Positions 1-64,000 of a stretch of DNA of 64,000 bases are shown here, in pieces (the first letter of the stretch is position 1; the number at the start of each line of letters is the position of its first letter). A program made the translations under genes and the position numbers. The DNA lies in contig JAJFJQ010000073.1 of the NCBI GenBank assembly GCA_021773835.1, positions 434,001 to 498,000 on the forward strand. The letters run 5' to 3'. The notes beneath the pieces were generated by a model. The model made no database searches. It was not told the DNA's origin and was given only the letters and a program-made list of their open reading frames with translations. The DNA is from Gammaproteobacteria bacterium. GTDB taxonomy: Bacteria; Pseudomonadota; Gammaproteobacteria; Ga0077536.

Positions 1-383
1 TTGAAAAAGCGATCCGGAAACTTATAGGCGAGCAGCGACAGCGTGCCCGAGTAATGTGTGTGCAGGATCGCTTCAGCGCCGTCGCGCTCAATGATCCGAT
101 TTAGATTGGTCGCGATCGCTTCCAATGCTGCATCCCAGGAGACGCGTTCAAATTTTGCCTCGCCCTTGTTGCCGATCCGACGCAATGGATAATTTAATCT
201 CGCCGTCGGATCCTGCCACACCCCGTTATAGGCGATGGCGCATTTACTACAGAGTCGCCCGCGAGAGACGGGGTGATCGGGGTCGCCGAGGATGCGCGGT
301 GCCGCATTGTCACGGATTTCGACGAGCATGCCGCATCCGTCATAACAATCGCGCGGACAATTCGTGCGGATCATGTTTTTCAT
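1..383 (-). CDS. Molybdopterin-dependent oxidoreductase, N-terminal part (cut by window edge)
   Basis: Only the first ~127 residues are present; the rest lies beyond base 1. Reading from the ATG at 381-383, the protein opens with CPRDCYDGC (a C-x3-C-x3-C arrangement) followed by GRLCSKC about 30 residues later. This is the N-terminal [4Fe-4S] ligand set of the DMSO-reductase/formate-dehydrogenase superfamily that binds bis-MGD molybdenum or tungsten. It continues with a typical SWDAALEAIA segment. No Tat signal precedes the cysteines, so a cytoplasmic enzyme is likely. A GAAGG ribosome site lies about 9 nt before the ATG. The substrate cannot be told from this fragment. Confidence 0.88.
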   Translation of the reverse strand, partial: MKNMIRTNCPRDCYDGCGMLVEIRDNAAPRILGDPDHPVSRGRLCSKCAIAYNGVWQDPTARLNYPLRRIGNKGEAKFERVSWDAALEAIATNLNRIIERDGAEAILHTHYSGTLSLLAYKFPDRFF

Positions 384-952
384 AATGGCTAACCTTCGAT
401 TTGAGCGAGTGCTGCGGTAATTTGCCAACATTGGCGACCTTGAGACTGCTATTGTAGCGCCGAATGGGCTTCGGCGAGTGGCAGAAATCGGTCTGGCAGC
501 TTACGGTCGTCGTTGTGCTAGCGGATTTTCGGGAATCATTCCGAATTGCATACACGGCGCCGTAAATGGGTGCTCTAGTGGCCGATCACGCCGCTCAGCG
601 AGTCTGTGTTTTTACCGTGGCATCACGGTCTTTAAAGACTGGATTTTATGTGAAATTGAATTCGGTGAAGCTAGGGAACCGAATTGAATAAACCTGTCAA
701 AATATTTTACACAGTAATTCTGGTCTATTTTCGCAAGTAACTTATTGTAATAAAAGATAAAAACTCCTTTCTGCAACACCTTGAAGGACACTTGGTCGGT
801 AAAAACGGTGTAAAGATCGTTGACAAATGAAAACTCGACAATTCGTAAGCTGCTCTTTTCAAACAGTATTTTAATTTGGCACGCGAATTGCTTTGTAGAC
901 ACCAAGACTTAACATTAGCTGGTTGATTAAATAGCTCGAAGGAGTATTAGAA
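384..952. other. Divergent intergenic region, AT-rich in its right half
   Basis: This lies between the divergently read molybdoenzyme and PEP-CTERM genes. The stretch 660-900 is visibly AT-rich compared with the flanking genes. The only clear element in it is the sigma-54 promoter at 876-891. The open frames here (for example 612-905 on the minus strand) have poor composition and no ribosome site, and I do not regard them as genes. The distance from the promoter up to about 670 leaves room for enhancer-binding-protein sites, but I could not identify repeats that would mark them. Confidence 0.6.
876..891 (+). promoter_or_regulatory. Sigma-54 (RpoN) -24/-12 promoter for the PEP-CTERM gene
   Basis: The sequence TTGGCACGCGAATTGC matches the RpoN consensus TGGCACG-N4-TTGC at every conserved base. 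The GG doublet (878-879) and the GC doublet (890-891) are 12 bp apart as required. Transcription should start about 12 nt after the GC, near 903, giving a 5' leader of about 50 nt before the ATG at 953. In exosortase/PEP-CTERM bacteria the PrsK/PrsR two-component pair includes a sigma-54 activator, so this promoter type fits the downstream gene. Confidence 0.85.
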
Positions 953-1762
953 ATGAATCTCAGAAGAATTTTAATCGGACTCGCGGCAGCACTAAGCATG
1001 CCTTCGGCGTTCGCTGGCAGCGTGTTCCTGACGGGGCACGACATCCTGCTTCATGGCGGTCAGGATGGCTACGATGTCGCGATTTTGGACTACTTACGCG
1101 GCGGAGGCCCATCGCCTCTCGCTGGCGAGATAGCCCGTGCCGACTACGATATCCTCTATATTAACGGGGGCGTTACGAACCCGACAAGCCGCTATGACGC
1201 GGCCGGATTCGGCACAACGACGACCCTTGATTTGACCACCGTGGCTGACGAAGCCGCATTTGCCGCGGCGCTTGTTGGTATTGATGTCATCGTCTACCCG
1301 TGGGCCCCGGCGCACACTCAGGACGATGTCGATGAATTCAACTTGTATTCTGGGGCGATAGCGACTTTCTTTAACGCCGGCGGCGACATTTTTGCGAACT
1401 CAGGCGTTGGCAAGGCCAACTACTATGATTTTCTCCCGCCGGGCGCCACAACCTCGACGGCACCACTGTCAGGATCTAGCGGCTTTACGGCAACCGCAGC
1501 TGGCGCCGCGCAGATCGGTATGACGGCTGCCCAAATGAATGGCCGCCCAACCCACAATGCCTTCTCTGGGGCTGCTCCCGCGTTTACCGTGATGGAACTA
1601 AAGGACGGGATGCAAGACGTTTCGATTGGTTTGCGCGACGGGATGATCGTGGACGATATCATTACAACGACGGGTTCAACGGATATGCCAGAGCCGGGCA
1701 CGGTTACCCTGCTTGGGCTTGGGCTCATCGCGGCAATGCGACGACGTCGCACCGCTCGCTAG
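953..1762 (+). CDS. PEP-CTERM sorting-domain exported protein
   Basis: This is a 269-residue exported protein. Residues 1-21 form a Sec signal ending SAFAG. The last 25 residues are a PEP-CTERM tail: PEP at 246-248, a short hydrophobic helix (TVTLLGLGLIAA) and a terminal run of four arginines. In exosortase (XrtA/EpsH-type) systems this tail is recognised and cut at the inner membrane so the protein can be delivered to the surface or exopolysaccharide matrix. The middle part is low in charge and rich in Gly, Ala and Thr, with alternating strands, and is not a family I recognise. An AAGGAG ribosome site lies about 9 nt before the ATG. Transcription is from the sigma-54 promoter at 876-891. No exosortase gene is in this window. 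Confidence 0.88.
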   Translation: MNLRRILIGLAAALSMPSAFAGSVFLTGHDILLHGGQDGYDVAILDYLRGGGPSPLAGEIARADYDILYINGGVTNPTSRYDAAGFGTTTTLDLTTVADEAAFAAALVGIDVIVYPWAPAHTQDDVDEFNLYSGAIATFFNAGGDIFANSGVGKANYYDFLPPGATTSTAPLSGSSGFTATAAGAAQIGMTAAQMNGRPTHNAFSGAAPAFTVMELKDGMQDVSIGLRDGMIVDDIITTTGSTDMPEPGTVTLLGLGLIAAMRRRRTAR

Positions 1763-1817
1763 CGTGTAGGCATAACCATATTGAAAATCGATCACAGATT
1801 GTGAGCTTGTAAGTGAC

Positions 1818-1845
1818 TTTAGCGGGGTCCTCGGACCCCGCTAAA
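1818..1845. terminator. Perfect 13-bp hairpin after the PEP-CTERM gene, candidate terminator
   Basis: TTTAGCGGGGTCC is followed after two bases by its exact complement GGACCCCGCTAAA. The stem is GC-rich and lies 56 bases after the PEP-CTERM stop codon. Its base reads TTT before and AAA after the stem, so the plus transcript has no proper U-run beyond the hairpin. It may therefore end transcription only partly or protect the 3' end. It separates the sigma-54 gene from the TPR gene that follows. Confidence 0.55.
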
Positions 1846-2019
1846 ATCCGCCAGGACACGACCCTCACTAGTCTCCAACCCGCTACTCCCTGTTACCCAA
1901 AGATGACGTCGAACCCTTCGGCGTCCATTCGTATCGGACATCGACTCCACGCTCCGTGCTTTCTAGAACGGACGACGTTGTATAAAATGGCTGACCCCAA
2001 CTAGACAGGCCTACCCCGG

Positions 2020-3795
2020 ATGTTTGTTTCGCAATTGTACGTTCGCTACCGTTCTATCTGCTTGATGGTGACGTTGGCATCGTTGCCGCTTGTCGGATAT
2101 GCCGTGACGGTTGATAGCCTTGAGTCTGGTACCGAGGATACGGCCTTGCCGGACTTCGATGAATCGGGGATCTCGCCCCTCACTGAAAGGGAATTTCCTA
2201 TATTTCCAGGACCGGTCTTAAGTGCTTCCGATCTTGCCGAGCTAACCGCCGCAGTTGACGCGCGCGATCTAGACTTGGCGAAGGAACGTCTCGCGAGCTT
2301 GCGCGAATTGCATCCTGCTAACGCGACACTGTGGGAGGTGGATGGCACAATAAAGCTCATCGAAAATGACCCCGCCGGTGCAATTGAGGCGTTCGAGCGC
2401 GCTCTGGCGTTAATGCCGAATGAGTCGTCGTCAATTGTGCAGGCTAAATACGGCAGCGCACTGTTGGCGCAAGGCAAGCTCGACGCAGCCGAAGTGCAAT
2501 TGTCGCAGGCCATCCAAAGTGATCCAGCGAATGGTTTTGCCTTGCGCTACTTAGCCCGCATCGCAGAGTCGCGAGGTAAGCTCAACGAGGCGGTGGGCCA
2601 TTATAAGCAATGGGTGGGTCTCACACCTTCTCAGTTTAGTCCGGCGCACCAAGCGTTCGCCGATTTCCTGATCCGAACGGGAAAACCAGAAGCAGTCAAG
2701 CATATACTCGCCTCAGTGTCGACGACCGATGCGCCAACAGCGTTGTTTGTTACAACGCTTCGTGCAGCGGTTGCAGAGCGGGACGCAGCGACTGTGCGCA
2801 GCGCGCTTGCGGTGTGGAAGGAACGCGGCGCTGATGCCACTGATGTGACCTATTACACCGCCTTGGCCGACCGTTTTGAAGGTTCGATTGAGCCTGCGGC
2901 CGAAGCACTTAGAAAATTATTTGGCGATAGTCCGGATAACCCCGTTTTCGGATACCAGCTCGCCGTTACCCTCATCGAGAAGGGTGACTCGGCTGCCGGC
3001 GTGGAGGTCGCGCGCGAATTGGCACCGAAATTGAGCGCAAATCATCCGCTCCGTTTGGATCTTGTCGATTTATTGTTGCGCGACGGACATAGCGAGGTCG
3101 CCGCCGAGGTGCTAGCGCCTGCGCATAAGGAAACGCGGACCCTGGAGACTTTACTTTTGTCGGCGAGGATCGCTTTGCGATCTGGCGATCTTGGTGAAGC
3201 GCGCGACCAGCTTTCGATCGCGACGGATCGGTATCCGGATAGGGTTGACGCATGGACAGAGAGGGTAGGCGCCTTGATTGCTGAACGCGATCTAACGCAG
3301 GCCTTGAGGGTTAATGAAGAGGCGCTGCGCACTCATCCGTCCGCATCGGTTTTATTATTTCAGTCGGCGAGCATCAACGAACAGCTCGGCACACCAGACA
3401 AAGCAGAGTCCATCTATCTTTCCCTATTGTCGGATAATTCGACTAAGCTCGGTAGCCTAAACAATCTTGCGAACTTGCTTGCAAGCGACCCGACGCGAAG
3501 CAAAGAGGCGCTTAGTTACGCCGAGCAGGCCTTTGAAATAGCGCCACAGATGGCCGTGGTCGAAGATACATTAGGTTGGATATTACATTTGAATGGTCGC
3601 AACGCGGAAGCGGTCGAACACTTGTCTGCAGCGCGGGCAAAATCACAGGACAATGTTGAAATCGTATGCCACTTGGGTATCGTATTGGCCGCAGTAGCGG
3701 ATGAATCCGCTGCAGCGACGCTCGAACGGTGCTTACAATTGGAACCGGAAGGAAGACTGGCGGAACTCGCCCGCGCGAATATCGAGCTGGACTAG
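2020..3795 (+). CDS. Exported tetratricopeptide-repeat protein
   Basis: This 591-residue protein has an N-terminal hydrophobic segment (about residues 12-30, LMVTLASLPLVGYAV) that reads as a signal peptide or anchor. From about residue 70 to the end it is a series of TPR units with the usual pattern of small and aromatic residues, for example GAIEAFERALALMP near 120 and DTLGWILHLNGRNAEAV near 515. TPR arrays are protein-protein scaffolds. Its place next to a PEP-CTERM gene recalls the PrsT-type TPR proteins of exosortase loci, but I cannot confirm membership. It has no strong ribosome site. It converges on the next gene, and the two stop codons share one CTAG at 3792-3795. Confidence 0.75.
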   Translation: MFVSQLYVRYRSICLMVTLASLPLVGYAVTVDSLESGTEDTALPDFDESGISPLTEREFPIFPGPVLSASDLAELTAAVDARDLDLAKERLASLRELHPANATLWEVDGTIKLIENDPAGAIEAFERALALMPNESSSIVQAKYGSALLAQGKLDAAEVQLSQAIQSDPANGFALRYLARIAESRGKLNEAVGHYKQWVGLTPSQFSPAHQAFADFLIRTGKPEAVKHILASVSTTDAPTALFVTTLRAAVAERDAATVRSALAVWKERGADATDVTYYTALADRFEGSIEPAAEALRKLFGDSPDNPVFGYQLAVTLIEKGDSAAGVEVARELAPKLSANHPLRLDLVDLLLRDGHSEVAAEVLAPAHKETRTLETLLLSARIALRSGDLGEARDQLSIATDRYPDRVDAWTERVGALIAERDLTQALRVNEEALRTHPSASVLLFQSASINEQLGTPDKAESIYLSLLSDNSTKLGSLNNLANLLASDPTRSKEALSYAEQAFEIAPQMAVVEDTLGWILHLNGRNAEAVEHLSAARAKSQDNVEIVCHLGIVLAAVADESAAATLERCLQLEPEGRLAELARANIELD

Positions 3796-5639
3796 TCTTC
3801 GATCGACGTTGTTCGCATTGTGCCGTCCATTAGCGCCCTGATTTGAGCCTCTGGATCTTCTCCGCACTCCGCTCGCCATAGCAAGTGCTCATCTAGTTTC
3901 GCTGGTTGGTGCTCCAATTGAGTCCACTCCATGGTCATATGGAGCGTAATTGATTTAAGTGGAGATTGGTGCTCACGATTCCAAACGCGGCATAAATGCT
4001 GTACGTAATAGGGTCTAAGCTTGATCGTTTTCTCCACTGCAAGGCGTGCGAAGAATTTGCGCCGTCGAAATGTCGAATTGTTCACTGGCAAGTAGTCCCA
4101 TTTGCGCCAGGTAGGTTCGGCTAACTTATCGAGATACAGGTCCACCGGCATGCCGTCGAATAACTCCCCGCGTGCCACAAACCACGGGCCACCCTTCGAA
4201 GGCCCTGGCGCAAACATATTCCAATTTTGTCGTAGGCGTAAGGTGCTCGCTATATTTTTAATTTGTTGCGGTGGCGGGTACGAGAATGAGTCGAGGCTTG
4301 CAAAATTTATCCATACGATGCTGAATAACAAAAAACCAACGACGGTACTTGTGAGCCAATCCAGTTCATGCCTTAGGCGCCGATACGGCAATAGAACAGC
4401 GGTAATTCGCGCTGCGCGGTTACGTGCGACCCAGGCATAAATACGGTCTCCCAACCCCGCGAGTGCGCGCGACGAGAATAGAATGCCAAGCGGCGCGAAG
4501 AGTACTGAGCGACGAAAAACGAGGGCAACCGCAGGCCAGCGGACGTGGCTTTTATTCTCATGGTCGAGCACTACCCAGCTGTTGTGCGTCTGCATTTGTT
4601 CGAAGATCGCGGCGTCTGATTGGGCGGGCGTGATTGGAATCCCCGATGGCAACAGGAAGGTGCGGAGTAGCAGGCAGATCTTACGACAGAACGTGCAATC
4701 ACCATCATAGAACATCTTGATACCAGTTCGCTCGGGTGTCCGGACCCGGGCCTCTATCCAATCCCAGATCGATCCGGGCGTAAACGCCAACAAAGACGTT
4801 ATGCTGATCATTGGAAATAATCCGATATCCATATTCACGAAAAAGCCAATGTGCATGGCGATCAATAAGAACAAACCGATGAGTCGAATTTGAAGATGGA
4901 AGATCGGGGCAAATAAGAGTAGCGGTGTTGCTAGTTCGAGGTACCAGACGAAGTACGTCAACAATTGCATGACTCCGTCAAACTGCCGCAACCAAATTCC
5001 GAATGGCGTTATTAAGGTATCGTTATGTAATGCGTAATACACGGCGGTGCCGTCTGGTATCCAAACTGGACTCGTTTTAAGTAACGCCGTAAAAAAATAA
5101 ACGGATGTCGCTTGAATCAATATTGCAGCTGTTGCGATCGAGAAATAGGCGTTGTTATTAGAGTCCTCGGTATTCAACGCGGCGTCTATTGAGTAACGTG
5201 CGCTGATTGGCAGGAATATCGCCCAGAACACGAGCACACGGAGCAGCATATCGCCGCCCTGAGAAACATATGAGTTCCGCGCATCCAGCGATATCAACAA
5301 TACCCAGCTAAGCAGGGCCGCAGTACGTGCTCTGTATCCGACTGTAAGAGCAAATGCGATAGACCCGGCTATTAGAAAAAGGGTGCATTGGATCCAAAAA
5401 GTACCGCTGATTAAGTGGAGCGATGCCCCGGTTTCATCGAATATGCCGAGCAGTGCAGCGCGTGGCAGGACGCCACCATCGGTATAGTGGGCTGTAAGAT
5501 CGCGCGCTCGAATTATGAGGTCGGCTATTATGAGTAGCCCGAGACAGCACCGTACCAAGGCAAGCGTACGGAGGTCACATCCAAAAAGGATTTTGGGACT
5601 CGTTAAGCGGGACGATAGTGCAGCTATTTTTCGTGACAT
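3792..5639 (-). CDS. HTTM-domain membrane protein fused to a DCC (thioredoxin-like) domain
   Basis: The protein has 615 residues. Residues 20-290 contain several membrane helices and fit the HTTM family (related to vitamin K-dependent gamma-carboxylase). Residues 308-400 form a DUF393/DCC domain with the signature FYDGDCTFCRK, its two cysteines at 315 and 318 set as a CxxC redox pair. Another membrane helix follows at about 430, and then a C-terminal soluble part of about 160 residues. In other bacteria HTTM and DCC domains are often encoded together, and their substrates are unknown. The protein is probably an inner-membrane redox or modifying enzyme acting on cell-envelope material. Confidence 0.82.
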   Translation of the reverse strand: MSRKIAALSSRLTSPKILFGCDLRTLALVRCCLGLLIIADLIIRARDLTAHYTDGGVLPRAALLGIFDETGASLHLISGTFWIQCTLFLIAGSIAFALTVGYRARTAALLSWVLLISLDARNSYVSQGGDMLLRVLVFWAIFLPISARYSIDAALNTEDSNNNAYFSIATAAILIQATSVYFFTALLKTSPVWIPDGTAVYYALHNDTLITPFGIWLRQFDGVMQLLTYFVWYLELATPLLLFAPIFHLQIRLIGLFLLIAMHIGFFVNMDIGLFPMISITSLLAFTPGSIWDWIEARVRTPERTGIKMFYDGDCTFCRKICLLLRTFLLPSGIPITPAQSDAAIFEQMQTHNSWVVLDHENKSHVRWPAVALVFRRSVLFAPLGILFSSRALAGLGDRIYAWVARNRAARITAVLLPYRRLRHELDWLTSTVVGFLLFSIVWINFASLDSFSYPPPQQIKNIASTLRLRQNWNMFAPGPSKGGPWFVARGELFDGMPVDLYLDKLAEPTWRKWDYLPVNNSTFRRRKFFARLAVEKTIKLRPYYVQHLCRVWNREHQSPLKSITLHMTMEWTQLEHQPAKLDEHLLWRAECGEDPEAQIRALMDGTMRTTSIED

Positions 5640-5951
5640 AAAAATAATTCTGCGCAGTTGCTCGGTAGGTTACTCCCCTCAACTACTTAGGGTGCTGCAT
5701 AATAACGCGGTTGAGTGCACCATTCCAGATTCACCATCGCGAGGCGTTGCTAACTCTTCAGCGACTTCAACTTACTCGATTCAACCCGCCGCCCGTTGAT
5801 TTGAAGTTCGTTCCAAGAACCTGTAGTCGCTCGTTGTTCGATGTATAGCCGGTATCCGATCATCGAGGTAAACTGGACCGGCGAAAAGTATCGCAGCGTC
5901 TGCAGTCCGTAAAACATAAGCGCATTGACTGGGCAATCGACAATATAAAAA
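5640..5951. other. Divergent intergenic region between the HTTM-DCC and HAD-UbiA genes
   Basis: The stretch should hold two outward promoters. TATAAA occurs at about 5944, but a TTGACT about 13 bp upstream is too close for a good sigma-70 pair. A minus-strand open frame ends at 5750 and runs back past 5951 into the HAD-UbiA start. Its middle is hydrophobic (LALACLSLSTIFYIV), so a small membrane protein cannot be excluded, but it lacks a ribosome site and overlaps the conserved HAD motif. I do not call it. Confidence 0.4.
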
Positions 5952-7403
5952 ATGGTGGAAAGAGACAAACACGCTAGCGCCAAAATGGATGATCTGCCTT
6001 TATGCGTGGATCTAGACGGAACGCTTCTCAAATCCGATCTGCTTATAGAGTCACTCTTTGGGCTTTTGGGTAAGAATCTGTTTTATATCTTTGTGATTCC
6101 CATTTGGTTGCTCCGAGGAAAGGCTCACGTTAAGCATGAGCTCGCGATGCGTACTCGCATTGATGTATCCACCCTGCCTTTCCGAGAATCGTTGTTGGAC
6201 TACATCAAGTTCCGCCGGGAGCAAGGGCAACCGCTGATCCTCGCCACGTCGGCCAATGAAATATTCGCGAAACAGGTCGCGCAACATTTAGCCGTGTTCG
6301 ACGATGTCATTGCCAGCACTCGCAGCCGAAATCTTTCTGGCGATGCGAAGGCGCAGGTGCTCATCGAACGTTACGGGGAGAAGGCGTTTGACTATGCGGG
6401 GAATTCCCGTGACGACTTGATCGTCTGGAAGAGCGCCCGTCACGCGATTGTAGTAGATGCAGGATCGGGAATTTCGGCGCGCGCCTTAGCTTGCGCGTCG
6501 GTCACTCAAACATTTGATGAGCGTCCAGCTCTATTGTCCGACTATCTGAAGGCGATGAGAGTTCATCAGTGGCTGAAGAATTTTCTGGTCTTTGTTCCGT
6601 TGATTGCAGGTCATGAAATAACCAATCTCCCGTTGGTCTTTCAAAGCGTCCTAGGCTTCATATCTTTTTGCCTGTGCGCATCTAGCGCGTATTTGGTTAA
6701 CGATTTTTTGGATCTGCGCGCCGACAGGCTGCATCCGAGTAAACGTGAACGACCATTCGCGGCCGGTGAGGTTCCTCTCGATAAAGGTCTATTTCTGGCG
6801 TTGGTTTTAATAGTCATCGCCTTCGCAATTGCCTTTATGCTGTCTACGCGCTTTGCTGCCGTATTAGGAGCTTATTGTGGAATAACCATTACATATTCGA
6901 TCTATTTTAAGAACCGCATCATGATTGATGTGCTTGTATTAGCTTCCCTATACACATTTCGCATAATCGCGGGCTCGGTTGCGACCCAGATCGCACTATC
7001 GTTTTGGTTGTTGTCGTTCTCGATGTTTTTATTTTTGAGCTTGGCATTGATTAAACGTTACACGGAACTGTACCGGCTGGAATCCCTCGGCCATAAGATT
7101 GTGCCCGGCCGCGGATATGAAACGGTTGATTTGGAATCGCTGATGAGTCTCGGTTCCGCTAGCGGGTATATCGCAGTGCTGGTCTTGGCTCTTTATATCA
7201 ACAGTGAAGATGTTCGTGAACTCTACTCGTTCCCAGAGGGGATTTGGTTGTTGTGCCCGTTGTTGCTCTATTGGGTAAGTCGATTATGGCTTAAGGCGAG
7301 GCGAGGCGAAGTTCATGATGACCCGGTAGTGTTCGCGACCCAGGACCGAGCAAGCATATTAGTATTGCTGGCGGGCATAGTCGTTCTATTTTTATCCACT
7401 TAG
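5952..7403 (+). CDS. HAD-like hydrolase fused to UbiA-family prenyltransferase
   Basis: This is a 483-residue two-domain protein. Residues 15-190 are a HAD phosphatase-type domain with DLDGT at 20-24 and a later DDL motif. Residues 200-483 are a polytopic UbiA domain with the first Asp-rich motif NDFLDLRADRLHPSKR at 250-265 and the second near YSIYFKNRIMIDVLVLAS. The HPSKR.RPFAAG pattern is that of the decaprenyl-phosphate phosphoribosyltransferase branch of UbiA, whose members add a sugar phosphate to a lipid carrier, and the HAD part could remove a phosphate from the product. The native substrate is unknown. Neither the ATG at 5952 nor that at 5985 has a clear ribosome site; both keep the HAD motif. 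Confidence 0.85.
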   Translation: MVERDKHASAKMDDLPLCVDLDGTLLKSDLLIESLFGLLGKNLFYIFVIPIWLLRGKAHVKHELAMRTRIDVSTLPFRESLLDYIKFRREQGQPLILATSANEIFAKQVAQHLAVFDDVIASTRSRNLSGDAKAQVLIERYGEKAFDYAGNSRDDLIVWKSARHAIVVDAGSGISARALACASVTQTFDERPALLSDYLKAMRVHQWLKNFLVFVPLIAGHEITNLPLVFQSVLGFISFCLCASSAYLVNDFLDLRADRLHPSKRERPFAAGEVPLDKGLFLALVLIVIAFAIAFMLSTRFAAVLGAYCGITITYSIYFKNRIMIDVLVLASLYTFRIIAGSVATQIALSFWLLSFSMFLFLSLALIKRYTELYRLESLGHKIVPGRGYETVDLESLMSLGSASGYIAVLVLALYINSEDVRELYSFPEGIWLLCPLLLYWVSRLWLKARRGEVHDDPVVFATQDRASILVLLAGIVVLFLST

Positions 7404-7540
7404 AATTAGGGCCGTACTTTTGCACTAAAGCGCAAATTCAAACCCGGCAGCTCGTGACATCGGCAAAATGGCGTCGCCCCTAGTGCATCAGGGCCGGAGC
7501 CGATAATCCAGTTAGCGCGGCTAAATCAGAGACCTAGTAT

Positions 7541-9415
7541 ATGAACGCCACGCGAGACCATACCGCCGTCTGCACCGCTCTTGCTCACAGTTACGGCCCG
7601 GGGGTGTTGTTGGGCTTGGGTATATTTCTCGTCTATCTACCCGCGCTGCAAGCAGGATTCGTGTGGACCGAGTTCACTTGGGTAATTAATAACCCGACGC
7701 TGGTCGACCTGAATGGCCTAGTTCGGATCTGGACCGAGCCGGGCGCCACGGTCCAATACTACCCGTTGATGTTCACCAGTTTGTGGTTGGACTACCACTT
7801 GTTCGGCACCGAGCCATTTGGTTTTCATCTGGTAAACGTGGTCCTGCATGTGTGTAACGTCGTAGTGTTATGGCGCTTGCTGCGAAAACTTCGATTGCCT
7901 GGCGCCTGGCTGGCGGCTGCAATTTGGGGAATCCATCCAGTAAACGCCGAAACGGTGGTTTGGCTCATGGAGCGGAGCAATCTTCTAACAGTTTTCTTCT
8001 GTCTATCAACGTTGCACGCGTGGTTACGTTATGACCCGGGTTTAGTCGACGGCACACCGACTCCCCGAAACGTTTTTTGGTACGTCGTTTCGCTATTGTG
8101 TTTTGTGTGTGCACTGCTGTGTAAAACTCATGCTGTAGTATTACCTGCGGTCATCCTGGTACTGTCGTGGTGGCGATACGGATCCCTTGATCGCTCGACT
8201 GTTAATCGTGCCATACCCATGTTTTTTCTCTCGGCGAGTTTCGCAGCAATTACGATCTGGGTGGAAAAAGGACTTATCGGCGAGGAAGGGGTGGTCTGGT
8301 CGCTGAATTATGCAGAAAGGGTATTAATCGCAGGACGCGCATTCTGGTTTTACCTTGCCAAACTCGTTTTGCCCTACAAGCTCACGCTGATCTATCCAAC
8401 TTGGCAAGCGGATTTAGCTGTGTGGTGGCAATATTTATATCCCCTCATGACTATCGTGCTTTTCGCCGCTGTCTGGATTAATCGATCGGCTATTGGTCGT
8501 GCGCCGGTAGCGGCATTGCTCTATTTCGGCATTGCATTGAGCCCGGTGGTCGGCTTCGTTGCCATCTATTTCATGCGGTACTCGATATATGTAACCGATC
8601 ATTGGCAGTACATTCCCAGTATCGGGCCCATCACATTAGCTGTAAGCGCCTGCGTAAAGCTGCTTAGTGGGAAGTTCCTGGTAAAAGGTGTGCCTGCGCC
8701 GTCGTTACTGATTATTGTGCTTTTGCTTTTTGCACCGATGACGTGGAATCAGGCGCGTATCTATGAGAACGAAGATGTACTTTGGCGCGACGTGATTGAC
8801 AAAAATCCAAGTGCGTGGCTCGCGCATAATAATCTCGGCGTTTATCTTGCTGCTCAGGGGAGATCGGAAGAAGCGCTTGCTCACTGGCATAGCGCGCTGG
8901 CGATCGTGCCGAATCGCGTGGAAATGCGGGTCAACATCGGAGAAACACTGCTAAGCCACGGAAAATTTAAGGATGCCTTGCAATATTTTATGCAGGCGTT
9001 TGCGCTAAACCCCAACCATCAGCGGATTCGGACTAAAATCGGCATCGCGTTATCGGCTATCGGAAAAACTGGCGATGCGATTGAATATTATCAAGAGCAG
9101 CTCGAGCGTGATGCCGATGACCCGGTCGCATTGAATAATCTCGCCTGGATCCGCGCCACGCATCGAGACGCAAAATATCGAGATGCGCGCGCAGCGGTGC
9201 AACTTGCGGAACAGGCACGTGCCAGCTTCGGCGAAGAGTATATCGTGCTAGATACCTTGGCTGCCGCGTACGCCGAGGCAGGGGAATACGATAAAGCAGT
9301 CGATGTAGCGCAACTGGCATTGGAAGTCTCGCGTAAGACAGGAAACTCTAGATTTGAGAATGAAGCCAAAGACCATCTGCGTTTGTATCTCGATGGCCGC
9401 CCAGTTCGCGAGTAG
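7541..9415 (+). CDS. Polytopic membrane protein with C-terminal TPRs (TMTC-like)
   Basis: This is a 624-residue protein. Residues 20-410 hold about ten membrane helices with the pattern PLMFTSLWLDYHLFG...HLVNVVLHVCNVVVLWRLL and a following HPVNAETVVWLMERSNLL segment. That arrangement is seen in bacterial proteins related to TMTC and PMT-like glycosyltransferases. Residues 425-610 are TPR units (for example AWLAHNNLGVYLAAQGRSEEAL). Family members are proposed to transfer sugars or to scaffold envelope glycosylation; no activity can be read directly here. It sits 137 bases after the HAD-UbiA gene on the same strand, so the two may form one unit in lipid-linked glycan metabolism. Confidence 0.78.
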   Translation: MNATRDHTAVCTALAHSYGPGVLLGLGIFLVYLPALQAGFVWTEFTWVINNPTLVDLNGLVRIWTEPGATVQYYPLMFTSLWLDYHLFGTEPFGFHLVNVVLHVCNVVVLWRLLRKLRLPGAWLAAAIWGIHPVNAETVVWLMERSNLLTVFFCLSTLHAWLRYDPGLVDGTPTPRNVFWYVVSLLCFVCALLCKTHAVVLPAVILVLSWWRYGSLDRSTVNRAIPMFFLSASFAAITIWVEKGLIGEEGVVWSLNYAERVLIAGRAFWFYLAKLVLPYKLTLIYPTWQADLAVWWQYLYPLMTIVLFAAVWINRSAIGRAPVAALLYFGIALSPVVGFVAIYFMRYSIYVTDHWQYIPSIGPITLAVSACVKLLSGKFLVKGVPAPSLLIIVLLLFAPMTWNQARIYENEDVLWRDVIDKNPSAWLAHNNLGVYLAAQGRSEEALAHWHSALAIVPNRVEMRVNIGETLLSHGKFKDALQYFMQAFALNPNHQRIRTKIGIALSAIGKTGDAIEYYQEQLERDADDPVALNNLAWIRATHRDAKYRDARAAVQLAEQARASFGEEYIVLDTLAAAYAEAGEYDKAVDVAQLALEVSRKTGNSRFENEAKDHLRLYLDGRPVRE

Positions 9416-9514
9416 ATTGGCGCCGCGTCCTGCATTGTTGAAAAGTTAGGCCTCGTTTTTGAGACGCACAATCGACCACTATCAAGATCTCGAAAATAGC
9501 TATGGCCTATCCGT

Positions 9515-9520
9515 TATAAT
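9515..9520 (+). promoter_or_regulatory. Candidate -10 box for the small protein-GMC-SDR operon
   Basis: TATAAT is a perfect -10 hexamer 30 bases before the GTG at 9545. No good -35 is present at the 17-base spacing (GAAAAT). A short leader with GAGG at about 9530 follows. This is a weak call from position and hexamer alone. Confidence 0.4.
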
Positions 9521-9544
9521 TAACCCACTGAGGCCCGACAATTT

Positions 9545-9907
9545 GTGGACATGATTCGATATTGTGACTTTCGTCTGACAGCGAGCGCCGTATGCAACAC
9601 GTTGATGAGCGAGTTGGAATGCTTCGGGGCAGACGGTGCGGCGGTGCAGTCCGCAGTAATCGAGTTTGTGTGTGATCAGCATAAACGGATGCCTGATCAT
9701 CTTCGACACGGGATCCGCCTCGCGACGTTGATCTTCGACTTTTGGAGCGTGCTTACGACGGGTAGGCGAGTACATCGACTTTCTCTTCACCGTCGGCAGC
9801 GCGTCGTCGCTGGTTGGCGAACGTCACGCTTTGGGATCCTTCGCGATTTTGTGAGATTTTACGAAACACTGACAGTATTTTCTTTGGTTTCGGCTCACGG
9901 AAGGTGA
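9545..9907 (+). CDS. Small protein of unknown function, coupled to GMC oxidoreductase
   Basis: This is a 120-residue reading frame (GTG at 9545, or ATG at 9551 two codons on) whose TGA overlaps the GTG start of the GMC gene in GTGA (9904-9907), the usual layout of translational coupling. A GAGG lies about 11 nt before the GTG. The protein looks like a helical domain: FVCDQHKRMPDHLRHGIRLATLIFDFW, then RDFVRFYETLTVFSL. Some flavoprotein dehydrogenases carry such a small helical partner (compare gluconate 2-dehydrogenase subunit 3), but I do not recognise this family. The coupling and composition are the reasons for calling it. It may be a partner or chaperone subunit of the GMC enzyme. Confidence 0.6.
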   Translation: MDMIRYCDFRLTASAVCNTLMSELECFGADGAAVQSAVIEFVCDQHKRMPDHLRHGIRLATLIFDFWSVLTTGRRVHRLSLHRRQRVVAGWRTSRFGILRDFVRFYETLTVFSLVSAHGR

Positions 9908-11304
9908 ATCCACCCACCGAAATACATACCGATATCGCTGTCGTCGGCTCGGGCCCTGGTGGCGCGGTTACCGCATGCGTGCTGGCCGAAGGTGGCCGGG
10001 AGGTCACACTTATTGAAAGCGGCGATTTGCTTACGCTCGGCGATGTTGAACCCTTTACACTTGAAGAGATGGTGCAAAAATACCGTTACGGCGGTGTTAC
10101 GGCTGCTTTAGGTTCGCCGAAAGTAGCCTATGTGGAGGGTAACTGTGTTGGCGGCGGCAGCGAGATCAATGCAGGCTTATATCACCGCACGCCCGCAAAT
10201 GTTTTGGCGGAGTGGCGCGATCACTGCGCCTTACGGGATTCTTCGTTCGACGATCTGCTACCGCATTTCAAAGCCTGCGAGCAGGACCTCTCTGTGCAGT
10301 TGCTTGATGCGGGGGTCCCAGCAGCGTCTACGAAACTTAAAGAGGGAGCAAACCAGCTCGGCTGGGAGTCGATTGAAGTACCCCGTTGGATTAAGCAAGT
10401 TGAGGGAACTCTAGTTAAGCAGTCCATGAGCGAGACCTACATTCCGCGGGGTATCGCGGCGGGGCTCAAACTTCTTCCCAATATTCAAGTTGAAAAGATA
10501 CTAAGACACAGATCGGGATGGCGCTTGTGCACGCGAACCGCGGATATCATTGCGCAAACAGTATTCCTCAGTGCGGGGGCGATTCAGTCGCCTTATATTC
10601 TTCGTAATAGCGGTTTACGCATGAATGTAGGGAATTCGTTACACATGCACTCGACGATCAAAGTTGTTGCTCGCTTTGACGAAGAAATCAACGAGAGCAC
10701 GGGTGTCCCTGTGCATCAGATCAAAGAATTCGCTCCTAGGCTTAGTTTCGGTGGTTCGATCAGTACACCCCCGTACTTAGCTACGACGCTACTTGATCAT
10801 CCCACTGCGTTGGTCCGCGTACGCGAAGAGTGGCGTACGATGGCGGTATACTACGCGATGATTCGCGGCGGTGTTGGAAAGGTACGCGGGCTACCGTTTT
10901 ATGATGCGCCGTTGGTGAGTTTTCGGTTAAGCAAAAACGATCTATTTGATTTAACCGATGGCCTGGTAAAACTCTGTGAGGTTCTTTTTGCTGCTGGTGC
11001 TGTCGAGCTTTATCCAACCGTACGCGGCATCGCACCGCTCAAATGCGTCGAGGACCTTGAAAAGATACCACGGATTCTACCCGCGAATCGTCTCAATCTA
11101 ATGACGATCCACCTGTTCGGATCTTGTCCTGCCGGAGAACGTACGGAGAGATGTGCGGTGGACTCCTTTGGACGCGTCTCCCATGCGAACAACCTCTACG
11201 TTGCAGACGCAAGCCTACTTGGTGGTGCGCCAGGCGTGAATCCGCAGGGCTCGATCATGGCGATGGTTCGTCGCAACGCGTGTAAATTTCTAGATGCCGG
11301 GTGA
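9904..11304 (+). CDS. GMC-family FAD oxidoreductase
   Basis: The protein has 466 residues from the GTG at 9904. It begins with a Rossmann FAD site, TDIAVVGSGPGGAV, with GSGPGG at 15-20, followed by E39. A second FAD segment, NCVGGGSEINAGLYHR, is near 80. The C-terminal GMC domain holds TIHLFGSCPAG and GVNPQGSIMAM, which carry the His and Asn that act on the substrate hydroxyl. Enzymes of the family oxidise alcohols, sterols or sugars. An in-frame TTG at 9814 would give a longer protein, but the extra 30 residues are unlike the family and cover the upstream gene. The GTGA overlap supports 9904. The SDR gene overlaps its end by 11 bases. Confidence 0.85.
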   Translation: MNPPTEIHTDIAVVGSGPGGAVTACVLAEGGREVTLIESGDLLTLGDVEPFTLEEMVQKYRYGGVTAALGSPKVAYVEGNCVGGGSEINAGLYHRTPANVLAEWRDHCALRDSSFDDLLPHFKACEQDLSVQLLDAGVPAASTKLKEGANQLGWESIEVPRWIKQVEGTLVKQSMSETYIPRGIAAGLKLLPNIQVEKILRHRSGWRLCTRTADIIAQTVFLSAGAIQSPYILRNSGLRMNVGNSLHMHSTIKVVARFDEEINESTGVPVHQIKEFAPRLSFGGSISTPPYLATTLLDHPTALVRVREEWRTMAVYYAMIRGGVGKVRGLPFYDAPLVSFRLSKNDLFDLTDGLVKLCEVLFAAGAVELYPTVRGIAPLKCVEDLEKIPRILPANRLNLMTIHLFGSCPAGERTERCAVDSFGRVSHANNLYVADASLLGGAPGVNPQGSIMAMVRRNACKFLDAG

Positions 11305-12355
11305 ATTGGACAGCGCTCGCGCACTTGTTACAGGAGGGTCGGGCTTCTTTGGTCATCTCTTGATTGCAAAGCTCCGCGCGCATGGATATCTGGTCCGAAA
11401 TTTCGACCTGCATCCGCTTGACGAGACCGACCCTGATGTTGAGTTCTATCAAGGTGATATCTGTGATGCCGATGCGGTCTCACAGGCTTGTCGAGGAATT
11501 GACGTCATTTTCCATAATGTTGCGCTGCAGCCACTGGAAAAAGACAAGCGGGTGTTCACGGCGGTTAACTACGGCGGAACGAGCAATCTCTTGGACGCCG
11601 CGCTTAAACATCGGGTCAAGAAAGTTATTTACACTTCGTCTACCTCGATATTTGGGATCCCTAAATCTTTGCCGATCAGGGTCGACACCCCGTCCTCACC
11701 AATAGAGGCATATGGCCGATCAAAAGTAGCTTGTGAAGGATTATGTAAGCAGTTCATTGATAAGGGGTTGGATATTACGCTCCTGCGTCCGCGAACGACT
11801 ATTGGGCATGGCCGTTTAGGAATTTTTCAGATCCTTTTCGAATGGATTTACCGAGGCGACGACGTGCCGGTTCTCGGTAGCGGTGGGAATCAATTCCAGT
11901 TCATCCATGCGAATGATCTCGCAGATGCTGCTATACGTGCTGCTGAACGACCGGGTCCAGCGACGTACAATATCGGCACCGATCGTTTTGGCACAATGCG
12001 CGAAATGCTCGAGACCTTGTGCGTGCACGCCGGGACCGAGTCACGCGTCAAATCAGTCCCCATGCGCCCCACAATATGGGCAAATCGAATTCTGAGCGGT
12101 TGCAGACTGTCGCCACTCGGAGCGTACCACTACCTGGCATACGGGTATCCGAGCTACTTCGACATCTCGAATGCGCAAGCAGATCTACGCTGGCAACCTC
12201 AATACTCGAACGACGAGATGATGATTGAGAGTTACGACTGGTACGCACGAAATCGCGCAAACTTGCTTCAAGACGGAACGGGCGTTAGTCCGAATCGGTC
12301 AGTAATCAAGCAGGGCATGCTAGGGCTCGCGGTACGATGCCTACGATGGATATGA
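11294..12355 (+). CDS. NAD(P)-dependent epimerase/dehydratase (extended SDR)
   Basis: This 353-residue protein has the nucleotide-binding motif GGSGFFG at 14-20, YTSSTSIFG as the catalytic Ser segment and YGRSK as the YxxxK pair. This is the extended SDR fold found in sugar-nucleotide epimerases and 3-beta-hydroxysteroid dehydrogenases. Residue choices such as FHNVALQPLEKD resemble the steroid or sterol dehydrogenase side more than UDP-sugar enzymes, but this is not firm. It starts inside the 3' end of the GMC gene, so the two products are made together and may oxidise successive positions of one alcohol substrate. Confidence 0.82.
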   Translation: MPGELDSARALVTGGSGFFGHLLIAKLRAHGYLVRNFDLHPLDETDPDVEFYQGDICDADAVSQACRGIDVIFHNVALQPLEKDKRVFTAVNYGGTSNLLDAALKHRVKKVIYTSSTSIFGIPKSLPIRVDTPSSPIEAYGRSKVACEGLCKQFIDKGLDITLLRPRTTIGHGRLGIFQILFEWIYRGDDVPVLGSGGNQFQFIHANDLADAAIRAAERPGPATYNIGTDRFGTMREMLETLCVHAGTESRVKSVPMRPTIWANRILSGCRLSPLGAYHYLAYGYPSYFDISNAQADLRWQPQYSNDEMMIESYDWYARNRANLLQDGTGVSPNRSVIKQGMLGLAVRCLRWI

Positions 12356-12516
12356 TCCGAAATTCAGATCATTCATTTGTTAAACTGGTGCTCTAAATTC
12401 CACAAAGATAACGTGGATAATCTCATTTCCTCTCAAGCCGCTCTAAACCAGACGTAACCACCATCACTCGGGTTCTCCGATAAAAGATTTTCTTACATCA
12501 ATATGCGGGACTGAGA

Positions 12517-13068
12517 TCATCTCGTAGCGCCTTCGCTCGCATACAAATCGAGTTGCTCGCCGCTATGGGTCTTTCCTGTAGATCTTGCTGGGGTCGGGGC
12601 CGATATGGTGACCGTGACCTGTTCAACTGGATTTGCCAGTAATGTCCGGTCACGGAGGAGGTCGGTCCGCCATCTTTCGAACATTTCCCGCTGTTGAACG
12701 ATTTCCTGGTCCTTGGCGTTCAACGCAGCGTTAACGGCAGCGTATTTAGCCTCAGCCGAGGCCACGCGTTGTTCAAGTTGGATAACCTGTTGGCGTAGCT
12801 CGGTCGTCTCCTCATCTCGGAGTGCGAGGGCGTCAACGACGTGTTCTACCGTCGGCCTCGCTCCGCGCCGGGCGCGTGCATCACTTTTCTTAGAAGACGT
12901 CGGGACTCGTGCATCGATATCCTCTCTCAACAGGCGTCCGATCAGCCCAGGTGATCCGCGTCCGAGGTGTTTGCGGATCGCAATAATACCGCAAGGTTTG
13001 TCCGCAGCCCGCAGTGCATCGCGTGCATTAATTACGTCGAATTTGCTGATTGTTGCCGGGCGCCCCAT
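12517..13068 (-). CDS. KfrA-like DNA-binding coiled-coil protein
   Basis: The protein has 183 residues. Residues 1-55 fit the KfrA N-terminal DNA-binding domain (ARDALRAADKPCGIIAIRKHLGRGSPGLIGRLL), where a GRGSP-like turn reads the DNA. Residues 85-145 are a long helix rich in Q, E and R (ETTELRQQVIQLEQRVASAEAKYAAVNA) that should form a coiled coil. KfrA of broad-host plasmids is an autorepressor that builds filament-like structures for plasmid stability; chromosomal relatives occur with unknown roles. An AT-rich near-palindrome just upstream (13098-13119) may be its own operator. It is read against both neighbours, so it stands alone. Confidence 0.8.
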   Translation of the reverse strand: MGRPATISKFDVINARDALRAADKPCGIIAIRKHLGRGSPGLIGRLLREDIDARVPTSSKKSDARARRGARPTVEHVVDALALRDEETTELRQQVIQLEQRVASAEAKYAAVNAALNAKDQEIVQQREMFERWRTDLLRDRTLLANPVEQVTVTISAPTPARSTGKTHSGEQLDLYASEGATR

Positions 13069-13742
13069 GTTTCATGTCCATCTATTGCTTCGGTAAGTAT
13101 AGTATATATATATCGTATAAAACGAGATTTGAGGATGCCGGCGAGGAAGTACATAATCAGACCTTAGGCGTGGTTTTTCGAGTGCCGCATATAGTATATT
13201 TAACATTAATTATAGAATTTAAATATTAGATAATTAAATAAATTATATTTAAAACTAAAGTAATTTCTTAAGGTTTGGCACTTGAAATGTTTGTACCGAA
13301 TGGGCGGATGCAGTCGTCGATAATCCTGGGTGTGGTTAAAGTGTACGATTTATAACGTATAGTCTCCTTTGTCGCTAGCGCAGCGATGCGGTGTCGTTTT
13401 GAAACCATGGGCGTCCAGTTTTGGCGAGGTCATTGAGTCAGTTTGGGTTCGCTTTTGCTTGCCATGCCCGGCTTATAATGTCGCGCAATTGAAATCGGGT
13501 CTGAAAAAACACGTCGTGAGAAAATCAAACGGAAAACTAAATCGCGAGATATGGTCTCTTAGCACGTATGTGCCGGACCTATGCATGCTCGTCACGGGCG
13601 ACCACTCTGTGACCAATTTGGATGAAGACATTGGCCTGGTGGCGGGCGAAACGGGGCACGATTGTATACAAAATCCGTCGTTGACCATTGGCTCGGTGGA
13701 ACTGGCCGCGCCGCCGTTCGGCTTAAGGTAGGGGTTGGGGTC
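13069..13742. other. Long intergenic region with AT-rich core
   Basis: The 674 bases between the KfrA-like gene and the acyl-CoA dehydrogenase have no believable gene. The stretch 13189-13275 is almost entirely A and T, with many TTTA and TTAA steps, and is flagged as a probable regulatory or anchoring site. Beside it, TTTGGCACTTGAAATG (from about 13275) resembles a sigma-54 -24 box but has a spoiled -12 GC. TATAAT at 13474-13479 is a possible -10 for the downstream gene, without a fitting -35. The frame 13369-13731 is open but has no ribosome site and no recognisable pattern. Confidence 0.5.
13098..13119. promoter_or_regulatory. AT-rich near-palindrome, candidate KfrA-like operator
   Basis: TATAGTATATATATATCG plus TATA reads nearly the same on the other strand (TATACGATATATATATAC plus TATA). 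It lies 30-50 bases upstream of the KfrA-like start and overlaps where its promoter should be. KfrA-type proteins repress their own promoters by binding such palindromes, so this is a natural candidate. The match is by inspection only. Confidence 0.4.
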
Positions 13743-14888
13743 ATGCAACCATATCAATCACCTTGGGAAACCGAAGACCACACGATCTTTCGGGATTCCG
13801 TACGGAAATTTATCGAAGCGGAATTCGTGCCGAACCGCGAACGCTGGATCGAGCGCAAACACATGGAGCCTGAGTATTGGCAAAAGGCCGGTGCGATCGG
13901 CATGTTGTGTCCGGATGTTCCTGAAGCCTATGGCGGCGCAGGTGTTGATTTCGGCTTCGATGCGATCACCTACGAAGAATTGCAACGTGCCTGCATCTCG
14001 AGTTTCGGTAATGGGATCCAAAGCATCGTCGCGCATTACCTGCTGGTATACGGTACTGAAGAGCAAAAACTTCGCTGGCTCCCAGGCATGGCGACCGGCG
14101 AAATCATCTCAGCCATTGCAATGACGGAGCCTGGAACCGGTTCGGACTTGCAGGCGGTTAACACATCAGCCGTGCGTGACGGCGACGATTACGTGATCAA
14201 CGGTTCGAAGACGTTTATTACCAATGGTTATAACGCAAACCTGATCTGTGTAATTTGCAAGACCGATCCAAGCGAGCGGGCCAAAGGCATTTCCTTGATC
14301 ATGCTAGAGACCAAGGATCTCGATGGATTCAGCCGCAATCCACCGCTCGACAAGATCGGTATGAAGGGGCAGGACACCTCCGAGTTATTTTTCGATGACT
14401 GTCGGGTGCCCGTCGGGAATCTTCTCGGCACCGAAGAGGGCAAGGGATTCTACCAATTGATGGCGCAACTTCCACGCGAGCGTCTAATTGTCGGTCTCGG
14501 CAGCGTCGCCATTATGGAAGCGGCACTCAATGCGACGATCGAGTACACGAAGGAGCGCCGGGCTTTTGGTAAGGCCATCATTGAGTTTCAAAACACGAAA
14601 TTCAAACTGGCGGAAAAGCTAACCGAGACCAAAGTGGCTCGCGTATTCGTTGATCATTGCATCGAGCAACTGATCGCAGGAAAGCTCGATGCCGAAACGG
14701 CATCGATGGCAAAGTGGTGGTGCTCCGAGACGCAGTTCGACTTGGTCAATGAATGCCTGCAGCTGCATGGCGGCTACGGCTACATGATGGAATATCCGAT
14801 CGCGCATTACTTTACCGACTCGCGGGTACAGATGATCTACGCCGGCAGCAACGAGATTATGAAGGAATTGATTTCACGCTCGCTGTAA
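13743..14888 (+). CDS. Acyl-CoA dehydrogenase (long-chain/isovaleryl type active site)
   Basis: This 381-residue FAD enzyme desaturates acyl-CoA at the alpha-beta bond. It shows AMTEPGTGSDL (127-135) and YVINGSKTFITNGY (150-163), the usual FAD and substrate loops. The C-terminal MIYAGSNEIMKEL has Ala where medium-chain enzymes have their catalytic Glu. The base is instead likely E247 in LPRERLIV, as in LCAD and isovaleryl-CoA dehydrogenase. The start is the ATG at 13743 after a GGGG-rich site; earlier in-frame starts at 13662 add unlike residues. It heads the plus-strand catabolic block, about 110 bases before the CoA ligase. Confidence 0.9.
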   Translation: MQPYQSPWETEDHTIFRDSVRKFIEAEFVPNRERWIERKHMEPEYWQKAGAIGMLCPDVPEAYGGAGVDFGFDAITYEELQRACISSFGNGIQSIVAHYLLVYGTEEQKLRWLPGMATGEIISAIAMTEPGTGSDLQAVNTSAVRDGDDYVINGSKTFITNGYNANLICVICKTDPSERAKGISLIMLETKDLDGFSRNPPLDKIGMKGQDTSELFFDDCRVPVGNLLGTEEGKGFYQLMAQLPRERLIVGLGSVAIMEAALNATIEYTKERRAFGKAIIEFQNTKFKLAEKLTETKVARVFVDHCIEQLIAGKLDAETASMAKWWCSETQFDLVNECLQLHGGYGYMMEYPIAHYFTDSRVQMIYAGSNEIMKELISRSL

Positions 14889-15000
14889 ACAGGTAATGCC
14901 CGCACAAATTTTCCATCTCATTCCATGACCAGCCCGGAACCGTCGCTTAACCGCCGCGAGCGTTTCTTTTTGATGACGTTTAAAAGGATTGAATTCAACG

Positions 15001-16521
15001 ATGACCAGCGAAAATAATTTGTTCGCAAAATTCGCTGAGAATTGGGATCCAGCAGCCTTATTCCTTACGACCCCAGCCGGCGAATCATTTCTCTACAGCG
15101 ATGCTCTCAGGCTCAGTGGGCAGGTTGCCCAATTCCTCGCTGACGCTGGTGTGCGCGTCGGCGACAGAGTTTCGGTGCAAGCCGAAAAATCCATCGATTA
15201 CTTATGGCTCTATCTTGGATGTCTGCGTGGTGGTTACGCTTTCCACCCGCTAAACCCAGCGTACACGAAGGTCGAACTTGAGTATTTCTTCACTGACGCC
15301 GAACCGGCCATGGTGATCTACGATCCAGCGAATGCATCGTCGGCCAACGAGGTCGCTGTAGGCGCCGGCGTGCAGCGCTTGTATACGCTTGCAGCTGACG
15401 GTAGCGGTTCGTTTTGTGAGGCCTATAAAGCCGCCGCGGCAAGCGATGCAATCGCGCCTAGCCGGCCAGACGATATTGCCGCATTGCTGTATTCATCTGG
15501 TACCACGGGCCAACCTAAAGGCATTCCACTGACGCATGCCGGGATCGCGGTCAACGCGCGCGAGCTTGCCGACGCTTGGGGTTTCACCAGCGATGATGTG
15601 TTGTTGCACGCGTTGCCGATGTTTCACACTCATGGTCTGTTTATCGCGCTGAACTGTACATTTATGACGGGATCCGCGGTGCGCTACTTGTCGCGATTCG
15701 ATGCGGAGAGCGTTATCGACGAATTTCCGAATGCCAGTGTCATGATGGGCGTGCCGACCTATTACACCCGCCTCCTTAAATCACCTCGTTTGGACAGTGC
15801 GGCATGCCAATCGATCCGTCTATTTACCTCTGGCTCTGCGCCGCTACGCGAAGACACATTCTTCGAGTTCGAATCGCGCACCGGCCACACGATCGTGGAA
15901 CGCTACGGTATGTCGGAAACAGTGATCCTGACGAGCAACCCGATCGACGGCGCACGCAAGGCGGGCACCGTTGGTATCGCACTACCGAGTGTTGAGTTGC
16001 GCATCGCCGACGACAACAATCAAGCCTTGTCAGTCGGCGAGATTGGACGGATCCAAGTGCGTGGACCGAATGTATTTAAGGAATATTGGCGCAAGCCGGA
16101 GAAAACTGCCGACGACTTCACCGACGAGGGTTTTTTCGATACGGGTGACCAAGGCTGCTTGGACGAAGATGGTTATGTGTCGATAGTGGGACGTGCCAAG
16201 GATCTGATCATCAGCGGCGGATTAAATGTTTATCCGATTGAAGTCGAGCAAGCCCTCAATGAATGTCCAATAGTTCAAGAAGCGGCGGTGATTGGTGTGC
16301 CGCACGCGGATTTCGGTGAGGCCGTAGTCGCCGTCGTGATTGCGAATGGTGCCGGGACATTCGATGAAGCCAGGGTGCGTGAATTCGGACGCGAACGTCT
16401 AGCCAGTTTCAAACTGCCGAAACGCGTCGTCGCAGTGGAAGACCTACCGCGCAACGCAATGGGCAAGGTGCAGAAGAACCTACTTCGCGACCGCTACGCC
16501 GGGCTAATGGACGATGGCTGA
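15001..16521 (+). CDS. Acyl-CoA synthetase, malonyl-CoA synthetase-like (MatB/ACSF3)
   Basis: This 506-residue ANL-family ligase turns a carboxylic acid, ATP and CoA into the acyl-CoA. Visible are the P-loop LYSSGTTGQPKGIPLTH, the central LPMFHTHGLF (the MatB/ACSF3 form of that motif), ERYGMSETVILTSNP, the hinge DTGDQGCLDEDG and the C-terminal catalytic Lys in PRNAMGKVQK. The close match to the MatB pattern suggests malonate, methylmalonate or another short dicarboxylate. The ATG at 15001 follows an AAAAGGA site by 14 nt; an in-frame TTG at 14989 is possible. It sits downstream of the acyl-CoA dehydrogenase and probably activates an intermediate of the same route. Confidence 0.85.
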   Translation: MTSENNLFAKFAENWDPAALFLTTPAGESFLYSDALRLSGQVAQFLADAGVRVGDRVSVQAEKSIDYLWLYLGCLRGGYAFHPLNPAYTKVELEYFFTDAEPAMVIYDPANASSANEVAVGAGVQRLYTLAADGSGSFCEAYKAAAASDAIAPSRPDDIAALLYSSGTTGQPKGIPLTHAGIAVNARELADAWGFTSDDVLLHALPMFHTHGLFIALNCTFMTGSAVRYLSRFDAESVIDEFPNASVMMGVPTYYTRLLKSPRLDSAACQSIRLFTSGSAPLREDTFFEFESRTGHTIVERYGMSETVILTSNPIDGARKAGTVGIALPSVELRIADDNNQALSVGEIGRIQVRGPNVFKEYWRKPEKTADDFTDEGFFDTGDQGCLDEDGYVSIVGRAKDLIISGGLNVYPIEVEQALNECPIVQEAAVIGVPHADFGEAVVAVVIANGAGTFDEARVREFGRERLASFKLPKRVVAVEDLPRNAMGKVQKNLLRDRYAGLMDDG

Positions 16522-16609
16522 CGTCGTCGGCCCGATTACGATAACGCCCGGTTTGCCCTAAGATATCGGCTGTCGATCACCGTTCGCTGCCTGAACTTGG
16601 AGAACGTCG

Positions 16610-17554
16610 ATGCCGGTCCACCAAAGCTCACCAGATCTGGGTGTGTTTCAGCCCGGTCATGTTATCCACAATGGCTTCAAGCTTTACTACGAGTCCACTG
16701 GTTCGCCCGACGCCACACCCTTGGTCCTAGTCGCCGGTTCCGGTGAGCAGATTGGCTCCGTCGAATTTCCCGACGAGCAGTGCCGCATCTTTGCCGAGCG
16801 CGGGTTTCGCGTCATCCGCATGGACAATCGTGACGCCGGGCTATCTGTTTCGTCGACGCCGCTACCCGATATTGACATGCGTGAGGCGTTGGCTCGCGGT
16901 GCTGCGTTCTCGACGGTCCCGTACAACCGCATGGAAATGGCCGACGATATTGTGGCGGTGCTTGATGACCTTGGGATCGCGCGCGCCCATTTAATCGGCG
17001 CATCGATGGGCGGCTTCCTCGTGCGCTGGGCGGCGGTGCGCCATCCCGACCGTGTGACATCGTTGACGGTCGTGATGAGCGGTGCGGGCGCGAGCGCGGA
17101 CGAAGACGGTCCTCAGTTTGAGACCTCGGTCGTAGAGCGACTGCTGGTGCTCACCGAACGCCACGAACGAGACACCGCGATAGAGCGCAATGTCGAATTG
17201 TGGCGATGGTTGTGGGGTAACGAATACCCATTCGAAGAAGACTTCGTGCGGGAGCGTGTCAGCTACGCCTATGATCGCGCCTACCGTCCGGAGGGATTCG
17301 CGCGACAGTCCTTATCAAGTATTCGCTCACCCGGCTTGTGGACAGCGCAAACCAAGATCACCTGTCCAACACTCGTCGTCCATGGCGAGTCTGACCCCTG
17401 CTTTAGTGCAGAACATGCCTATGCGATTGCGCGCCAGATACGTGGCACAAAACTGTGGATTGACCCAAAAATGGGCCACATTATGCATCGGGAGCAGTGG
17501 ATAGAGCTTGTTGATCGCGTTGATGCTCTGGCACGCCAGGCTACTTACTCTTAA
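16610..17554 (+). CDS. Alpha/beta hydrolase (RdmC-like)
   Basis: This is a 314-residue alpha/beta hydrolase. The nucleophile elbow GASMGG places Ser at 132, the acid is D262 in HGESDPC and the His is 290 in KMGHIMH. The N-terminal DNRDAGLS segment and its length resemble the aclacinomycin methylesterase RdmC group. It could hydrolyse an ester, a lactone or a meta-cleavage product; with a Rieske oxygenase directly downstream (28 bases on), a ring-opening role is plausible but not shown. A GGAG ribosome site lies 9 nt before the ATG. Confidence 0.82.
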   Translation: MPVHQSSPDLGVFQPGHVIHNGFKLYYESTGSPDATPLVLVAGSGEQIGSVEFPDEQCRIFAERGFRVIRMDNRDAGLSVSSTPLPDIDMREALARGAAFSTVPYNRMEMADDIVAVLDDLGIARAHLIGASMGGFLVRWAAVRHPDRVTSLTVVMSGAGASADEDGPQFETSVVERLLVLTERHERDTAIERNVELWRWLWGNEYPFEEDFVRERVSYAYDRAYRPEGFARQSLSSIRSPGLWTAQTKITCPTLVVHGESDPCFSAEHAYAIARQIRGTKLWIDPKMGHIMHREQWIELVDRVDALARQATYS

Positions 17555-17582
17555 GCGGGCAAAAAATTTGAGGAGAAACGCT

Positions 17583-18752
17583 ATGGCCGCAACCACCAAA
17601 GATCATACGGCGCAGATTACCTACGATCCAAAGACGATAGGATATAGCGTCGTGAACGATGCCCCCGAAGTGAACGACAATCATCGCCGCGGCGAAGTTT
17701 ATTTTTCCGATGAGGTGCAGCAGCGGGAAATCGAACAGGTCTTCATGAAGGAATGGTTGTTGGTAGGACGCGTTGAGGAATGCGAAAAACCGGGCGATTT
17801 TTTCACGAACCGGGTCGGTGACGAGCCATTCGTCGTGGTGAAGGATAACAGGGGCAATATCCAAGCCTTTGCCAATGTCTGTCGTCACCGCGGTGTGCAA
17901 GTTGCATGGGATTCTGGCAATACAAAATATTTTTCCTGTCCGTACCATGGTTGGGTGTACAACACGAACGGAAAGTTGGTCGACGCGCAATACCTCGAAA
18001 AATCCAAAACCTTTAAAAAAGAGAATTGCCGCTTGCCCCTTATCAGAACCGAGTTTTGGGAAGGCTTCATTTTTATCAATTTCAATCCCGACGCGGCGCC
18101 ATTAATGGAAAGCCTCGAACAGTGGGATTTTCCACGCATCTATGGTCCCTATGCGATGGGACGATTGCGCTTGGCCACGAAGTTCACTATGGAACTTGGC
18201 TGCAATTGGAAGTTTTTGAACGAAAATTTAACCGACATCTATCATATTGCGGTGTTGCATAGCGATTCTTTCGGGCCGAACCAACCGCTCGACGGTTACC
18301 GCTATGAGGTGTTCGACGGCGGTTACCACGGCCGCTTTGAAGGTGGCACCATTTCGGGCCCGGATGGCAAGTCCCTATTCGGTCCGATGCCTTGGCTGCC
18401 AGAAGAACTCCACAGCGGCGGCTACTCTAGCCACTTGCCACCGAATACGGCGTGGTTTCCCCGCTTCGATTGCGTAGCGCTAAATACCAATTGGCCGATC
18501 GCGCCCGATAAATGCCTGACGATCACCTATCAGTTGTTTCCGGCAGAATATTTCTCCGCGCCAGACTTTGCCGACAAGGCGAAACAATATGCGGACTTCT
18601 ACAAACTTGTCCTCGGCGAGGATACTGACATGATCGAATCCCTGCAGCGTGGCATGAAGTCGCGCTACTATCAGCCGGGCCCGGTCTCGCCGTTCGAAGC
18701 CGGGGTGATGGGAACAATCAAACACAACATCGACGATGTAGGACATAAATAG
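17583..18752 (+). CDS. Rieske non-heme iron oxygenase, alpha subunit
   Basis: The protein has 389 residues. The Rieske centre is CRHRG (C100, H102) and CPYHGW (C119, H122). The mononuclear iron site is in NENLTDIYHIAVLH with D218, H221 and H226, the usual bridging Asp and two His. Such enzymes add O2 to, or demethylate, aromatic and related rings using electrons from a ferredoxin. No small beta subunit follows, so it is likely an alpha-only (alpha-3) oxygenase. No ferredoxin or reductase gene is nearby. The ATG at 17583 has a strong GAGGAG site. The M29/NicX-like gene lies 56 bases on and the hydrolase precedes it, suggesting one operon. Confidence 0.88.
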   Translation: MAATTKDHTAQITYDPKTIGYSVVNDAPEVNDNHRRGEVYFSDEVQQREIEQVFMKEWLLVGRVEECEKPGDFFTNRVGDEPFVVVKDNRGNIQAFANVCRHRGVQVAWDSGNTKYFSCPYHGWVYNTNGKLVDAQYLEKSKTFKKENCRLPLIRTEFWEGFIFINFNPDAAPLMESLEQWDFPRIYGPYAMGRLRLATKFTMELGCNWKFLNENLTDIYHIAVLHSDSFGPNQPLDGYRYEVFDGGYHGRFEGGTISGPDGKSLFGPMPWLPEELHSGGYSSHLPPNTAWFPRFDCVALNTNWPIAPDKCLTITYQLFPAEYFSAPDFADKAKQYADFYKLVLGEDTDMIESLQRGMKSRYYQPGPVSPFEAGVMGTIKHNIDDVGHK

Positions 18753-18808
18753 AATGAACACTTGGTGGCGTAAAAACGACGCCGCAGTGGTGCAGATGAA
18801 GGAGTGTA

Positions 18809-19855
18809 ATGATGGACGGAAATACTACCCTCGGACCCGATCTTGCCCAGGCAGCCCTATCCCTTGTGCGGGACATGATGTGCGTGAGTAAAGGCGATCA
18901 CGTGCTGGTCACCTGCGACTCAAATACGGAGAGCCGCGCGACCGATGCCATCGTGAATGCCGCCTATACCTTGGGTGCGAAAGTCGTGAGCATGACCCTC
19001 TCACCGCCCTTGCCGTTGCAAGGAGCGCTGGCGGATCCCTATATTCCCGAACCGGTGGTCGCCGCGGCGCAGAATTGCGATGCGTGGATCGACCTGTGTA
19101 TGCCGTACATGGCAGGTTCGCAGGCCTATGACGAGGCGATGAAGAACGAGCGCACTCGCTACTTGCTAGCTGGCGATATCGGGGCCGAGGGCATGATCCG
19201 GATTTTTAGCCGTGCCGATCTCGACAAGGTCTATGAAGTCTCAGACTTGTTCAACGCGCTGCTCGCTGAGTCGGCTGGAAAGCATTGCCGTTTTACGACC
19301 CCGCTTGGAACTGATGTGCGTTTTCGACTCTCCGATGTCGCATTGACGATCGAGCGTGCAACAAAGCCAGGCGGCTACTTCATCCCCGGTACGGTGGCGA
19401 TTATTCCCGATCTTGAGTCGGTCAAAGGGACGGTAATCTGTGAGTCGACCTTCCATGAGTATTACACCGCGCTCGACGAACCCTATCATTTCGAGGTCGA
19501 TGGAAAGATCCAGTCCGTGAGCGGAGGCGGCACCGAGCTTATGGTCATCGAGCGTGCGTTGCGTCGGGCCGGGAACGGGGCCTATGGAAATATCATTCAC
19601 TTCACCTGCGGCTATCATCCTGCCGCGCGGGTGACCGGCAAATCGTTTATCGAAGACCAGCGTGCGATTGGCTGTAACGCGGTCGGGCTCGGGTTGCCGT
19701 TTTGGGAAGAGGGCGGTGGCGAGAACCATCCAGATTGTGTCATGACCGGTCAGTCGTTTTGGATCGAGAACGAGCAGATTGTCGATGCCGGGGCGATCGT
19801 CTCTCCACCTGATCTGGCCCAGGCTGCACGCGATCTGCAACCCGTCTACGGCTAG
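18809..19855 (+). CDS. M29 aminopeptidase/2,5-dihydroxypyridine dioxygenase (NicX)-like protein
   Basis: This 348-residue protein fits the M29/NicX metalloenzyme fold. The N-terminal half is a lid-like domain (KGDHVLVTCDSNTESRATDA). The C-terminal half carries the metal region: GGTELMVIERALRRAG, then GYHPAARVTGKSF, and NHPDCVM, which supplies the conserved His-x-Asp. NicX opens the ring of 2,5-dihydroxypyridine in nicotinate breakdown, while true M29 members are peptidases. The position behind a Rieske oxygenase favours a ring-cleaving dioxygenase, but the peptidase reading is possible. AAGGAG precedes the ATG. Confidence 0.72.
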   Translation: MMDGNTTLGPDLAQAALSLVRDMMCVSKGDHVLVTCDSNTESRATDAIVNAAYTLGAKVVSMTLSPPLPLQGALADPYIPEPVVAAAQNCDAWIDLCMPYMAGSQAYDEAMKNERTRYLLAGDIGAEGMIRIFSRADLDKVYEVSDLFNALLAESAGKHCRFTTPLGTDVRFRLSDVALTIERATKPGGYFIPGTVAIIPDLESVKGTVICESTFHEYYTALDEPYHFEVDGKIQSVSGGGTELMVIERALRRAGNGAYGNIIHFTCGYHPAARVTGKSFIEDQRAIGCNAVGLGLPFWEEGGGENHPDCVMTGQSFWIENEQIVDAGAIVSPPDLAQAARDLQPVYG

Positions 19856-19869
19856 GTCAGGCATAGCGA

Positions 19870-19910
19870 CCCGCTAATGCGGGACGGCGCGGGCTTCAAC
19901 GCCGTATAAT
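19870..19910 (+). promoter_or_regulatory. Hairpin and candidate -10 upstream of the MaoC-CitE operon
   Basis: CCCGC-taat-GCGGG (19870-19883) is a small hairpin just after the NicX-like stop, followed by TATAAT at 19905-19910. There is no T-run after the hairpin and no convincing -35, so both the terminator and the promoter are tentative. Together they suggest a break between the Rieske/NicX unit and the MaoC unit. Confidence 0.3.
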
Positions 19911-20022
19911 CCGCGGTCCGTGGCCGCCAGCACTTCGTCGCCCGATATCGTTGATGCTGCAGCCGAGGTAGACGGCACGCTAAACAATAACGCAATTATC
20001 AGTAAATCAAGAGGAACCCACG

Positions 20023-20481
20023 ATGCCCGGATTGTATTACGAGGAGTTTGAAATCGGTCAGGTCTTCGACCACCCCATACGCAGAACCGTGACGGAGACC
20101 GACAACGTCATGTTTACAACGATGACCCACAATCCCGCGTTACTGCATCTCGATGAAGAATATTGCAAGAACGAGACCGAGTTCGGCCAGCGCATTGTGA
20201 ACAGCTGCTTTACCCTCGCCGTTATGGTTGGTGTGTCGGTCTATGACACCACACTTGGCACGACGGTCGGCAATTTGGGTTGGGACGAGGTGCGCTTCCC
20301 CGCGCCGGTATTCCACGGCGACACCTTGCACTTTCGCACCGAAGTCGCTGACAAGCGCGAAAGCAAATCGCGACCAAATAATGGCATCGTGATTTTTGCG
20401 CATTATGCCTACAACCAACGTGATGAGTTGGTCGCCAACTGCAAACGGACTGGTCTCATGCTGAAGAGGCCGCAAGCATGA
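20023..20481 (+). CDS. MaoC-like dehydratase
   Basis: This 152-residue single hot-dog domain enzyme hydrates enoyl-CoA-type double bonds. The segment THNPALLHLDEEYCK supplies the Asp/His active pair typical of MaoC (N/D...H.D..Y), and LGWDEVRFPAPVFHGDTL is the conserved later strand. Its stop overlaps the start of the CitE-like gene (ATGA), so the two are made together. Such MaoC plus CitE pairs serve hydratase-lyase sequences such as mesaconyl-CoA hydratase/malyl-CoA lyase or itaconyl-CoA hydratase/citramalyl-CoA lyase. Confidence 0.85.
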   Translation: MPGLYYEEFEIGQVFDHPIRRTVTETDNVMFTTMTHNPALLHLDEEYCKNETEFGQRIVNSCFTLAVMVGVSVYDTTLGTTVGNLGWDEVRFPAPVFHGDTLHFRTEVADKRESKSRPNNGIVIFAHYAYNQRDELVANCKRTGLMLKRPQA

Positions 20482-21350
20482 TGCCGCGATCTTGGTTGTT
20501 CGTTCCGGGCGACAGCGAAAAGAAACTCGGCAAAGGCCCGGGAACCGGCGCGGACGCATTAATTATCGATCTTGAGGACTCAGTGGCAAAGTCGCGCCGA
20601 CCAATCGGGCGGGAACTGACCTGTGAATATCTGCGCGCCGCGGACCGGTCTCTGTCGAAGTTGTATGTGCGGATAAATCCACTCGATAGCGACGATGCCT
20701 TATTTGACTTGGCCGGGATCATTGCCGGTAAGCCGGACGGGTTGATATTGCCGAAAGCGGAAACGGCCGCAGATGCCAATCGCCTTAGTTATTACTTAGA
20801 TGCACTCGAAGTTGCCAATGGCATTGAACTAGGCAGTACAAAAATATTTCCGATCGCAACCGAGACCCCCGGCGCGATGCTGACATTGGACGGCTATCGC
20901 AACCCCAATCCTCGGATTTCGGCTTTGTCGTGGGGTGCAGAGGACTTGAGTGCGGCCATTGGTGCCTCGACCAATCAGGATGAACATGGCAATTTAAGCG
21001 CACCTTATATCCTGGCGCGTTCGTTATGCTTAATGGCTGCCCATGCGGCCGGTGTGCAGGCCGTTGACACTGTGTACACGAACTTTCGCGACGACGATGG
21101 TTTGCGTCAATCCAGCGTCCAGGCTCGACGCGATGGCTTTAGCGGCAAAATCGCCATTCATCCAAACCAGGTCGCCACTATCAACGATGCGTTTACACCG
21201 AGTGCGCAGGAGATAGAGCATGCCCAAGCGGTGATCGATCTGTTCGCAGCCAATCCTGATGCCGGCACATTGAGTCTGGACGGTAAGATGCTCGATAAGC
21301 CGCATCTCACCCAAGCCGAGCGTGTGGTCGCATTTGCCAAACATCAATGA
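20478..21350 (+). CDS. CoA-ester lyase of the HpcH/CitE family
   Basis: This is a 290-residue TIM-barrel lyase. RSWLFVPGDSEKK opens the protein as in CitE and malyl-CoA lyase, IIDLEDSV contributes the acidic metal ligand, and later ETPGAM, SWGAEDLSAAIG and KIAIHPNQV are the other family blocks. It splits a hydroxyacyl-CoA such as citramalyl-CoA or methylmalyl-CoA into two smaller acyl products. ATGA overlap with the MaoC gene supports a shared two-step route. With the MatB-like ligase upstream the set could degrade a branched dicarboxylate; the exact substrate is not readable. Confidence 0.88.
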   Translation: MMPRSWLFVPGDSEKKLGKGPGTGADALIIDLEDSVAKSRRPIGRELTCEYLRAADRSLSKLYVRINPLDSDDALFDLAGIIAGKPDGLILPKAETAADANRLSYYLDALEVANGIELGSTKIFPIATETPGAMLTLDGYRNPNPRISALSWGAEDLSAAIGASTNQDEHGNLSAPYILARSLCLMAAHAAGVQAVDTVYTNFRDDDGLRQSSVQARRDGFSGKIAIHPNQVATINDAFTPSAQEIEHAQAVIDLFAANPDAGTLSLDGKMLDKPHLTQAERVVAFAKHQ

Positions 21351-21393
21351 TCGCATTACGGCTCGCGTATAACGCTAAAAGGAAACACCAAAC

Positions 21394-22272
21394 GTGAAAA
21401 AAGAATCCTGGAGCGCGCAAAAAAAATATCTGGACGTTGGCGGCCATAAGATGGCGTATATCGAGATGGGCGAGGGCGATCCGATCATTTTCCAGCATGG
21501 GAACCCGACCTCATCGTATCTGTGGCGGAATATTATGCCCGAGCTCGCCGATGTCGGACGGTGTATAGCCGTTGACCTAATTGGAATGGGGGATTCGGAC
21601 AAATTGCCGAACTCGGGACCCGACCGATACACCTTTAAGGAGCACCAGGAGTATCTGTATGCGGCGTGGGACAGTTTGGGCATAGACAACAACGTCACCT
21701 TCGTGATTCACGATTGGGGCACGGCCCTGGGGTTTGACTGGTGCCGGCAACATCCAGGCGCGGTAAAAGGCGTTGCGCATATGGAAGGTGTGGTGAAGCG
21801 ACTCACCTGGGACGAGTGGCCAGATGCCGCAACCGACATATTCCGCGCGTTTCGGTCCGAAACCGGAGAGAAAGTAGTGCTCGAAAAAAATGTCTTTGTT
21901 GAAGGCGTATTACCAAACTCAATTCTACGCAAGCTAACCGACGATGAGATGGATGCCTATCGTGCACCGTTTGCAACGGCTGGCGAGGACCGCCGACCAA
22001 CCTTAACCTGGCCACGCCAGATCCCGCTGGGCGGCGAACCTCCTGACGTTTGCGCAATGGTCGATGCGTACGCTGCATTCATGAAAGATGCCGATTTTCC
22101 CAAGTTGTTCATCGCTGGTGATCCGGGCATGATCATGAACGGCGCACCAGCGGAGTCGGCGCGCGGTTGGAAAAACACGAGCGAGGCGACGGTTAAAGGT
22201 CTTCATTTCCTGCAAGAAGATTCGCCGCATGAGATAGCCGTTGCCGTGCGCAGCTGGTTAATGGCGATCTGA
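21394..22272 (+). CDS. Haloalkane dehalogenase (HLD-II type)
   Basis: The protein has 292 residues from a GTG after an AAAAGGA site. It carries the full catalytic set: N37 in HGNPTS, nucleophile D107 and halide-binding W108 in HDWG, E131 as acid and H279 in QEDSPHE. N and W as halide binders and Glu as acid is the HLD-II arrangement known from DhaA and DmmA. PRQIPLGGEPPDV is the typical cap-loop segment. It would hydrolyse a carbon-halogen bond to an alcohol, though related proteins may serve as hydrolases on other substrates. It has no signal peptide. It lies between CitE-like and panB genes with short gaps. Confidence 0.88.
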   Translation: MKKESWSAQKKYLDVGGHKMAYIEMGEGDPIIFQHGNPTSSYLWRNIMPELADVGRCIAVDLIGMGDSDKLPNSGPDRYTFKEHQEYLYAAWDSLGIDNNVTFVIHDWGTALGFDWCRQHPGAVKGVAHMEGVVKRLTWDEWPDAATDIFRAFRSETGEKVVLEKNVFVEGVLPNSILRKLTDDEMDAYRAPFATAGEDRRPTLTWPRQIPLGGEPPDVCAMVDAYAAFMKDADFPKLFIAGDPGMIMNGAPAESARGWKNTSEATVKGLHFLQEDSPHEIAVAVRSWLMAI

Positions 22273-22277
22273 CGCAG

Positions 22278-23093
22278 ATGAGCACACAGACCGACATCAA
22301 AAAAGTCACCCTGTTGGACTTGAAAAAGTTCAAGAGCGCTGGCGAAAAAATCGCATCATTGACGGCCTATGACGCGGGCTTTGCCACGGTGCTCGATAAC
22401 GCCGGCATGGACTTTATTCTGGTTGGCGATTCCCTCGGGATGGTAGTGCAAGGCCGCGAAACGACGATCCCGGTGACGACAGATGAGATCATCTATCACA
22501 CTAAAATGGTTGTGCGTGGTACCCAACGTGCAATGGTGATGGCGGATATGCCGTTCATGAGTTATTCCTCCGCCGACGATTGTTTGAATAATGCCGCGCG
22601 TCTGATGAAGGAAGGCGGTGCGGAGATCGTAAAGCTCGAATGGGGTGCCCTCGAGATCCCAATGGTGTCACGACTCACCGAATGCGGGATCCCAGTTTGC
22701 GCACACCTTGGATTGACCCCGCAGGCGATCCATAAATTTGGCGCTTACCGCGTTCAAGGACGCGAAGATGATACGGCGAAAAAGATGATCGATGATGCCC
22801 AAGCCTTAGAGCAAGCCGGCGCGGATGTGCTGTTGTTGGAATGTGTGCCAATGCAACTCGCGGCCGAAATTACCCGCAACGCCGCGGTGCCGGTTATCGG
22901 CATTGGCGCCGGGCCAGATGTAGACGGCCAAATCCTCGTGCTTTACGACATCCTCGATATTTGGCCGGGTAAACGCACGCGCTTTTCAAAGAACTATATG
23001 GCCAACGCCGGATCTATCCAGAACGCCGTCGAGTCCTACGTCGCCGAGGTCAAGGAGGCTCGCTTCCCCACCGCTGAATATTCCTTCGAATAG
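22278..23093 (+). CDS. panB: 3-methyl-2-oxobutanoate hydroxymethyltransferase
   Basis: This is a 271-residue decameric TIM-barrel enzyme that adds a hydroxymethyl group from methylene-tetrahydrofolate to 2-oxoisovalerate, the first step of pantothenate synthesis. All key residues are seen: D51 in VGDSLG and D90 in ADMPF bind Mg, E121 follows in KLEWG and the general base is E188 in LECVP. It is five bases after the dehalogenase stop. There is no panC nearby, so it may serve catabolism here (in either direction) instead of vitamin synthesis. Compare with the PanB-like gene at 53798, which lacks these ligands. Confidence 0.92.
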   Translation: MSTQTDIKKVTLLDLKKFKSAGEKIASLTAYDAGFATVLDNAGMDFILVGDSLGMVVQGRETTIPVTTDEIIYHTKMVVRGTQRAMVMADMPFMSYSSADDCLNNAARLMKEGGAEIVKLEWGALEIPMVSRLTECGIPVCAHLGLTPQAIHKFGAYRVQGREDDTAKKMIDDAQALEQAGADVLLLECVPMQLAAEITRNAAVPVIGIGAGPDVDGQILVLYDILDIWPGKRTRFSKNYMANAGSIQNAVESYVAEVKEARFPTAEYSFE

Positions 23094-23202
23094 GCGACGC
23101 CCGACATCACCGACGCCGGTAGCACGTGTTGCGCTAGAATAATCAATGCGTCGTGGGCTAAGATGTTGCTCGAACGTACAACGATTAGCCACGAGGGGAT
23201 TG

Positions 23203-23766
23203 ATGTCCACGCGCCGCGGTTTTCTAGCTTCAACACTTGCTGTGACGACAGTGCCGCTGGTCGCGCGCGCGGGCGTACTGAGCGACGCGCCAATGGTGCG
23301 GATCATCACAGAATCCACTTGCGCGGATACGCTAAGGTTTGCTGCCCGCTTTGGCATTCACTCGAGCGTCGTTGGTGGAGATCCTGCAGAGTATCTGTTC
23401 GATCTTGAGCGCGATCTGCGCGACCACAAAATCGACCTTGTGTACGGACTGAGTCGGGCCTCAACCCAATTCCTAGTTGAGCAAACCGCGCTGCCCCATG
23501 GATATCAATTCGGCTACCAGGGCCAGCATCGTTATATCAAACAGCGTCTGCTGCATTCGTTAAGTGGAACGCGTGAATCGATCGATATCGTGGCAGGTCG
23601 ACTAGAATGGCACACGCGACCATGGGCAGTTGAACTCGCCGACGCCCTGGGCGTGCTCGGCAGCTCCGTTGCCCCGACGCAGCATTCAGAAGTTTCCGCC
23701 GCTAGTGTGATCCCCAAAGACAGTTCCCGACACTTGGTTTCTTGGTTGCTGAGGCCCGTCGCCTAA
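23203..23766 (+). CDS. Tat-signal protein of unknown function, coupled to VAO-type flavoprotein
   Basis: The protein has 187 residues. It begins MSTRRGFLASTLAV and ends the signal at VARAG, a twin-arginine signal (TRRGFL) with an Ala-x-Ala type cleavage site. After the signal it is a soluble alpha-beta protein with no motif I recognise (for example IDLVYGLSRASTQFLVEQ). The start at 23203 has ACGAGGGG before it; an upstream in-frame start at 23146 would bury the signal. Its stop TAA overlaps the ATG of the flavoprotein (TAATG), so the two are coupled. PchF-type flavoproteins reach the periplasm without their own signal, so this protein could be an escort or subunit; that is a guess. Confidence 0.72.
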   Translation: MSTRRGFLASTLAVTTVPLVARAGVLSDAPMVRIITESTCADTLRFAARFGIHSSVVGGDPAEYLFDLERDLRDHKIDLVYGLSRASTQFLVEQTALPHGYQFGYQGQHRYIKQRLLHSLSGTRESIDIVAGRLEWHTRPWAVELADALGVLGSSVAPTQHSEVSAASVIPKDSSRHLVSWLLRPVA

Positions 23767-25334
23767 TGGCGGCAAATCAGTTACCGCAGGGGATCAGCGC
23801 GGAGGCATTTGCAGCGGCCTGCGACGAAATGCGCGGCGTGGTCGGCAACGAATGGTTGATTCGCGATAACGTTCAACACCTCAATAGCTATCGAGATACT
23901 TACTCCCCCGGCGATATCGATGCAACCGCACCGTCGGCAGCGGTTGCACCAAAAGATGTGACCGAGGTGCAGAAGATCCTAGCGGTCGCGCGAAAATACA
24001 AGATCCCATTGTGGACCGTGTCGACGGGGCGGAACTATGGCTATGGCGGCGCCGCGCCACGCAAAGCTGGTTGTGTCGTGCTCGATCTGAAACGCATGAA
24101 CCGGATCATTGAGGTCAACGAGAAACATGCCTATGCGGTCGTTGAGCCTGGGGTCAGCTATCACGAGTTGTACCAGCACCTTAAACAACGCGATATCAAA
24201 TTATGGCCGGATCCGGCAGCACCAGCCTGGGGCGGCGTGCTCGGGAATACCGCGGATCGTGGTGTTGGATACACGCCCTATGGCGAGCATTTCACCGTCC
24301 AATGCGGCATGCAGGTTGTATTGGCGGATGGCACGGTGGTAGAGACCGGCATGGGCTCGACGGCCAATGCGTCAACCCGAAATCTCTATAAGTACGGGCA
24401 TGGCGCGTGGGTCGATGGGATCTTCACTCAATCAAATTTCGGTGTTATCACGCAAATGGGCGTTTGGTTGTTACCGGAACCTCCGGGCTACCGGCCCTAC
24501 ATGGTGACGTTCCCGGAAGAAGATGACATCCATCAGATCACCGAGCTCGTGCGGCCATTAAAGATCAGTATGTTGATCCCAAACGCTGCAACTACGGTCG
24601 GATTGATTTGGGAAGCAGCCGTGAAGGTCAGCAAGGCGCAATACTATACCGGCTCCGGTGTGATGCCCGACAGTGCGCGGCGCAAGATGGCGGCCGATCT
24701 GGATATCGGTAATTGGAATTTTTACGGCGCGCTGTATGGTCCAGATCCGATCATGGACAACAACTGGGAGGTCATAAAAGAGTCCTTTAGCCAGGTACCC
24801 GGTGCGAAATTCTATTTTGCCGAAGACCGAAAGGGCGATGCCGCGTTCGACTATCGTGCAAAGCTGATGCGTGGCATTCCGAATATGACGGAATTTGGTT
24901 TGCTGAATTGGCTAGGCCCAGGTTCGCATGTTGATTTTTCGCCGATGTCGCCGGTGACGGGAGACGGTGCGCTGCAACAGTTTCACTTCATGCGCGACAC
25001 CTGCCATAAATTTGGCGTCGATTACATCGGAGAGTTCCTTATAGGTTGGCGCGACATGCATCATGTGTTGATGCTCGTATTTAAACGCGACGACGAAGCG
25101 CATAAGCGTGTAATCAAAGAGTTGTTTGAAGTATTGGTCGATGAAGCGACTTCCAAAGGGTACGGCGAGTACCGCACACATCTTGACTACATGGATAAGA
25201 TCTCCGGGACCTACAACTGGAACAATCGGGCGCTTGCTCGTGTCAACGAAGCAATAAAAGACGCGCTCGATCCGGACGGTATTTTATCGCCTGGAAAGTC
25301 CGGGATCTGGCCACGAAAAGATCGCGATGCTTAG
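23766..25334 (+). CDS. VAO/4-cresol-dehydrogenase-type flavoprotein (PchF-like)
   Basis: This is a 522-residue FAD oxidoreductase. The FAD loop STGRNYGYGGAAPRK (86-100), VVLDLKRMNRI and VEPGVSYHELY are the vanillyl-alcohol oxidase group N-terminal motifs. GYTPYGEHF is the FAD-stacking motif and NWLGPGSHVDFSPMSP the substrate wall. With the cytochrome c next door (sharing 8 bases) it should form a flavocytochrome that oxidises the benzylic or alkyl side chain of a phenol. It has no signal of its own. Compare the second copy at 25869, which has lost the first motif. Confidence 0.87.
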   Translation: MAANQLPQGISAEAFAAACDEMRGVVGNEWLIRDNVQHLNSYRDTYSPGDIDATAPSAAVAPKDVTEVQKILAVARKYKIPLWTVSTGRNYGYGGAAPRKAGCVVLDLKRMNRIIEVNEKHAYAVVEPGVSYHELYQHLKQRDIKLWPDPAAPAWGGVLGNTADRGVGYTPYGEHFTVQCGMQVVLADGTVVETGMGSTANASTRNLYKYGHGAWVDGIFTQSNFGVITQMGVWLLPEPPGYRPYMVTFPEEDDIHQITELVRPLKISMLIPNAATTVGLIWEAAVKVSKAQYYTGSGVMPDSARRKMAADLDIGNWNFYGALYGPDPIMDNNWEVIKESFSQVPGAKFYFAEDRKGDAAFDYRAKLMRGIPNMTEFGLLNWLGPGSHVDFSPMSPVTGDGALQQFHFMRDTCHKFGVDYIGEFLIGWRDMHHVLMLVFKRDDEAHKRVIKELFEVLVDEATSKGYGEYRTHLDYMDKISGTYNWNNRALARVNEAIKDALDPDGILSPGKSGIWPRKDRDA

Positions 25335-25809
25335 ACCGGTAAAATCCAAATGGATGTCCATAATCGCGGCGTTCGCATTCACGCTGGGCGGATGTGGTGG
25401 TGATGAGCCGCCGCCGGCCGCACCGGAGCCACCGATGGCGCCGAAAGTGACTACGACCATGGCCCCGGCTGCGGTAGAGGCCGTTTCGCCTGCGGCGGCG
25501 ACCGGCGCTGCCATCGATCCGGTCGCACAAGAACAGGGTCGTGGCATCTACGTTCACTATTGTGCGGATTGTCACGATGCCGGTGAGGGACACCCAGGGA
25601 CGATGCGGCTAGCGGCGCGCCTGGACGCTGGCAACGCTGTATTGACGACTCGCGCGGATCTCGCGCCGGAGTACGTCAAACTTATTGTGCGCAATGGCCT
25701 CGGGATGATGCCGGCGTTTCGCCCGAGTGAGGTGACCGATGCAGAACTCGATGTGCTGGCAGGATACGTTGTTAACGCGAACGATACTGCGTCCAATACG
25801 GCAAAGTAG
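25327..25809 (+). CDS. Cytochrome c subunit, probable lipoprotein
   Basis: This 160-residue protein has an N-terminal hydrophobic stretch ending in TLGGC, a likely lipobox with C23, then a Pro/Ala-rich linker (24-66). The heme site CADCH is at 79-83 and GMMPAF near 127 supplies the Met ligand of a class I cytochrome c. It resembles PchC, the electron acceptor of 4-cresol dehydrogenase, but with a longer linker and lipid anchor. Its start overlaps the end of the flavoprotein gene by 8 bases. It lies between two flavoprotein genes and could take electrons from either. Confidence 0.85.
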   Translation: MLRPVKSKWMSIIAAFAFTLGGCGGDEPPPAAPEPPMAPKVTTTMAPAAVEAVSPAAATGAAIDPVAQEQGRGIYVHYCADCHDAGEGHPGTMRLAARLDAGNAVLTTRADLAPEYVKLIVRNGLGMMPAFRPSEVTDAELDVLAGYVVNANDTASNTAK

Positions 25810-25868
25810 AAAATGAATCGGGCAATTTCAATGATCAATTCGACAAATGGCTTAAGGACCTCGACGCC

Positions 25869-27305
25869 GTGGTAGACGCCGGACCAATCATCGAGCAGGC
25901 AAAACAGATCGTCGGTGAAGACAATGCAATGGCACTCACAGACGATCGCGCCACGCGCTACCGTCACGTGCTGGGTGAGCAATTGGCATCGACTGCGCAG
26001 CCCATTGTGATCCTGCTCCCGGAATCAGTGGAACACGTGCAAGCCCTCGTAAAACTCGCGGGTTCGTCAGGATCCGCTTTGTCCACGATACCGAATGCGG
26101 CCGGCAACGGCGCGGGACTGCTCGGGCGCGATAAACCTACTGTCGTGTTGGATTTCAGTCGGATGCACAAAATCGTCGAATTCAATGCGGATTCCGGCTA
26201 TGCGTTAGTCGAACCCGGTGTGAGCTACGATCAATTGCGATCGCATATCGACGCGAATGGCGCGTCGCATTGGGTTGATAGCGATGTAAATGGCGCGAAT
26301 TCGATCAGCGGCAGTATTAGTGAACGTGCGTTTGGCTATACACCCTACGGCGATCACCTGCTCATGCAGTGCGGAATGGAAGTTGTCACTGCGAATGGCG
26401 AAGTACTACGCACCGGCATGGGTGCACTGCCTAACAGCGATACGTGGCAATTATTTAAGTACAACTATGGCCCGTACCTCGATGGCCTTTTTACCCGTTC
26501 CGATCTGGCCGTGGTGACGAAAGTTGGCGTGTGGTTGATGCCGACGCCGCCGGCATATCACCCATTTACGGTCGCGCTACCGGATAGCGCTGCGCTAGAG
26601 CAAGCGATTGAAGTGTTGCGTCCGATGAAGATCGGCATGGTCGTGCCGAACACCGTTATGATCAGTCATCGCTCTGCAGATGCAGAACTCGTGAGTGCTA
26701 GCGGAGCGGAATCGAAGGCGAGCGATGACCGCGGGGAATGGAATTTATATGGCGCCTTATACGGGCTCGACAATAATGTGCAGATCACCTGGCAAATGCT
26801 CGAAGGCGCGCTTGGCTCGATCCCGCATGCGTCGATTTCAACGATAACGGAGCCACCACAAGATCCCGCATGGCCATTACGGATGAGGTTGATGCGCGGT
26901 GAATCGGTTTACAGCAAGACTGCAGAGATCCTCGACCAAAAGCTCTGGTTTGCCGCGGCGGCACCGATGGAAGGCGAGGCGGCAACCGCGATGCGTGAGA
27001 TTGTCCATGCGGCATTGTCGGCCCGCAGCGTTGACTACACTTACGAGTATGCATTGACATGGCGCACGATGTTCATGCAGGTGTCGATCGCTTACACGTC
27101 GCAGACGCGAAGCGCGAAAATCGACGCGGCGCTCGCACTAATTGATGAGCTGACCGCCGCTGGTTATGCCATTTCGCACGACTCGCGCGAGTTGACGGCC
27201 GCTGTCAGCGCCGCGCATACCGGCGCTAGCCTACAGCAGCTTTATCGATCGCTGAATGAAGCGCTCGATCCTAAGCGGACCTTGAACGGGGGCTGGCTTG
27301 CCTGA
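25869..27305 (+). CDS. Second VAO-type flavoprotein, divergent paralogue
   Basis: The protein has 478 residues from GTG at 25869 (AAGGACC about 11 nt before). It is plainly a relative of the 23766 protein: VVLDFSRMHKIVEFNADSGY, VEPGVSYDQL, GYTPYGDHLLMQCGMEVV and GEWNLYGALYG align block by block. But the FAD loop of the first protein, STGRNYGYGGAAPR, is replaced by IPNAAGNGAGLL, and NWLGPGSHVDFSP by KLWFAAAAPMEG. FAD binding may be weaker or absent and the catalytic role changed. It might be a structural or regulatory partner, or bind a different substrate. It ends the cluster, with 326 empty bases after it. Confidence 0.82.
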   Translation: MVDAGPIIEQAKQIVGEDNAMALTDDRATRYRHVLGEQLASTAQPIVILLPESVEHVQALVKLAGSSGSALSTIPNAAGNGAGLLGRDKPTVVLDFSRMHKIVEFNADSGYALVEPGVSYDQLRSHIDANGASHWVDSDVNGANSISGSISERAFGYTPYGDHLLMQCGMEVVTANGEVLRTGMGALPNSDTWQLFKYNYGPYLDGLFTRSDLAVVTKVGVWLMPTPPAYHPFTVALPDSAALEQAIEVLRPMKIGMVVPNTVMISHRSADAELVSASGAESKASDDRGEWNLYGALYGLDNNVQITWQMLEGALGSIPHASISTITEPPQDPAWPLRMRLMRGESVYSKTAEILDQKLWFAAAAPMEGEAATAMREIVHAALSARSVDYTYEYALTWRTMFMQVSIAYTSQTRSAKIDAALALIDELTAAGYAISHDSRELTAAVSAAHTGASLQQLYRSLNEALDPKRTLNGGWLA

Positions 27306-27631
27306 CAGCTTAGTGGAAGCGCGCGCGCCGCGGTGCTCACAACATCCGTTAGAGATGCCCTTTGCTGGCTCAAACATGCGCCTAATCGCTTGAAAGCTAA
27401 GCGCATTTCTTAAAACCCCGTCTGTACCTGGCAGCCGCTATTCGTTACAATGCCGTGCTGCTCCACGAAGCACCGGCCCACCTGTTTCGCCTGCTCGCGT
27501 GATGGCCAAGTCATTTCTTGAATCGCATCAGGATCACCGCTTATCGTGGACGTGCGTCGCTGGCGGGTTAGGAAATTGTACGTGCCCGAGTGTCAATGCA
27601 GCATTTGAGGCCTCTACAGGAATTATGAGAC
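27306..27631. other. Intergenic region before the propionate module
   Basis: No gene is supported. A TACAAT at 27446-27451 could be a -10, without a clear -35. GC-alternating GCGCGCGC occurs near 27320. No terminator hairpin with a T-run was found after the flavoprotein gene. Confidence 0.4.
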
Positions 27632-29812
<2,181 letters not shown>

Positions 29813-29911
29813 ACACGAATAGCACCAACCCGACGAACAAGTACGATGCAACTGCGCGCAGGCGCAGCACAAGAAGAATAACGTTTCCAAGATCGAATAA
29901 GAGGGGTCGTC

Positions 29912-31444
29912 ATGCAAGAGATCATCCGCCGACTTGAGGAGAAGCGGCGCGCGGCACGCGCTGGCGGTGGGCAAAAACGCATCGATGCGCAGCATGCAAA
30001 AGGAAAGCTGACGGCGCGTGAGCGTCTCCAGATCTTATTCGATCCCGGCAGTTTCGAAGAGTGGGATACGTTCGTCGAACATGATTGTAACGATTTCGGG
30101 ATGGGCGAGAACAAGATCCCCGGCGATGGTGTTGTAACCGGCTACGGTATGGTTAACGGTCGCATTACCTTTGCGTTTTCACAAGACTTCACCGTGTTCG
30201 GCGGAGCGCTATCGGCCGCCCATGCGCGCAAGATCTGCAAGATCATGGAACAAGCGATGAAGGTCGGCGCGCCGATCATCGGACTTAATGATTCCGGTGG
30301 CGCGCGGATCCAGGAAGGTGTGGCGTCGCTAGGTGGGTATGCCGACGTGTTTCAGCTAAACGTGCTCGCCAGTGGCGTCGTGCCGCAAATATCGATGGTG
30401 ATGGGGCCATGTGCGGGCGGTGCGGTGTATTCGCCCGCGATCACCGACTTCATCTTCATGGTTCGGGATAGCTCCTATTTGTTCGTTACCGGACCGGAAG
30501 TCGTCAAAACGGTTACCCACGAAGAGGTCACCGCTGAGGAACTTGGCGGCGCGAAAACCCATACATCCCGTTCCGGCGTTGCCGATCTTGCCTTTGAGAA
30601 TGACGTCGATGCACTCCTGATGCTGCGGCGGTTTTTAGGATTTTTACCGCTCAACAACAACGAGCAGGCGCCAGTTCGCGCAACCGATGATCCACCAGAC
30701 CGTCTCGAGATGTCGCTTGATACCTTGGTACCTGAGAACCCAAATTTGCCGTACGACATCAAGGAGGTCATTCACAAGGTTGTCGATGAAGGCGACTTCT
30801 TCGAATTGCAAACCGACTTTGCGCAAAACATTGTCATCGGTTTTGGTCGGCTTGAAGGCGCTCCGGTTGGTATTGTCGCGAACCAACCCATGGTATTAGC
30901 CGGGTGCCTCGATATCGATTCGAGTACTAAGGCCGCACGCTTTGTCCGATTCTGCGATGCCTTCAATATCCCGATAGTGACCTTTGTCGATGTTCCGGGT
31001 TTTCTCCCAGGCACCGGGCAGGAATTTGGCGGCATTATTCGCCACGGCGCGAAGCTTCTCTATGCTTATGCCGAGGCTACGATCCCAAAACTCACCGTTA
31101 TCACCCGTAAGGCCTATGGTGGTGCCTATGACGTTATGTCGTCTAAGCATCTACGTGGTGATGCAAACTATGCATGGCCTTCGGCTGAGATCGCGGTGAT
31201 GGGATCGAAAGGCGCGGTAGAGATCATTTTCCGCCAAGATCGTAATGATCCCGAAAAGATTCAACAAAGAACCGATGAGTATCGGGAAAAATTCGCGAAT
31301 CCCTTCGTTGCGGGAGCCAAGGGATTTATCGACGATGTCATCATGCCGCATGACACAAGGCGTCAATTGTGCAGAGACTTACGTATGCTGAAGACGAAAA
31401 CACTGGAAAATCCCCGTCGCAAGCATGGCAATATCCCGCTTTGA
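29912..31444 (+). CDS. pccB: Propionyl-CoA carboxylase beta subunit (carboxyltransferase)
   Basis: This 510-residue carboxyltransferase has two crotonase-like halves. Blocks [49 protein letters not shown] and [17 protein letters not shown] are the conserved acyl-CoA and carboxybiotin pockets. [16 protein letters not shown] is typical of propionyl-type subunits. It pairs with the biotin subunit encoded 25 bases downstream. GAGGGG precedes the ATG. Confidence 0.94.
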
Positions 31445-31469
31445 CACTGCGATTGGTATCGAGTTAAAA

Positions 31470-33449
31470 ATGACGACAAAAAATCCACCTTTTTCCAAGA
31501 TCTTGATCGCCAACCGGGGCGAAATCGCGTGCCGCATTATTAAGACCGCCAAGCGAATGGGGATCGCAACGGTTGCCATTTACTCCGACGCGGACGCCAA
31601 TGCACGTCACGTCGCGATGGCTGATGAAGCCGTTCGCGTCGGGACGGCACCGGCATCGGATAGTTATCTCCTCATCGATAGGATAATCGAGGCCGCTGTG
31701 AGTAGTGGTGCCGAGGCCGTTCACCCTGGCTTTGGGTTTGTTTCGGAAAATGCGGATTTCGCTGAAGGCTTGCAAAAAGCTGGGATTAGTTTTATCGGAC
31801 CGCCGGTCAGTGCGATGGCCGACATGGGCGATAAACTGCGGTCGAAGGAGATAGCGGCCCAAGCAGGGGTGAACACGATACCCGGTGACGAACGCATCAT
31901 GGCGTCGGCGGAAGAGGCGCTTGCCGCGGCTGAGGCCATCGGTTTTCCTGTAATGCTCAAGGCGTCAGCGGGCGGCGGCGGAAAAGGTATGCGTATTGCG
32001 CGCGACCCAAGCGAGGTGATCGAGGGTTTCGCCAGCGCGTCGAGCGAGGCCCGCTCCAGCTTCGGCGACGATCGCATGCTGGTTGAAAAATTTATTGAGG
32101 ATCCGCGGCATATCGAAATTCAGGTGATGGCCGACCAACACGGCAACACCATCTACCTGGGTGAGCGCGAATGCTCTATCCAACGTCGTCACCAAAAGGT
32201 TATCGAGGAGGCACCATCGCCGTTTGTCACGCCGGAGGTGAGAAAGGCCATGGGTGAACAATCGGTTGCGCTGGCGCAAGCGGTTGGCTATGTGTCCGCC
32301 GGTACGGTCGAGTTTGTAGTCGACCCACAGCACAACTTCTATTTTCTAGAAATGAATACCCGACTGCAGGTCGAGCATCCGGTAACTGAGTTTATTACCG
32401 GATTAGACATTGTTGAATTGATGATCAGAGTCGCCGCAGGTGAGGCGCTACCATTCAAGCAGAAGGACGTAAAGCTTAATGGTTGGGCGATCGAGGCGCG
32501 CATCTATGCCGAAGACCCGGACCGAAACTTCATGCCGTCAACCGGACGCCTGCAAACTTATCGGCCGCCTGCAGAATCTGAAGATTTGCGCAACGATACT
32601 GGTGTCGAAGAAGGCAGCGAGATTTCGATCTACTACGATCCGATGATCGCGAAATTGATCGCTGCGGGAGATACGCGCGACGCGGCACGCAAACGCTTGA
32701 GCGAAGCCTTGGATAATTTCTGTATCCGTGGCATTAGCCATAACATTGCATTTTTGAATGCATTGGCAAATCATCCGAATTTTGCCGCCGGCGATATGTC
32801 GACAGCATTCATCGAAGAACATTTTCCAGACGGTTTTGACAGCGCTTCGGTTGACCTGGCAGATAACAATGTATTGCCAGTGATAGCCGCGGTACTGCAA
32901 AGCAAGGTTGATATCCGGGATCATGATGATGGCTCGTCGGTACGTGAGTACGTTGCACGTTCTGGTGATGAAGAATTTAGTATTACCGTAACGCTCGCAT
33001 CAGAGGTCTACACGGTAGTAGCAAACGGGCGCCACTACACAGTCGCGACGGACTGGCGTACGCACGATTTAGTCGTGCATGCTCGGATCAATGGTGAACA
33101 GGTAGCGGTGCAGGTCATCGCGCATCCCTTGGCGTGGCGATTGTCCATGGGTGGACGTAGCGTGAGTGTTCGGGTGCTGACACCGAGAGCTGCCAAGCTG
33201 CTAGCGCTAATTCCGGAAAAAGAACCGCCGGACATGTCAAAATTTCTATTGTCTCCGATGCCCGGATTGCTGGTCCGGCTTAATGTGGCCGCAGGAGACA
33301 AGGTGCAAGCAGGGCAGGAGTTGGCAGTGGTCGAGGCGATGAAGATGGAAAATAGCCTGCGTGCGCAACAAGACGGTATTGTCGCGCAATGTCTCGCTGA
33401 GACTAATCAGAATCTTGTTGCCGAGCAGCCCATCATCGAGTTCGAGTAG
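31470..33449 (+). CDS. pccA: Propionyl-CoA carboxylase alpha subunit (biotin carboxylase and biotin carrier)
   Basis: This 659-residue protein opens with KILIANRGEIACRIIKTAKR, followed by the ATP-grasp region (KASAGGGGKGMRIA), ERECSIQRRHQKVIEEAPS and EMNTRLQVEHPVTE. The linker domain runs to about residue 580, and the C-terminal biotinyl domain carries EAMKMEN with the biotinylated K625. It carboxylates biotin with bicarbonate and ATP for PccB. The ATG at 31470 is chosen because the residues before it are unlike the family. It is followed six bases on by meaB. Confidence 0.94.
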   Translation: MTTKNPPFSKILIANRGEIACRIIKTAKRMGIATVAIYSDADANARHVAMADEAVRVGTAPASDSYLLIDRIIEAAVSSGAEAVHPGFGFVSENADFAEGLQKAGISFIGPPVSAMADMGDKLRSKEIAAQAGVNTIPGDERIMASAEEALAAAEAIGFPVMLKASAGGGGKGMRIARDPSEVIEGFASASSEARSSFGDDRMLVEKFIEDPRHIEIQVMADQHGNTIYLGERECSIQRRHQKVIEEAPSPFVTPEVRKAMGEQSVALAQAVGYVSAGTVEFVVDPQHNFYFLEMNTRLQVEHPVTEFITGLDIVELMIRVAAGEALPFKQKDVKLNGWAIEARIYAEDPDRNFMPSTGRLQTYRPPAESEDLRNDTGVEEGSEISIYYDPMIAKLIAAGDTRDAARKRLSEALDNFCIRGISHNIAFLNALANHPNFAAGDMSTAFIEEHFPDGFDSASVDLADNNVLPVIAAVLQSKVDIRDHDDGSSVREYVARSGDEEFSITVTLASEVYTVVANGRHYTVATDWRTHDLVVHARINGEQVAVQVIAHPLAWRLSMGGRSVSVRVLTPRAAKLLALIPEKEPPDMSKFLLSPMPGLLVRLNVAAGDKVQAGQELAVVEAMKMENSLRAQQDGIVAQCLAETNQNLVAEQPIIEFE

Positions 33450-33455
33450 GGGTTG

Positions 33456-34460
33456 ATGGCGGCTGCGTCTACTGAAGATATTGCGGCAGCCATTTTAAAG
33501 GGCGACCGTCGTGCATTGGCGCGGGGAATTACCCTGGTGGAGTCGACCCGTGCAGATCACCGAAATCAAGCCTTAACACTACTTGAGCTGCTCGCCGGAC
33601 AAGCTGGTGACGCGTTACGGATTGCGATCAGCGGTACGCCCGGCGTCGGCAAATCAACGTTTATTGAAAGTTTCGGGAAATACGTAATCGCCGACGGTCA
33701 TCGAATTGCGGTGCTTGCCATCGACCCGTCCTCGACCTTGAGCGGTGGTTCAATCCTCGGCGATAAAACTCGCATGGAGTTACTGACCAGGGATCCCAAT
33801 GCATTTATTCGACCTTCCCCATCCGGAGGAACGCTCGGCGGCGTGGCTGCGCGTACTCGCGAGGCGATGCTGTTGTGCGAAGCTGCAGGCTTTGACGTCA
33901 TTGTGGTTGAGACCGTAGGGGTCGGTCAGTCAGAAACCATGGCCGCACAGATGACCGATATGTTTGTCCTGCTGCTGGCTCCGGGCGGCGGCGATGAATT
34001 ACAGGGAATCAAGCGCGGCATTATAGAACTGGCCGATTTGATACTGGTCAACAAGGCGGACGGCGAGTTGGAACCCATTGCAGCCAAAGCCGTTAGCGAG
34101 TATCGCTTGGCCTTGCAGCTTATCCGTCCACGCTCGGAACACTGGCAAGTGCCAGTCGAAGCTTGCTCAGCGATCCGCGACAGCGGCATCGGTGAAAGTT
34201 GGCGTCTTATGCGTGACTACCAACAGATAATGGATGAGCATGGAGAGGTTGCAATAAGGCGAGGTGCGCAGGCAAAGTCTTGGATGTACGCTGAAATTAA
34301 TGATGAACTTGGCCGGCGATTTCGCGCCGATCAGCGGGTTCGTGCGCAACTTAAAGCGGTAGAAGCGGCGGTGGCGAGCGGCAAGTTACCACCTACAACC
34401 GCCGCGCTGCGTCTACTCAACCTATTTCAATCAGATAATGTTACCAAGGAGAAAAAATGA
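33456..34460 (+). CDS. meaB: MeaB (ArgK-type) GTPase chaperone of methylmalonyl-CoA mutase
   Basis: This is a 334-residue G3E P-loop GTPase. GTPGVGKS is at 60-67, then AIDPSSTLSGGSILGDKTRM as the switch region, VETVGVGQSE and LVNKADGE for guanine. MeaB protects and reloads the B12 cofactor of methylmalonyl-CoA mutase, whose gene is in this operon. A TTG at 33453 is also in frame, but the ATG at 33456 is preferred. It shares ATGA with the epimerase. Confidence 0.93.
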   Translation: MAAASTEDIAAAILKGDRRALARGITLVESTRADHRNQALTLLELLAGQAGDALRIAISGTPGVGKSTFIESFGKYVIADGHRIAVLAIDPSSTLSGGSILGDKTRMELLTRDPNAFIRPSPSGGTLGGVAARTREAMLLCEAAGFDVIVVETVGVGQSETMAAQMTDMFVLLLAPGGGDELQGIKRGIIELADLILVNKADGELEPIAAKAVSEYRLALQLIRPRSEHWQVPVEACSAIRDSGIGESWRLMRDYQQIMDEHGEVAIRRGAQAKSWMYAEINDELGRRFRADQRVRAQLKAVEAAVASGKLPPTTAALRLLNLFQSDNVTKEKK

Positions 34461-34861
34461 TCGGACGCCTAAACCATGTTGCGATCGTCGTTCCTGATCT
34501 GGCGGCGGCAGCGCAAAGTTACGCGGAGACGCTTGGTGCAACGGTGTCGAAACCGATCGAAATGCCCGAGCATGGGGTTACCACGATATTCGTAGAGCTT
34601 CCGAACAGTAAAATCGAATTGCTCCATCCGCTTGGTGAAGATTCCCCTATTGCGAAGTATCTCGAACGTAACCCCGATGGCGGTATGCATCATATCTGCT
34701 ATGAAGTGGATGAAATCATGGCCGCGCGCGATCAATTGTTCGCAAAAGGTGCGCGGATCCTGGGCGATGGGGAACCGCGCACCGGTGCGCACGGTAAGCC
34801 GGTATTGTTTCTGCATCCGAAAGATTTTTGCGGGACTTTGATCGAGGTTGAGCAAGCCTGA
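34457..34861 (+). CDS. mce: Methylmalonyl-CoA epimerase
   Basis: This is a 134-residue VOC-fold metalloenzyme turning (S)- into (R)-methylmalonyl-CoA, between carboxylase and mutase. H7 in NHVAIVV, the central ELPNSKIELLHPL and GGMHHICYEV supply the metal ligands and active-site Glu. It overlaps meaB by ATGA (34457-34460). All five steps of the propionyl-CoA route are thus in one run. Confidence 0.93.
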   Translation: MIGRLNHVAIVVPDLAAAAQSYAETLGATVSKPIEMPEHGVTTIFVELPNSKIELLHPLGEDSPIAKYLERNPDGGMHHICYEVDEIMAARDQLFAKGARILGDGEPRTGAHGKPVLFLHPKDFCGTLIEVEQA

Positions 34862-34863
34862 GC

Positions 34864-35934
34864 ATGAAGGCCGCTCGCATTCCAGCATACGGTGCGCCCG
34901 ATGTTTTGCGTATCGACGAATTTCCGCAGCCCAAACCCAATCCCGGTGAGGCACTAGTCCGCATTAAGGCCTGCGGCGTCAACCGCATGGATACGGAGTT
35001 GCGTGCTGGAGTTTACGGTGGACAACCACTATCCGATTTTTTCTTTGGCAAGAATATTGAGCTTCCGCATATCCCTGGGGTTGAGCCGGCGGGCGTTATT
35101 GAAACGACTAAGGTCAACGCAAGCAATCTTGTGCCGGGAACTCGTGTCGTACCGCATTCACACTTATCGTGTGGTGCTTGTCCGCAATGCCGCGCGGGTT
35201 ACGACAATGCCTGCGCCGAGATCCGAGTACTGGGCGTGCAAACCCCTGGTTGTGGCGGTTACGCAGAATACTTTACTTGGCCCGCGAAGAGTCTTATCCC
35301 ATTCAATGACGCACTTTCTTTTGAGCAAGCAGCGGCGTTACTGGTCAATTATGGACCGGTTTGGTTTGGCCTTATTGACCGGGCACGGCTGAAAGAAGGT
35401 GAAACACTTGTTGTAACCGGTGCGGCCGGCGGCTGTGGCCATGCGGCCCTGGATATTGCGCGAATGTCCGGCGCGCGCGCGATTGCGGTTACCCGGTCAC
35501 CGGATAAAGTGGCGGCATTGCGTGATGCCGGGGCCGATGCGGTGGTGATTGACCGTGACGGCGATAATTGGGCCGAGTCAGTGAACGATTTGACCGCCGG
35601 CCATGGTGCTGATTGTGTCGTGGAGCTCGTTGGTGCGGCCACCTGGCAGAGGAGCTTGGAAGCGGCGGCATTGCGCGGAAGAATCATTGTGATTGGCTCC
35701 CACAGTGGCTTGAATGTTGAACTAAACCTAGGTCAATTATTTGGGAAGAATCTGTCCATCGAAGGCATTACCCGGGCTAATCGTAGTGCCATGGAACGTC
35801 TTGTACGGCTTGCTGAAAAAGGCGATTTGCGACCGCATGTTGGGCACGTACTACCATTGGCCGACGTTGCCGAAGCACATCGATTAATGGATGCTGACGA
35901 ACATACCGGGAAGATCGTGCTCACCATGGATTAA
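34864..35934 (+). CDS. Zinc-type MDR alcohol dehydrogenase/reductase
   Basis: This 356-residue medium-chain dehydrogenase has a structural-zinc loop CGACPQCRAGYDNAC and a Rossmann GAAGGCGHAALD near residue 180. GKNIELPHIPGVEPAGVI lies in the N-terminal catalytic domain. Such enzymes oxidise alcohols or reduce enals and quinones with NAD(P). It starts two bases after the epimerase stop, so it is in the propionate operon, where its role is not obvious; it may handle a propionate-yielding alcohol or aldehyde. Confidence 0.85.
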   Translation: MKAARIPAYGAPDVLRIDEFPQPKPNPGEALVRIKACGVNRMDTELRAGVYGGQPLSDFFFGKNIELPHIPGVEPAGVIETTKVNASNLVPGTRVVPHSHLSCGACPQCRAGYDNACAEIRVLGVQTPGCGGYAEYFTWPAKSLIPFNDALSFEQAAALLVNYGPVWFGLIDRARLKEGETLVVTGAAGGCGHAALDIARMSGARAIAVTRSPDKVAALRDAGADAVVIDRDGDNWAESVNDLTAGHGADCVVELVGAATWQRSLEAAALRGRIIVIGSHSGLNVELNLGQLFGKNLSIEGITRANRSAMERLVRLAEKGDLRPHVGHVLPLADVAEAHRLMDADEHTGKIVLTMD

Positions 35935-35961
35935 CCGACGCCGATGGAAAGGCATTTGGTT

Positions 35962-36441
35962 ATGAAAGTACTGCTGGCCTGTGCCTTGTGTATCCTATCT
36001 AAGGCAACGACTATTGCAAATGAGCTCTATTCCAGAGATCCGAACGTAGTCTATAGTGAAGAAGATCCCGACTCGAACCTGATTGTCGAAATCCCCGGTT
36101 ACAAATTAGACCCGCATTGCGGATCAATGATCGCGATAGGCCCCCCGGATCGAGAATTCGCAAGACGAATAGATCCGAAAGTCTTAGCGATAGCATCAGG
36201 GTACGTCTTGTATGGAGGCTTAAGTTTTCGAGGTGAGTTCTCTTTATACGCCGCAAAAGAGCTAGGAAGCTATATTTTACTTTACTTCGCGGAACCTGCG
36301 GTGGTAGACGGTGGTTTTGAACTCGTGTACTCGAAAGAACTAAAGAATATCGTTGGAATGTTCTTCGCGGGCAGTAAAGACTGGACCTACGAGGCGTTAC
36401 CTTTGGAAGGCGCTACTGATCCATCCCATAGATTTCCTTAG
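35962..36441 (+). CDS. Exported hypothetical protein
   Basis: This 159-residue protein has a Sec-type signal (MKVLLACALCILSKATTIANE). The mature part starts LYSRDPNVVYSEEDPDSN and has one Cys pair at most, with no motif I know. The ATG at 35962 has GGAAAGG about 10 nt before it; the ATG at 35944 lacks one. Its last 29 bases overlap hyuB read from the other strand, so the genes converge. Composition looks normal for the region. Confidence 0.6.
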   Translation: MKVLLACALCILSKATTIANELYSRDPNVVYSEEDPDSNLIVEIPGYKLDPHCGSMIAIGPPDREFARRIDPKVLAIASGYVLYGGLSFRGEFSLYAAKELGSYILLYFAEPAVVDGGFELVYSKELKNIVGMFFAGSKDWTYEALPLEGATDPSHRFP

Positions 36442-38098
36442 CGGCTGAGGCCGAAATGTAGCCAAGCTCTAGGTCCCGCGTAATGTCCGTCGCCGCACGT
36501 TCGCTCGGCTCCCCAAAACCGCCGCCGCCGGCTGTGCATTGGCTGACAATGTCACCTGCACGGAGCGGGATCTGGGTGCCTTTGGAGACGAATTCGGGCG
36601 CTGCGAGTTCGGCCCCGTCGCCGCGGTCGACTAGGTATTGCCCCGGCCCGCCCGGCAGTCCACCCGCCAGACCGTTAGCACCGATCACGCAGCGATCGGA
36701 GACGAAGGATAACGATGCGGAATCGGCTAATACTTGATAGTCGCGACGGGTTCCCAGGCCACCGCGGTGACGTCCAGGTCCACCCGTGTCCTGGCGTAGC
36801 TCGTAACGCAGCAGGCGGATAGGGAAGTGCAATTCGACAGCTTCCGCCGGCATGTTCTTGCAGTTGCCGACGATCGAAAACAATGCACTTTCTCCATCTT
36901 TTTCGTCAAGCGCACCCCAACCACCCTCGGGATACGAAAAGAAAACCTTGAATTCCTGGGTTCGCTTATCCACCGAGGAAATCAGCAGGTTGTTTGATGA
37001 GCCGTGATCGCCCGCGATCACATTTGGCCCATTCGGCAATTGCGCGAGTGCCTTTTGCACGGCGTTGACGATACGGTGTGAGGTCTCGTTACCGGCCGTG
37101 CACGGAGCAGGAAAACGTGGGTTCAATAGCGATCCCTCCGGCGCGATGATCTTGATCGGCCGGTAAGCACCGTCGTTCGCTGGGATCGTCGGGTCGGCCG
37201 CCGCCTGCACGGCGAGAAACGTCGCCGATGCTGTCATTCCTCGCACCGAATTCATCGGGCCTGCGACCTGATCGTCGGTACCGCTAAAATCGAACGTCAA
37301 GGCGTCACCTGCCACCGTTGCAACCACGTGAACTTTTATAGGCTCTGGGTTGATGCCGTCATTATCGAGAAAGTCTTCCGCAGCCCAAGATCCGTCTGGC
37401 CAACCGGTAATGATGGCGCGCATACGATTCTCGGACTGAGTACAAATCTCATCTGCCGCCCGCTGAACCGTTTCAACACCATATCGTTCGCATAAGGCGA
37501 TGGTGCGGGTCACGGCAGTGCGATTCGAGGATATCTGTGCCTCGAGGTCACCACGCATTTCGCGCGGGACGCGAACGTTGTTAAGAATGACCTCCATCAA
37601 GTCGGGGTCGATAGTGCCTTTGCGAACGAAGCGAATTGGCGGTATGCGCAGTCCTTCTTGAAAATTCTCCGTTGCTTTACTGTAGAAACTTCCAGCCACG
37701 GTGCCGCCGATATCCGCGTGATGCGCGCGGTTGGCCGCGAATGCGACAATTTTCCCAGCGTAAAATATCGGTGTGATCGCGGTCAGATCCGGGAGGTGTG
37801 TGCCGCCGCGATAGGGGTCGTTTAACAACACAGCGTCGCCTTCCTCGAAGGTCGAGATCCCGACTTCCTCGATCGCCTCACGCACAGCAAACTGTAGCGC
37901 ACCGAGATGGATCGGCAAAAACTCGCCTTGAGCCCATAAGCGCCCAGTATGGTCGAAGACGCCGCAGGAGAAATCTGAGCCTTCGTTAAAGATATTTGAG
38001 TATGCAGTCTGGCGGAGCGTCACGCCCATTTCGCGAGAAACGGAGACGAGGTGGCTGCGGATTACACCGATCGTGATGGCATCGATTTTATCGCTCAT
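36413..38098 (-). CDS. hyuB: Hydantoinase/oxoprolinase family, subunit B
   Basis: This 561-residue protein is HyuB-type: IRSHLVSVSREMGVTLRQTAYSNIFNEGSDFSCG near the start, GDAVLLNDPYRGGTHLPDLT and NRAHHADIGG in the metal region, and GGPGRHRGGLGTRRDY toward the end. With subunit A it makes an ATP-dependent amidase or carboxylase complex (N-methylhydantoinase, oxoprolinase, acetone- and acetophenone-carboxylase relatives). The third subunit of acetone-type carboxylases is absent here, which favours a hydantoinase-type reaction. It starts two bases after subunit A ends. Confidence 0.9.
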   Translation of the reverse strand: MSDKIDAITIGVIRSHLVSVSREMGVTLRQTAYSNIFNEGSDFSCGVFDHTGRLWAQGEFLPIHLGALQFAVREAIEEVGISTFEEGDAVLLNDPYRGGTHLPDLTAITPIFYAGKIVAFAANRAHHADIGGTVAGSFYSKATENFQEGLRIPPIRFVRKGTIDPDLMEVILNNVRVPREMRGDLEAQISSNRTAVTRTIALCERYGVETVQRAADEICTQSENRMRAIITGWPDGSWAAEDFLDNDGINPEPIKVHVVATVAGDALTFDFSGTDDQVAGPMNSVRGMTASATFLAVQAAADPTIPANDGAYRPIKIIAPEGSLLNPRFPAPCTAGNETSHRIVNAVQKALAQLPNGPNVIAGDHGSSNNLLISSVDKRTQEFKVFFSYPEGGWGALDEKDGESALFSIVGNCKNMPAEAVELHFPIRLLRYELRQDTGGPGRHRGGLGTRRDYQVLADSASLSFVSDRCVIGANGLAGGLPGGPGQYLVDRGDGAELAAPEFVSKGTQIPLRAGDIVSQCTAGGGGFGEPSERAATDITRDLELGYISASAAKEIYGMDQ

Positions 38099-38100
38099 GT

Positions 38101-40110
38101 TTAAGCCTCAGCGCTTTTAAGAAGAAGACAGCCGTCGGCAAGAGCATTCGCAAGGACGCCAGGCGGTACGACTAAGGTAGAATCTGTTTGTTGAACAATG
38201 GCCGGTCCGGCAACATAACCGGTTTCTTGCAATCCCTGGCGCGATACAACCGCCGTCTCAAGCCATCCTCGTTCCGGGCCCCAGTACACCGAACGTGAGC
38301 CGGCCGTCACTGATCCTGGCCATTGCGGCGCAGATTCTGAAGACCTAGCTCGCGGAATCACCGACGATGCGCGAGCATGTACTAACTCGACCTCGCCATC
38401 CGGGAGTGCATGGCCGTAGCGTGCTTGGTGCGCCTGATGAAATGCATCCGCTATGACCTCGGCCGATAAATTGTCGATCTCGACCGGAATTTCAAGCTCG
38501 TAAGTTTGGCCACGATAGCGCAAATCGAGTTGATATCGGGCCTCTAGTGATACGCCATCGGTCGACGTTGGCAATCGCGCAGCACCTTGTTGAGAAAGGT
38601 CGAGGAGTAGTGATTGCAACTCGGAGCGCTCAACCCCCGCAAGCGGACGATGGACTGTGCGTACCGATTCAACACGGAGGTCACTCATCAACATTCCATG
38701 CGCTGACGCCGCACCTGGAAACGGTGGTACCAAGAGTTGCGTGATACCAAGCTCATGGGCGACGTCCCAACCATGAGCCGGTCCACCACCGCCGCTGGCA
38801 AATAGCGCGTAGTCGCGCGGATCGCGGCCGCGTTCGACCGAGACTTCGCGCACAGCGTTGGCCATGTTGGCATTGACTAAGCGCATGATGCCCCAGGCCG
38901 TATCGTCAATTGACATCTGCAGTTGATCAGCGAGCTTTGCGATCGCTGCCTGCGCGAGTTCCGGCTTAACATGAAGCGTCCCGCCTAGCGCCGAATCGGG
39001 GCTATACCGATTTAACACCACCGCGGCATCGGTCACCGTGGGGTCTTCACCGCCGTTGCCGTAACATGCGGGACCAGGAGCAGCACCGGCCGATTGCGGC
39101 CCCACCTGCAATGCGCCACCATCGTCGAGCCAGGCAATACTGCCGCCTCCGGCACCAACCGACACAATGTCTAGTGATGGCACTGCAATCGGATACCCAC
39201 CGATCTCGATACCAATCACTCGATCGGGTTTGCCGTTACTTACTGCCGCGACGTCGCTGCTAGTACCGCCCATGTCGAGGCTCAACAGATTGACAATATC
39301 GTGTCGACGACCGAATTCTGCCGCGGCGACGACGCCACCGGCTGGTCCCGAGAAAAGCGAGAATACTGGCCTATCGGTCGCTTCTGCAGGGGTCGCGAGA
39401 CCACCATTGGATTGCATTACAAAGAAGTCGCCGCCGAGTTGTTGTGACCGCAATGCGTTCAAGACATCTTCAAGGTACGCTGTCATCACTGGTTGAGCAG
39501 CGGCATTGACCACCGTCGTTGCAGTTCTCTCGTATTCCCGATAAAGCGGTAGCACTTGGTGTGATAGCGAGACATGAACATTTGGCAGGGCTGCGGAAAT
39601 TGCCTTGCCTACAGCAATCTCATGGGCCGGCTCAACGAATGCGAAGAGAAAACATACGGCCACCGCGTCGACCTCGAGACGGCCTAGCGCTGAGATGAGC
39701 TGCTCAAGGTCGGCATTATCCACCGGCGTAACGACGGTTCCGTCAGCAGCAATGCGCTCGTTTACTTCCAGGCGATGGTCTCTTGCGACCAATGGTGTGG
39801 GCTTACGTTGGTGGAGATCGAATAAATCCTTGCGATCGGCACGCATGATCTCCAGCACGTCACGGAATCCGGCGGTCGTCACGACCGCAGTTTTTGGTAC
39901 GGCGTGGGTCAATAACGCGTTCAATACGACGGTTGTTCCGTGCACCAGCTCATCGACATGGGTTAGCGACTGGCCGGCAAGTTCAACTGCGCTAAGGAAA
40001 CCATCGCTGATGTTATGTGGCGTGGTGGGTGTCTTACCGACGGCGATATGTCCGTTTTCAATGGTAACGATATCGGTAAAGGTCCCTCCTACATCGACTG
40101 CAACTTTCAT
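38101..40110 (-). CDS. hyuA: Hydantoinase/oxoprolinase family, subunit A
   Basis: This 669-residue ASKHA-fold subunit starts MKVAVDVGGTFTDIV, the ATP-phosphate loop of the family. Later blocks HGTTVVLNALL, FSGPAGGVVAAAEF, SLDMGGTSSDVA and DIVSVGAGGGSIAW are all present. ATG at 40110 follows AAGAGAAA; the frame continues to 40179 but the extra residues are unlike the family. It works with HyuB. The pair's substrate could be a cyclic amide or an aromatic ketone. A 147-base gap separates its start from the SUKH gene upstream. Confidence 0.9.
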   Translation of the reverse strand: MKVAVDVGGTFTDIVTIENGHIAVGKTPTTPHNISDGFLSAVELAGQSLTHVDELVHGTTVVLNALLTHAVPKTAVVTTAGFRDVLEIMRADRKDLFDLHQRKPTPLVARDHRLEVNERIAADGTVVTPVDNADLEQLISALGRLEVDAVAVCFLFAFVEPAHEIAVGKAISAALPNVHVSLSHQVLPLYREYERTATTVVNAAAQPVMTAYLEDVLNALRSQQLGGDFFVMQSNGGLATPAEATDRPVFSLFSGPAGGVVAAAEFGRRHDIVNLLSLDMGGTSSDVAAVSNGKPDRVIGIEIGGYPIAVPSLDIVSVGAGGGSIAWLDDGGALQVGPQSAGAAPGPACYGNGGEDPTVTDAAVVLNRYSPDSALGGTLHVKPELAQAAIAKLADQLQMSIDDTAWGIMRLVNANMANAVREVSVERGRDPRDYALFASGGGGPAHGWDVAHELGITQLLVPPFPGAASAHGMLMSDLRVESVRTVHRPLAGVERSELQSLLLDLSQQGAARLPTSTDGVSLEARYQLDLRYRGQTYELEIPVEIDNLSAEVIADAFHQAHQARYGHALPDGEVELVHARASSVIPRARSSESAPQWPGSVTAGSRSVYWGPERGWLETAVVSRQGLQETGYVAGPAIVQQTDSTLVVPPGVLANALADGCLLLKSAEA

Positions 40111-40257
40111 TTTCTCTTGATTCCGTTGGCCGTCGGCCGTTTGAACTGAGTTTGTTTCAACAATGTCGAGAATCTCCACAGTGACCGAACTCTCGGTTCG
40201 TTCTACCCGAGATCCGGCTATGAATTGTTCCGTGGCCGTTGCCGGGTGTTCTCAACA

Positions 40258-41004
40258 TTAGCCTGGATCTTCCGGAGTAAAGCCTAGTGCCCGAATACTT
40301 TGTAATAACACATCAAGCTTTGTACTTGGCGCGTCCTTGTCGTATGTGATTGAGGCAATCATGCCAACCCCATCGAAGCCAGCGACGATTGAGCCGCCGA
40401 ATTCTGCGACGAACAGTTCTCCGAATTCATCTTCATGATTAACCTGCAGGTGATCGTGAAGCTCAAGTCCTGTAAGCGTCTTGAGCACGGGATCAAATTC
40501 GGTCGAAGCCATGAATGTCTGCCGTTCCCGTGGCGTCCATGATTCGAAATATGTCGTCGTAATGCGTTCGGTGAGCACGCCGGATTCGCACAACCAAGCG
40601 AGTGCAGATTCGAGGTTAGTCCCTACTTCAAAAATCTCTTCAGACTCGCGAGGTAGGACGAGTAGACGGTTTGGCTCAAGTGGGTGTATTATCAGCTCGT
40701 CCCCTTGTAGCGTATCACCGACAATAATGCACTCTAAGACTTTCGCTTTCGGCAAGACCTTGTCGCCTTCATCCCAAAAAAAATACTCATCCCAACGTTC
40801 TTGAAACGCACGATATTCGCTTAATATTTTGTTCGGCGGGTATACGCGCACGAACCCGGCGTAGGTGCCTTCGCCGAGTTGCGTGACGAATTCTGTGTAG
40901 TCGGGCGGAAAGTTTATATTGAGTTGCTTTTCAACCTGAGCAACCTCAGTGGCGGTCGACCGGCTAAGCCGGCTGGTAACTAAGTACACCTTGTCCAGAT
41001 TCAT
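40258..41004 (-). CDS. SMI1/KNR4 (SUKH) family protein, immunity-type
   Basis: The protein has 248 residues from ATG at 41004 (AGAGAA upstream). Residues 18-150 show the SUKH fold: VAQVEKQLNINFPPDYTEFVTQLGEGTYAGFVRVYPPN, then later LLVLPRESEEIFEVGTNLESALAWLC. SUKH proteins in bacteria mostly neutralise polymorphic toxins of contact-dependent or type VI systems; some are housekeeping. Here no toxin gene adjoins it, so it would be an orphan immunity gene. The C-terminal ~100 residues form a second, unrecognised domain. Confidence 0.78.
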   Translation of the reverse strand: MNLDKVYLVTSRLSRSTATEVAQVEKQLNINFPPDYTEFVTQLGEGTYAGFVRVYPPNKILSEYRAFQERWDEYFFWDEGDKVLPKAKVLECIIVGDTLQGDELIIHPLEPNRLLVLPRESEEIFEVGTNLESALAWLCESGVLTERITTTYFESWTPRERQTFMASTEFDPVLKTLTGLELHDHLQVNHEDEFGELFVAEFGGSIVAGFDGVGMIASITYDKDAPSTKLDVLLQSIRALGFTPEDPG

Positions 41005-41662
41005 ACGAAGTTCTCTAAATTGACCATCGGTCAATTGGCTGCGTGTGACGGTCTATCTCGTCGATCGAGATTGTATTGGGTAACATGGTGTAAGCCACGC
41101 CACAATTGAGGGACATCGATCCTGATTCGACGCCTATTGAGACAAAACTTTTTTGCGGCGCTGCGATCATCAAAACGTCTTATTCGATACCTACGCGGAA
41201 GCAATGTTCATGTTCTGCAAGCTTCTCGTGAAAACCGAAGCGCGCGTGGCATGCCGTCGACATTCGAGCTTCTCATGATCCGACGGGTAGTTTGTGGCTT
41301 GACCAAGTTTAGCAACATCCGCTGTGAGACTACAGGCCACGCGATATACACTAGGCTCTCAACGACTAGCTATAGAACATTGCGATACGGAACGCCATTT
41401 CTCTGCCTAGCCATGGCGTGACCATACAATTCGGATCCCGCAATCTCGCGATGCGCACTCAATACAACGAAGCTTCGTTTTCAACCTAATGATCGGGAAA
41501 GCACCGCCAAGTGTTTGCAAGATTTGTGCAATATTGAGGCGTTCCATTCGATGGCAGATGTTGCAAACCCCATATAATCTGTAGGAGTCGATGAGGTCTG
41601 ATACAGTTGATACGCTGACGATGGACATAGTGGCTGAGTAGTGTAGTCGAGGAGAAATGCTT
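41005..41662. other. Gene-free spacer between two immunity-type genes
   Basis: The spacer is 658 bases. Open frames occur (41137-41421 plus, 41407-41844 minus), but composition, starts and lack of ribosome sites argue against them. A TATAAT at 41573-41578 may be the -10 of the Rap1a-like gene that follows. No repeats or terminator were found. Because genes lie on both sides divergently, with unusual codon-poor sequence, it may be the remains of a lost toxin gene, which I cannot show. Confidence 0.4.
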
Positions 41663-42073
41663 ATGGACCACAAGATGATACCGGCCATTTTGGTATTATG
41701 CTGCTTCGCGCGCACCGCGACGGCGGAAATGACGGGTAACGATTTTCTGAAGTTCTGTGGCACGCCGCAGGGGCCAGTCGTGATTTGCACGGCACTTGTT
41801 ACCGGTCTCGTTACGGGATTCAATTCGGGGTACGGGCACGGCATGCAAGGTGCAATTACAGGCTTGAAAGGAGAAGCATGGGCGGCAGAAAATCAAGAAC
41901 TCTTGGGCAAGCTTTTCAGCGCCGGCCGGATCTGCCTGGACGGTAAAATCACGCCCGATCAAGCGTCCGCAACTGTCACCAAATTCTTCCAAGATCACCA
42001 AGAGTTCGGCGACAAACAGGTAGCCGATGGAGTGCCTGTAATTTTTCGCGACTATCGTTGTAATCTAGAATAG
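41663..42073 (+). CDS. Rap1a/Tai-family immunity-type exported protein
   Basis: This 136-residue protein has a signal (IPAILVLCCFARTATA) and four Cys in the mature part: FLKFCG, VICTALVTGLVTGF, GRICLDGK, and the end FRDYRCN. The Rap1a/Tai pattern is Cys-rich, a middle G-x-x-x-G helix, then C.P......Q....V..F...H and a final Cys; all parts align here (ITPDQASATVTKFFQDHQE). Family members block periplasmic type VI amidases or effectors. GAGGAG fits the ATG at 41663 better than the one at 41657. No effector is adjacent. Confidence 0.72.
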   Translation: MDHKMIPAILVLCCFARTATAEMTGNDFLKFCGTPQGPVVICTALVTGLVTGFNSGYGHGMQGAITGLKGEAWAAENQELLGKLFSAGRICLDGKITPDQASATVTKFFQDHQEFGDKQVADGVPVIFRDYRCNLE

Positions 42074-42145
42074 TCTTACCGTTGCGAAGGGTCGATCGCT
42101 TTCGTTACTAACAGTTATGTACTTTAATCGGAGAAAGGGTGAACC

Positions 42146-43762
42146 ATGAGCGCACCAAATCAAACAAAAATCCCAAGCTACGACGCGATCGTTATTGGTG
42201 CCGGGATCTCGGGCATGTACTTCCTGTATCGATTGCGCCAAATGGGTATGACGGCGCTTGGGTTTGAAGCAGGCAGCGACGTCGGTGGCACATGGTATTG
42301 GAATCGTTATCCTGGTGCGCGTTTCGACTCTGAAAGCTACAGCTACGGCTATTCCTTTTCCGAGGAAGTGCTGGAGGAATGGGAATGGAGCGAACATTTC
42401 TCAGCGCAACCGGAGACCTTGCGCTACTTGAACTATGTCGCCGATAAATTCGATTTGCGTCGCGATATACGATTTGATACACGCGTTTCAAGTGCTCACT
42501 ACGATCCAACGCGTGCGATATGGGATATCGAAACTGAAGCGGGAGATCGCGCGTCGGCTCGTTTCCTGCTCATGGCCGTTGGTGTGCTATCAGAACCATA
42601 CATCCCGGAATTTCCGGGTGCCGATACATTTCGCGGCGAGAAATGGCACACCTCGACATGGCCGCATCATCCCGTCGATTTGAGTGAACGGCGGGTCGGG
42701 GTTATCGGTACCGGTGCGACCGCCGTACAGATGATCACCGAGGTCGCCAAAAACGTCGGCGATCTCACGGTATTTCAGCGAACACCGAACTATTGCAAGC
42801 CCTTACGCAATGGTCCGATAGATTCAGCAACGCAGGCCGAGATCAAAGCAAGCTATGCCGAGATATTCGATAAATGCCGCCGCAGTTTCGGCGGTTTTAT
42901 CCACGATTTTGAGCACTGTTCGGCGCTTGATGTTAGCGAAGAGGAGCGCCTTGAGTTCTATGAGCGTCTGTGGAATGAGCGGGGCTTTGGGTTTTGGCTG
43001 GGAAGTTATATCGATATATTGTCCGATCTGGATGCAAACGAGACAGTCTCCAAGTTTGTGCGGGAAAAGATCCGAGAGCGCATCGACGACCCGGAGGTCG
43101 CCAAGTTGTTGACCCCCACCAATCACCCATTTGGAACCAAACGGGTACCGCTCGAAAGCGGATATTACGAAGCCTACAATCGTAAAAATGTCCACCTTGT
43201 AGATCTGCATCGCACCCCGATCGAATGCTTTACCGAGATTGGTATTACAACGAGCGCCGCGGAATATGAGTTCGACGTGATCATTTATGCGACGGGCTTC
43301 GACGCCGTAACGGGGGCACTCAATCGGATCGATATTCGCGGCGAGCAAGGACTAGCTTTGAAGGACAAATGGGCGGATGGGCCGAGCACGATGCTCGGTA
43401 TTCAGACGGTCGGTTTTCCGAATATGTTTATCACCGCTGGCCCGCACAATGCGTCGAGTTTCTGTAACGTGCCGCGTTGTTTGGAGCAAAACGTTGAGTG
43501 GATCACGGACTGTATCGCTTATATGCGGGACAACCAGTACTCTCGCATCGAAGCGACCCCCGAGGCCGAGGCCGAATGGACGGATCACGTGCTTGAATCG
43601 GCGGACGCGACCCTATTCCCAAAGACAGACTCGTGGTTCATGGGTGCAAATATTCCGGGCAAAAAGCGCGTGTTCCTGAACTACGTTGGTGGCGCCCAGA
43701 ATTTCCGGGCGAGGTGCGACGAAGTTGCCGCAAAGAACTACGAGGGATTTTCGTTGCGCTAA
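42146..43762 (+). CDS. Flavin-containing Baeyer-Villiger-type monooxygenase
   Basis: This 538-residue enzyme has an FAD Rossmann site (VIGAGISGMY, 17-25), the SDVGGTWYWNRYPGARFD block (44-61) and, at 162-173, FRGEKWHTSTWP, the F-x-G-x3-H-T-x2-W-P fingerprint of BVMOs. The NADPH site GTGATAVQ is near 188. It inserts an oxygen next to a ketone to make an ester or lactone. It stands alone upstream of the convergent catabolic operon, and it could supply an ester from a ring ketone to the hydrolases of the window. A GGAG site lies about 14 nt before the ATG. Confidence 0.9.
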   Translation: MSAPNQTKIPSYDAIVIGAGISGMYFLYRLRQMGMTALGFEAGSDVGGTWYWNRYPGARFDSESYSYGYSFSEEVLEEWEWSEHFSAQPETLRYLNYVADKFDLRRDIRFDTRVSSAHYDPTRAIWDIETEAGDRASARFLLMAVGVLSEPYIPEFPGADTFRGEKWHTSTWPHHPVDLSERRVGVIGTGATAVQMITEVAKNVGDLTVFQRTPNYCKPLRNGPIDSATQAEIKASYAEIFDKCRRSFGGFIHDFEHCSALDVSEEERLEFYERLWNERGFGFWLGSYIDILSDLDANETVSKFVREKIRERIDDPEVAKLLTPTNHPFGTKRVPLESGYYEAYNRKNVHLVDLHRTPIECFTEIGITTSAAEYEFDVIIYATGFDAVTGALNRIDIRGEQGLALKDKWADGPSTMLGIQTVGFPNMFITAGPHNASSFCNVPRCLEQNVEWITDCIAYMRDNQYSRIEATPEAEAEWTDHVLESADATLFPKTDSWFMGANIPGKKRVFLNYVGGAQNFRARCDEVAAKNYEGFSLR

Positions 43763-43787
43763 GTTTGGCGTGAGGTGAAGGCGGGCT

Positions 43788-44774
43788 TTAGAAAATTTTG
43801 TGCTCAAGGAAGTTGTCGATGTCACGACCGAGTCCGAGCGCGCGGGCTTGTTCGTAAACCGCAAATCCTGCCATCACATCTTGGACCGCGCTACCAACTG
43901 ACTTGAACAGTGTGGCTTGATTGTCGCTTTCGCGGGCTAGCATGCCATCGAGTACCTGAGGTAGTTCTATAATTTTGTTGTCGTCCCAGGTCCCGGCGTC
44001 AATGGCCGCGAATGAATCGCCAGATTCTTCTTTTACGCCGACGATGGTGTCCATCAATATCCGATCCGCGTTGGCGAAGGCTTGAGGGTCTATCTCACGC
44101 AGATGTCCGCCGGTCGCGCCGATAGAGTTGATGTGCTGACCATCCTCCATCCATTCCCCGTAATAAGCAATGTTATCGCTGTGTCCCGTGGTGTTAGTCG
44201 CAACAACTACGATATCGCTACCGCGAGCCGCGGCTTCTGCGGAATCGGCAGACTGTACCGTCACGCCCAGTTGCGCACTCATTTCCTCGGCGAAGCGCTC
44301 CCGATTTGCTTTTGTCGGCGAAAATACTCGCGCTGACTGAATCTCACGAACCGCACACATGGCTTCAAAATTGGTCCGTGCTTCAAGCCCAGATCCGATA
44401 ATACCGACCGTCTTAGCGTTTTTGCGTGCCTGGTAACGAGTAGCGATGCCGGTGGTAGCGCCGGTGCGCGCCCCGGTGAGGTAGGCCGCATCCATCATGC
44501 ACAGCAGCTCGCCGCCTTTCTCGTCATAGATCAAGATGATATAGCGCACGCCGTGTTCGACTGAGCCGTTGAAGATTTTGATCCCCATCTTGCCGCCGTC
44601 TTGCATTACGGCTGGCATGACGCGAAAAAAACCGTTTGACGTGGCGAGGTTTTGGCGCGGTGGCATTGACACATTGCCGGCTGCCTGCTCGCGGATGCCG
44701 GCCTCGATGACGTCGATCATCTGACCCATATTGGTCGCTTGTTTGACCTCTGCTGGGCCAAGTATCAGTGGCAT
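43788..44774 (-). CDS. Ornithine cyclodeaminase/mu-crystallin family protein
   Basis: This 328-residue NAD(P)-binding protein has the Rossmann segment VGIIGSGLEARTNFEAM and downstream TNTTGHSDNI. Family members act as cyclodeaminases, ketimine reductases or alanine dehydrogenases. The ATG at 44774 is chosen since AGGGA precedes it and the earlier residues are unlike the family. It is the last gene of the minus operon; a role in the ring-cleavage route is not evident, and it may reduce a keto-acid intermediate. Confidence 0.85.
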   Translation of the reverse strand: MPLILGPAEVKQATNMGQMIDVIEAGIREQAAGNVSMPPRQNLATSNGFFRVMPAVMQDGGKMGIKIFNGSVEHGVRYIILIYDEKGGELLCMMDAAYLTGARTGATTGIATRYQARKNAKTVGIIGSGLEARTNFEAMCAVREIQSARVFSPTKANRERFAEEMSAQLGVTVQSADSAEAAARGSDIVVVATNTTGHSDNIAYYGEWMEDGQHINSIGATGGHLREIDPQAFANADRILMDTIVGVKEESGDSFAAIDAGTWDDNKIIELPQVLDGMLARESDNQATLFKSVGSAVQDVMAGFAVYEQARALGLGRDIDNFLEHKIF

Positions 44775-44784
44775 AACGTTTTCC

Positions 44785-45807
44785 CTAAGCTGGGTTGCGA
44801 CCAATAAAAAACTCCGCGTCGTCGCCTGCGTCGAGTTCATAACCGCTAGCAATCAATCCTTGGCGCAGTGCCTTCATTTGACGGTCGACCAAGCGCATGC
44901 TCGGTGCACGGAGGGGACCGCCGTTAAAGCCCTGGAGCCAGCCCTGGTATTTCCACAACATGCGATGTAGGAAGTTCGACCCAGCAAGCACCGCCATCGC
45001 GGCCATTGTCGCCTGACGTGCCGGAAAGATCTTCCAATACTCGTCCATTGCTTCATCGTTCTTACCCTCGCGAATGAGCTTGAAGATCTTCGGGATCGCC
45101 GGGCCATAGTATTCGTAATTACTGGTGCCCATGAATTGCAGGTCGAGGAGCGTGGCAAGGGGTAAACCATTGCCTTCAATTGGTTCGATAACGATGACTT
45201 CGTCTGCGAAGCGATTGTAGACGTCCACAAAACCGCCAACTGTCGGCATGCCACCCTCGGCTTTGATCGCGACGATGTTCGGGCAGGCCTTGAGTAGCCG
45301 CTCGATCAGCTCTGGGCTAAATCCCGCGGACGGATGGATGCGTTCGAAGCCCCATAGGGGCACCGGGAACAGTATCACGCCGAGATCTGTCGCGTCACAG
45401 AACGCCTTGGTATAAGCGAAGATGTCGTCGGCAGACTTTGGATAGAATGTTGGCGGGTAGCCGAGTAGTGCGACCGTCGCGCCGCGAGTTTGAGTTAGCT
45501 GGGCAGCCGCAATGTTGTCTTCAAGTGAGTTGAAGCTCGCATGATGAATGAGTAAGAGTTCACCTTGTGCTTCGTCCGCACCGCTGGCAACAAACTCGGC
45601 GTACTCTTCGAGTGTCACTGCGACCTCCGAGACCATCAAAGTCCCGTAGAAGCCGTACTCGATTTCGAGACGTATATCGTGACGGGTCGCGCTTTCATTA
45701 AGTGCGGACAAATCCGACGTGAACGTCGGGGTCACGACGTTGGCACAACCATGCATATTCTCGCGTGCCCATGCGCGGGCTTCACTTTTGCTGAACGGTA
45801 CTTTCAT
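44785..45807 (-). CDS. Dihydrodipicolinate synthase/aldolase family (DapA-like)
   Basis: This 340-residue TIM-barrel protein carries the family Schiff-base segment CPNIVAIKAEGG, whose Lys is the likely active residue, and GTSNYEYYGP, and starts MKVPFSKSEARAWARENM. The DapA group includes aldolases and hydratase-aldolases acting on ring-cleavage products, for example NahE. In this operon that role fits better than lysine synthesis, though the sequence is not close to NahE. The ATG at 45807 follows AGGGATAAG; longer frames to 46056 run into the SDR gene. It has 10 bases to each neighbour. Confidence 0.83.
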   Translation of the reverse strand: MKVPFSKSEARAWARENMHGCANVVTPTFTSDLSALNESATRHDIRLEIEYGFYGTLMVSEVAVTLEEYAEFVASGADEAQGELLLIHHASFNSLEDNIAAAQLTQTRGATVALLGYPPTFYPKSADDIFAYTKAFCDATDLGVILFPVPLWGFERIHPSAGFSPELIERLLKACPNIVAIKAEGGMPTVGGFVDVYNRFADEVIVIEPIEGNGLPLATLLDLQFMGTSNYEYYGPAIPKIFKLIREGKNDEAMDEYWKIFPARQATMAAMAVLAGSNFLHRMLWKYQGWLQGFNGGPLRAPSMRLVDRQMKALRQGLIASGYELDAGDDAEFFIGRNPA

Positions 45808-45817
45808 GAGCTTATCC

Positions 45818-46627
45818 CTACATGGTGAGTTTGAGACCGCCATCGACATAGATGGTTTGGCCAGTAATGTAATGTGCGGCAGGTGTTGCCAGCAGCATTG
45901 TTGCCTGCCCGATATCATCGGCATTGGCCCAGGCGCCAAGCGGGATGCGGGTGGCGAACTCTGCATCGACTGCGTCGGTATTCGGATCGCCGCGTTCACG
46001 CGCAAGGTTGCCACGCACCGTCTCGGAGCCGGGCGTTTTAACTGCGCCCGGGGCAATAACGTTTGCCGTTACACCAAACTCGGCCAATTCCAGCGCGCAG
46101 GATCGGGTAAACGCCTCCATGCCACCTTTACTCGCATCGTAGTGGCCCATGCCGACGTAGCTTTTCCAGGTATCGATCGACGAGATATTGATCAGTCGAC
46201 CATTCTCTCCAGCTTGCTTGAGGGACCGCATGGCGGCGCGAGTAAGCAGGAATACCCCGCGCAGGTTGATCCCCAGGACCTCGTCCCACAACTCCGTCGT
46301 CATATCCGCAATCGGTGACATCGGGTAAATGGCTGCATTGTTGACCACGATGTCGAGTTGGCCAAATGCCGCCAGCGTCGACTCAACCAATGCGGCGATA
46401 TCGCTCTCGCTGCTCATGTTGCAGGTGATCGCCTGTGCCCGACCGCCAGCATCGGTAATCGACTGCGCACAGGCGACGTTCTCGGCGGCGTCGCGATCGG
46501 CGACGACAACGCGCGCTCCTGCGAGGGCGAGATTCTCGGCAATACCGCGCCCGATACCTTTCGCGCCACCGGTGACGATTGCGACCCGATCTTTGAGGTC
46601 AAACAAGGCTAGTGCTTTGTCATGCAT
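45818..46627 (-). CDS. Short-chain dehydrogenase/reductase, probable cis-diol dehydrogenase
   Basis: This is a 269-residue classical SDR. TGGAKGIGRG is the cofactor site, NNAA follows, catalytic Ser in ISSIDT, and HYDASKGG has the YxxxK pair. NVACAQSITDAGG after VVADRD suggests NAD preference. Placed next to Rieske alpha and beta, it is likely the cis-dihydrodiol dehydrogenase that re-aromatises the diol to a catechol. The beta gene lies 24 bases before it. Confidence 0.86.
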   Translation of the reverse strand: MHDKALALFDLKDRVAIVTGGAKGIGRGIAENLALAGARVVVADRDAAENVACAQSITDAGGRAQAITCNMSSESDIAALVESTLAAFGQLDIVVNNAAIYPMSPIADMTTELWDEVLGINLRGVFLLTRAAMRSLKQAGENGRLINISSIDTWKSYVGMGHYDASKGGMEAFTRSCALELAEFGVTANVIAPGAVKTPGSETVRGNLARERGDPNTDAVDAEFATRIPLGAWANADDIGQATMLLATPAAHYITGQTIYVDGGLKLTM

Positions 46628-46651
46628 TCAACTGTTCTCGAGTATTTTGGA

Positions 46652-47146
46652 TTAAACGAATACGGTGATGTTTTCGATGATGTCGTGGTCAAAAATAATC
46701 AGTCGCTCTTGCAATCGCCAATTGTTATTTAAGCGCACCCAATGATCGCGGCGGCTGCCGACGAATAGGTGTTCTTCATGGCCTGGGCGACTGCGAAAGA
46801 TAATGAAGTTTGAGGCGACTTTGGCCTGATTGGGGTCCGGTGCGTCGAGGATCTTGATATTAGAAACAAAATGCCGGCGGCGCGAGGGCGGCTCTTCAGC
46901 GTGCGCGAAACCTGTACGCAATCGCGCGACGCGCAGCATCATCTCAGCCTTGCTCTCGTCGAAATGGGTGAGCAAGTCCGCTTGGAAGAAGTTTTCTTCG
47001 TCGCGGTCGAGATTTTCACGTACCGGTGCCCAGTAGCGGATATCTTCGGCCATTAAGTCGAGCCAGTCTTCAAACTGACTATTATCTAGAAGCCAGTACT
47101 CATCGATGAGCACGGTTTCGAACTCATGACGCAGATCGATACTCAC
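46652..47146 (-). CDS. Aromatic-ring-hydroxylating dioxygenase, beta subunit
   Basis: This 164-residue protein has the SnoaL/NTF2-like fold of beta chains. DEYWLLDNSQFEDWLDLMAEDIRYWAP and HFVSNIKI, and VGSRRDHWVRLNNNWRLQERLIIFD, match the family pattern. The GTG at 47146 overlaps the alpha stop in GTGA, so both are coupled and made in equal amount; a further GTG at 47167 is less likely. It has structural and trimer-forming roles, with no own metal. Confidence 0.88.
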   Translation of the reverse strand: MSIDLRHEFETVLIDEYWLLDNSQFEDWLDLMAEDIRYWAPVRENLDRDEENFFQADLLTHFDESKAEMMLRVARLRTGFAHAEEPPSRRRHFVSNIKILDAPDPNQAKVASNFIIFRSRPGHEEHLFVGSRRDHWVRLNNNWRLQERLIIFDHDIIENITVFV

Positions 47147-48399
47147 CGACTCATCATCTCGCGCCACTTTTCATACAATCCGAATACTCCGATTTCAGTT
47201 GACGGCGGGTGAATCAATCCGGGCTTGTCGTCCATTGTCTTACCATGGCCGTGACCCATTTGGTAGTTGAAAGGGTACTGGCTACGGATCGGTCCGCCTT
47301 GCACGTTGGCGATATCGCCCCAGGCAACTCCGTCGTCTTGTTCAAAGATCCCAGACGGAGAAAACGTCAGTCCCATTGCCTTGCGGGTGAGATCGCGGAC
47401 GTCTGGTGGTGCGTCTTTCTCGACCAGACCATAGGATTGCACGTGGATCTCTTTCGGACCTCGAGGGTGCCACACACGGACCGTAGTGAAGCCGAGGAAA
47501 GATAAGATCGACATATTTGGGAATACCGTACCAACCTGAACGGTCAAGACCAAATCGGCCTGTGCGGGTGTTAATGTCTCACGCGCTTCTCGCCGAATTT
47601 GCTCAAAGAATGCGATCTGAGAATCCGTCGGTTGTCCGCCATCGGCATCGAAGTTGATCCAGCCGTGACCGTTAATGCACTTGACCTCAAAATCACGTGT
47701 CCAAGGGTTGTCACCACGGTAATCGCCTTCCGGGCCGAGTCCGATCTCGACCATCGAGCGATGCAGTGCACCGGTATGATAATTGTCACCGCCGAATTGT
47801 TCGGCCCCAAGTTTCCAGTTTCCGCTAAGGCGCCAGCGATGGCAGCCTGGAAAGGCGACCATGCCGTTCTTTGAGCGATTGAGTACGAGGTCGAGGTACC
47901 ACGCCATGTCGCCAAGATAGTCTTCAAGCGATTCGCAATTTGGGTCGAAGTTTGCGAATAAGAGACCGCGGAAACTCTGGACATTGGGTACTTCGATTAA
48001 TCCCCATTCGTCACGGTTCAGCTCGTTGTGATAAGCGTTGTCGAGTTGCGGTACACCGCGTAATTTACCGGACGAGTCGTAAGACCAGCCGTGGTAGGGG
48101 CAAGAAAATAGCTTCGTGTTCCCATGATCGCGTCGGCAGACACGCATGCCCCGATGTCGACAAGAGTTGAGAAAGGCACGCACTCGACCATTTGCATCAC
48201 GGGTGAGTAATACTGGGTCGGCACCGATGAACGTCGTCAGATAATCGTTTGGCTCTGGGATCTGGCTTTCATGGCCGACCATATTCCATGTGCGCGTAAA
48301 AATATTTTCGAGCTCAGCTTCGTAGACATCCTGATCGTTAAATACCCGTGGGCTAACGGTGCAGCGATCAAGGTCTACCAAGGCGGCGAAATCACTCAT
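47143..48399 (-). CDS. Aromatic-ring-hydroxylating dioxygenase, Rieske alpha subunit
   Basis: This is a 418-residue alpha chain. The Rieske pair is CRHRG (C80, H82) with CPYHGW (C100, H103). The iron site is EQFGGDNYHTGALH, with D205, H208 and H213. It needs ferredoxin and a reductase, neither of which is visible in this operon. With the beta chain it forms an alpha3-beta3 type oxygenase giving a cis-dihydrodiol. GRCH residues suggest no unusual changes. The extradiol dioxygenase lies 21 bases upstream. Confidence 0.93.
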   Translation of the reverse strand: MSDFAALVDLDRCTVSPRVFNDQDVYEAELENIFTRTWNMVGHESQIPEPNDYLTTFIGADPVLLTRDANGRVRAFLNSCRHRGMRVCRRDHGNTKLFSCPYHGWSYDSSGKLRGVPQLDNAYHNELNRDEWGLIEVPNVQSFRGLLFANFDPNCESLEDYLGDMAWYLDLVLNRSKNGMVAFPGCHRWRLSGNWKLGAEQFGGDNYHTGALHRSMVEIGLGPEGDYRGDNPWTRDFEVKCINGHGWINFDADGGQPTDSQIAFFEQIRREARETLTPAQADLVLTVQVGTVFPNMSILSFLGFTTVRVWHPRGPKEIHVQSYGLVEKDAPPDVRDLTRKAMGLTFSPSGIFEQDDGVAWGDIANVQGGPIRSQYPFNYQMGHGHGKTMDDKPGLIHPPSTEIGVFGLYEKWREMMSR

Positions 48400-48420
48400 G
48401 TGGCGAGCCTTCGAAGACGA

Positions 48421-49323
48421 TTAATGTGGTTCAGTTGGTAGGTGGCCCCAACTCGAACCATTAGTATGCAGTTGTACGGTCCAGTTATTGTCGTCCACTT
48501 CGATCGCGCCCCATCCGAATTCGACGTCGAAGCCAGAAGGCGACTTCATATAAAACGACAACATCTGATCATTGGTATGACGGCCTAGAGACAGATCGAT
48601 GGCGACGTCGTTTTGTTGGCACAAGTAATAGGTCGCACCGACATCGTCGAGTTCATTCGCTTGCACCATGAAATGATGTAGTCGCTTCGGCATTTCTCCT
48701 TGCCAAAACGCCATCGAATGGTGACGTTGATTGCAATGCAGGAACGCGAGATTGAGGTCTGATTCAACTCCGCGCTCGAGTTGTGGACGGATCCAGTCAC
48801 TCATACGGAAGCCGAGCACATCGCGATAAAACTGCAGACTGTCATCGAGGCTCTCGACAACCATTGTTATATGGCCGAGTCCTTGCTCGTTGGCAAGAAA
48901 TCCGGAGATTGGGCGTGATGATTTAAACGGCTGCGCACGATTGATCGTTGGGCCGCAATAGGCCTCCGTTGCGATGCCATTGGGATCTTCAAATTCAATT
49001 AAGCCTACCACACGGCGGCGTTTCACTGCCTCGGCGCTGCCTTCCCGGTAGGCGATCCCGGCCGTATCCAATCGCCGTTTGAGCGCGTCAAGATTTTGTT
49101 CGTCGGCAACTTCCCATCCGATTAGAACTAGATCGTCGCGACTATCTTCGGTAAGAATAAAACGGTGATGATGTTCATCCATGCGCAGCAGCACGCTACC
49201 ATCATCCTCTGGTGGTAACGCCTCTATCCCAAGGATATTGACTGCGTAGGTAGTCCACGCCTTGAGATCGCTGACCCCAAGTCCAAGATAGCCGAGCTGT
49301 GTCGGTAAGCCGTCAACGATCAT
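48421..49323 (-). CDS. Extradiol ring-cleavage dioxygenase (BphC-like, VOC fold)
   Basis: This 300-residue two-domain type I extradiol dioxygenase opens catechols next to the hydroxyls using Fe(II). The catalytic C-terminal domain shows H151 in GLGHITM, H216 or H217 in RLHHFM and E268 in GFDVEFGWG as the iron set, plus H202 in RHHSMAF and GRHTND as the acid-base His pair. The order matches 2,3-dihydroxybiphenyl dioxygenase. The start ATG is at 49323, GGAGAAATTCC before it. Confidence 0.92.
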   Translation of the reverse strand: MIVDGLPTQLGYLGLGVSDLKAWTTYAVNILGIEALPPEDDGSVLLRMDEHHHRFILTEDSRDDLVLIGWEVADEQNLDALKRRLDTAGIAYREGSAEAVKRRRVVGLIEFEDPNGIATEAYCGPTINRAQPFKSSRPISGFLANEQGLGHITMVVESLDDSLQFYRDVLGFRMSDWIRPQLERGVESDLNLAFLHCNQRHHSMAFWQGEMPKRLHHFMVQANELDDVGATYYLCQQNDVAIDLSLGRHTNDQMLSFYMKSPSGFDVEFGWGAIEVDDNNWTVQLHTNGSSWGHLPTEPH

Positions 49324-49435
49324 GGAATTTCTCCGTGTGGGATCTGTTAGATGGGAGCGCGATTCTAGCAATAGCGTTATCGATGCCGCAATAACCGAAC
49401 GGCACGTTCAATAATTGATTTTGCATCACGTCAGT

Positions 49436-50557
49436 TTAAATTGGCGCAGCCATGGCTTGCCAAGAGATTTCTTGTAGTTTTTTGTGGGTTTCTATTGCCG
49501 TGCCGTTGAGTTCATATTGGCCAAGTGTGGCGGAGTTCTCGACCACCATACGGCAACGTTCGAACCGGCGGTCCATAAATTTAGCCAGAGATTCTTCGAG
49601 CGAATCGTGAGCAATCAATAGCTCACTCAACACGAGTGCGTCCTCGACTGCCATCATTGCACCTGCCGCAAGATGAGGTGTGGTTGCGTGCGCCGCGTCA
49701 CCTATCAACACAGCACGTCCGCGATACCAGGGTGCCGGCAGTAAAAAACTTTCAAGCGGGCGATAGACAATATTACTATCAGCCGTTAATTGATCGCGCA
49801 CGCTACCGATGATGCCGCCGTAACCATCGAGGTAATGGCTTAGTTTGATCCAATCTTCGCTGGGGTCCCAACGGGGGTTGTCCGGTAGCGGCACGTTACA
49901 GAATAGGTACATAGCATCCGGACCACAAGGCGTGACTCCGGTCTTGATTGGACCACCAACGTACATGTACATGGCGTCGATTTCTTCCGGTCGCTTGGCT
50001 TGAAGGCGAAAGCATCCCTGACCGGTGTATTCCGGCTCCGGCACTTCCGGGAAAAGCGTTGAACGCAAGTCCGAAAATGCGCCTTCCGCACCCACTACGA
50101 GATCGTAATTTCCGTTTGATCCGTCACTAAATGTGACAACAGCCTGGTCATTCTGTTCGGAAAGTGTCGCAATCGAGATGCCAAGGCGAATGGTAACGCC
50201 ACTCTCGCGTACGTGCCGCGACAAAATATTATGCAGTACCGGGCGCAAGATGCCGCCGTTATTTGGCAGCTGCGGATCGGTGACCGGTGGCCCAATCTCA
50301 CCGATATAGGTATTCGGCGGGGCGAAGATGCGCACGGTCTCATTGCTACGACCGTTGGCGCGAACCTCGGCTTCGACTCCTAATTCGCCGAAGGCGCGGA
50401 AGGTTGGTCCGGTAATGGTGATGCCTGTGCCGACGGCGCGCCATTCGGGGTCGCGGTCTATGAGTTCTGTGGCGATCCCGCTTTGGCCAAGACGTATCGC
50501 CAGCGACATACCGGCGATGCCGCCACCAACGATCAAGACTTTTTTTGCCGCGCTCAC
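49436..50557 (-). CDS. FAD-dependent aromatic monooxygenase (PHBH fold)
   Basis: This is a 373-residue class A flavin hydroxylase with VLIVGGGIAGMSLAIRLG for FAD, DLVVGAEGAFSDLR (DG-type motif) and VLIGDAAHATTPHLAAGAMMAVEDA (GD motif). It hydroxylates a phenolic or similar ring with NAD(P)H. The GTG at 50557 overlaps the HpaB-type stop (GTGA), so the two are coupled; a longer frame to 50635 has unlike residues. A 112-base gap separates it from the extradiol gene downstream. Confidence 0.88.
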   Translation of the reverse strand: MSAAKKVLIVGGGIAGMSLAIRLGQSGIATELIDRDPEWRAVGTGITITGPTFRAFGELGVEAEVRANGRSNETVRIFAPPNTYIGEIGPPVTDPQLPNNGGILRPVLHNILSRHVRESGVTIRLGISIATLSEQNDQAVVTFSDGSNGNYDLVVGAEGAFSDLRSTLFPEVPEPEYTGQGCFRLQAKRPEEIDAMYMYVGGPIKTGVTPCGPDAMYLFCNVPLPDNPRWDPSEDWIKLSHYLDGYGGIIGSVRDQLTADSNIVYRPLESFLLPAPWYRGRAVLIGDAAHATTPHLAAGAMMAVEDALVLSELLIAHDSLEESLAKFMDRRFERCRMVVENSATLGQYELNGTAIETHKKLQEISWQAMAAPI

Positions 50558-52074
50558 GATCCGCTGCGTTCGATGATCTCTTCTATCATGCGCTCGGCCA
50601 TCGCTTGCGCTTGACCTTTCTTTGGGAGGTTCCAATACAGCAGACGATTGTTGATCGGATCACCGGCGAAAAAATGCTCGTACAGTAGACTGCGGCTGCC
50701 GAATGCTTCGCCCAGCAGATCCCAGGCGAGTTTGAAAACCCGGACTCGATCTTTGGCGGGTAGACCGTCGCGGCCTTGCATGTAGCGGTTGAGATACGGT
50801 TCTAAGGCGGCGTTTTCGAAATCGGCCTCGGTTGGATGCATTATCAAGCCGCTGGAGCCTATTAGGCGTAAGGCCTCCATCGCTTTTTGGTGCACCAATG
50901 GAAAGAACAATCGGATGGTGGTGATACCGAGCGAGGTGCGACCGACCCCGCCGAATAAGGTGGCAAGACCAGGAACATTGCCGATTGGGCCGGCTGGCTT
51001 GTTGTCTTCCGGAACTGGTAGTGGATTGGCGGAGTTGTTCGCAACTTCATGAGCTATCGCCACTACCAAGCCTTCTGCTATCTCCAGGAAACCGAGCAGC
51101 TCACCAACCATCTCCTGGTAACGCGTGATGCTGCTGCGGCCATTCGTTTCGGCGACCAATGCACAGACGCCCGCGGCAAAGCGGAGCTTTGCGGTCGCGC
51201 GGCAAGCGGCTTGCAACAACAGATAGCCTGGATAAGCGGGCGACGACAAGTTGTAGATTTCAATGTCGCCGTAGGCGAAAACCCGATCCCACGGTACCAA
51301 TACGCGATCAAATATCGCAAGTGCATCTTGTTCATCGAAGCGCGAAGTTAACGGGCGATCGAAGACGCTATGCCCGTGATCGTAGGATTCCCGCGCGACG
51401 AATTTTAGCCCCTCGGTGGCAACCGGGATCGAACAGATCAAGGTGTAGGGTTCTTCGCCAGGTTTACGCGGCATATACGGGGCAACGTAGACCTCGTCCG
51501 ACAATGGCGCCAGCGTGGACAACATCTTGCAACCTTCGACAACGAGACCAGCACTCGTCTCTTCAATAACCCGCATTGCCTGGCTTGCTTCGACGCCCTT
51601 GCTCTTATCGACATGCGGGTCGACCAGTACGTGGGTTAGCGCGATATCATTATCGCGAACATACTCCCAATAATTGATTGCGTTCTCGCCATAGGATGGT
51701 TCGCGATGACCGAGCAGATAGGCAATGGCAGCGCAGTCAGTGGCAAATGCATTCATGTAATCCGGTAGGCGGCCCATCAGACCGTAGGTAAGATCCGCGC
51801 GCAGGCTCTCGCCTTGAACGCGCAGATCCAATTCGTCCATGGTCTTTGCCAGCATGAACGAGGTACTGACCGGCGCACCGTCGGCGGGCGACGGATAGGT
51901 CAAGACCGATTGATACGCCGGGTCGTGTTGATGGTCGTATACCCGGGCGAGTTCGGCCGCGCCGCGCTGAAACGCAGGATAATCCGTTACATCGCTAACC
52001 AGATCACCATTAACGAATATCTGCCGGCCATCTCGTAGACCGGCAAGGTACTGCGCCCCGTTGCGGACACCCAT
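50554..52074 (-). CDS. 4-hydroxyphenylacetate 3-hydroxylase-type monooxygenase (HpaB family)
   Basis: This is a 506-residue acyl-CoA-dehydrogenase-fold oxygenase of the HpaB/HsaA group using reduced flavin from a partner. It starts NGAQYLAGLRDGRQIFVNG as typical, has SPADGAPVSTSFM, and DPHVDKSKG plus PWDRVFAYGDIEIYN in the active region. The reductase HpaC is not seen in the window. In the operon it precedes the PHBH-type hydroxylase and follows the LLM gene. Confidence 0.9.
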   Translation of the reverse strand: MGVRNGAQYLAGLRDGRQIFVNGDLVSDVTDYPAFQRGAAELARVYDHQHDPAYQSVLTYPSPADGAPVSTSFMLAKTMDELDLRVQGESLRADLTYGLMGRLPDYMNAFATDCAAIAYLLGHREPSYGENAINYWEYVRDNDIALTHVLVDPHVDKSKGVEASQAMRVIEETSAGLVVEGCKMLSTLAPLSDEVYVAPYMPRKPGEEPYTLICSIPVATEGLKFVARESYDHGHSVFDRPLTSRFDEQDALAIFDRVLVPWDRVFAYGDIEIYNLSSPAYPGYLLLQAACRATAKLRFAAGVCALVAETNGRSSITRYQEMVGELLGFLEIAEGLVVAIAHEVANNSANPLPVPEDNKPAGPIGNVPGLATLFGGVGRTSLGITTIRLFFPLVHQKAMEALRLIGSSGLIMHPTEADFENAALEPYLNRYMQGRDGLPAKDRVRVFKLAWDLLGEAFGSRSLLYEHFFAGDPINNRLLYWNLPKKGQAQAMAERMIEEIIERSGS

Positions 52075-52085
52075 GATTTTCCCCG

Positions 52086-53366
52086 TTAGGCAGCAACCTC
52101 GTCGGTTGCGCTTGTGTGAGACTTAATGCCGAATTCAGGACACACCTCGTTGGCGAACAATTCAATTGACCGGAGGCCTTCTTCGCGCGGGATCATGCCC
52201 CAGTGGAATAGCCATACAAGGTAGTCCACCGGGAGATCGACCATCAACTGTTCCATTTGTCGTTTTACATCGTCGACGGTACCGGCGATCAAAAGCCCAC
52301 TGTTGACGAGCCTATCGGCTAAATGCTCACCCGGTTTCGGTACTGGGCCTTCCTCGCCGATCAATCGCGCGCCTTCCATAAATCCGAATTGCTCATACCA
52401 CCCACTCCAGACCGGCGCCTCATAGAGCTCCACATTGCGTCGTAGCTGGGCTTTCCAATCCGCCTCGCTGGTGCCGTTCTCGAAGATGTAAAATTGACGA
52501 CACAGCCCGATGCCTTCGCCGAATTTCGGATTACGGCCGCGGCTTACGGCTGCTTCTTGATAGATATTCATGAGTTCTTTAAGTTTTGGAATGGGGCCAG
52601 CGAGGATCGTCGGCGTTACATTCTCTTGGCCGCACCATTCGAGCGTTCCAGGACTTGCGCCGAAGGCCTGGAATAAAGGCGGATGGGGTAGTTGGTAGGG
52701 TTTCGGTACCGCGGAGACGCCCTTGATGGTGCCGTGCTCGTCGACTTCGCCCGGTACGCCGTATTTACCAGTAATCGTTGCGGCCGGTGGCCAATTGGGT
52801 ATCCCTTCTTTTGGATATGGAATTTGGTAAGTCGGACCGTCGTGGGTGAGTAAATCATTCATCCACGCCTTTTTCATGATCTTGAAATTCTCGCTGAATA
52901 ACAGTCGATTGCGTTGATCCGCTTCACCCTGATCCGAATTCGTTGAGGTCACATCAAACTTTTGACTCAGGATGTTATGCCAGCGCGCTTGATAGCCACG
53001 TGCCATACCGACGAAGAAACGACCTTTCAGAAAATGATCCGCAACTGCAATTTCTTCCGCAAGACGAATGGGATCGTGTGCTGGTAGAACGAGTCCGAGT
53101 TGGCCGTGCCGCAGACGCTTGGTGTAATGGCCCAGATGGACGTTCATTAGAATCGGGGCCGGGGAGATCTCCATGCCCTCGGAATGCATGTGATGTTCGA
53201 CATGGGTAATGCCCCAATAACCGAGTTCATCTGCCGCCTGGCAAAGTTCGATCATGCCCTCAACCATCGACTGATAGGCTTCGTTATTACGACCGATCGG
53301 CCGCTTCGCTTTCATCTCGGCCTCGGCCCCCAAAGCCGGATAAACTTGGAGAATTACTTCGGGCAT
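52086..53366 (-). CDS. LLM class flavin-dependent oxidoreductase
   Basis: This is a 426-residue luciferase-like monooxygenase with an early GMIELCQAADELGYWGITHVEHH and RLRHGQLGLVLPAHDPIRLAEEIAVADHFLKGRFFVGMARGYQ, the blocks for FMN/F420 binding. It is the first gene of the minus operon, 11 bases before the HpaB-type gene. Members oxidise alkanes, sulfonates and ring ketones; here the role is unassigned. With 430 empty bases upstream, the operon promoter should be there. Confidence 0.9.
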   Translation of the reverse strand: MPEVILQVYPALGAEAEMKAKRPIGRNNEAYQSMVEGMIELCQAADELGYWGITHVEHHMHSEGMEISPAPILMNVHLGHYTKRLRHGQLGLVLPAHDPIRLAEEIAVADHFLKGRFFVGMARGYQARWHNILSQKFDVTSTNSDQGEADQRNRLLFSENFKIMKKAWMNDLLTHDGPTYQIPYPKEGIPNWPPAATITGKYGVPGEVDEHGTIKGVSAVPKPYQLPHPPLFQAFGASPGTLEWCGQENVTPTILAGPIPKLKELMNIYQEAAVSRGRNPKFGEGIGLCRQFYIFENGTSEADWKAQLRRNVELYEAPVWSGWYEQFGFMEGARLIGEEGPVPKPGEHLADRLVNSGLLIAGTVDDVKRQMEQLMVDLPVDYLVWLFHWGMIPREEGLRSIELFANEVCPEFGIKSHTSATDEVAA

Positions 53367-53797
53367 TACGATCTCCTATTACGTTGTTTCACGATACCTT
53401 AACCAGTCAATTCAAGTATTTAGATAGTGCGGAAATGTAGATCCGATTCCCGCCAGCCGGGCAGTCTATAGCAGAATGGGCCTCAAGGTGAATAATTTGA
53501 AGACGCTCTGTTTTTGACTTTCGCGAAAACCCCGAGCCATCACCGATCCGAGCCCCGTTCCAAGGCTAGAAAAGGTCGCTCAACAACGGCCCAACCGGGC
53601 GAAGGCTCAAGGAGACCATTCGTCGATGGTGGGGCGCACCTAAGGCTGGTTTGGGGACAGCCATGAAAACCGAGCGGTACAAAGAATGGATTGGTCATAA
53701 TTTTGATTGGAACGGCGTATCAGCACCCTCCGGCGCAGCTCTAAATCATCGTATAGTTGGCTCCACGAAATTCTGATCGAATAGCGAGATCAACTGT
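53367..53797. other. Divergent intergenic region with a GGGACAGCC repeat
   Basis: No gene is supported. It should hold the promoter of the minus operon and that of the PanB-like gene. The only structure I can name is a GGGACAGCCATGAAA copy at 53654-53668 followed by a run that weakly mirrors ATTGG/CCAAT (53689-53716), part of a repeat family also seen at 54738 and 56396. Confidence 0.4.
53654..53668 (+). repeat. GGGACA-type intergenic repeat, copy 1
   Basis: GGGACAGCCATGAAA is identical over 15 bases to 54744-54758 and resembles GGGACACCCATAAA at 56396. It lies upstream of the PanB-like gene on the same strand as the other copies. It might be a remnant of a REP-like or small mobile element; the function is unknown. 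Confidence 0.55.
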
Positions 53798-54697
53798 ATG
53801 GCTAACTACGTAACAAGTGACGGCGGTATCCCCCCGAGAGACGCAGACCGGCGTGGGCTAACTCGGGTGATGACGCTCAGCGGTGCGTATGGCACACGTA
53901 ATTACACGGTTAAAGGTCTGCGAGATCAGAAGGGTAAGCGTGTGCTTGTCGAAACGCTGCCGTTCTCGCCAGAAGAGGCCGCGGCCGCTGAAGAGGCCGG
54001 TATCGATACAATGAAAGTCCGGTTCGATCCAGCCCAACCCGAAACCGCGGCAATGATCCGTAAGGCCGCGCCTAATACCTTTATGGCATTTTCCGTACCG
54101 CTCATCGCAGCGGCGAGTCCAGAGGAAGCGGTTCGGCTGGGCTTCGATGCAATGCGGGTTGGCGCCGATGCAATCATGTGCCAATGGAGCCCCCGGTTCA
54201 TAGAGGCCGCTGCCGAAGCCGGGATCCCCGTTCAGGGGCACGCTGGCCTGGTGCCACGCAAAAGCACCTGGACCGGCGGATTGCGGGCCGTCGGCAAAAC
54301 GCTGGATGAGGCCATTTGGATATACGATGAAATTAAAGCGCTCGAACGTGCAGGCGCCTACGCGGTGGAAGTCGAAGTCGTTCCTGAAGAACTCCTCGCC
54401 GAAATAAGCAAGCGTACGACGCTGCTGACGTCATCGATAGGTGGCGGTGGCGGCGGTGACATCCAATTTTTGTTTGCCGAAGATATCCTTGGTAACAACC
54501 CGCCACCCTATCCACGTCACTCAAAGCAATACCGAAATCTCTATAAGATGAACCAAGAAATGCAGCGTGAACGCGTGGCGGCCTTCACGGAATTCATCGA
54601 CGATGTTAAGAACAACAAATTCCCTGCCACCGAGCATGTCGTCAAAGCACCGGAGGATCTTATTTCTGATTTCATCGATAGGCTTGGATCGATCTAG
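53798..54697 (+). CDS. PanB-like TIM-barrel protein lacking the magnesium ligands
   Basis: The protein has 299 residues. The C-terminal half follows ketopantoate hydroxymethyltransferase: PVQGHAGLVPRK, DEAIWIYDEIKALERAGAYAVEVEVVPEEL keeps the base (E193). But the Mg site VGDSLG is absent (KVRFDPAQ here) and ADMPF is FSVPL, so both metal-binding Asp of PanB are gone; the Lys-Glu pair KLEW is MCQW. It is therefore unlikely to make ketopantoate. True panB at 22278 has all ligands. The protein may be a lyase or aldolase of a related type in this catabolic setting. Confidence 0.75.
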   Translation: MANYVTSDGGIPPRDADRRGLTRVMTLSGAYGTRNYTVKGLRDQKGKRVLVETLPFSPEEAAAAEEAGIDTMKVRFDPAQPETAAMIRKAAPNTFMAFSVPLIAAASPEEAVRLGFDAMRVGADAIMCQWSPRFIEAAAEAGIPVQGHAGLVPRKSTWTGGLRAVGKTLDEAIWIYDEIKALERAGAYAVEVEVVPEELLAEISKRTTLLTSSIGGGGGGDIQFLFAEDILGNNPPPYPRHSKQYRNLYKMNQEMQRERVAAFTEFIDDVKNNKFPATEHVVKAPEDLISDFIDRLGSI

Positions 54698-54737
54698 TAC
54701 CCGTAAACGAAACTAGGCATCGCAGATCGGATGCTGT

Positions 54738-54826
54738 AAATCTGGGACAGCCATGAAACTAAATTGGCCTAAAGTATTGATTGAAAAACATTTTCGTTCC
54801 GGATAGTTTATGCCTGTCCCCAATTT
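54738..54826. repeat. Inverted repeat with GGGACAG/CTGTCCC ends
   Basis: Left arm 54738-54760 (contains CTGGGACAGCCATGAAACT) and right arm 54805-54826 (contains AGTTTATGCCTGTCCCC) are complementary over about 19 of 23 positions, with 44 bases between. The GGGACAGCCATGAAA of the left arm is also at 53654. Such GGGACAG-bounded units are often REP-like or MITE-like fragments; this one is about 89 bases. It sits between the PanB-like and LLM genes. Confidence 0.55.
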
Positions 54827-54856
54827 AAAGCCGTAAGGCAACTAGAGGAAATGCAC

Positions 54857-55762
54857 ATGAAGATCGGTTTTATGCTCCCGATGTTTGGGGACATGGCGAC
54901 CCACGAGAATATGTTTGCCATGGCGCAGCTTGCGGAAGAACGCGGGTTTGAGTCGGTTTGGGCACCTGATCACGTGATCATGCCAACCCGTATTAAGACA
55001 AGCTATCCGTATAGCCGTACCGGTGACTACATCGCCGATCCGAAAGGCGATCACCTTGAGCCGTTTACAAGCCTGTCCTACATCGCCGGTTGCACCAAAC
55101 GGGTGCGCTTGGGATTTACTGTGATCGTGGCGCCATATCGCAACGCCATCGTGTCCGGAAAAATGCTGTCATCAATCGATGTACTTTCAAACGGGCGACT
55201 CATATCGGGTATCGGCGCAGGGTGGCTTGAAGAGGAGTTTGATGCCCTGGGCGTCCAGTTCGCTCGGCGGTGGGCGCAGACAGATGAGCATATTCGTATT
55301 TGGAAAGAGCTTTGGACCGCCGAAGAACCGGAGTTCCATGGTGAGTTCTACGATTTCTCGCATGTTCAATGCCGACCGCAACCCATACAGAAGCCGCATC
55401 CGCCGATCACTATCGGTGGCAATGGCAAGGCTTGTTTTAGACGCGTGATTGAACACGCAGATGGTTGGCAGGTGGTCACGCAAGGTCCCGACGATACGTT
55501 CAGCACGGGCGGTAATCTCGCGCAATCACTGGACACATTGAAGCAGATGGCGGAGGAGGCTGGGCGCGATTTCAATACGATTGAAAACACGGCGGTCATC
55601 ATTAAAGGCACAGCGGAGGAAGTACTCAACGACATCGAACAGTACGAACGGCTCGGCGTGAGCCGTCTAATCTTAGATTTTCCTTCGTTTGTATCCGACC
55701 CCAAGGAAATGGAGACGATACTAGTCAAGGTCGCGGCGGGTGCGGATATGGAAACAGGTTAG
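54857..55762 (+). CDS. LLM class oxidoreductase, TIGR03619 F420-type family
   Basis: This is a 301-residue luciferase-fold protein. MKIGFMLPMFGDMATHENMFAMAQLAEERGFESVWAPDHV and KRVRLGFTVIVAPYRNAIVSGKMLSSIDVLSNGRLISGIGAGW are the family blocks. Most such proteins are predicted F420 enzymes, though in proteobacteria FMN use is equally likely. AGAGG fits the ATG at 54857 better than that at 54851. It converges with the SRPBCC gene with a four-base overlap. Confidence 0.88.
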   Translation: MKIGFMLPMFGDMATHENMFAMAQLAEERGFESVWAPDHVIMPTRIKTSYPYSRTGDYIADPKGDHLEPFTSLSYIAGCTKRVRLGFTVIVAPYRNAIVSGKMLSSIDVLSNGRLISGIGAGWLEEEFDALGVQFARRWAQTDEHIRIWKELWTAEEPEFHGEFYDFSHVQCRPQPIQKPHPPITIGGNGKACFRRVIEHADGWQVVTQGPDDTFSTGGNLAQSLDTLKQMAEEAGRDFNTIENTAVIIKGTAEEVLNDIEQYERLGVSRLILDFPSFVSDPKEMETILVKVAAGADMETG

Positions 55763-56286
55763 TTTTCTACTAGCGCCCGCATCTTCTCCAAGCCCAATTT
55801 GAAATCCGGTCCAACCATGGCGTCCATCGGATTAATCAAGTTGAATAGCTTGGACATGAAGGACATTTGCCCCGTCATATGCCAGGTGACCTTGGTGTAC
55901 TCGCCACGCGGTTCGAACGTGAAACCGACAACGTTACTGGCGCTAAACGGCTCGAAGATGGTTAGGTTTAAGCGCACTGATTTCGGTGGAAGTTCCGTCA
56001 CCATCTCCATCCGACCGACACCAACGTCACTATTACCCGACCATTCGTAGGCTGCGCCCATCCCGGTGGAGCGGTCGCTGATCGTGACCTCCATCGATGG
56101 ATCTTTGGCGACCCACGGTGACCACGCCTGCCAGTTCCGAAAATCACTGACAAATGGAAAAACCTTCTCAGGAGGGGCCTTCATGCGCAGCACCCTCTCC
56201 ACGTAAAACGTATCTGGCTGCGTCGCTGCGAACCCGAGTATTCCGACAATCAGTATCGCGAGTACGATCGGTATAAATTTAGTCAC
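55759..56286 (-). CDS. Membrane-anchored SRPBCC-family protein
   Basis: This 175-residue protein has an N-terminal membrane helix (FIPIVLAILIVGILGFAA) then a START/polyketide-cyclase-like domain: FYVERVLRMKAPPEKVFPFVSDFRNWQAWSPW and VTWHMTGQMSF. The domain binds a hydrophobic ligand in a deep pocket. The GTG at 56286 with AAGG before it gives the usual short cytoplasmic lead; an ATG at 56337 adds 17 unlike residues. It might carry a lipid or aromatic intermediate. The four-base overlap is with the LLM gene. Confidence 0.78.
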   Translation of the reverse strand: MTKFIPIVLAILIVGILGFAATQPDTFYVERVLRMKAPPEKVFPFVSDFRNWQAWSPWVAKDPSMEVTISDRSTGMGAAYEWSGNSDVGVGRMEMVTELPPKSVRLNLTIFEPFSASNVVGFTFEPRGEYTKVTWHMTGQMSFMSKLFNLINPMDAMVGPDFKLGLEKMRALVEN

Positions 56287-56395
56287 TAATCTGGCCTTAT
56301 TCGGTTGGGTTGCATCAAACCAAAGCCGTAAACGCACCTAGGGCGCGATGCGAAATTTGGGCGTCCGGAAATTCTATTACGCGACAGCCACATTG

Positions 56396-56520
56396 GGACA
56401 CCCATAAATCGCCAATCCGATAAAATTCTCGAGCCATATTGGGACACTCGCTGAAGGGGGGATAGTCGAGTGGGCTATTTGGGCGGGGACACCCACTAAT
56501 CTCAAACCAATAAAATTCAC
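56396..56520 (+). repeat. Tandem GGGACAC repeats upstream of the TetR gene
   Basis: Copy a, GGGACACCCATAAATC then CCGATAAAATTC (56396-56428), and copy c, GGGACACCCACTAATC then CCAATAAAATTC (56487-56519), align over about 33 positions. Between them copy b, TATTGGGACACTCGCTGAA (56437-56455), shares only the core. Copies are spaced about 45 bases apart. They resemble the GGGACAG copies at 53654 and 54744. They could be binding sites for a regulator or remnants of a repeat element. Confidence 0.6.
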
Positions 56521-56523
56521 TTG

Positions 56524-56538
56524 CTTGTTGCAAACAAG
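56524..56538. promoter_or_regulatory. Palindromic operator candidate for the TetR regulator
   Basis: CTTGTTGCAAACAAG has perfect 6-bp arms (CTTGTT/AACAAG) and a 3-bp spacer, centred 32 bases before the TetR ATG. The size and place are those of TetR-family operators, and control would extend to icmF downstream. Repression by its own gene product is an inference. Confidence 0.65.
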
Positions 56539-56562
56539 TAATATTGCACCGATAATCGACCG

Positions 56563-57210
56563 ATGCCTGCAGCCCTCCCTGAAGACGCACTAAAACGAAC
56601 GCAAGCCGAGCGCACGGCCCAATCGGACGCCCTGATGCTCGATGCAGCGATCCGTCTGATCGTTGAGCGCGGTACCGCCGGTACCCACCTTAAAGACGTT
56701 GGGGAATCCGCCGGTTATAGCCGCGGTCTGGCTAGCTACCGCTTTGGTAACAAGGCGGGTCTATTCACCTATATTATCCATGCGGTTGGCGATGACTGGT
56801 TGCGTGAACTCGGCGCCGCAGTTCGCGATAAGAATGGCCTGCCGGCAATCCTCTCCGCGACCGATGCCCACTACCGTTTCGTATTGGAAGCGGCGGATCG
56901 GATCCGGGCGTTCTATATCTTATGGTTCGATTCTATTGGTCCCGACCCCGCCTTAAAAAACGTTATTGCAAACGTCCATGAAAGACGCCGCAGTGACGTA
57001 GAGGCCTGGATAACGACTGGGATCGCGGTTGGCAACGTTCGTTCCGATGCAGATGTGCGTTCGATCGCTGAACAGTTTTGCGCATCGATTATCGGCATCG
57101 TCTACCAATGGTTGGTAACGCCGGATGCCATACAACACATTCACGACCTCCACGAAGGCTTGAAGCAACAAATGATCGCTGCCCTTGCGGTACCGACTAA
57201 TGAACTCTGA
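56563..57210 (+). CDS. TetR/AcrR-family regulator
   Basis: The protein has 215 residues. The DNA-binding part at 20-65 has LMLDAAIRLIVERGTAGTHLKDVGESAGYSRGLASYRFGNKAGLF, the classical helix-turn-helix of TetR with SRGLASYRFGNK as the recognition helix. The C-terminal domain is an all-alpha ligand pocket. It is read with icmF (24 bases on), so it probably controls the isobutyryl-CoA mutase, maybe with an acyl-CoA or related ligand as signal. The operator candidate lies just upstream. Confidence 0.88.
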   Translation: MPAALPEDALKRTQAERTAQSDALMLDAAIRLIVERGTAGTHLKDVGESAGYSRGLASYRFGNKAGLFTYIIHAVGDDWLRELGAAVRDKNGLPAILSATDAHYRFVLEAADRIRAFYILWFDSIGPDPALKNVIANVHERRRSDVEAWITTGIAVGNVRSDADVRSIAEQFCASIIGIVYQWLVTPDAIQHIHDLHEGLKQQMIAALAVPTNEL

Positions 57211-57234
57211 ACAACGCTGGGAGTATCCCTCACG

Positions 57235-60200
57235 ATGAGTACGCGAGCACATGACCTTACCGAAGTTTCGGACAATGCACCGCTAAGCAGCCCATTGCGC
57301 TTTGTCACCGCCGCATCGTTATTCGACGGCCATGATGCGGCGATCAATGTGATGCGACGCTTGATTCAAGGCGAAGGTACTGAGGTGATTCACCTCGGTC
57401 ATAACAGGTCAGTAGCCGACGTCGTGCATGCTGCAATTCAAGAAGACGCAGATGGCATTGCAGTAAGTTCGTATCAAGGCGGACACACAGAATATTTTCG
57501 CTACATGATTGATATGTTGCGTGATGCAGGCGCCGGACATATCTGCGTATTTGGCGGCGGCGGCGGTACCATCACCCAGGACGAAATCAACGCGTTGCAC
57601 GACTATGGTGTCGAGCGAATTTACCATCCGAACGATGGCATGAATATGGGCTTGGTCGGGATGATCACCGATCTCGTTCAACGCACGACCGCCAATCGTC
57701 TCCAGTCTGCCGAGCCAGCCCAAACATCTATCAATGACCATCTCTCGATCTCGCAAATGCTCTCTGCGCTCGAAGATGGCGCCGTAGCTGAAGCAAAACT
57801 CGATACCTTGCGCAAAGAATGGACGATGGCGAGCGGTAGGGTACCGGTGATTGGAATAACCGGAACCGGTGGTGCGGGCAAGAGTAGTGTGACCGACGAG
57901 ATCCTATCGCGCTTCGTCCAATACTTCCCTGATATCACTATTGCCGTACTTGCCGTCGACCCTACTCGTCGACGTACCGGTGGCGCTTTACTCGGCGATC
58001 GCATCCGGATGAACAGTCTGCGCAAAGAAACACTATACATGCGCTCGATGGCAACTCGTCGGCAGCACTTGTCCACCAGTGCAATGCTCGGCGATGCGGT
58101 GGCGTTTTTGAAGTCACTCGCATTCGACTTGATCATCGTTGAGACGGCTGGCATTGGGCAAAGTGACAGCGAGATTGTCGATTTCGTTGACCTGCCAATC
58201 TATGTGATGACAAGTGAATACGGTGCGGCAAGTCAATTGGAAAAAATCGATATGCTCGATTTCGCCGAAGTGATCATCCTTAACAAATTCGACAAACGTG
58301 GCGCGGACGATGCACTGCGCGATGTGCGCAAACAATGGAAACGCAACCACGCCAAGTTTGATGTTGCCGAGGACGACATTCCGGTCTTTCCAACTATAGC
58401 AAGCCAGTTTAGCGATCCGGGTATGACCTGGATGTTCGCTAATCTCTGCCGACTATTAGCCGCAAAAACTGACGACGATACCGACGTTTGGATGCCGGAG
58501 GTTGACGTCTCTATAAAAGAGCCACGCGCCACAGTACTGATACCGGGCAACAAAACACGTTACCTAGCCGAAATCGCGGAACAGGGCCGGGCGATAAATC
58601 GGCGCATCGAAGAGCAGCTTTGCGATTCGGCAAACACGGCACAACATTGCTATGAAGCGCTGAAGGCAATCGACGATCCAGCCTTACCGCAGGCCTTCGA
58701 AGCCTTTTCGCAAGAAGCACTGGTTGAGCCCGGCGATAAATCCTTGACGACCTTGCGCCAACGCTACAATGCAGCACTAGACGACCTTGGCGCCGAGGCG
58801 CGCCAATTGTTGATGGAGTGGCCCGGTCGCCTTAAGGGTATCACCGACAAGACCTACAGCTACGAAGTCCGCGGAAAGGCGATCGAAGGCTCAAATTATA
58901 TTGAGAGTTTGAGCCATCAACAGATCCCAAAGATAGCGCCGCCACGCTTCTCCGGCTGGGGTGATCTATTGGTATTTTTGATGAAGGAAAATCTACCAGG
59001 CGGATACCCCTACACCGGTGGTGTATTTCCATATCGACGAGCGGGTGAAGATCCCACACGGATGTTTGCCGGTGAAGGGACGCCGGAGCGCACCAACCGG
59101 CGTTTTCATTATCTGTCAGCTGGTCAGCCGGCATCGCGCCTGTCGACAGCGTTTGATTCCGTCACCTTGTACGGTGAAGACCCACATGAACGCCCGGATA
59201 TCTATGGCAAAGTAGGGAACTCCGGGGTGTCGATCGCAAGCGTCGACGATGCGAAGAAATTGTATTCTGGATTTGATCTTTGCGACCCAAGCACGTCTGT
59301 ATCGATGACGATTAACGGGCCGGCGCCCATAATATTATCGTTCTTTGTCAACGCGGCGATCGACCAGCAGGTTGAGAAGTATCTAAAAGAGATTGGCGAA
59401 TGGGCCGCTGCCGAAAAACGAATTGCGGCTTACTTCGAAGGCAAGGAACGTCCGCGCTATAAAGGTGATCTACCACCTGGCAACGACGGATTAGGCCTTG
59501 GATTGCTGGGGATCACGGGAGACAAGGTGGTTGATGCCGAGACCTACTCACAGATCAAGGAGAAAACCTTAGCAACGGTCCGCGGTACGGTCCAAGCGGA
59601 TATTCTGAAAGAAGACCAGGCACAAAACACGTGCATTTTCTCGACTGAATTCGCCATGAAAATGATGGGCGACGTACAGCAATATTTCGTCGATCACAAA
59701 GTGCGAAATTTTTATAGCGTCTCGATAAGCGGCTATCACATCGCTGAAGCGGGCGCGAATCCAATCTCCCAACTTGCATTTACGTTGTCGAACGGATTTA
59801 CGATCGTCGAATACTATCTCGCTCGCGGGATGAAGATAGACGATTTTGCATTAAACCTAAGCTTCTTCTTCAGCAACGGTATGGATCCGGAATACACGGT
59901 AATTGGGCGGGTGGCGCGACGAATTTGGGCACGTGCAATGCGCGAACGTTATGGCGCGAGTGCGCGCAGTCAGGTGCTCAAATATCACATACAAACGTCG
60001 GGACGAAGCCTGCATGCGCAGGAAATCAGCTTCAATGATATCCGCACGACATTGCAGGCCTTGTACGCCTTGTTTGATAACTGTAATAGCCTGCATACAA
60101 ATGCATTTGATGAGGCGATCACAACTCCCACGGAATCATCCGTGCGTCGCGCTGTCGCAATCCAGTTGGTGATAAATCGAGAGCTTGGGTTGAATTTCTG

Positions 60201-60684
60201 TGAAAACCCGTGGCAAGGCTCGTTCATAATTAATGAATTGACCGATTTGGTTGAAGAGGCTGTCTATAAAGAATTTGATCGAATTTCAGAGCGCGGCGGC
60301 GTGCTCGGTGCGATGGATACGATGTATCAGCGGGGCAAGATTCAGGATGAGAGCTTGCACTATGAGAGCAAGAAGCACGATGGCAGCCTGCCGTTGATCG
60401 GGGTTAATACCTATCTGCCGAAAGAAGGACAAGAAGAACAGGTGGGCGAGCTTGAATTGATGCGCTCAACGGAACAAGAGAAACAGGACCAAATTCAGGC
60501 GGTGCGAAATTTCCAGGCGATCCATCGCGAGGAAATCGATGAGCAAGTAAAGCAGTTGCAGGCCACTGCTCGAAATCGTGGAAATGTGTTCGAGCAATTA
60601 GTCGAATCGGTCAAAACCGCATCGCTCGGCCAAGTATCAAGCGCGCTCTACGAGGTTGGCGGAGAATACCGGCGCAACATGTGA
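57235..60684 (+). CDS. icmF: Fused isobutyryl-CoA mutase
   Basis: This is a 1,149-residue three-part enzyme converting isobutyryl-CoA to n-butyryl-CoA. Residues 20-155 are the B12 domain with FDGHDAA (H33 axial). Residues 200-420 are the MeaB-like GTPase with GTGGAGKS (210-217), ALLGDRIRMN and NKFD (350-353). Residues 560-1,140 are the mutase barrel with GGYPYTGGVFPYRR. F611 in TRMFAGEG and Q797 in DQAQNT are the Phe/Gln pair that marks isobutyryl over methylmalonyl (Tyr/Arg) specificity. It carries its own G-domain, so it does not need MeaB. TetR precedes it. Confidence 0.94.
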   Translation: MSTRAHDLTEVSDNAPLSSPLRFVTAASLFDGHDAAINVMRRLIQGEGTEVIHLGHNRSVADVVHAAIQEDADGIAVSSYQGGHTEYFRYMIDMLRDAGAGHICVFGGGGGTITQDEINALHDYGVERIYHPNDGMNMGLVGMITDLVQRTTANRLQSAEPAQTSINDHLSISQMLSALEDGAVAEAKLDTLRKEWTMASGRVPVIGITGTGGAGKSSVTDEILSRFVQYFPDITIAVLAVDPTRRRTGGALLGDRIRMNSLRKETLYMRSMATRRQHLSTSAMLGDAVAFLKSLAFDLIIVETAGIGQSDSEIVDFVDLPIYVMTSEYGAASQLEKIDMLDFAEVIILNKFDKRGADDALRDVRKQWKRNHAKFDVAEDDIPVFPTIASQFSDPGMTWMFANLCRLLAAKTDDDTDVWMPEVDVSIKEPRATVLIPGNKTRYLAEIAEQGRAINRRIEEQLCDSANTAQHCYEALKAIDDPALPQAFEAFSQEALVEPGDKSLTTLRQRYNAALDDLGAEARQLLMEWPGRLKGITDKTYSYEVRGKAIEGSNYIESLSHQQIPKIAPPRFSGWGDLLVFLMKENLPGGYPYTGGVFPYRRAGEDPTRMFAGEGTPERTNRRFHYLSAGQPASRLSTAFDSVTLYGEDPHERPDIYGKVGNSGVSIASVDDAKKLYSGFDLCDPSTSVSMTINGPAPIILSFFVNAAIDQQVEKYLKEIGEWAAAEKRIAAYFEGKERPRYKGDLPPGNDGLGLGLLGITGDKVVDAETYSQIKEKTLATVRGTVQADILKEDQAQNTCIFSTEFAMKMMGDVQQYFVDHKVRNFYSVSISGYHIAEAGANPISQLAFTLSNGFTIVEYYLARGMKIDDFALNLSFFFSNGMDPEYTVIGRVARRIWARAMRERYGASARSQVLKYHIQTSGRSLHAQEISFNDIRTTLQALYALFDNCNSLHTNAFDEAITTPTESSVRRAVAIQLVINRELGLNFCENPWQGSFIINELTDLVEEAVYKEFDRISERGGVLGAMDTMYQRGKIQDESLHYESKKHDGSLPLIGVNTYLPKEGQEEQVGELELMRSTEQEKQDQIQAVRNFQAIHREEIDEQVKQLQATARNRGNVFEQLVESVKTASLGQVSSALYEVGGEYRRNM

Positions 60685-60709
60685 CTGCCCCGGCGACGAT
60701 CCCTCATCC

Positions 60710-61525
60710 ATGTCAATAAGCGATGTGCGCACCGATGCGGTCGGCGCTACGCATACACGGGCGGCTTCGAACGCGCGCATCGTCTCGCTGGTGCCGAGCA
60801 TCACAGAATTGTTGTGTGATCTTGGGCTTGAAAATCAAATCGTCGGGCGCACCGGCTTTTGCATTCATCCACGCGAAATTATCAAGCAGATCCCCAAAGT
60901 TGGTGGCACAAAAGATGTGAACGTCGAGAAGCTACGCAAACTGGCACCGACCCATGTCATCGTCAATATCGATGAGAATCGGCGCGAACTCGTCGACGAG
61001 ATTAAGGATTTTGTAGAGCACATCATCGTGACCCACCCACTGGGCCCCGCAGATAACCTCGGCCTATTTGAGATGATGGGCTTCCTATTTTGTCGGGTTA
61101 GCGAGGCCGCAGCCTTAGCGCGAGAATTTCGCAGTGCCCTCAATCGGCTGCAGTCAGCCCACGAACGCCCGGTAGTGCGCGTGTTGTATTTAATATGGCG
61201 GGATCCATGGATGAGTATCTCCCAAGATACCTATATTTCACGCATGCTGAAGCTGGTCAATTGGGAGTCGTTTCCGCAATCTCCGGCAACGCGTTACCCA
61301 TCAATAGATTTAGAAGATTACATTGGTGTTATAGACAAGGTTCTCTTAAGTAGTGAACCCTACGCGTTTCGCGAAAAACATGTTGATGAGGTGTCGTCGC
61401 TGTTCGATGGGCAAACGCCGGTCGAACTGGTCGACGGCGAAATGTTGTCCTGGTATGGCAGTAGAGCTATTGCTGGAATCGACTATCTTAGTGAACTCTC
61501 TACCGACGCGAGTGCGATGGCATGA
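60710..61525 (+). CDS. Cytosolic BtuF-like helical-backbone metal receptor
   Basis: This 271-residue protein has the ABC binding-protein fold of the BtuF/TroA-like helical-backbone group: RIVSLVPSITELLCDLGLENQIVGRTGFCIHP then PKVGGTKDVNVEKLRKLAPTHVIVN. There is no signal peptide, so it stays in the cytosol, and no ABC permease or ATPase is nearby. Behind icmF this hints at intracellular cobalamin handling. The ATG at 60710 is preferred; a TTG at 60656 is inside icmF. It overlaps the next gene by ATGA. Confidence 0.8.
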   Translation: MSISDVRTDAVGATHTRAASNARIVSLVPSITELLCDLGLENQIVGRTGFCIHPREIIKQIPKVGGTKDVNVEKLRKLAPTHVIVNIDENRRELVDEIKDFVEHIIVTHPLGPADNLGLFEMMGFLFCRVSEAAALAREFRSALNRLQSAHERPVVRVLYLIWRDPWMSISQDTYISRMLKLVNWESFPQSPATRYPSIDLEDYIGVIDKVLLSSEPYAFREKHVDEVSSLFDGQTPVELVDGEMLSWYGSRAIAGIDYLSELSTDASAMA

Positions 61526-61707
61526 GTAAGGCTATCGAATCACCCTGCGTCGAGGTCTGCCAAATTCGCAAAGGTGATAAGGTCTGTCATGGTTGTTTTC
61601 GGACGCTTGACGAAATCGCTGGATGGGGTGGCATGACCGCTGCTGAGCGTAGGCAGATCATGAACGAATTACCCAGCCGGAAAAGGGCGACTGCGTTGCC
61701 GTCGTAA
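61522..61707 (+). CDS. DUF1289 family small protein
   Basis: This 61-residue protein has four Cys at 9, 13, 22 and 25 (SPCVEVCQIRKGDKVCHGCFRTLDEIAGW), the DUF1289 set that could bind Zn or Fe-S. RTLDEIAGW and MTAAERRQIM are family-conserved. It is coupled to the BtuF-like gene by ATGA. Function unknown. Confidence 0.88.
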   Translation: MSKAIESPCVEVCQIRKGDKVCHGCFRTLDEIAGWGGMTAAERRQIMNELPSRKRATALPS

Positions 61708-61750
61708 AATTAGAATTCGCCGTTAATAATGCAACACGAAGGAAATTGAA

Positions 61751-62542
61751 ATGCCGTATGAAACGCTAAAATTCGACGTCGCCGATCAGGTTGCGACAAT
61801 TACCTTGTCGCGTCCAGATGCGGCGAATTCACTAAATCTAAAGATGGCAGAAGAACTGCACGCCGTCGCCACGCATTGCGATTCGAATGCCGACATTCGC
61901 GCAGCCATCTTAACCGCCGAAGGGAAGATGTTTTGTGCCGGCGGCGACGTCGTTGGGTTTAACGAGAAGGGCGATGGTATGGCTGAGCATATGCGAGGAA
62001 TGACGACGACCATGCATGCGGCAGTTGCGCGGTTTCATCGCATGGATGCCCCGCTAATCGTCGCTGTTAACGGCGTCGCGGCCGGCGCCGGAATGAGTAT
62101 AGCGATCACAGGCGATATCGTGTTCGCGGCAGCCTCAGCCAAATTCACCATGGCCTATTCGAAGATTGGATTCTCTCCGGATGGCAGTAGCACCTATTTT
62201 CTCCCCCGTTTGGTTGGTATTCGCAAGGCGAAGGAATTGGCGCTATTGAATCCGATCCTTAGCGCCGAAGAGGCCTGCGCCATGGGTCTGGTAACCGAAG
62301 TCGTTAGCGATGATGCATTGATGGATACGGCTAGAAGCTGTGCTACCAAGCTCGCGCAGGGTCCAACCAAGGCGCACGGCGAGATCAAACGCTTATTTGC
62401 CGACTCCCTCAGCAATACACTGGAAACTCAAATGGAATACGAGACCCGTGCGATCGCAGGGCTTGCCGGTACTACCGAAGATGCGAAGGGTGGCGTTGCT
62501 GCCTTCGTTAAGAAAGAAAAATATACCTTTATGGGACGCTAG
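61751..62542 (+). CDS. Enoyl-CoA hydratase/isomerase family, PaaG-like isomerase
   Basis: This is a 263-residue crotonase-fold protein. The oxyanion-hole segments FCAGGDVVGF and NGVAAGAGMS are present, but the two Glu of true hydratases are missing: AGAGMSIAI has no Glu at the first site and AYSKIGF none at the second. D144 in SPDGSSTYFLPRLVG is at the position of the catalytic Asp of PaaG, the epoxyphenylacetyl-CoA isomerase. So an isomerase is likelier than a hydratase. AAGGAAA precedes the ATG. Confidence 0.86.
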   Translation: MPYETLKFDVADQVATITLSRPDAANSLNLKMAEELHAVATHCDSNADIRAAILTAEGKMFCAGGDVVGFNEKGDGMAEHMRGMTTTMHAAVARFHRMDAPLIVAVNGVAAGAGMSIAITGDIVFAAASAKFTMAYSKIGFSPDGSSTYFLPRLVGIRKAKELALLNPILSAEEACAMGLVTEVVSDDALMDTARSCATKLAQGPTKAHGEIKRLFADSLSNTLETQMEYETRAIAGLAGTTEDAKGGVAAFVKKEKYTFMGR

Positions 62543-62634
62543 CGGGCGAACACGTGGCATCACGCTAAAGACGCTCTCCAGCTTGGCGACGAATTACTGG
62601 TCGATCAATAGAAAAACTACATAGGATTCAATCA

Positions 62635-63642
62635 ATGAAGGCATTGGTGCTCAACGAAATAGGCGGCCCCGAAAATCTTGCAATCGAGGAAGTTGCTCAG
62701 CCAGAGCCCGCGGCAGGTGAAGTTCGGGTGCAGGTGCAACGTGCGGCGCTAAATCGCCGCGATGTCTGGATCACCGTCGGCAAGTATCCCCGTGTGCAGC
62801 TGCCGAGTATCGGCGGCTCTGATGGGGCAGGCATTGTAGATGCAGTTGGCGCTGGCGTGGATGCGGCAATAGTCGGTAACGAAGTGGTTATCTACCCTGC
62901 ACGCGATTGGGGTGACGACCCACGCTGTGGTGGGGCGAATTTCCGTGTGCTTGGAATGCCAGACCAAGGGACTTTCGCGGAAGCTATCTGCGTTCCAGCC
63001 TCCGACATAGCACCGAAACCCGCACACCTATCGTGGAATCAAGCGGCGTCAATACCGTTGGCCGGACTTACATCCTGGCGCGCGTTGGTTACCCACGGCG
63101 AGGTACGCAGTGGCCAGAAAGTGTTGGTGACCGGGATTGGTGGTGGTGTCGCAACTTTTGCCATGTTGTGGGCGAAATTCCACGGTGCTGATGTGTACGT
63201 GACCAGCGGCAGTGATGAGAAACTCGCGGCAGCAAAGGGCATTGGAGCGCTCGACGGGGTTAACTATCATGACCCAGATTGGGATAGGGCGATCCGCAAG
63301 ATGAGCGGTGGTATCGACATCGTGATCGACAGTGCGGGCGGTGCCGTAATGAATGCGGCGATGAATACGCTAAACGTAGGCGGGCGGTTTATATTTTTCG
63401 GGGCAACCTTGGGGAACCCAGAAGAAGGCTTAGAGATGGCCAAGATGTTTTTCAAGCAGGCACGGATTCAAGGTACGACGATGGGCATGCCGAGTGAGTT
63501 TCACGCCATGCTCGACTTTGTTAATCAACACAAAATTGAGCCTGTGGTTGATCAAGTGTTCGCGTTTGAAGATGCCGTGGCGGCACACCAGCGGATGTGG
63601 AATTCTGAGCAGATGGGTAAAATTGTGCTCGCAATCGGCTAG
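62635..63642 (+). CDS. Quinone oxidoreductase/zinc-less MDR dehydrogenase
   Basis: This 335-residue MDR-fold NADPH protein has NRRDVWITVGKYPR and IGGSDGAGIV near the start and GIGGGVATFAM as the nucleotide site. It lacks the structural-zinc Cys set of the 34864 protein, so it is the quinone- or enone-reductase type. In a degradation setting it may reduce a C=C of an enone or enal. It is 92 bases after the isomerase. Confidence 0.85.
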   Translation: MKALVLNEIGGPENLAIEEVAQPEPAAGEVRVQVQRAALNRRDVWITVGKYPRVQLPSIGGSDGAGIVDAVGAGVDAAIVGNEVVIYPARDWGDDPRCGGANFRVLGMPDQGTFAEAICVPASDIAPKPAHLSWNQAASIPLAGLTSWRALVTHGEVRSGQKVLVTGIGGGVATFAMLWAKFHGADVYVTSGSDEKLAAAKGIGALDGVNYHDPDWDRAIRKMSGGIDIVIDSAGGAVMNAAMNTLNVGGRFIFFGATLGNPEEGLEMAKMFFKQARIQGTTMGMPSEFHAMLDFVNQHKIEPVVDQVFAFEDAVAAHQRMWNSEQMGKIVLAIG

Positions 63643-63659
63643 CCTCGGAGTAAATCAGC

Positions 63660-64000
63660 ATGTCTGCGCAAGTACTTGATGGCAAGACCTTGGCTACCCA
63701 AAACGAAGCGGCGCTGTCGGTTCGGGTAGCCGCAATTAAGCAAAAAATGAACGACCGCGCACCGGTGTTGGCAACAATTCTGGTTGGTGATGACCCCGCA
63801 TCGGCTACCTACGTCAAGATGAAGGGTAACGCCTGCGAACGAGTTGGCATGGCCTCATTGCGTGTCGTGCTGGGACAGGAAACCACGACTACCGAGTTGC
63901 TGGCGGAAATCGATCGACTAAACGCCGATGCCGACGTGCACGGTATTTTGTTGCAACATCCGGTGCCCGAGCAAATTGACGAACGCGTTTGTTTTGACCG
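63660..64000 (+). CDS. folD: FolD methylene-tetrahydrofolate dehydrogenase/cyclohydrolase, N-terminal part
   Basis: The first 113 residues are visible; the gene runs past the window. [20 protein letters not shown] and the [13 protein letters not shown] segment hold the FolD motifs. In the first, the YxxxK (Y-V-K-M-K) supplies the catalytic Lys. FolD interconverts methylene-, methenyl- and formyl-tetrahydrofolate in the cytoplasm. CGGAG lies ahead of the ATG. Confidence 0.93.

Follow-up and report, generated by a model that had tools for sequence, protein, structure and literature searches.

A Tat-signal companion protein as candidate export carrier of a signal-less p-cresol methylhydroxylase-like flavoprotein

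We analysed a window of 64,000 nucleotides of gammaproteobacterial DNA and found, at 23203-27305, four closely spaced genes on the same strand, which ORF and domain reading assigned in order to a Tat-signal protein (hereafter the companion), a flavoprotein (FlavA), a c-type cytochrome and a second flavoprotein (FlavB) (Table 1). We consider it likely that the cluster encodes a periplasmic p-cresol methylhydroxylase (PCMH)-like flavocytochrome, in which the companion would act as a Tat hitchhiker exporting folded FlavA and FlavB would be an inactive partner subunit. The original prediction had suggested that the Tat protein may carry out FlavA, which has no signal of its own; this role as Tat export carrier is now well supported, because adjacency of the two genes is conserved, because they co-occur across whole genomes, and because at three places in the tree a FlavA with its own signal lacks a companion. 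The other features it had described (the Tat protein, the TAATG overlap, and a cytochrome with C23 and CADCH between the two flavoproteins) were all present where it had placed them. What the sequences show directly is the order of the genes, their signals, the loss of motifs, the conservation of the family and the replacement of the companion by an own signal.

Table 1. Features of the four-gene cluster (positions in the window)
Feature	Position	Strand	Basis
Tat-signal companion P0001, 187 aa, proposed FlavA export escort	23203..23766	+	ORF, family alignments, AlphaFold2 model
Twin arginines R4-R5, codons	23212..23217	+	sequence
TAATG overlap of companion stop (TAA 23764-23766) and FlavA start (ATG 23766-23768)	23764..23768	+	sequence
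FlavA P0002, 522 aa, signal-less catalytic 4-phenol-oxidising VAO/PCMH-type flavoprotein	23766..25334	+	ORF, domain search, alignment
FlavA FAD loop STGRNYGYGG, residues 86-95	24021..24050	+	alignment
FlavA His388, in covalent-FAD block	24927..24929	+	alignment
FlavA YRTH, residues 469-472, with Tyr-Arg pair	25170..25181	+	alignment
c-type cytochrome lipoprotein P0003, probable FlavA electron acceptor	25327..25809	+	ORF, domain search
FlavB P0004, 478 aa, degenerate paralogue, proposed FAD-free partner subunit	25869..27305	+	ORF, alignment, tree
FlavB IPNAAGNGAG where the FAD loop would be, residues 74-83	26088..26117	+	sequence, alignment

The whole four-gene set was also present in two genus or family relatives (G027 and G001), was divided between two contigs in another (G026), and lacked the cytochrome between its two flavoproteins in a further one (G020). 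Plasmids from Sphingobium, Novosphingobium and Paraburkholderia also carried parts of the set together. Because of this recurrence within the genus and family and, in part, on plasmids, the gene set is more than a chance arrangement. On the Paraburkholderia plasmid pBN3 the companion was absent, and FlavA was shortened with an IS element adjoining. FlavB was absent from many clusters and the cytochrome gene was not in view in some; thus the conservation of all four genes as one block, which had been expected, did not hold, and the commonest core is FlavA plus its Tat companion.

Judged by its domains and motifs, FlavA is a member of the 4-phenol-oxidising VAO/PCMH subfamily, the flavoprotein of a PCMH-type flavocytochrome. 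It matched FAD_binding_4 (E 2.8e-34) and a C-terminal oxidase domain, and lies near VAO, EUGO and PCMH. Alignment showed that it holds the FAD loop and, within YRTH, a Tyr-Arg pair that we take to be the phenolate-binding pair; the block around His388 is presumably where VAO-type enzymes attach FAD covalently. The protein begins at its core domain, with no signal-like stretch seen by eye at the N-terminus. The adjoining cytochrome gene begins 8 bases before FlavA ends and encodes a protein with an export signal (judged by eye), a lipobox-like LGGC with C23, the haem motif CADCH and a Cytochrome_CBB3 match (E 2.7e-14).

The companion carries its Tat signal in the N-terminal region (MSTRRGFLASTLAVTTVPLVARAG), and TatC is encoded in the host genome. 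Its family is fast-evolving (family alignments A1/A5/A6). No Pfam or NCBIfam family was found for the mature part; with a cutoff of E 0.01, Pfam TAT_signal recognised 13 of the 50 relatives, and the companion profile weakly matched the NapA and CueO Tat signals (E 0.005-0.04). The AlphaFold2 model (pLDDT 86.6, pTM 0.82) predicts a well-ordered mature domain of ~150 residues that mixes strands and helices. Fold searches with this model gave at best E 0.028 and a TM of 0.27 by query length in Foldseek, and Z 4.4 in VIA-align 2 for an RNase P/Alba-like fold (87 residues, rmsd 4.7); we read the outcome as no clear match and not as a new fold. A broken copy of the companion lies elsewhere in the host genome.

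Tat signals were called with a home-made caller requiring RR.[FLIVMWYATC], a start codon at most 15 codons before it and an uncharged hydrophobic stretch after it. A profile of the mature part, made after 6 of 73 candidates had been removed by hand as plainly other proteins, took in 64 of 67 Tat-called FlavA neighbours, indicating a single family. It matched none of 2010 shuffled sequences and four of 7034 other ORFs, all four being FlavA-adjoining Tat-signal proteins missed by the caller; this run is the clean control, an earlier decoy set having still contained the companions' own ORFs. Across all loci the profile gave 107 matches, 105 of them at most 700 nt from a same-strand FlavA and two in divergent neighbours, and it missed the companions of L024, L073, L018 and Rhizobium and the second one of L140. 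RR occurred in 107/107 matches when counted anywhere in the ORF. The invariant RR of the family alignment is partly built in, since the caller requires it; RR was also present in companions found without that requirement, namely the 4/4 from the 7034-ORF run and 11/11 plasmid neighbours identified by position.

As a check independent of the FlavA searches by which the census loci below were gathered, we searched 397 genomes with the companion alignment. Ten matches at E 4.5e-16 or better, extending past the signal, were obtained in eight genomes, each within ~520 bases of a FlavA match, and these eight were the same eight of the 397 that had FlavA at E 1e-154 or better. A further 209 genomes gave weak matches (best E 1.4e-6), most of which, among those listed, spanned the first ~30-70 model positions, with few reaching 85-125; they were treated as generic Tat signals and left out of the counts. 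The three FlavA matches that had no companion, in G160, G318 and G342, were incomplete, at 300-343 positions and E 1e-66 to 6e-86. Among the 15 of 34 plasmid records whose regions were examined, a Tat-signal neighbour was found by position alone in 11 of 12 from Pseudomonadota and Campylobacterota, the exception being pBN3, and in none of three from actinobacteria, where no cytochrome was seen either.

In a census of 63 non-redundant FlavA-type genes (65 rows minus L056 and L067, both FlavB; second copies within one cluster, L033, L042, L070, L099 and L113, included), 44 had a companion, five had their own Tat signal without a companion, and 14 had neither. The 44 comprise 41 automatic calls, L018 by eye, and L121 and L135 as divergent profile matches, and L081 was counted through the profile only. 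The own-signal proteins (L029, L045, L106, L115 and L116) carry N-terminal extensions of 27-34 residues and represent three changes on the tree. No own-signal FlavA had a companion beside it (Fisher p 0.0017 without correction for kinship; 0.019 when these FlavA count as three). The 14 genes with neither tell against an escort role. Two of them are actinobacterial; for the other 12, the genome or MAG has a companion at a different (or the same) locus, from which it could possibly be supplied in trans. A Tat-free export route is also conceivable for the 14.

We next consider other readings of the companion. That a Tat-like ORF precedes FlavA by accident, or is a decayed duplicate, might be suggested by the lack of a family for its mature part and by the broken copy in the genome. 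However, only 4 of 139 size-matched genes more than 2 kb away were called as Tat proteins, and companion and FlavA occupy the same 8 of 397 genomes, so that we regard chance or annotation artefact as extremely improbable. A more serious alternative, which we still think unlikely, is that the companion exports only itself by Tat and serves as an assembly or flavinylation chaperone or as an extra periplasmic subunit (for electron transfer or substrate delivery), with FlavA leaving together with the cytochrome or otherwise. The ordered mature fold predicted by the model exceeds the needs of a bare signal, and companions of Nitrosomonas-type loci reach ~300 residues. Moreover, in its available text PMC12724174 attributes export of the flavoprotein to the cytochrome, whose Sec/SPII signal is proposed to guide it. 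Against a chaperone or subunit role stands that it must be dispensable exactly at the three tree places where FlavA has its own signal and no companion. As for travel with the cytochrome, a Sec-exported cytochrome acquires its haem outside and is unable to carry a folded flavoprotein. Export of FlavA by the companion is the reading that we prefer.

We infer binding, export, localisation, substrate and stoichiometry as follows. FlavA would fold and take up FAD in the cytoplasm and bind the companion's mature domain, itself already folded, whereupon TatABC would export the pair via the companion's signal. The cytochrome would go separately by its own lipoprotein signal, receive haem in the periplasm and be anchored in a membrane. 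FlavB would probably be the partner of FlavA, a structural alpha' subunit that perhaps takes the place of the dimer's second catalytic subunit. Electrons drawn from the phenol at its para-alkyl or benzylic position would reach FlavA-FAD and then the cytochrome.

FlavB, which has a GTG start and is 30% identical to FlavA, matched FAD_binding_4 (E 1.3e-21), with no FAD-oxidase_C match at E up to 1. Alignment agreed with the original prediction that it has lost the FAD loop, replaced by IPNAAGNGAG, and the block NWLGPGSHVDFSP, and showed the further loss of the catalytic Tyr-Arg and, at the C-terminus, of GKSGIW. Of 26 FlavB rows, from which the FlavA-type paralogue B_L113 was excluded, none retains the STG[RK]N.GYGG loop, the Tyr-Arg pair or the GK.GIW motif at the C-terminus. 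The His388 column is never histidine in these rows, a weak point alone since some PCMH-group FlavA also lack it. In two trees, a branch with SH-aLRT 99-100 has the FlavB-type rows on one side; they come from alpha-, beta- and gammaproteobacteria. Nine rows (fragments, duplicates, B_L113 and the two FlavB rows labelled A) were omitted from the first tree, and five more from the later one. By alignment and tree, FlavB is thus not peculiar to this window. The motif losses suggest that FlavB is FAD-free; a single-sequence structure model (pLDDT 34.9) was not used. One could argue instead that FlavB retains a non-covalent flavin and its own reaction, giving two flavoenzymes with one shared cytochrome, as it keeps FAD_binding_4 and much of the middle part (GYTPYGDH) and forms a single group spread over many lineages. 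This seems doubtful to us given the uniform motif losses in the 26 rows. An inactive partner subunit remains our preferred assignment.

Among known systems, the p-cresol methylhydroxylase of Pseudomonas putida (PchF/PchC; 1dii, 1wve) likewise has a VAO/PCMH flavoprotein (P0002 against 1dii, E 1.3e-138); however, FlavA is closer to 8s7p (E 3.6e-197; record title Oxidoreductase) and to eugenol/vanillyl-alcohol oxidase chains, has a histidine in its covalent-FAD block, and is encoded with two extra genes. A description of such a companion was not found among the papers listed by the literature searches, subscription papers lying outside their scope, including those on pchX, a gene of unknown function that we take to be part of the P. 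putida pch cluster. One flavoprotein plus one cytochrome had been regarded as the only known form; this is not supported, as Johannes et al. in 2008 reportedly described Geobacter p-cresol methylhydroxylase as an alpha alpha' beta2 enzyme whose alpha' lacks FAD. Like the present set, the G. metallireducens enzyme, compared by description only, reportedly combines a cytochrome with flavoprotein subunits of two unequal kinds. Its components are named PcmI, PcmJ and PcmG in the text available of PMC12724174, where PcmJ is given as 39% identical to BpfA, so that its degeneration is probably less advanced than that of FlavB.

BpfAB of Sphingobium yanoikuyae DN12 resembles the FlavA-cytochrome pair (PMC12724174, available text). 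A plasmid region of strain SJTF8, which the same text names as having a protein 100% identical to BpfA, has a gene order matching bpf with a Tat-signal protein immediately 3' of the cytochrome; unlike the present cluster, its annotated region lacks FlavB. The gene between orf5018 and orf5016 is not named singly in the main text of PMC12724174 (orf5017, 0 occurrences). The same paper reports active BpfAB from E. coli given only bpfA1B1. Catalysis in vitro thus does not require the companion, which suits an escort and says nothing on export. The Burkholderia cepacia FAD glucose dehydrogenase likewise combines a small Tat-signal subunit, an FAD catalytic subunit and a c-type cytochrome, its gamma subunit being termed a Tat hitchhiker (PMC6719666, as far as available). 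According to the same source, it differs in having a GMC flavoprotein with a 3Fe-4S cluster, a three-haem cytochrome and a gamma subunit of five helices, whereas the companion model mixes strands and helices; no gamma subunit was among the matches listed at E up to 1 for the companion profile against PDB sequences.

Enzymes of the PCMH-like kind serve as flavocytochrome models and are investigated in connection with the breakdown of lignin, cresol and bisphenol. In P. putida p-cresol methylhydroxylase the flavoprotein is signal-less, the c-type cytochrome has an export signal and the enzyme is periplasmic, an arrangement that the 2025 paper, in its available part, explains by the cytochrome's signal (PMC12724174). 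A conserved Tat escort makes the export question directly testable through one small gene, and could aid heterologous expression. A degenerate flavoprotein subunit is, in addition, maintained across alpha-, beta- and gammaproteobacteria. We lean towards the view that this unnamed family is a general Tat hitchhiker of cytochrome-coupled 4-phenol-oxidising flavoproteins in Proteobacteria and Campylobacterota and that, where FlavB is present, one companion would export a FlavA-FlavB-companion assembly with FlavB as a dead paralogue. If true, the family would answer how signal-less p-cresol methylhydroxylase-like enzymes get to the periplasm, and would offer a natural case in which flavoproteins of a family with no relation to glucose dehydrogenase hitchhike through Tat on a small partner dedicated to them.

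The original prediction of four genes between 23203 and 27305 was borne out: all are present on one strand, and the first three overlap in series. Pfam assigned FAD_binding_4 to both flavoproteins, FlavA and FlavB, FAD-oxidase_C to FlavA only and Cytochrome_CBB3 to the cytochrome, and gave no match above cut-off for the Tat-signal protein (P0001, hereafter the companion). The solved chains closest to FlavA were 8s7p, named only Oxidoreductase, and its variants (E 3.6e-197), followed by eugenol oxidase, VAO and PCMH; FlavB, 30% identical to FlavA, matched the same chains far more weakly. Among the upstream genes, the haloalkane-dehalogenase-family hydrolase and the PanB-family protein scored above NCBIfam cut-offs. 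The dioxygenase genes further along, assigned by eye, suggest an aromatic-degradation setting.

Features of the block, its surroundings and a companion remnant elsewhere in the same genome
Feature	Position	Strand
Companion (P0001)	23203-23766	+
FlavA	23766-25334	+
Cytochrome	25327-25809	+
FlavB	25869-27305	+
MaoC-like hydratase, CitE-like lyase, haloalkane-dehalogenase-family hydrolase, PanB-family protein	20023-23093	
Ring-hydroxylating dioxygenase pair	46655-48399	
Extradiol-type dioxygenase, adjoining the pair	48424-49371	
Broken companion remnant with stops (in L176, matches 4719-5091)	G000:C23:79152-79421	-

To define the companion family, a mature profile was seeded with five mature parts only, because the shared signal could mislead, and then iterated. 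It recruited 64 of 67 companions (6 of 73 candidates having been removed by hand beforehand). Run against 2010 shuffled sequences and 7034 ORFs classed as something other than companion or flavoprotein, it gave four matches, all FlavA-neighbouring Tat-signal proteins overlooked by the Tat caller, two of them divergent. Over all loci, 105 of its 107 matches had a FlavA on the same strand no more than 700 nt away, and two were divergent neighbours. The only invariant residues in the 52-member companion alignment, R4 and R5, are partly built in, because the caller demands RR; the pair was also present in companions found without that demand (4/4 control matches and 11/11 plasmid neighbours found by position). 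For 50 companions, Pfam and NCBIfam searches returned Tat-signal models and isolated weak matches only, with no family covering the mature part, and matches in the PDB were weak, the best being the NapA signal (E 0.0047), and most involved signal regions, Tat signals among them. An AlphaFold2 model from 50 sequences (pLDDT 86.6, pTM 0.82) placed a domain of mixed strands and helices, predicted with confidence, behind a signal of low confidence, with no clear match among PDB folds. Companions are ~300 residues long, compared with 120-200 elsewhere, in L080 (Nitrosospira), L090, L093, L100 (Nitrosomonas) and similar loci, which belong to ammonia oxidisers and relatives carrying a phenol-type flavocytochrome. 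We conclude that the system is real and widespread, and that its companion family has no entry in the libraries searched.

The association with FlavA was checked independently. The companion alignment gave 10 matches in 397 Pseudomonadota genomes (E 4.5e-16 or better, all extending to model position 108 or beyond), located in eight genomes (G000, which is the window's own, G117, G161, G164, G182, G260, G301 and G322). These same eight hold the strong FlavA matches (E 1e-154 or better), and FlavA lay within ~520 bases of each companion match; three further genomes of the 397 had partial FlavA matches and no companion match. Ranked next were the remnant in G000, around which FlavA matched within 10 kb at chance-level pieces only, and then matches no better than E 1.4e-6, most of which covered the signal. 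In a fresh check of six additional plasmid records, a cytochrome and an annotated hypothetical protein immediately preceded FlavA in Roseomonas, Rhizobium and Massilia. All three hypothetical proteins start with a Tat signal; the mature profile matched those of Roseomonas (E 9.3e-20) and Massilia (E 4.6e-9), and not that of Rhizobium. Two Rhodococcus records and one from Corynebacterium had neither cytochrome nor companion. On the Sphingobium SJTF8 plasmid, in a region of bpf gene order, a Tat-signal hypothetical protein immediately follows the cytochrome (full-length companion profile, E 8.9e-12; mature profile, E 7.5e-6; one-sequence searches). PMC12724174 states 100% identity between this strain's protein and the characterised BpfA, and the paper's main text does not name the Tat gene by itself.

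For a census, the best 80 contig loci of a search with the FlavA alignment, together with loci from drawn genomes, were retrieved with their flanks and clustered at 80% identity into 65 representatives, or 63 after removal of two FlavB rows. A companion lay beside FlavA in 44 of the 63, of which 41 were called automatically, one by eye (L018) and two as divergent profile matches (L121 and L135, where the companion directly adjoins FlavA and is divergently transcribed). A cytochrome gene was in range in 36 of these 44, and none in the other eight. As a background rate, measured on an earlier set of 35 representatives, the caller accepted 4/139 genes of matched size lying beyond 2 kb. Fourteen representatives had neither companion nor own Tat signal, either with a cytochrome (second copy in L042, L053, L054, L070, L133, L134, L136, L137, L141) or without one (L074, L111, L114, L122, L139). 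L074 (an Actinomycetales MAG) and L122 (same class) are actinobacterial; for the remaining 12, a companion is found at another or the same locus of the genome or MAG, as judged by contig prefix or handle.

In the remaining five of the 63 (L029, L045, L106, L115 and L116), FlavA starts with its own Tat signal, in an extension of 27-34 residues, and the companion is absent beside it. These FlavA proteins fall at three places in the tree (three changes), with L106, L115 and L116 grouping together in the first tree. Of the sequence evidence, such transfer of the signal to FlavA argues most strongly that the companion mainly lends its signal, and it supports the predicted role of the Tat protein as carrier of a signal-less flavoprotein. 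The L106 signal ends in a lipobox-like GLASC, which would make this FlavA a possible lipoprotein exported by Tat.

That the four genes are kept together held in part. P0004 (FlavB) had matches of E 1e-40 or better in 8 of 36 genomes of the same order, which by profile score were FlavB-type in G000, G026, G027, G001, G021 and G020, a fragment in G019 and FlavA-type in G022. The complete companion-FlavA-cytochrome-FlavB order was found in G027 and G001; the block is divided over contigs in G026, and G020 has the order companion-FlavA-FlavB, lacking a cytochrome between the flavoproteins. G026 also retains the panB-like gene upstream, still beside the companion (L012). Identities to the window genes in these relatives were 25-49% for companions, 36-70% for FlavB and 46-89% for FlavA. 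Parts of the block also occur on plasmids of Sphingobium, Novosphingobium (pNL1) and Paraburkholderia, whose clusters add aldehyde dehydrogenase, non-oxidative decarboxylase subunits C and D, and UbiX. The order is cytochrome-Tat protein-FlavA in Sulfuricurvum, where the annotated region lacks FlavB, and the Tat protein comes after FlavA in Caballeronia. On Paraburkholderia pBN3 (L025), a second copy of the pBN2-type cluster has a FlavA start shortened beside an IS5 transposase and no companion. Clusters in L033, L039, L042, L070, L099 and L113 show another two-flavoprotein arrangement, both members being FlavA-type by score. The window's own genome holds a second FlavA-cytochrome-companion set (G000:C31, L107) and a further lone relative (C32, L114).

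The predicted loss of the FAD loop from FlavB extends to all 26 FlavB rows aligned. In these rows the Tyr-Arg pair and the GK.GIW motif at the C-terminus are missing as well; the middle part of the fold is retained. At the His388 position every one of them lacks histidine, as do some PCMH-group FlavA. In quick, unrooted trees of this subfamily only, built without bootstrap, a single branch (SH-aLRT 99) separated the 23 FlavB rows from all others; once long and odd rows had been taken out, the corresponding support for 21 FlavB rows was 100. Their hosts are gammaproteobacterial MAGs, Cycloclasticus, sphingomonads and Paraburkholderia. We take FlavB to be a partner subunit without activity of its own, which would agree with the FAD-free alpha' that Geobacter PCMH reportedly has.

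Beyond gene content, signals and conservation, we infer a mechanism by analogy with FAD glucose dehydrogenase, in which the small gamma subunit has been described as a Tat hitchhiker (PMC6719666), and with the hitchhiker PaoABC (PMC4273604). FlavA would fold in the cytoplasm, take up FAD and pair with the companion, perhaps also with FlavB, and TatABC would carry this assembly out; TatC was found in the window's genome. The cytochrome would leave via Sec as a lipoprotein and, in the periplasm, take electrons from FlavA as it oxidises a para-substituted phenol. The cluster partners elsewhere (aldehyde dehydrogenase, decarboxylase and UbiX), which are not adjacent to the block in the window, point to a possible route from 4-alkylphenol through aldehyde and acid to a decarboxylated phenol. 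No description of this combination was found in the literature searched; the system is two known ideas combined, Tat hitchhiking and a flavocytochrome with an inactive second flavoprotein.
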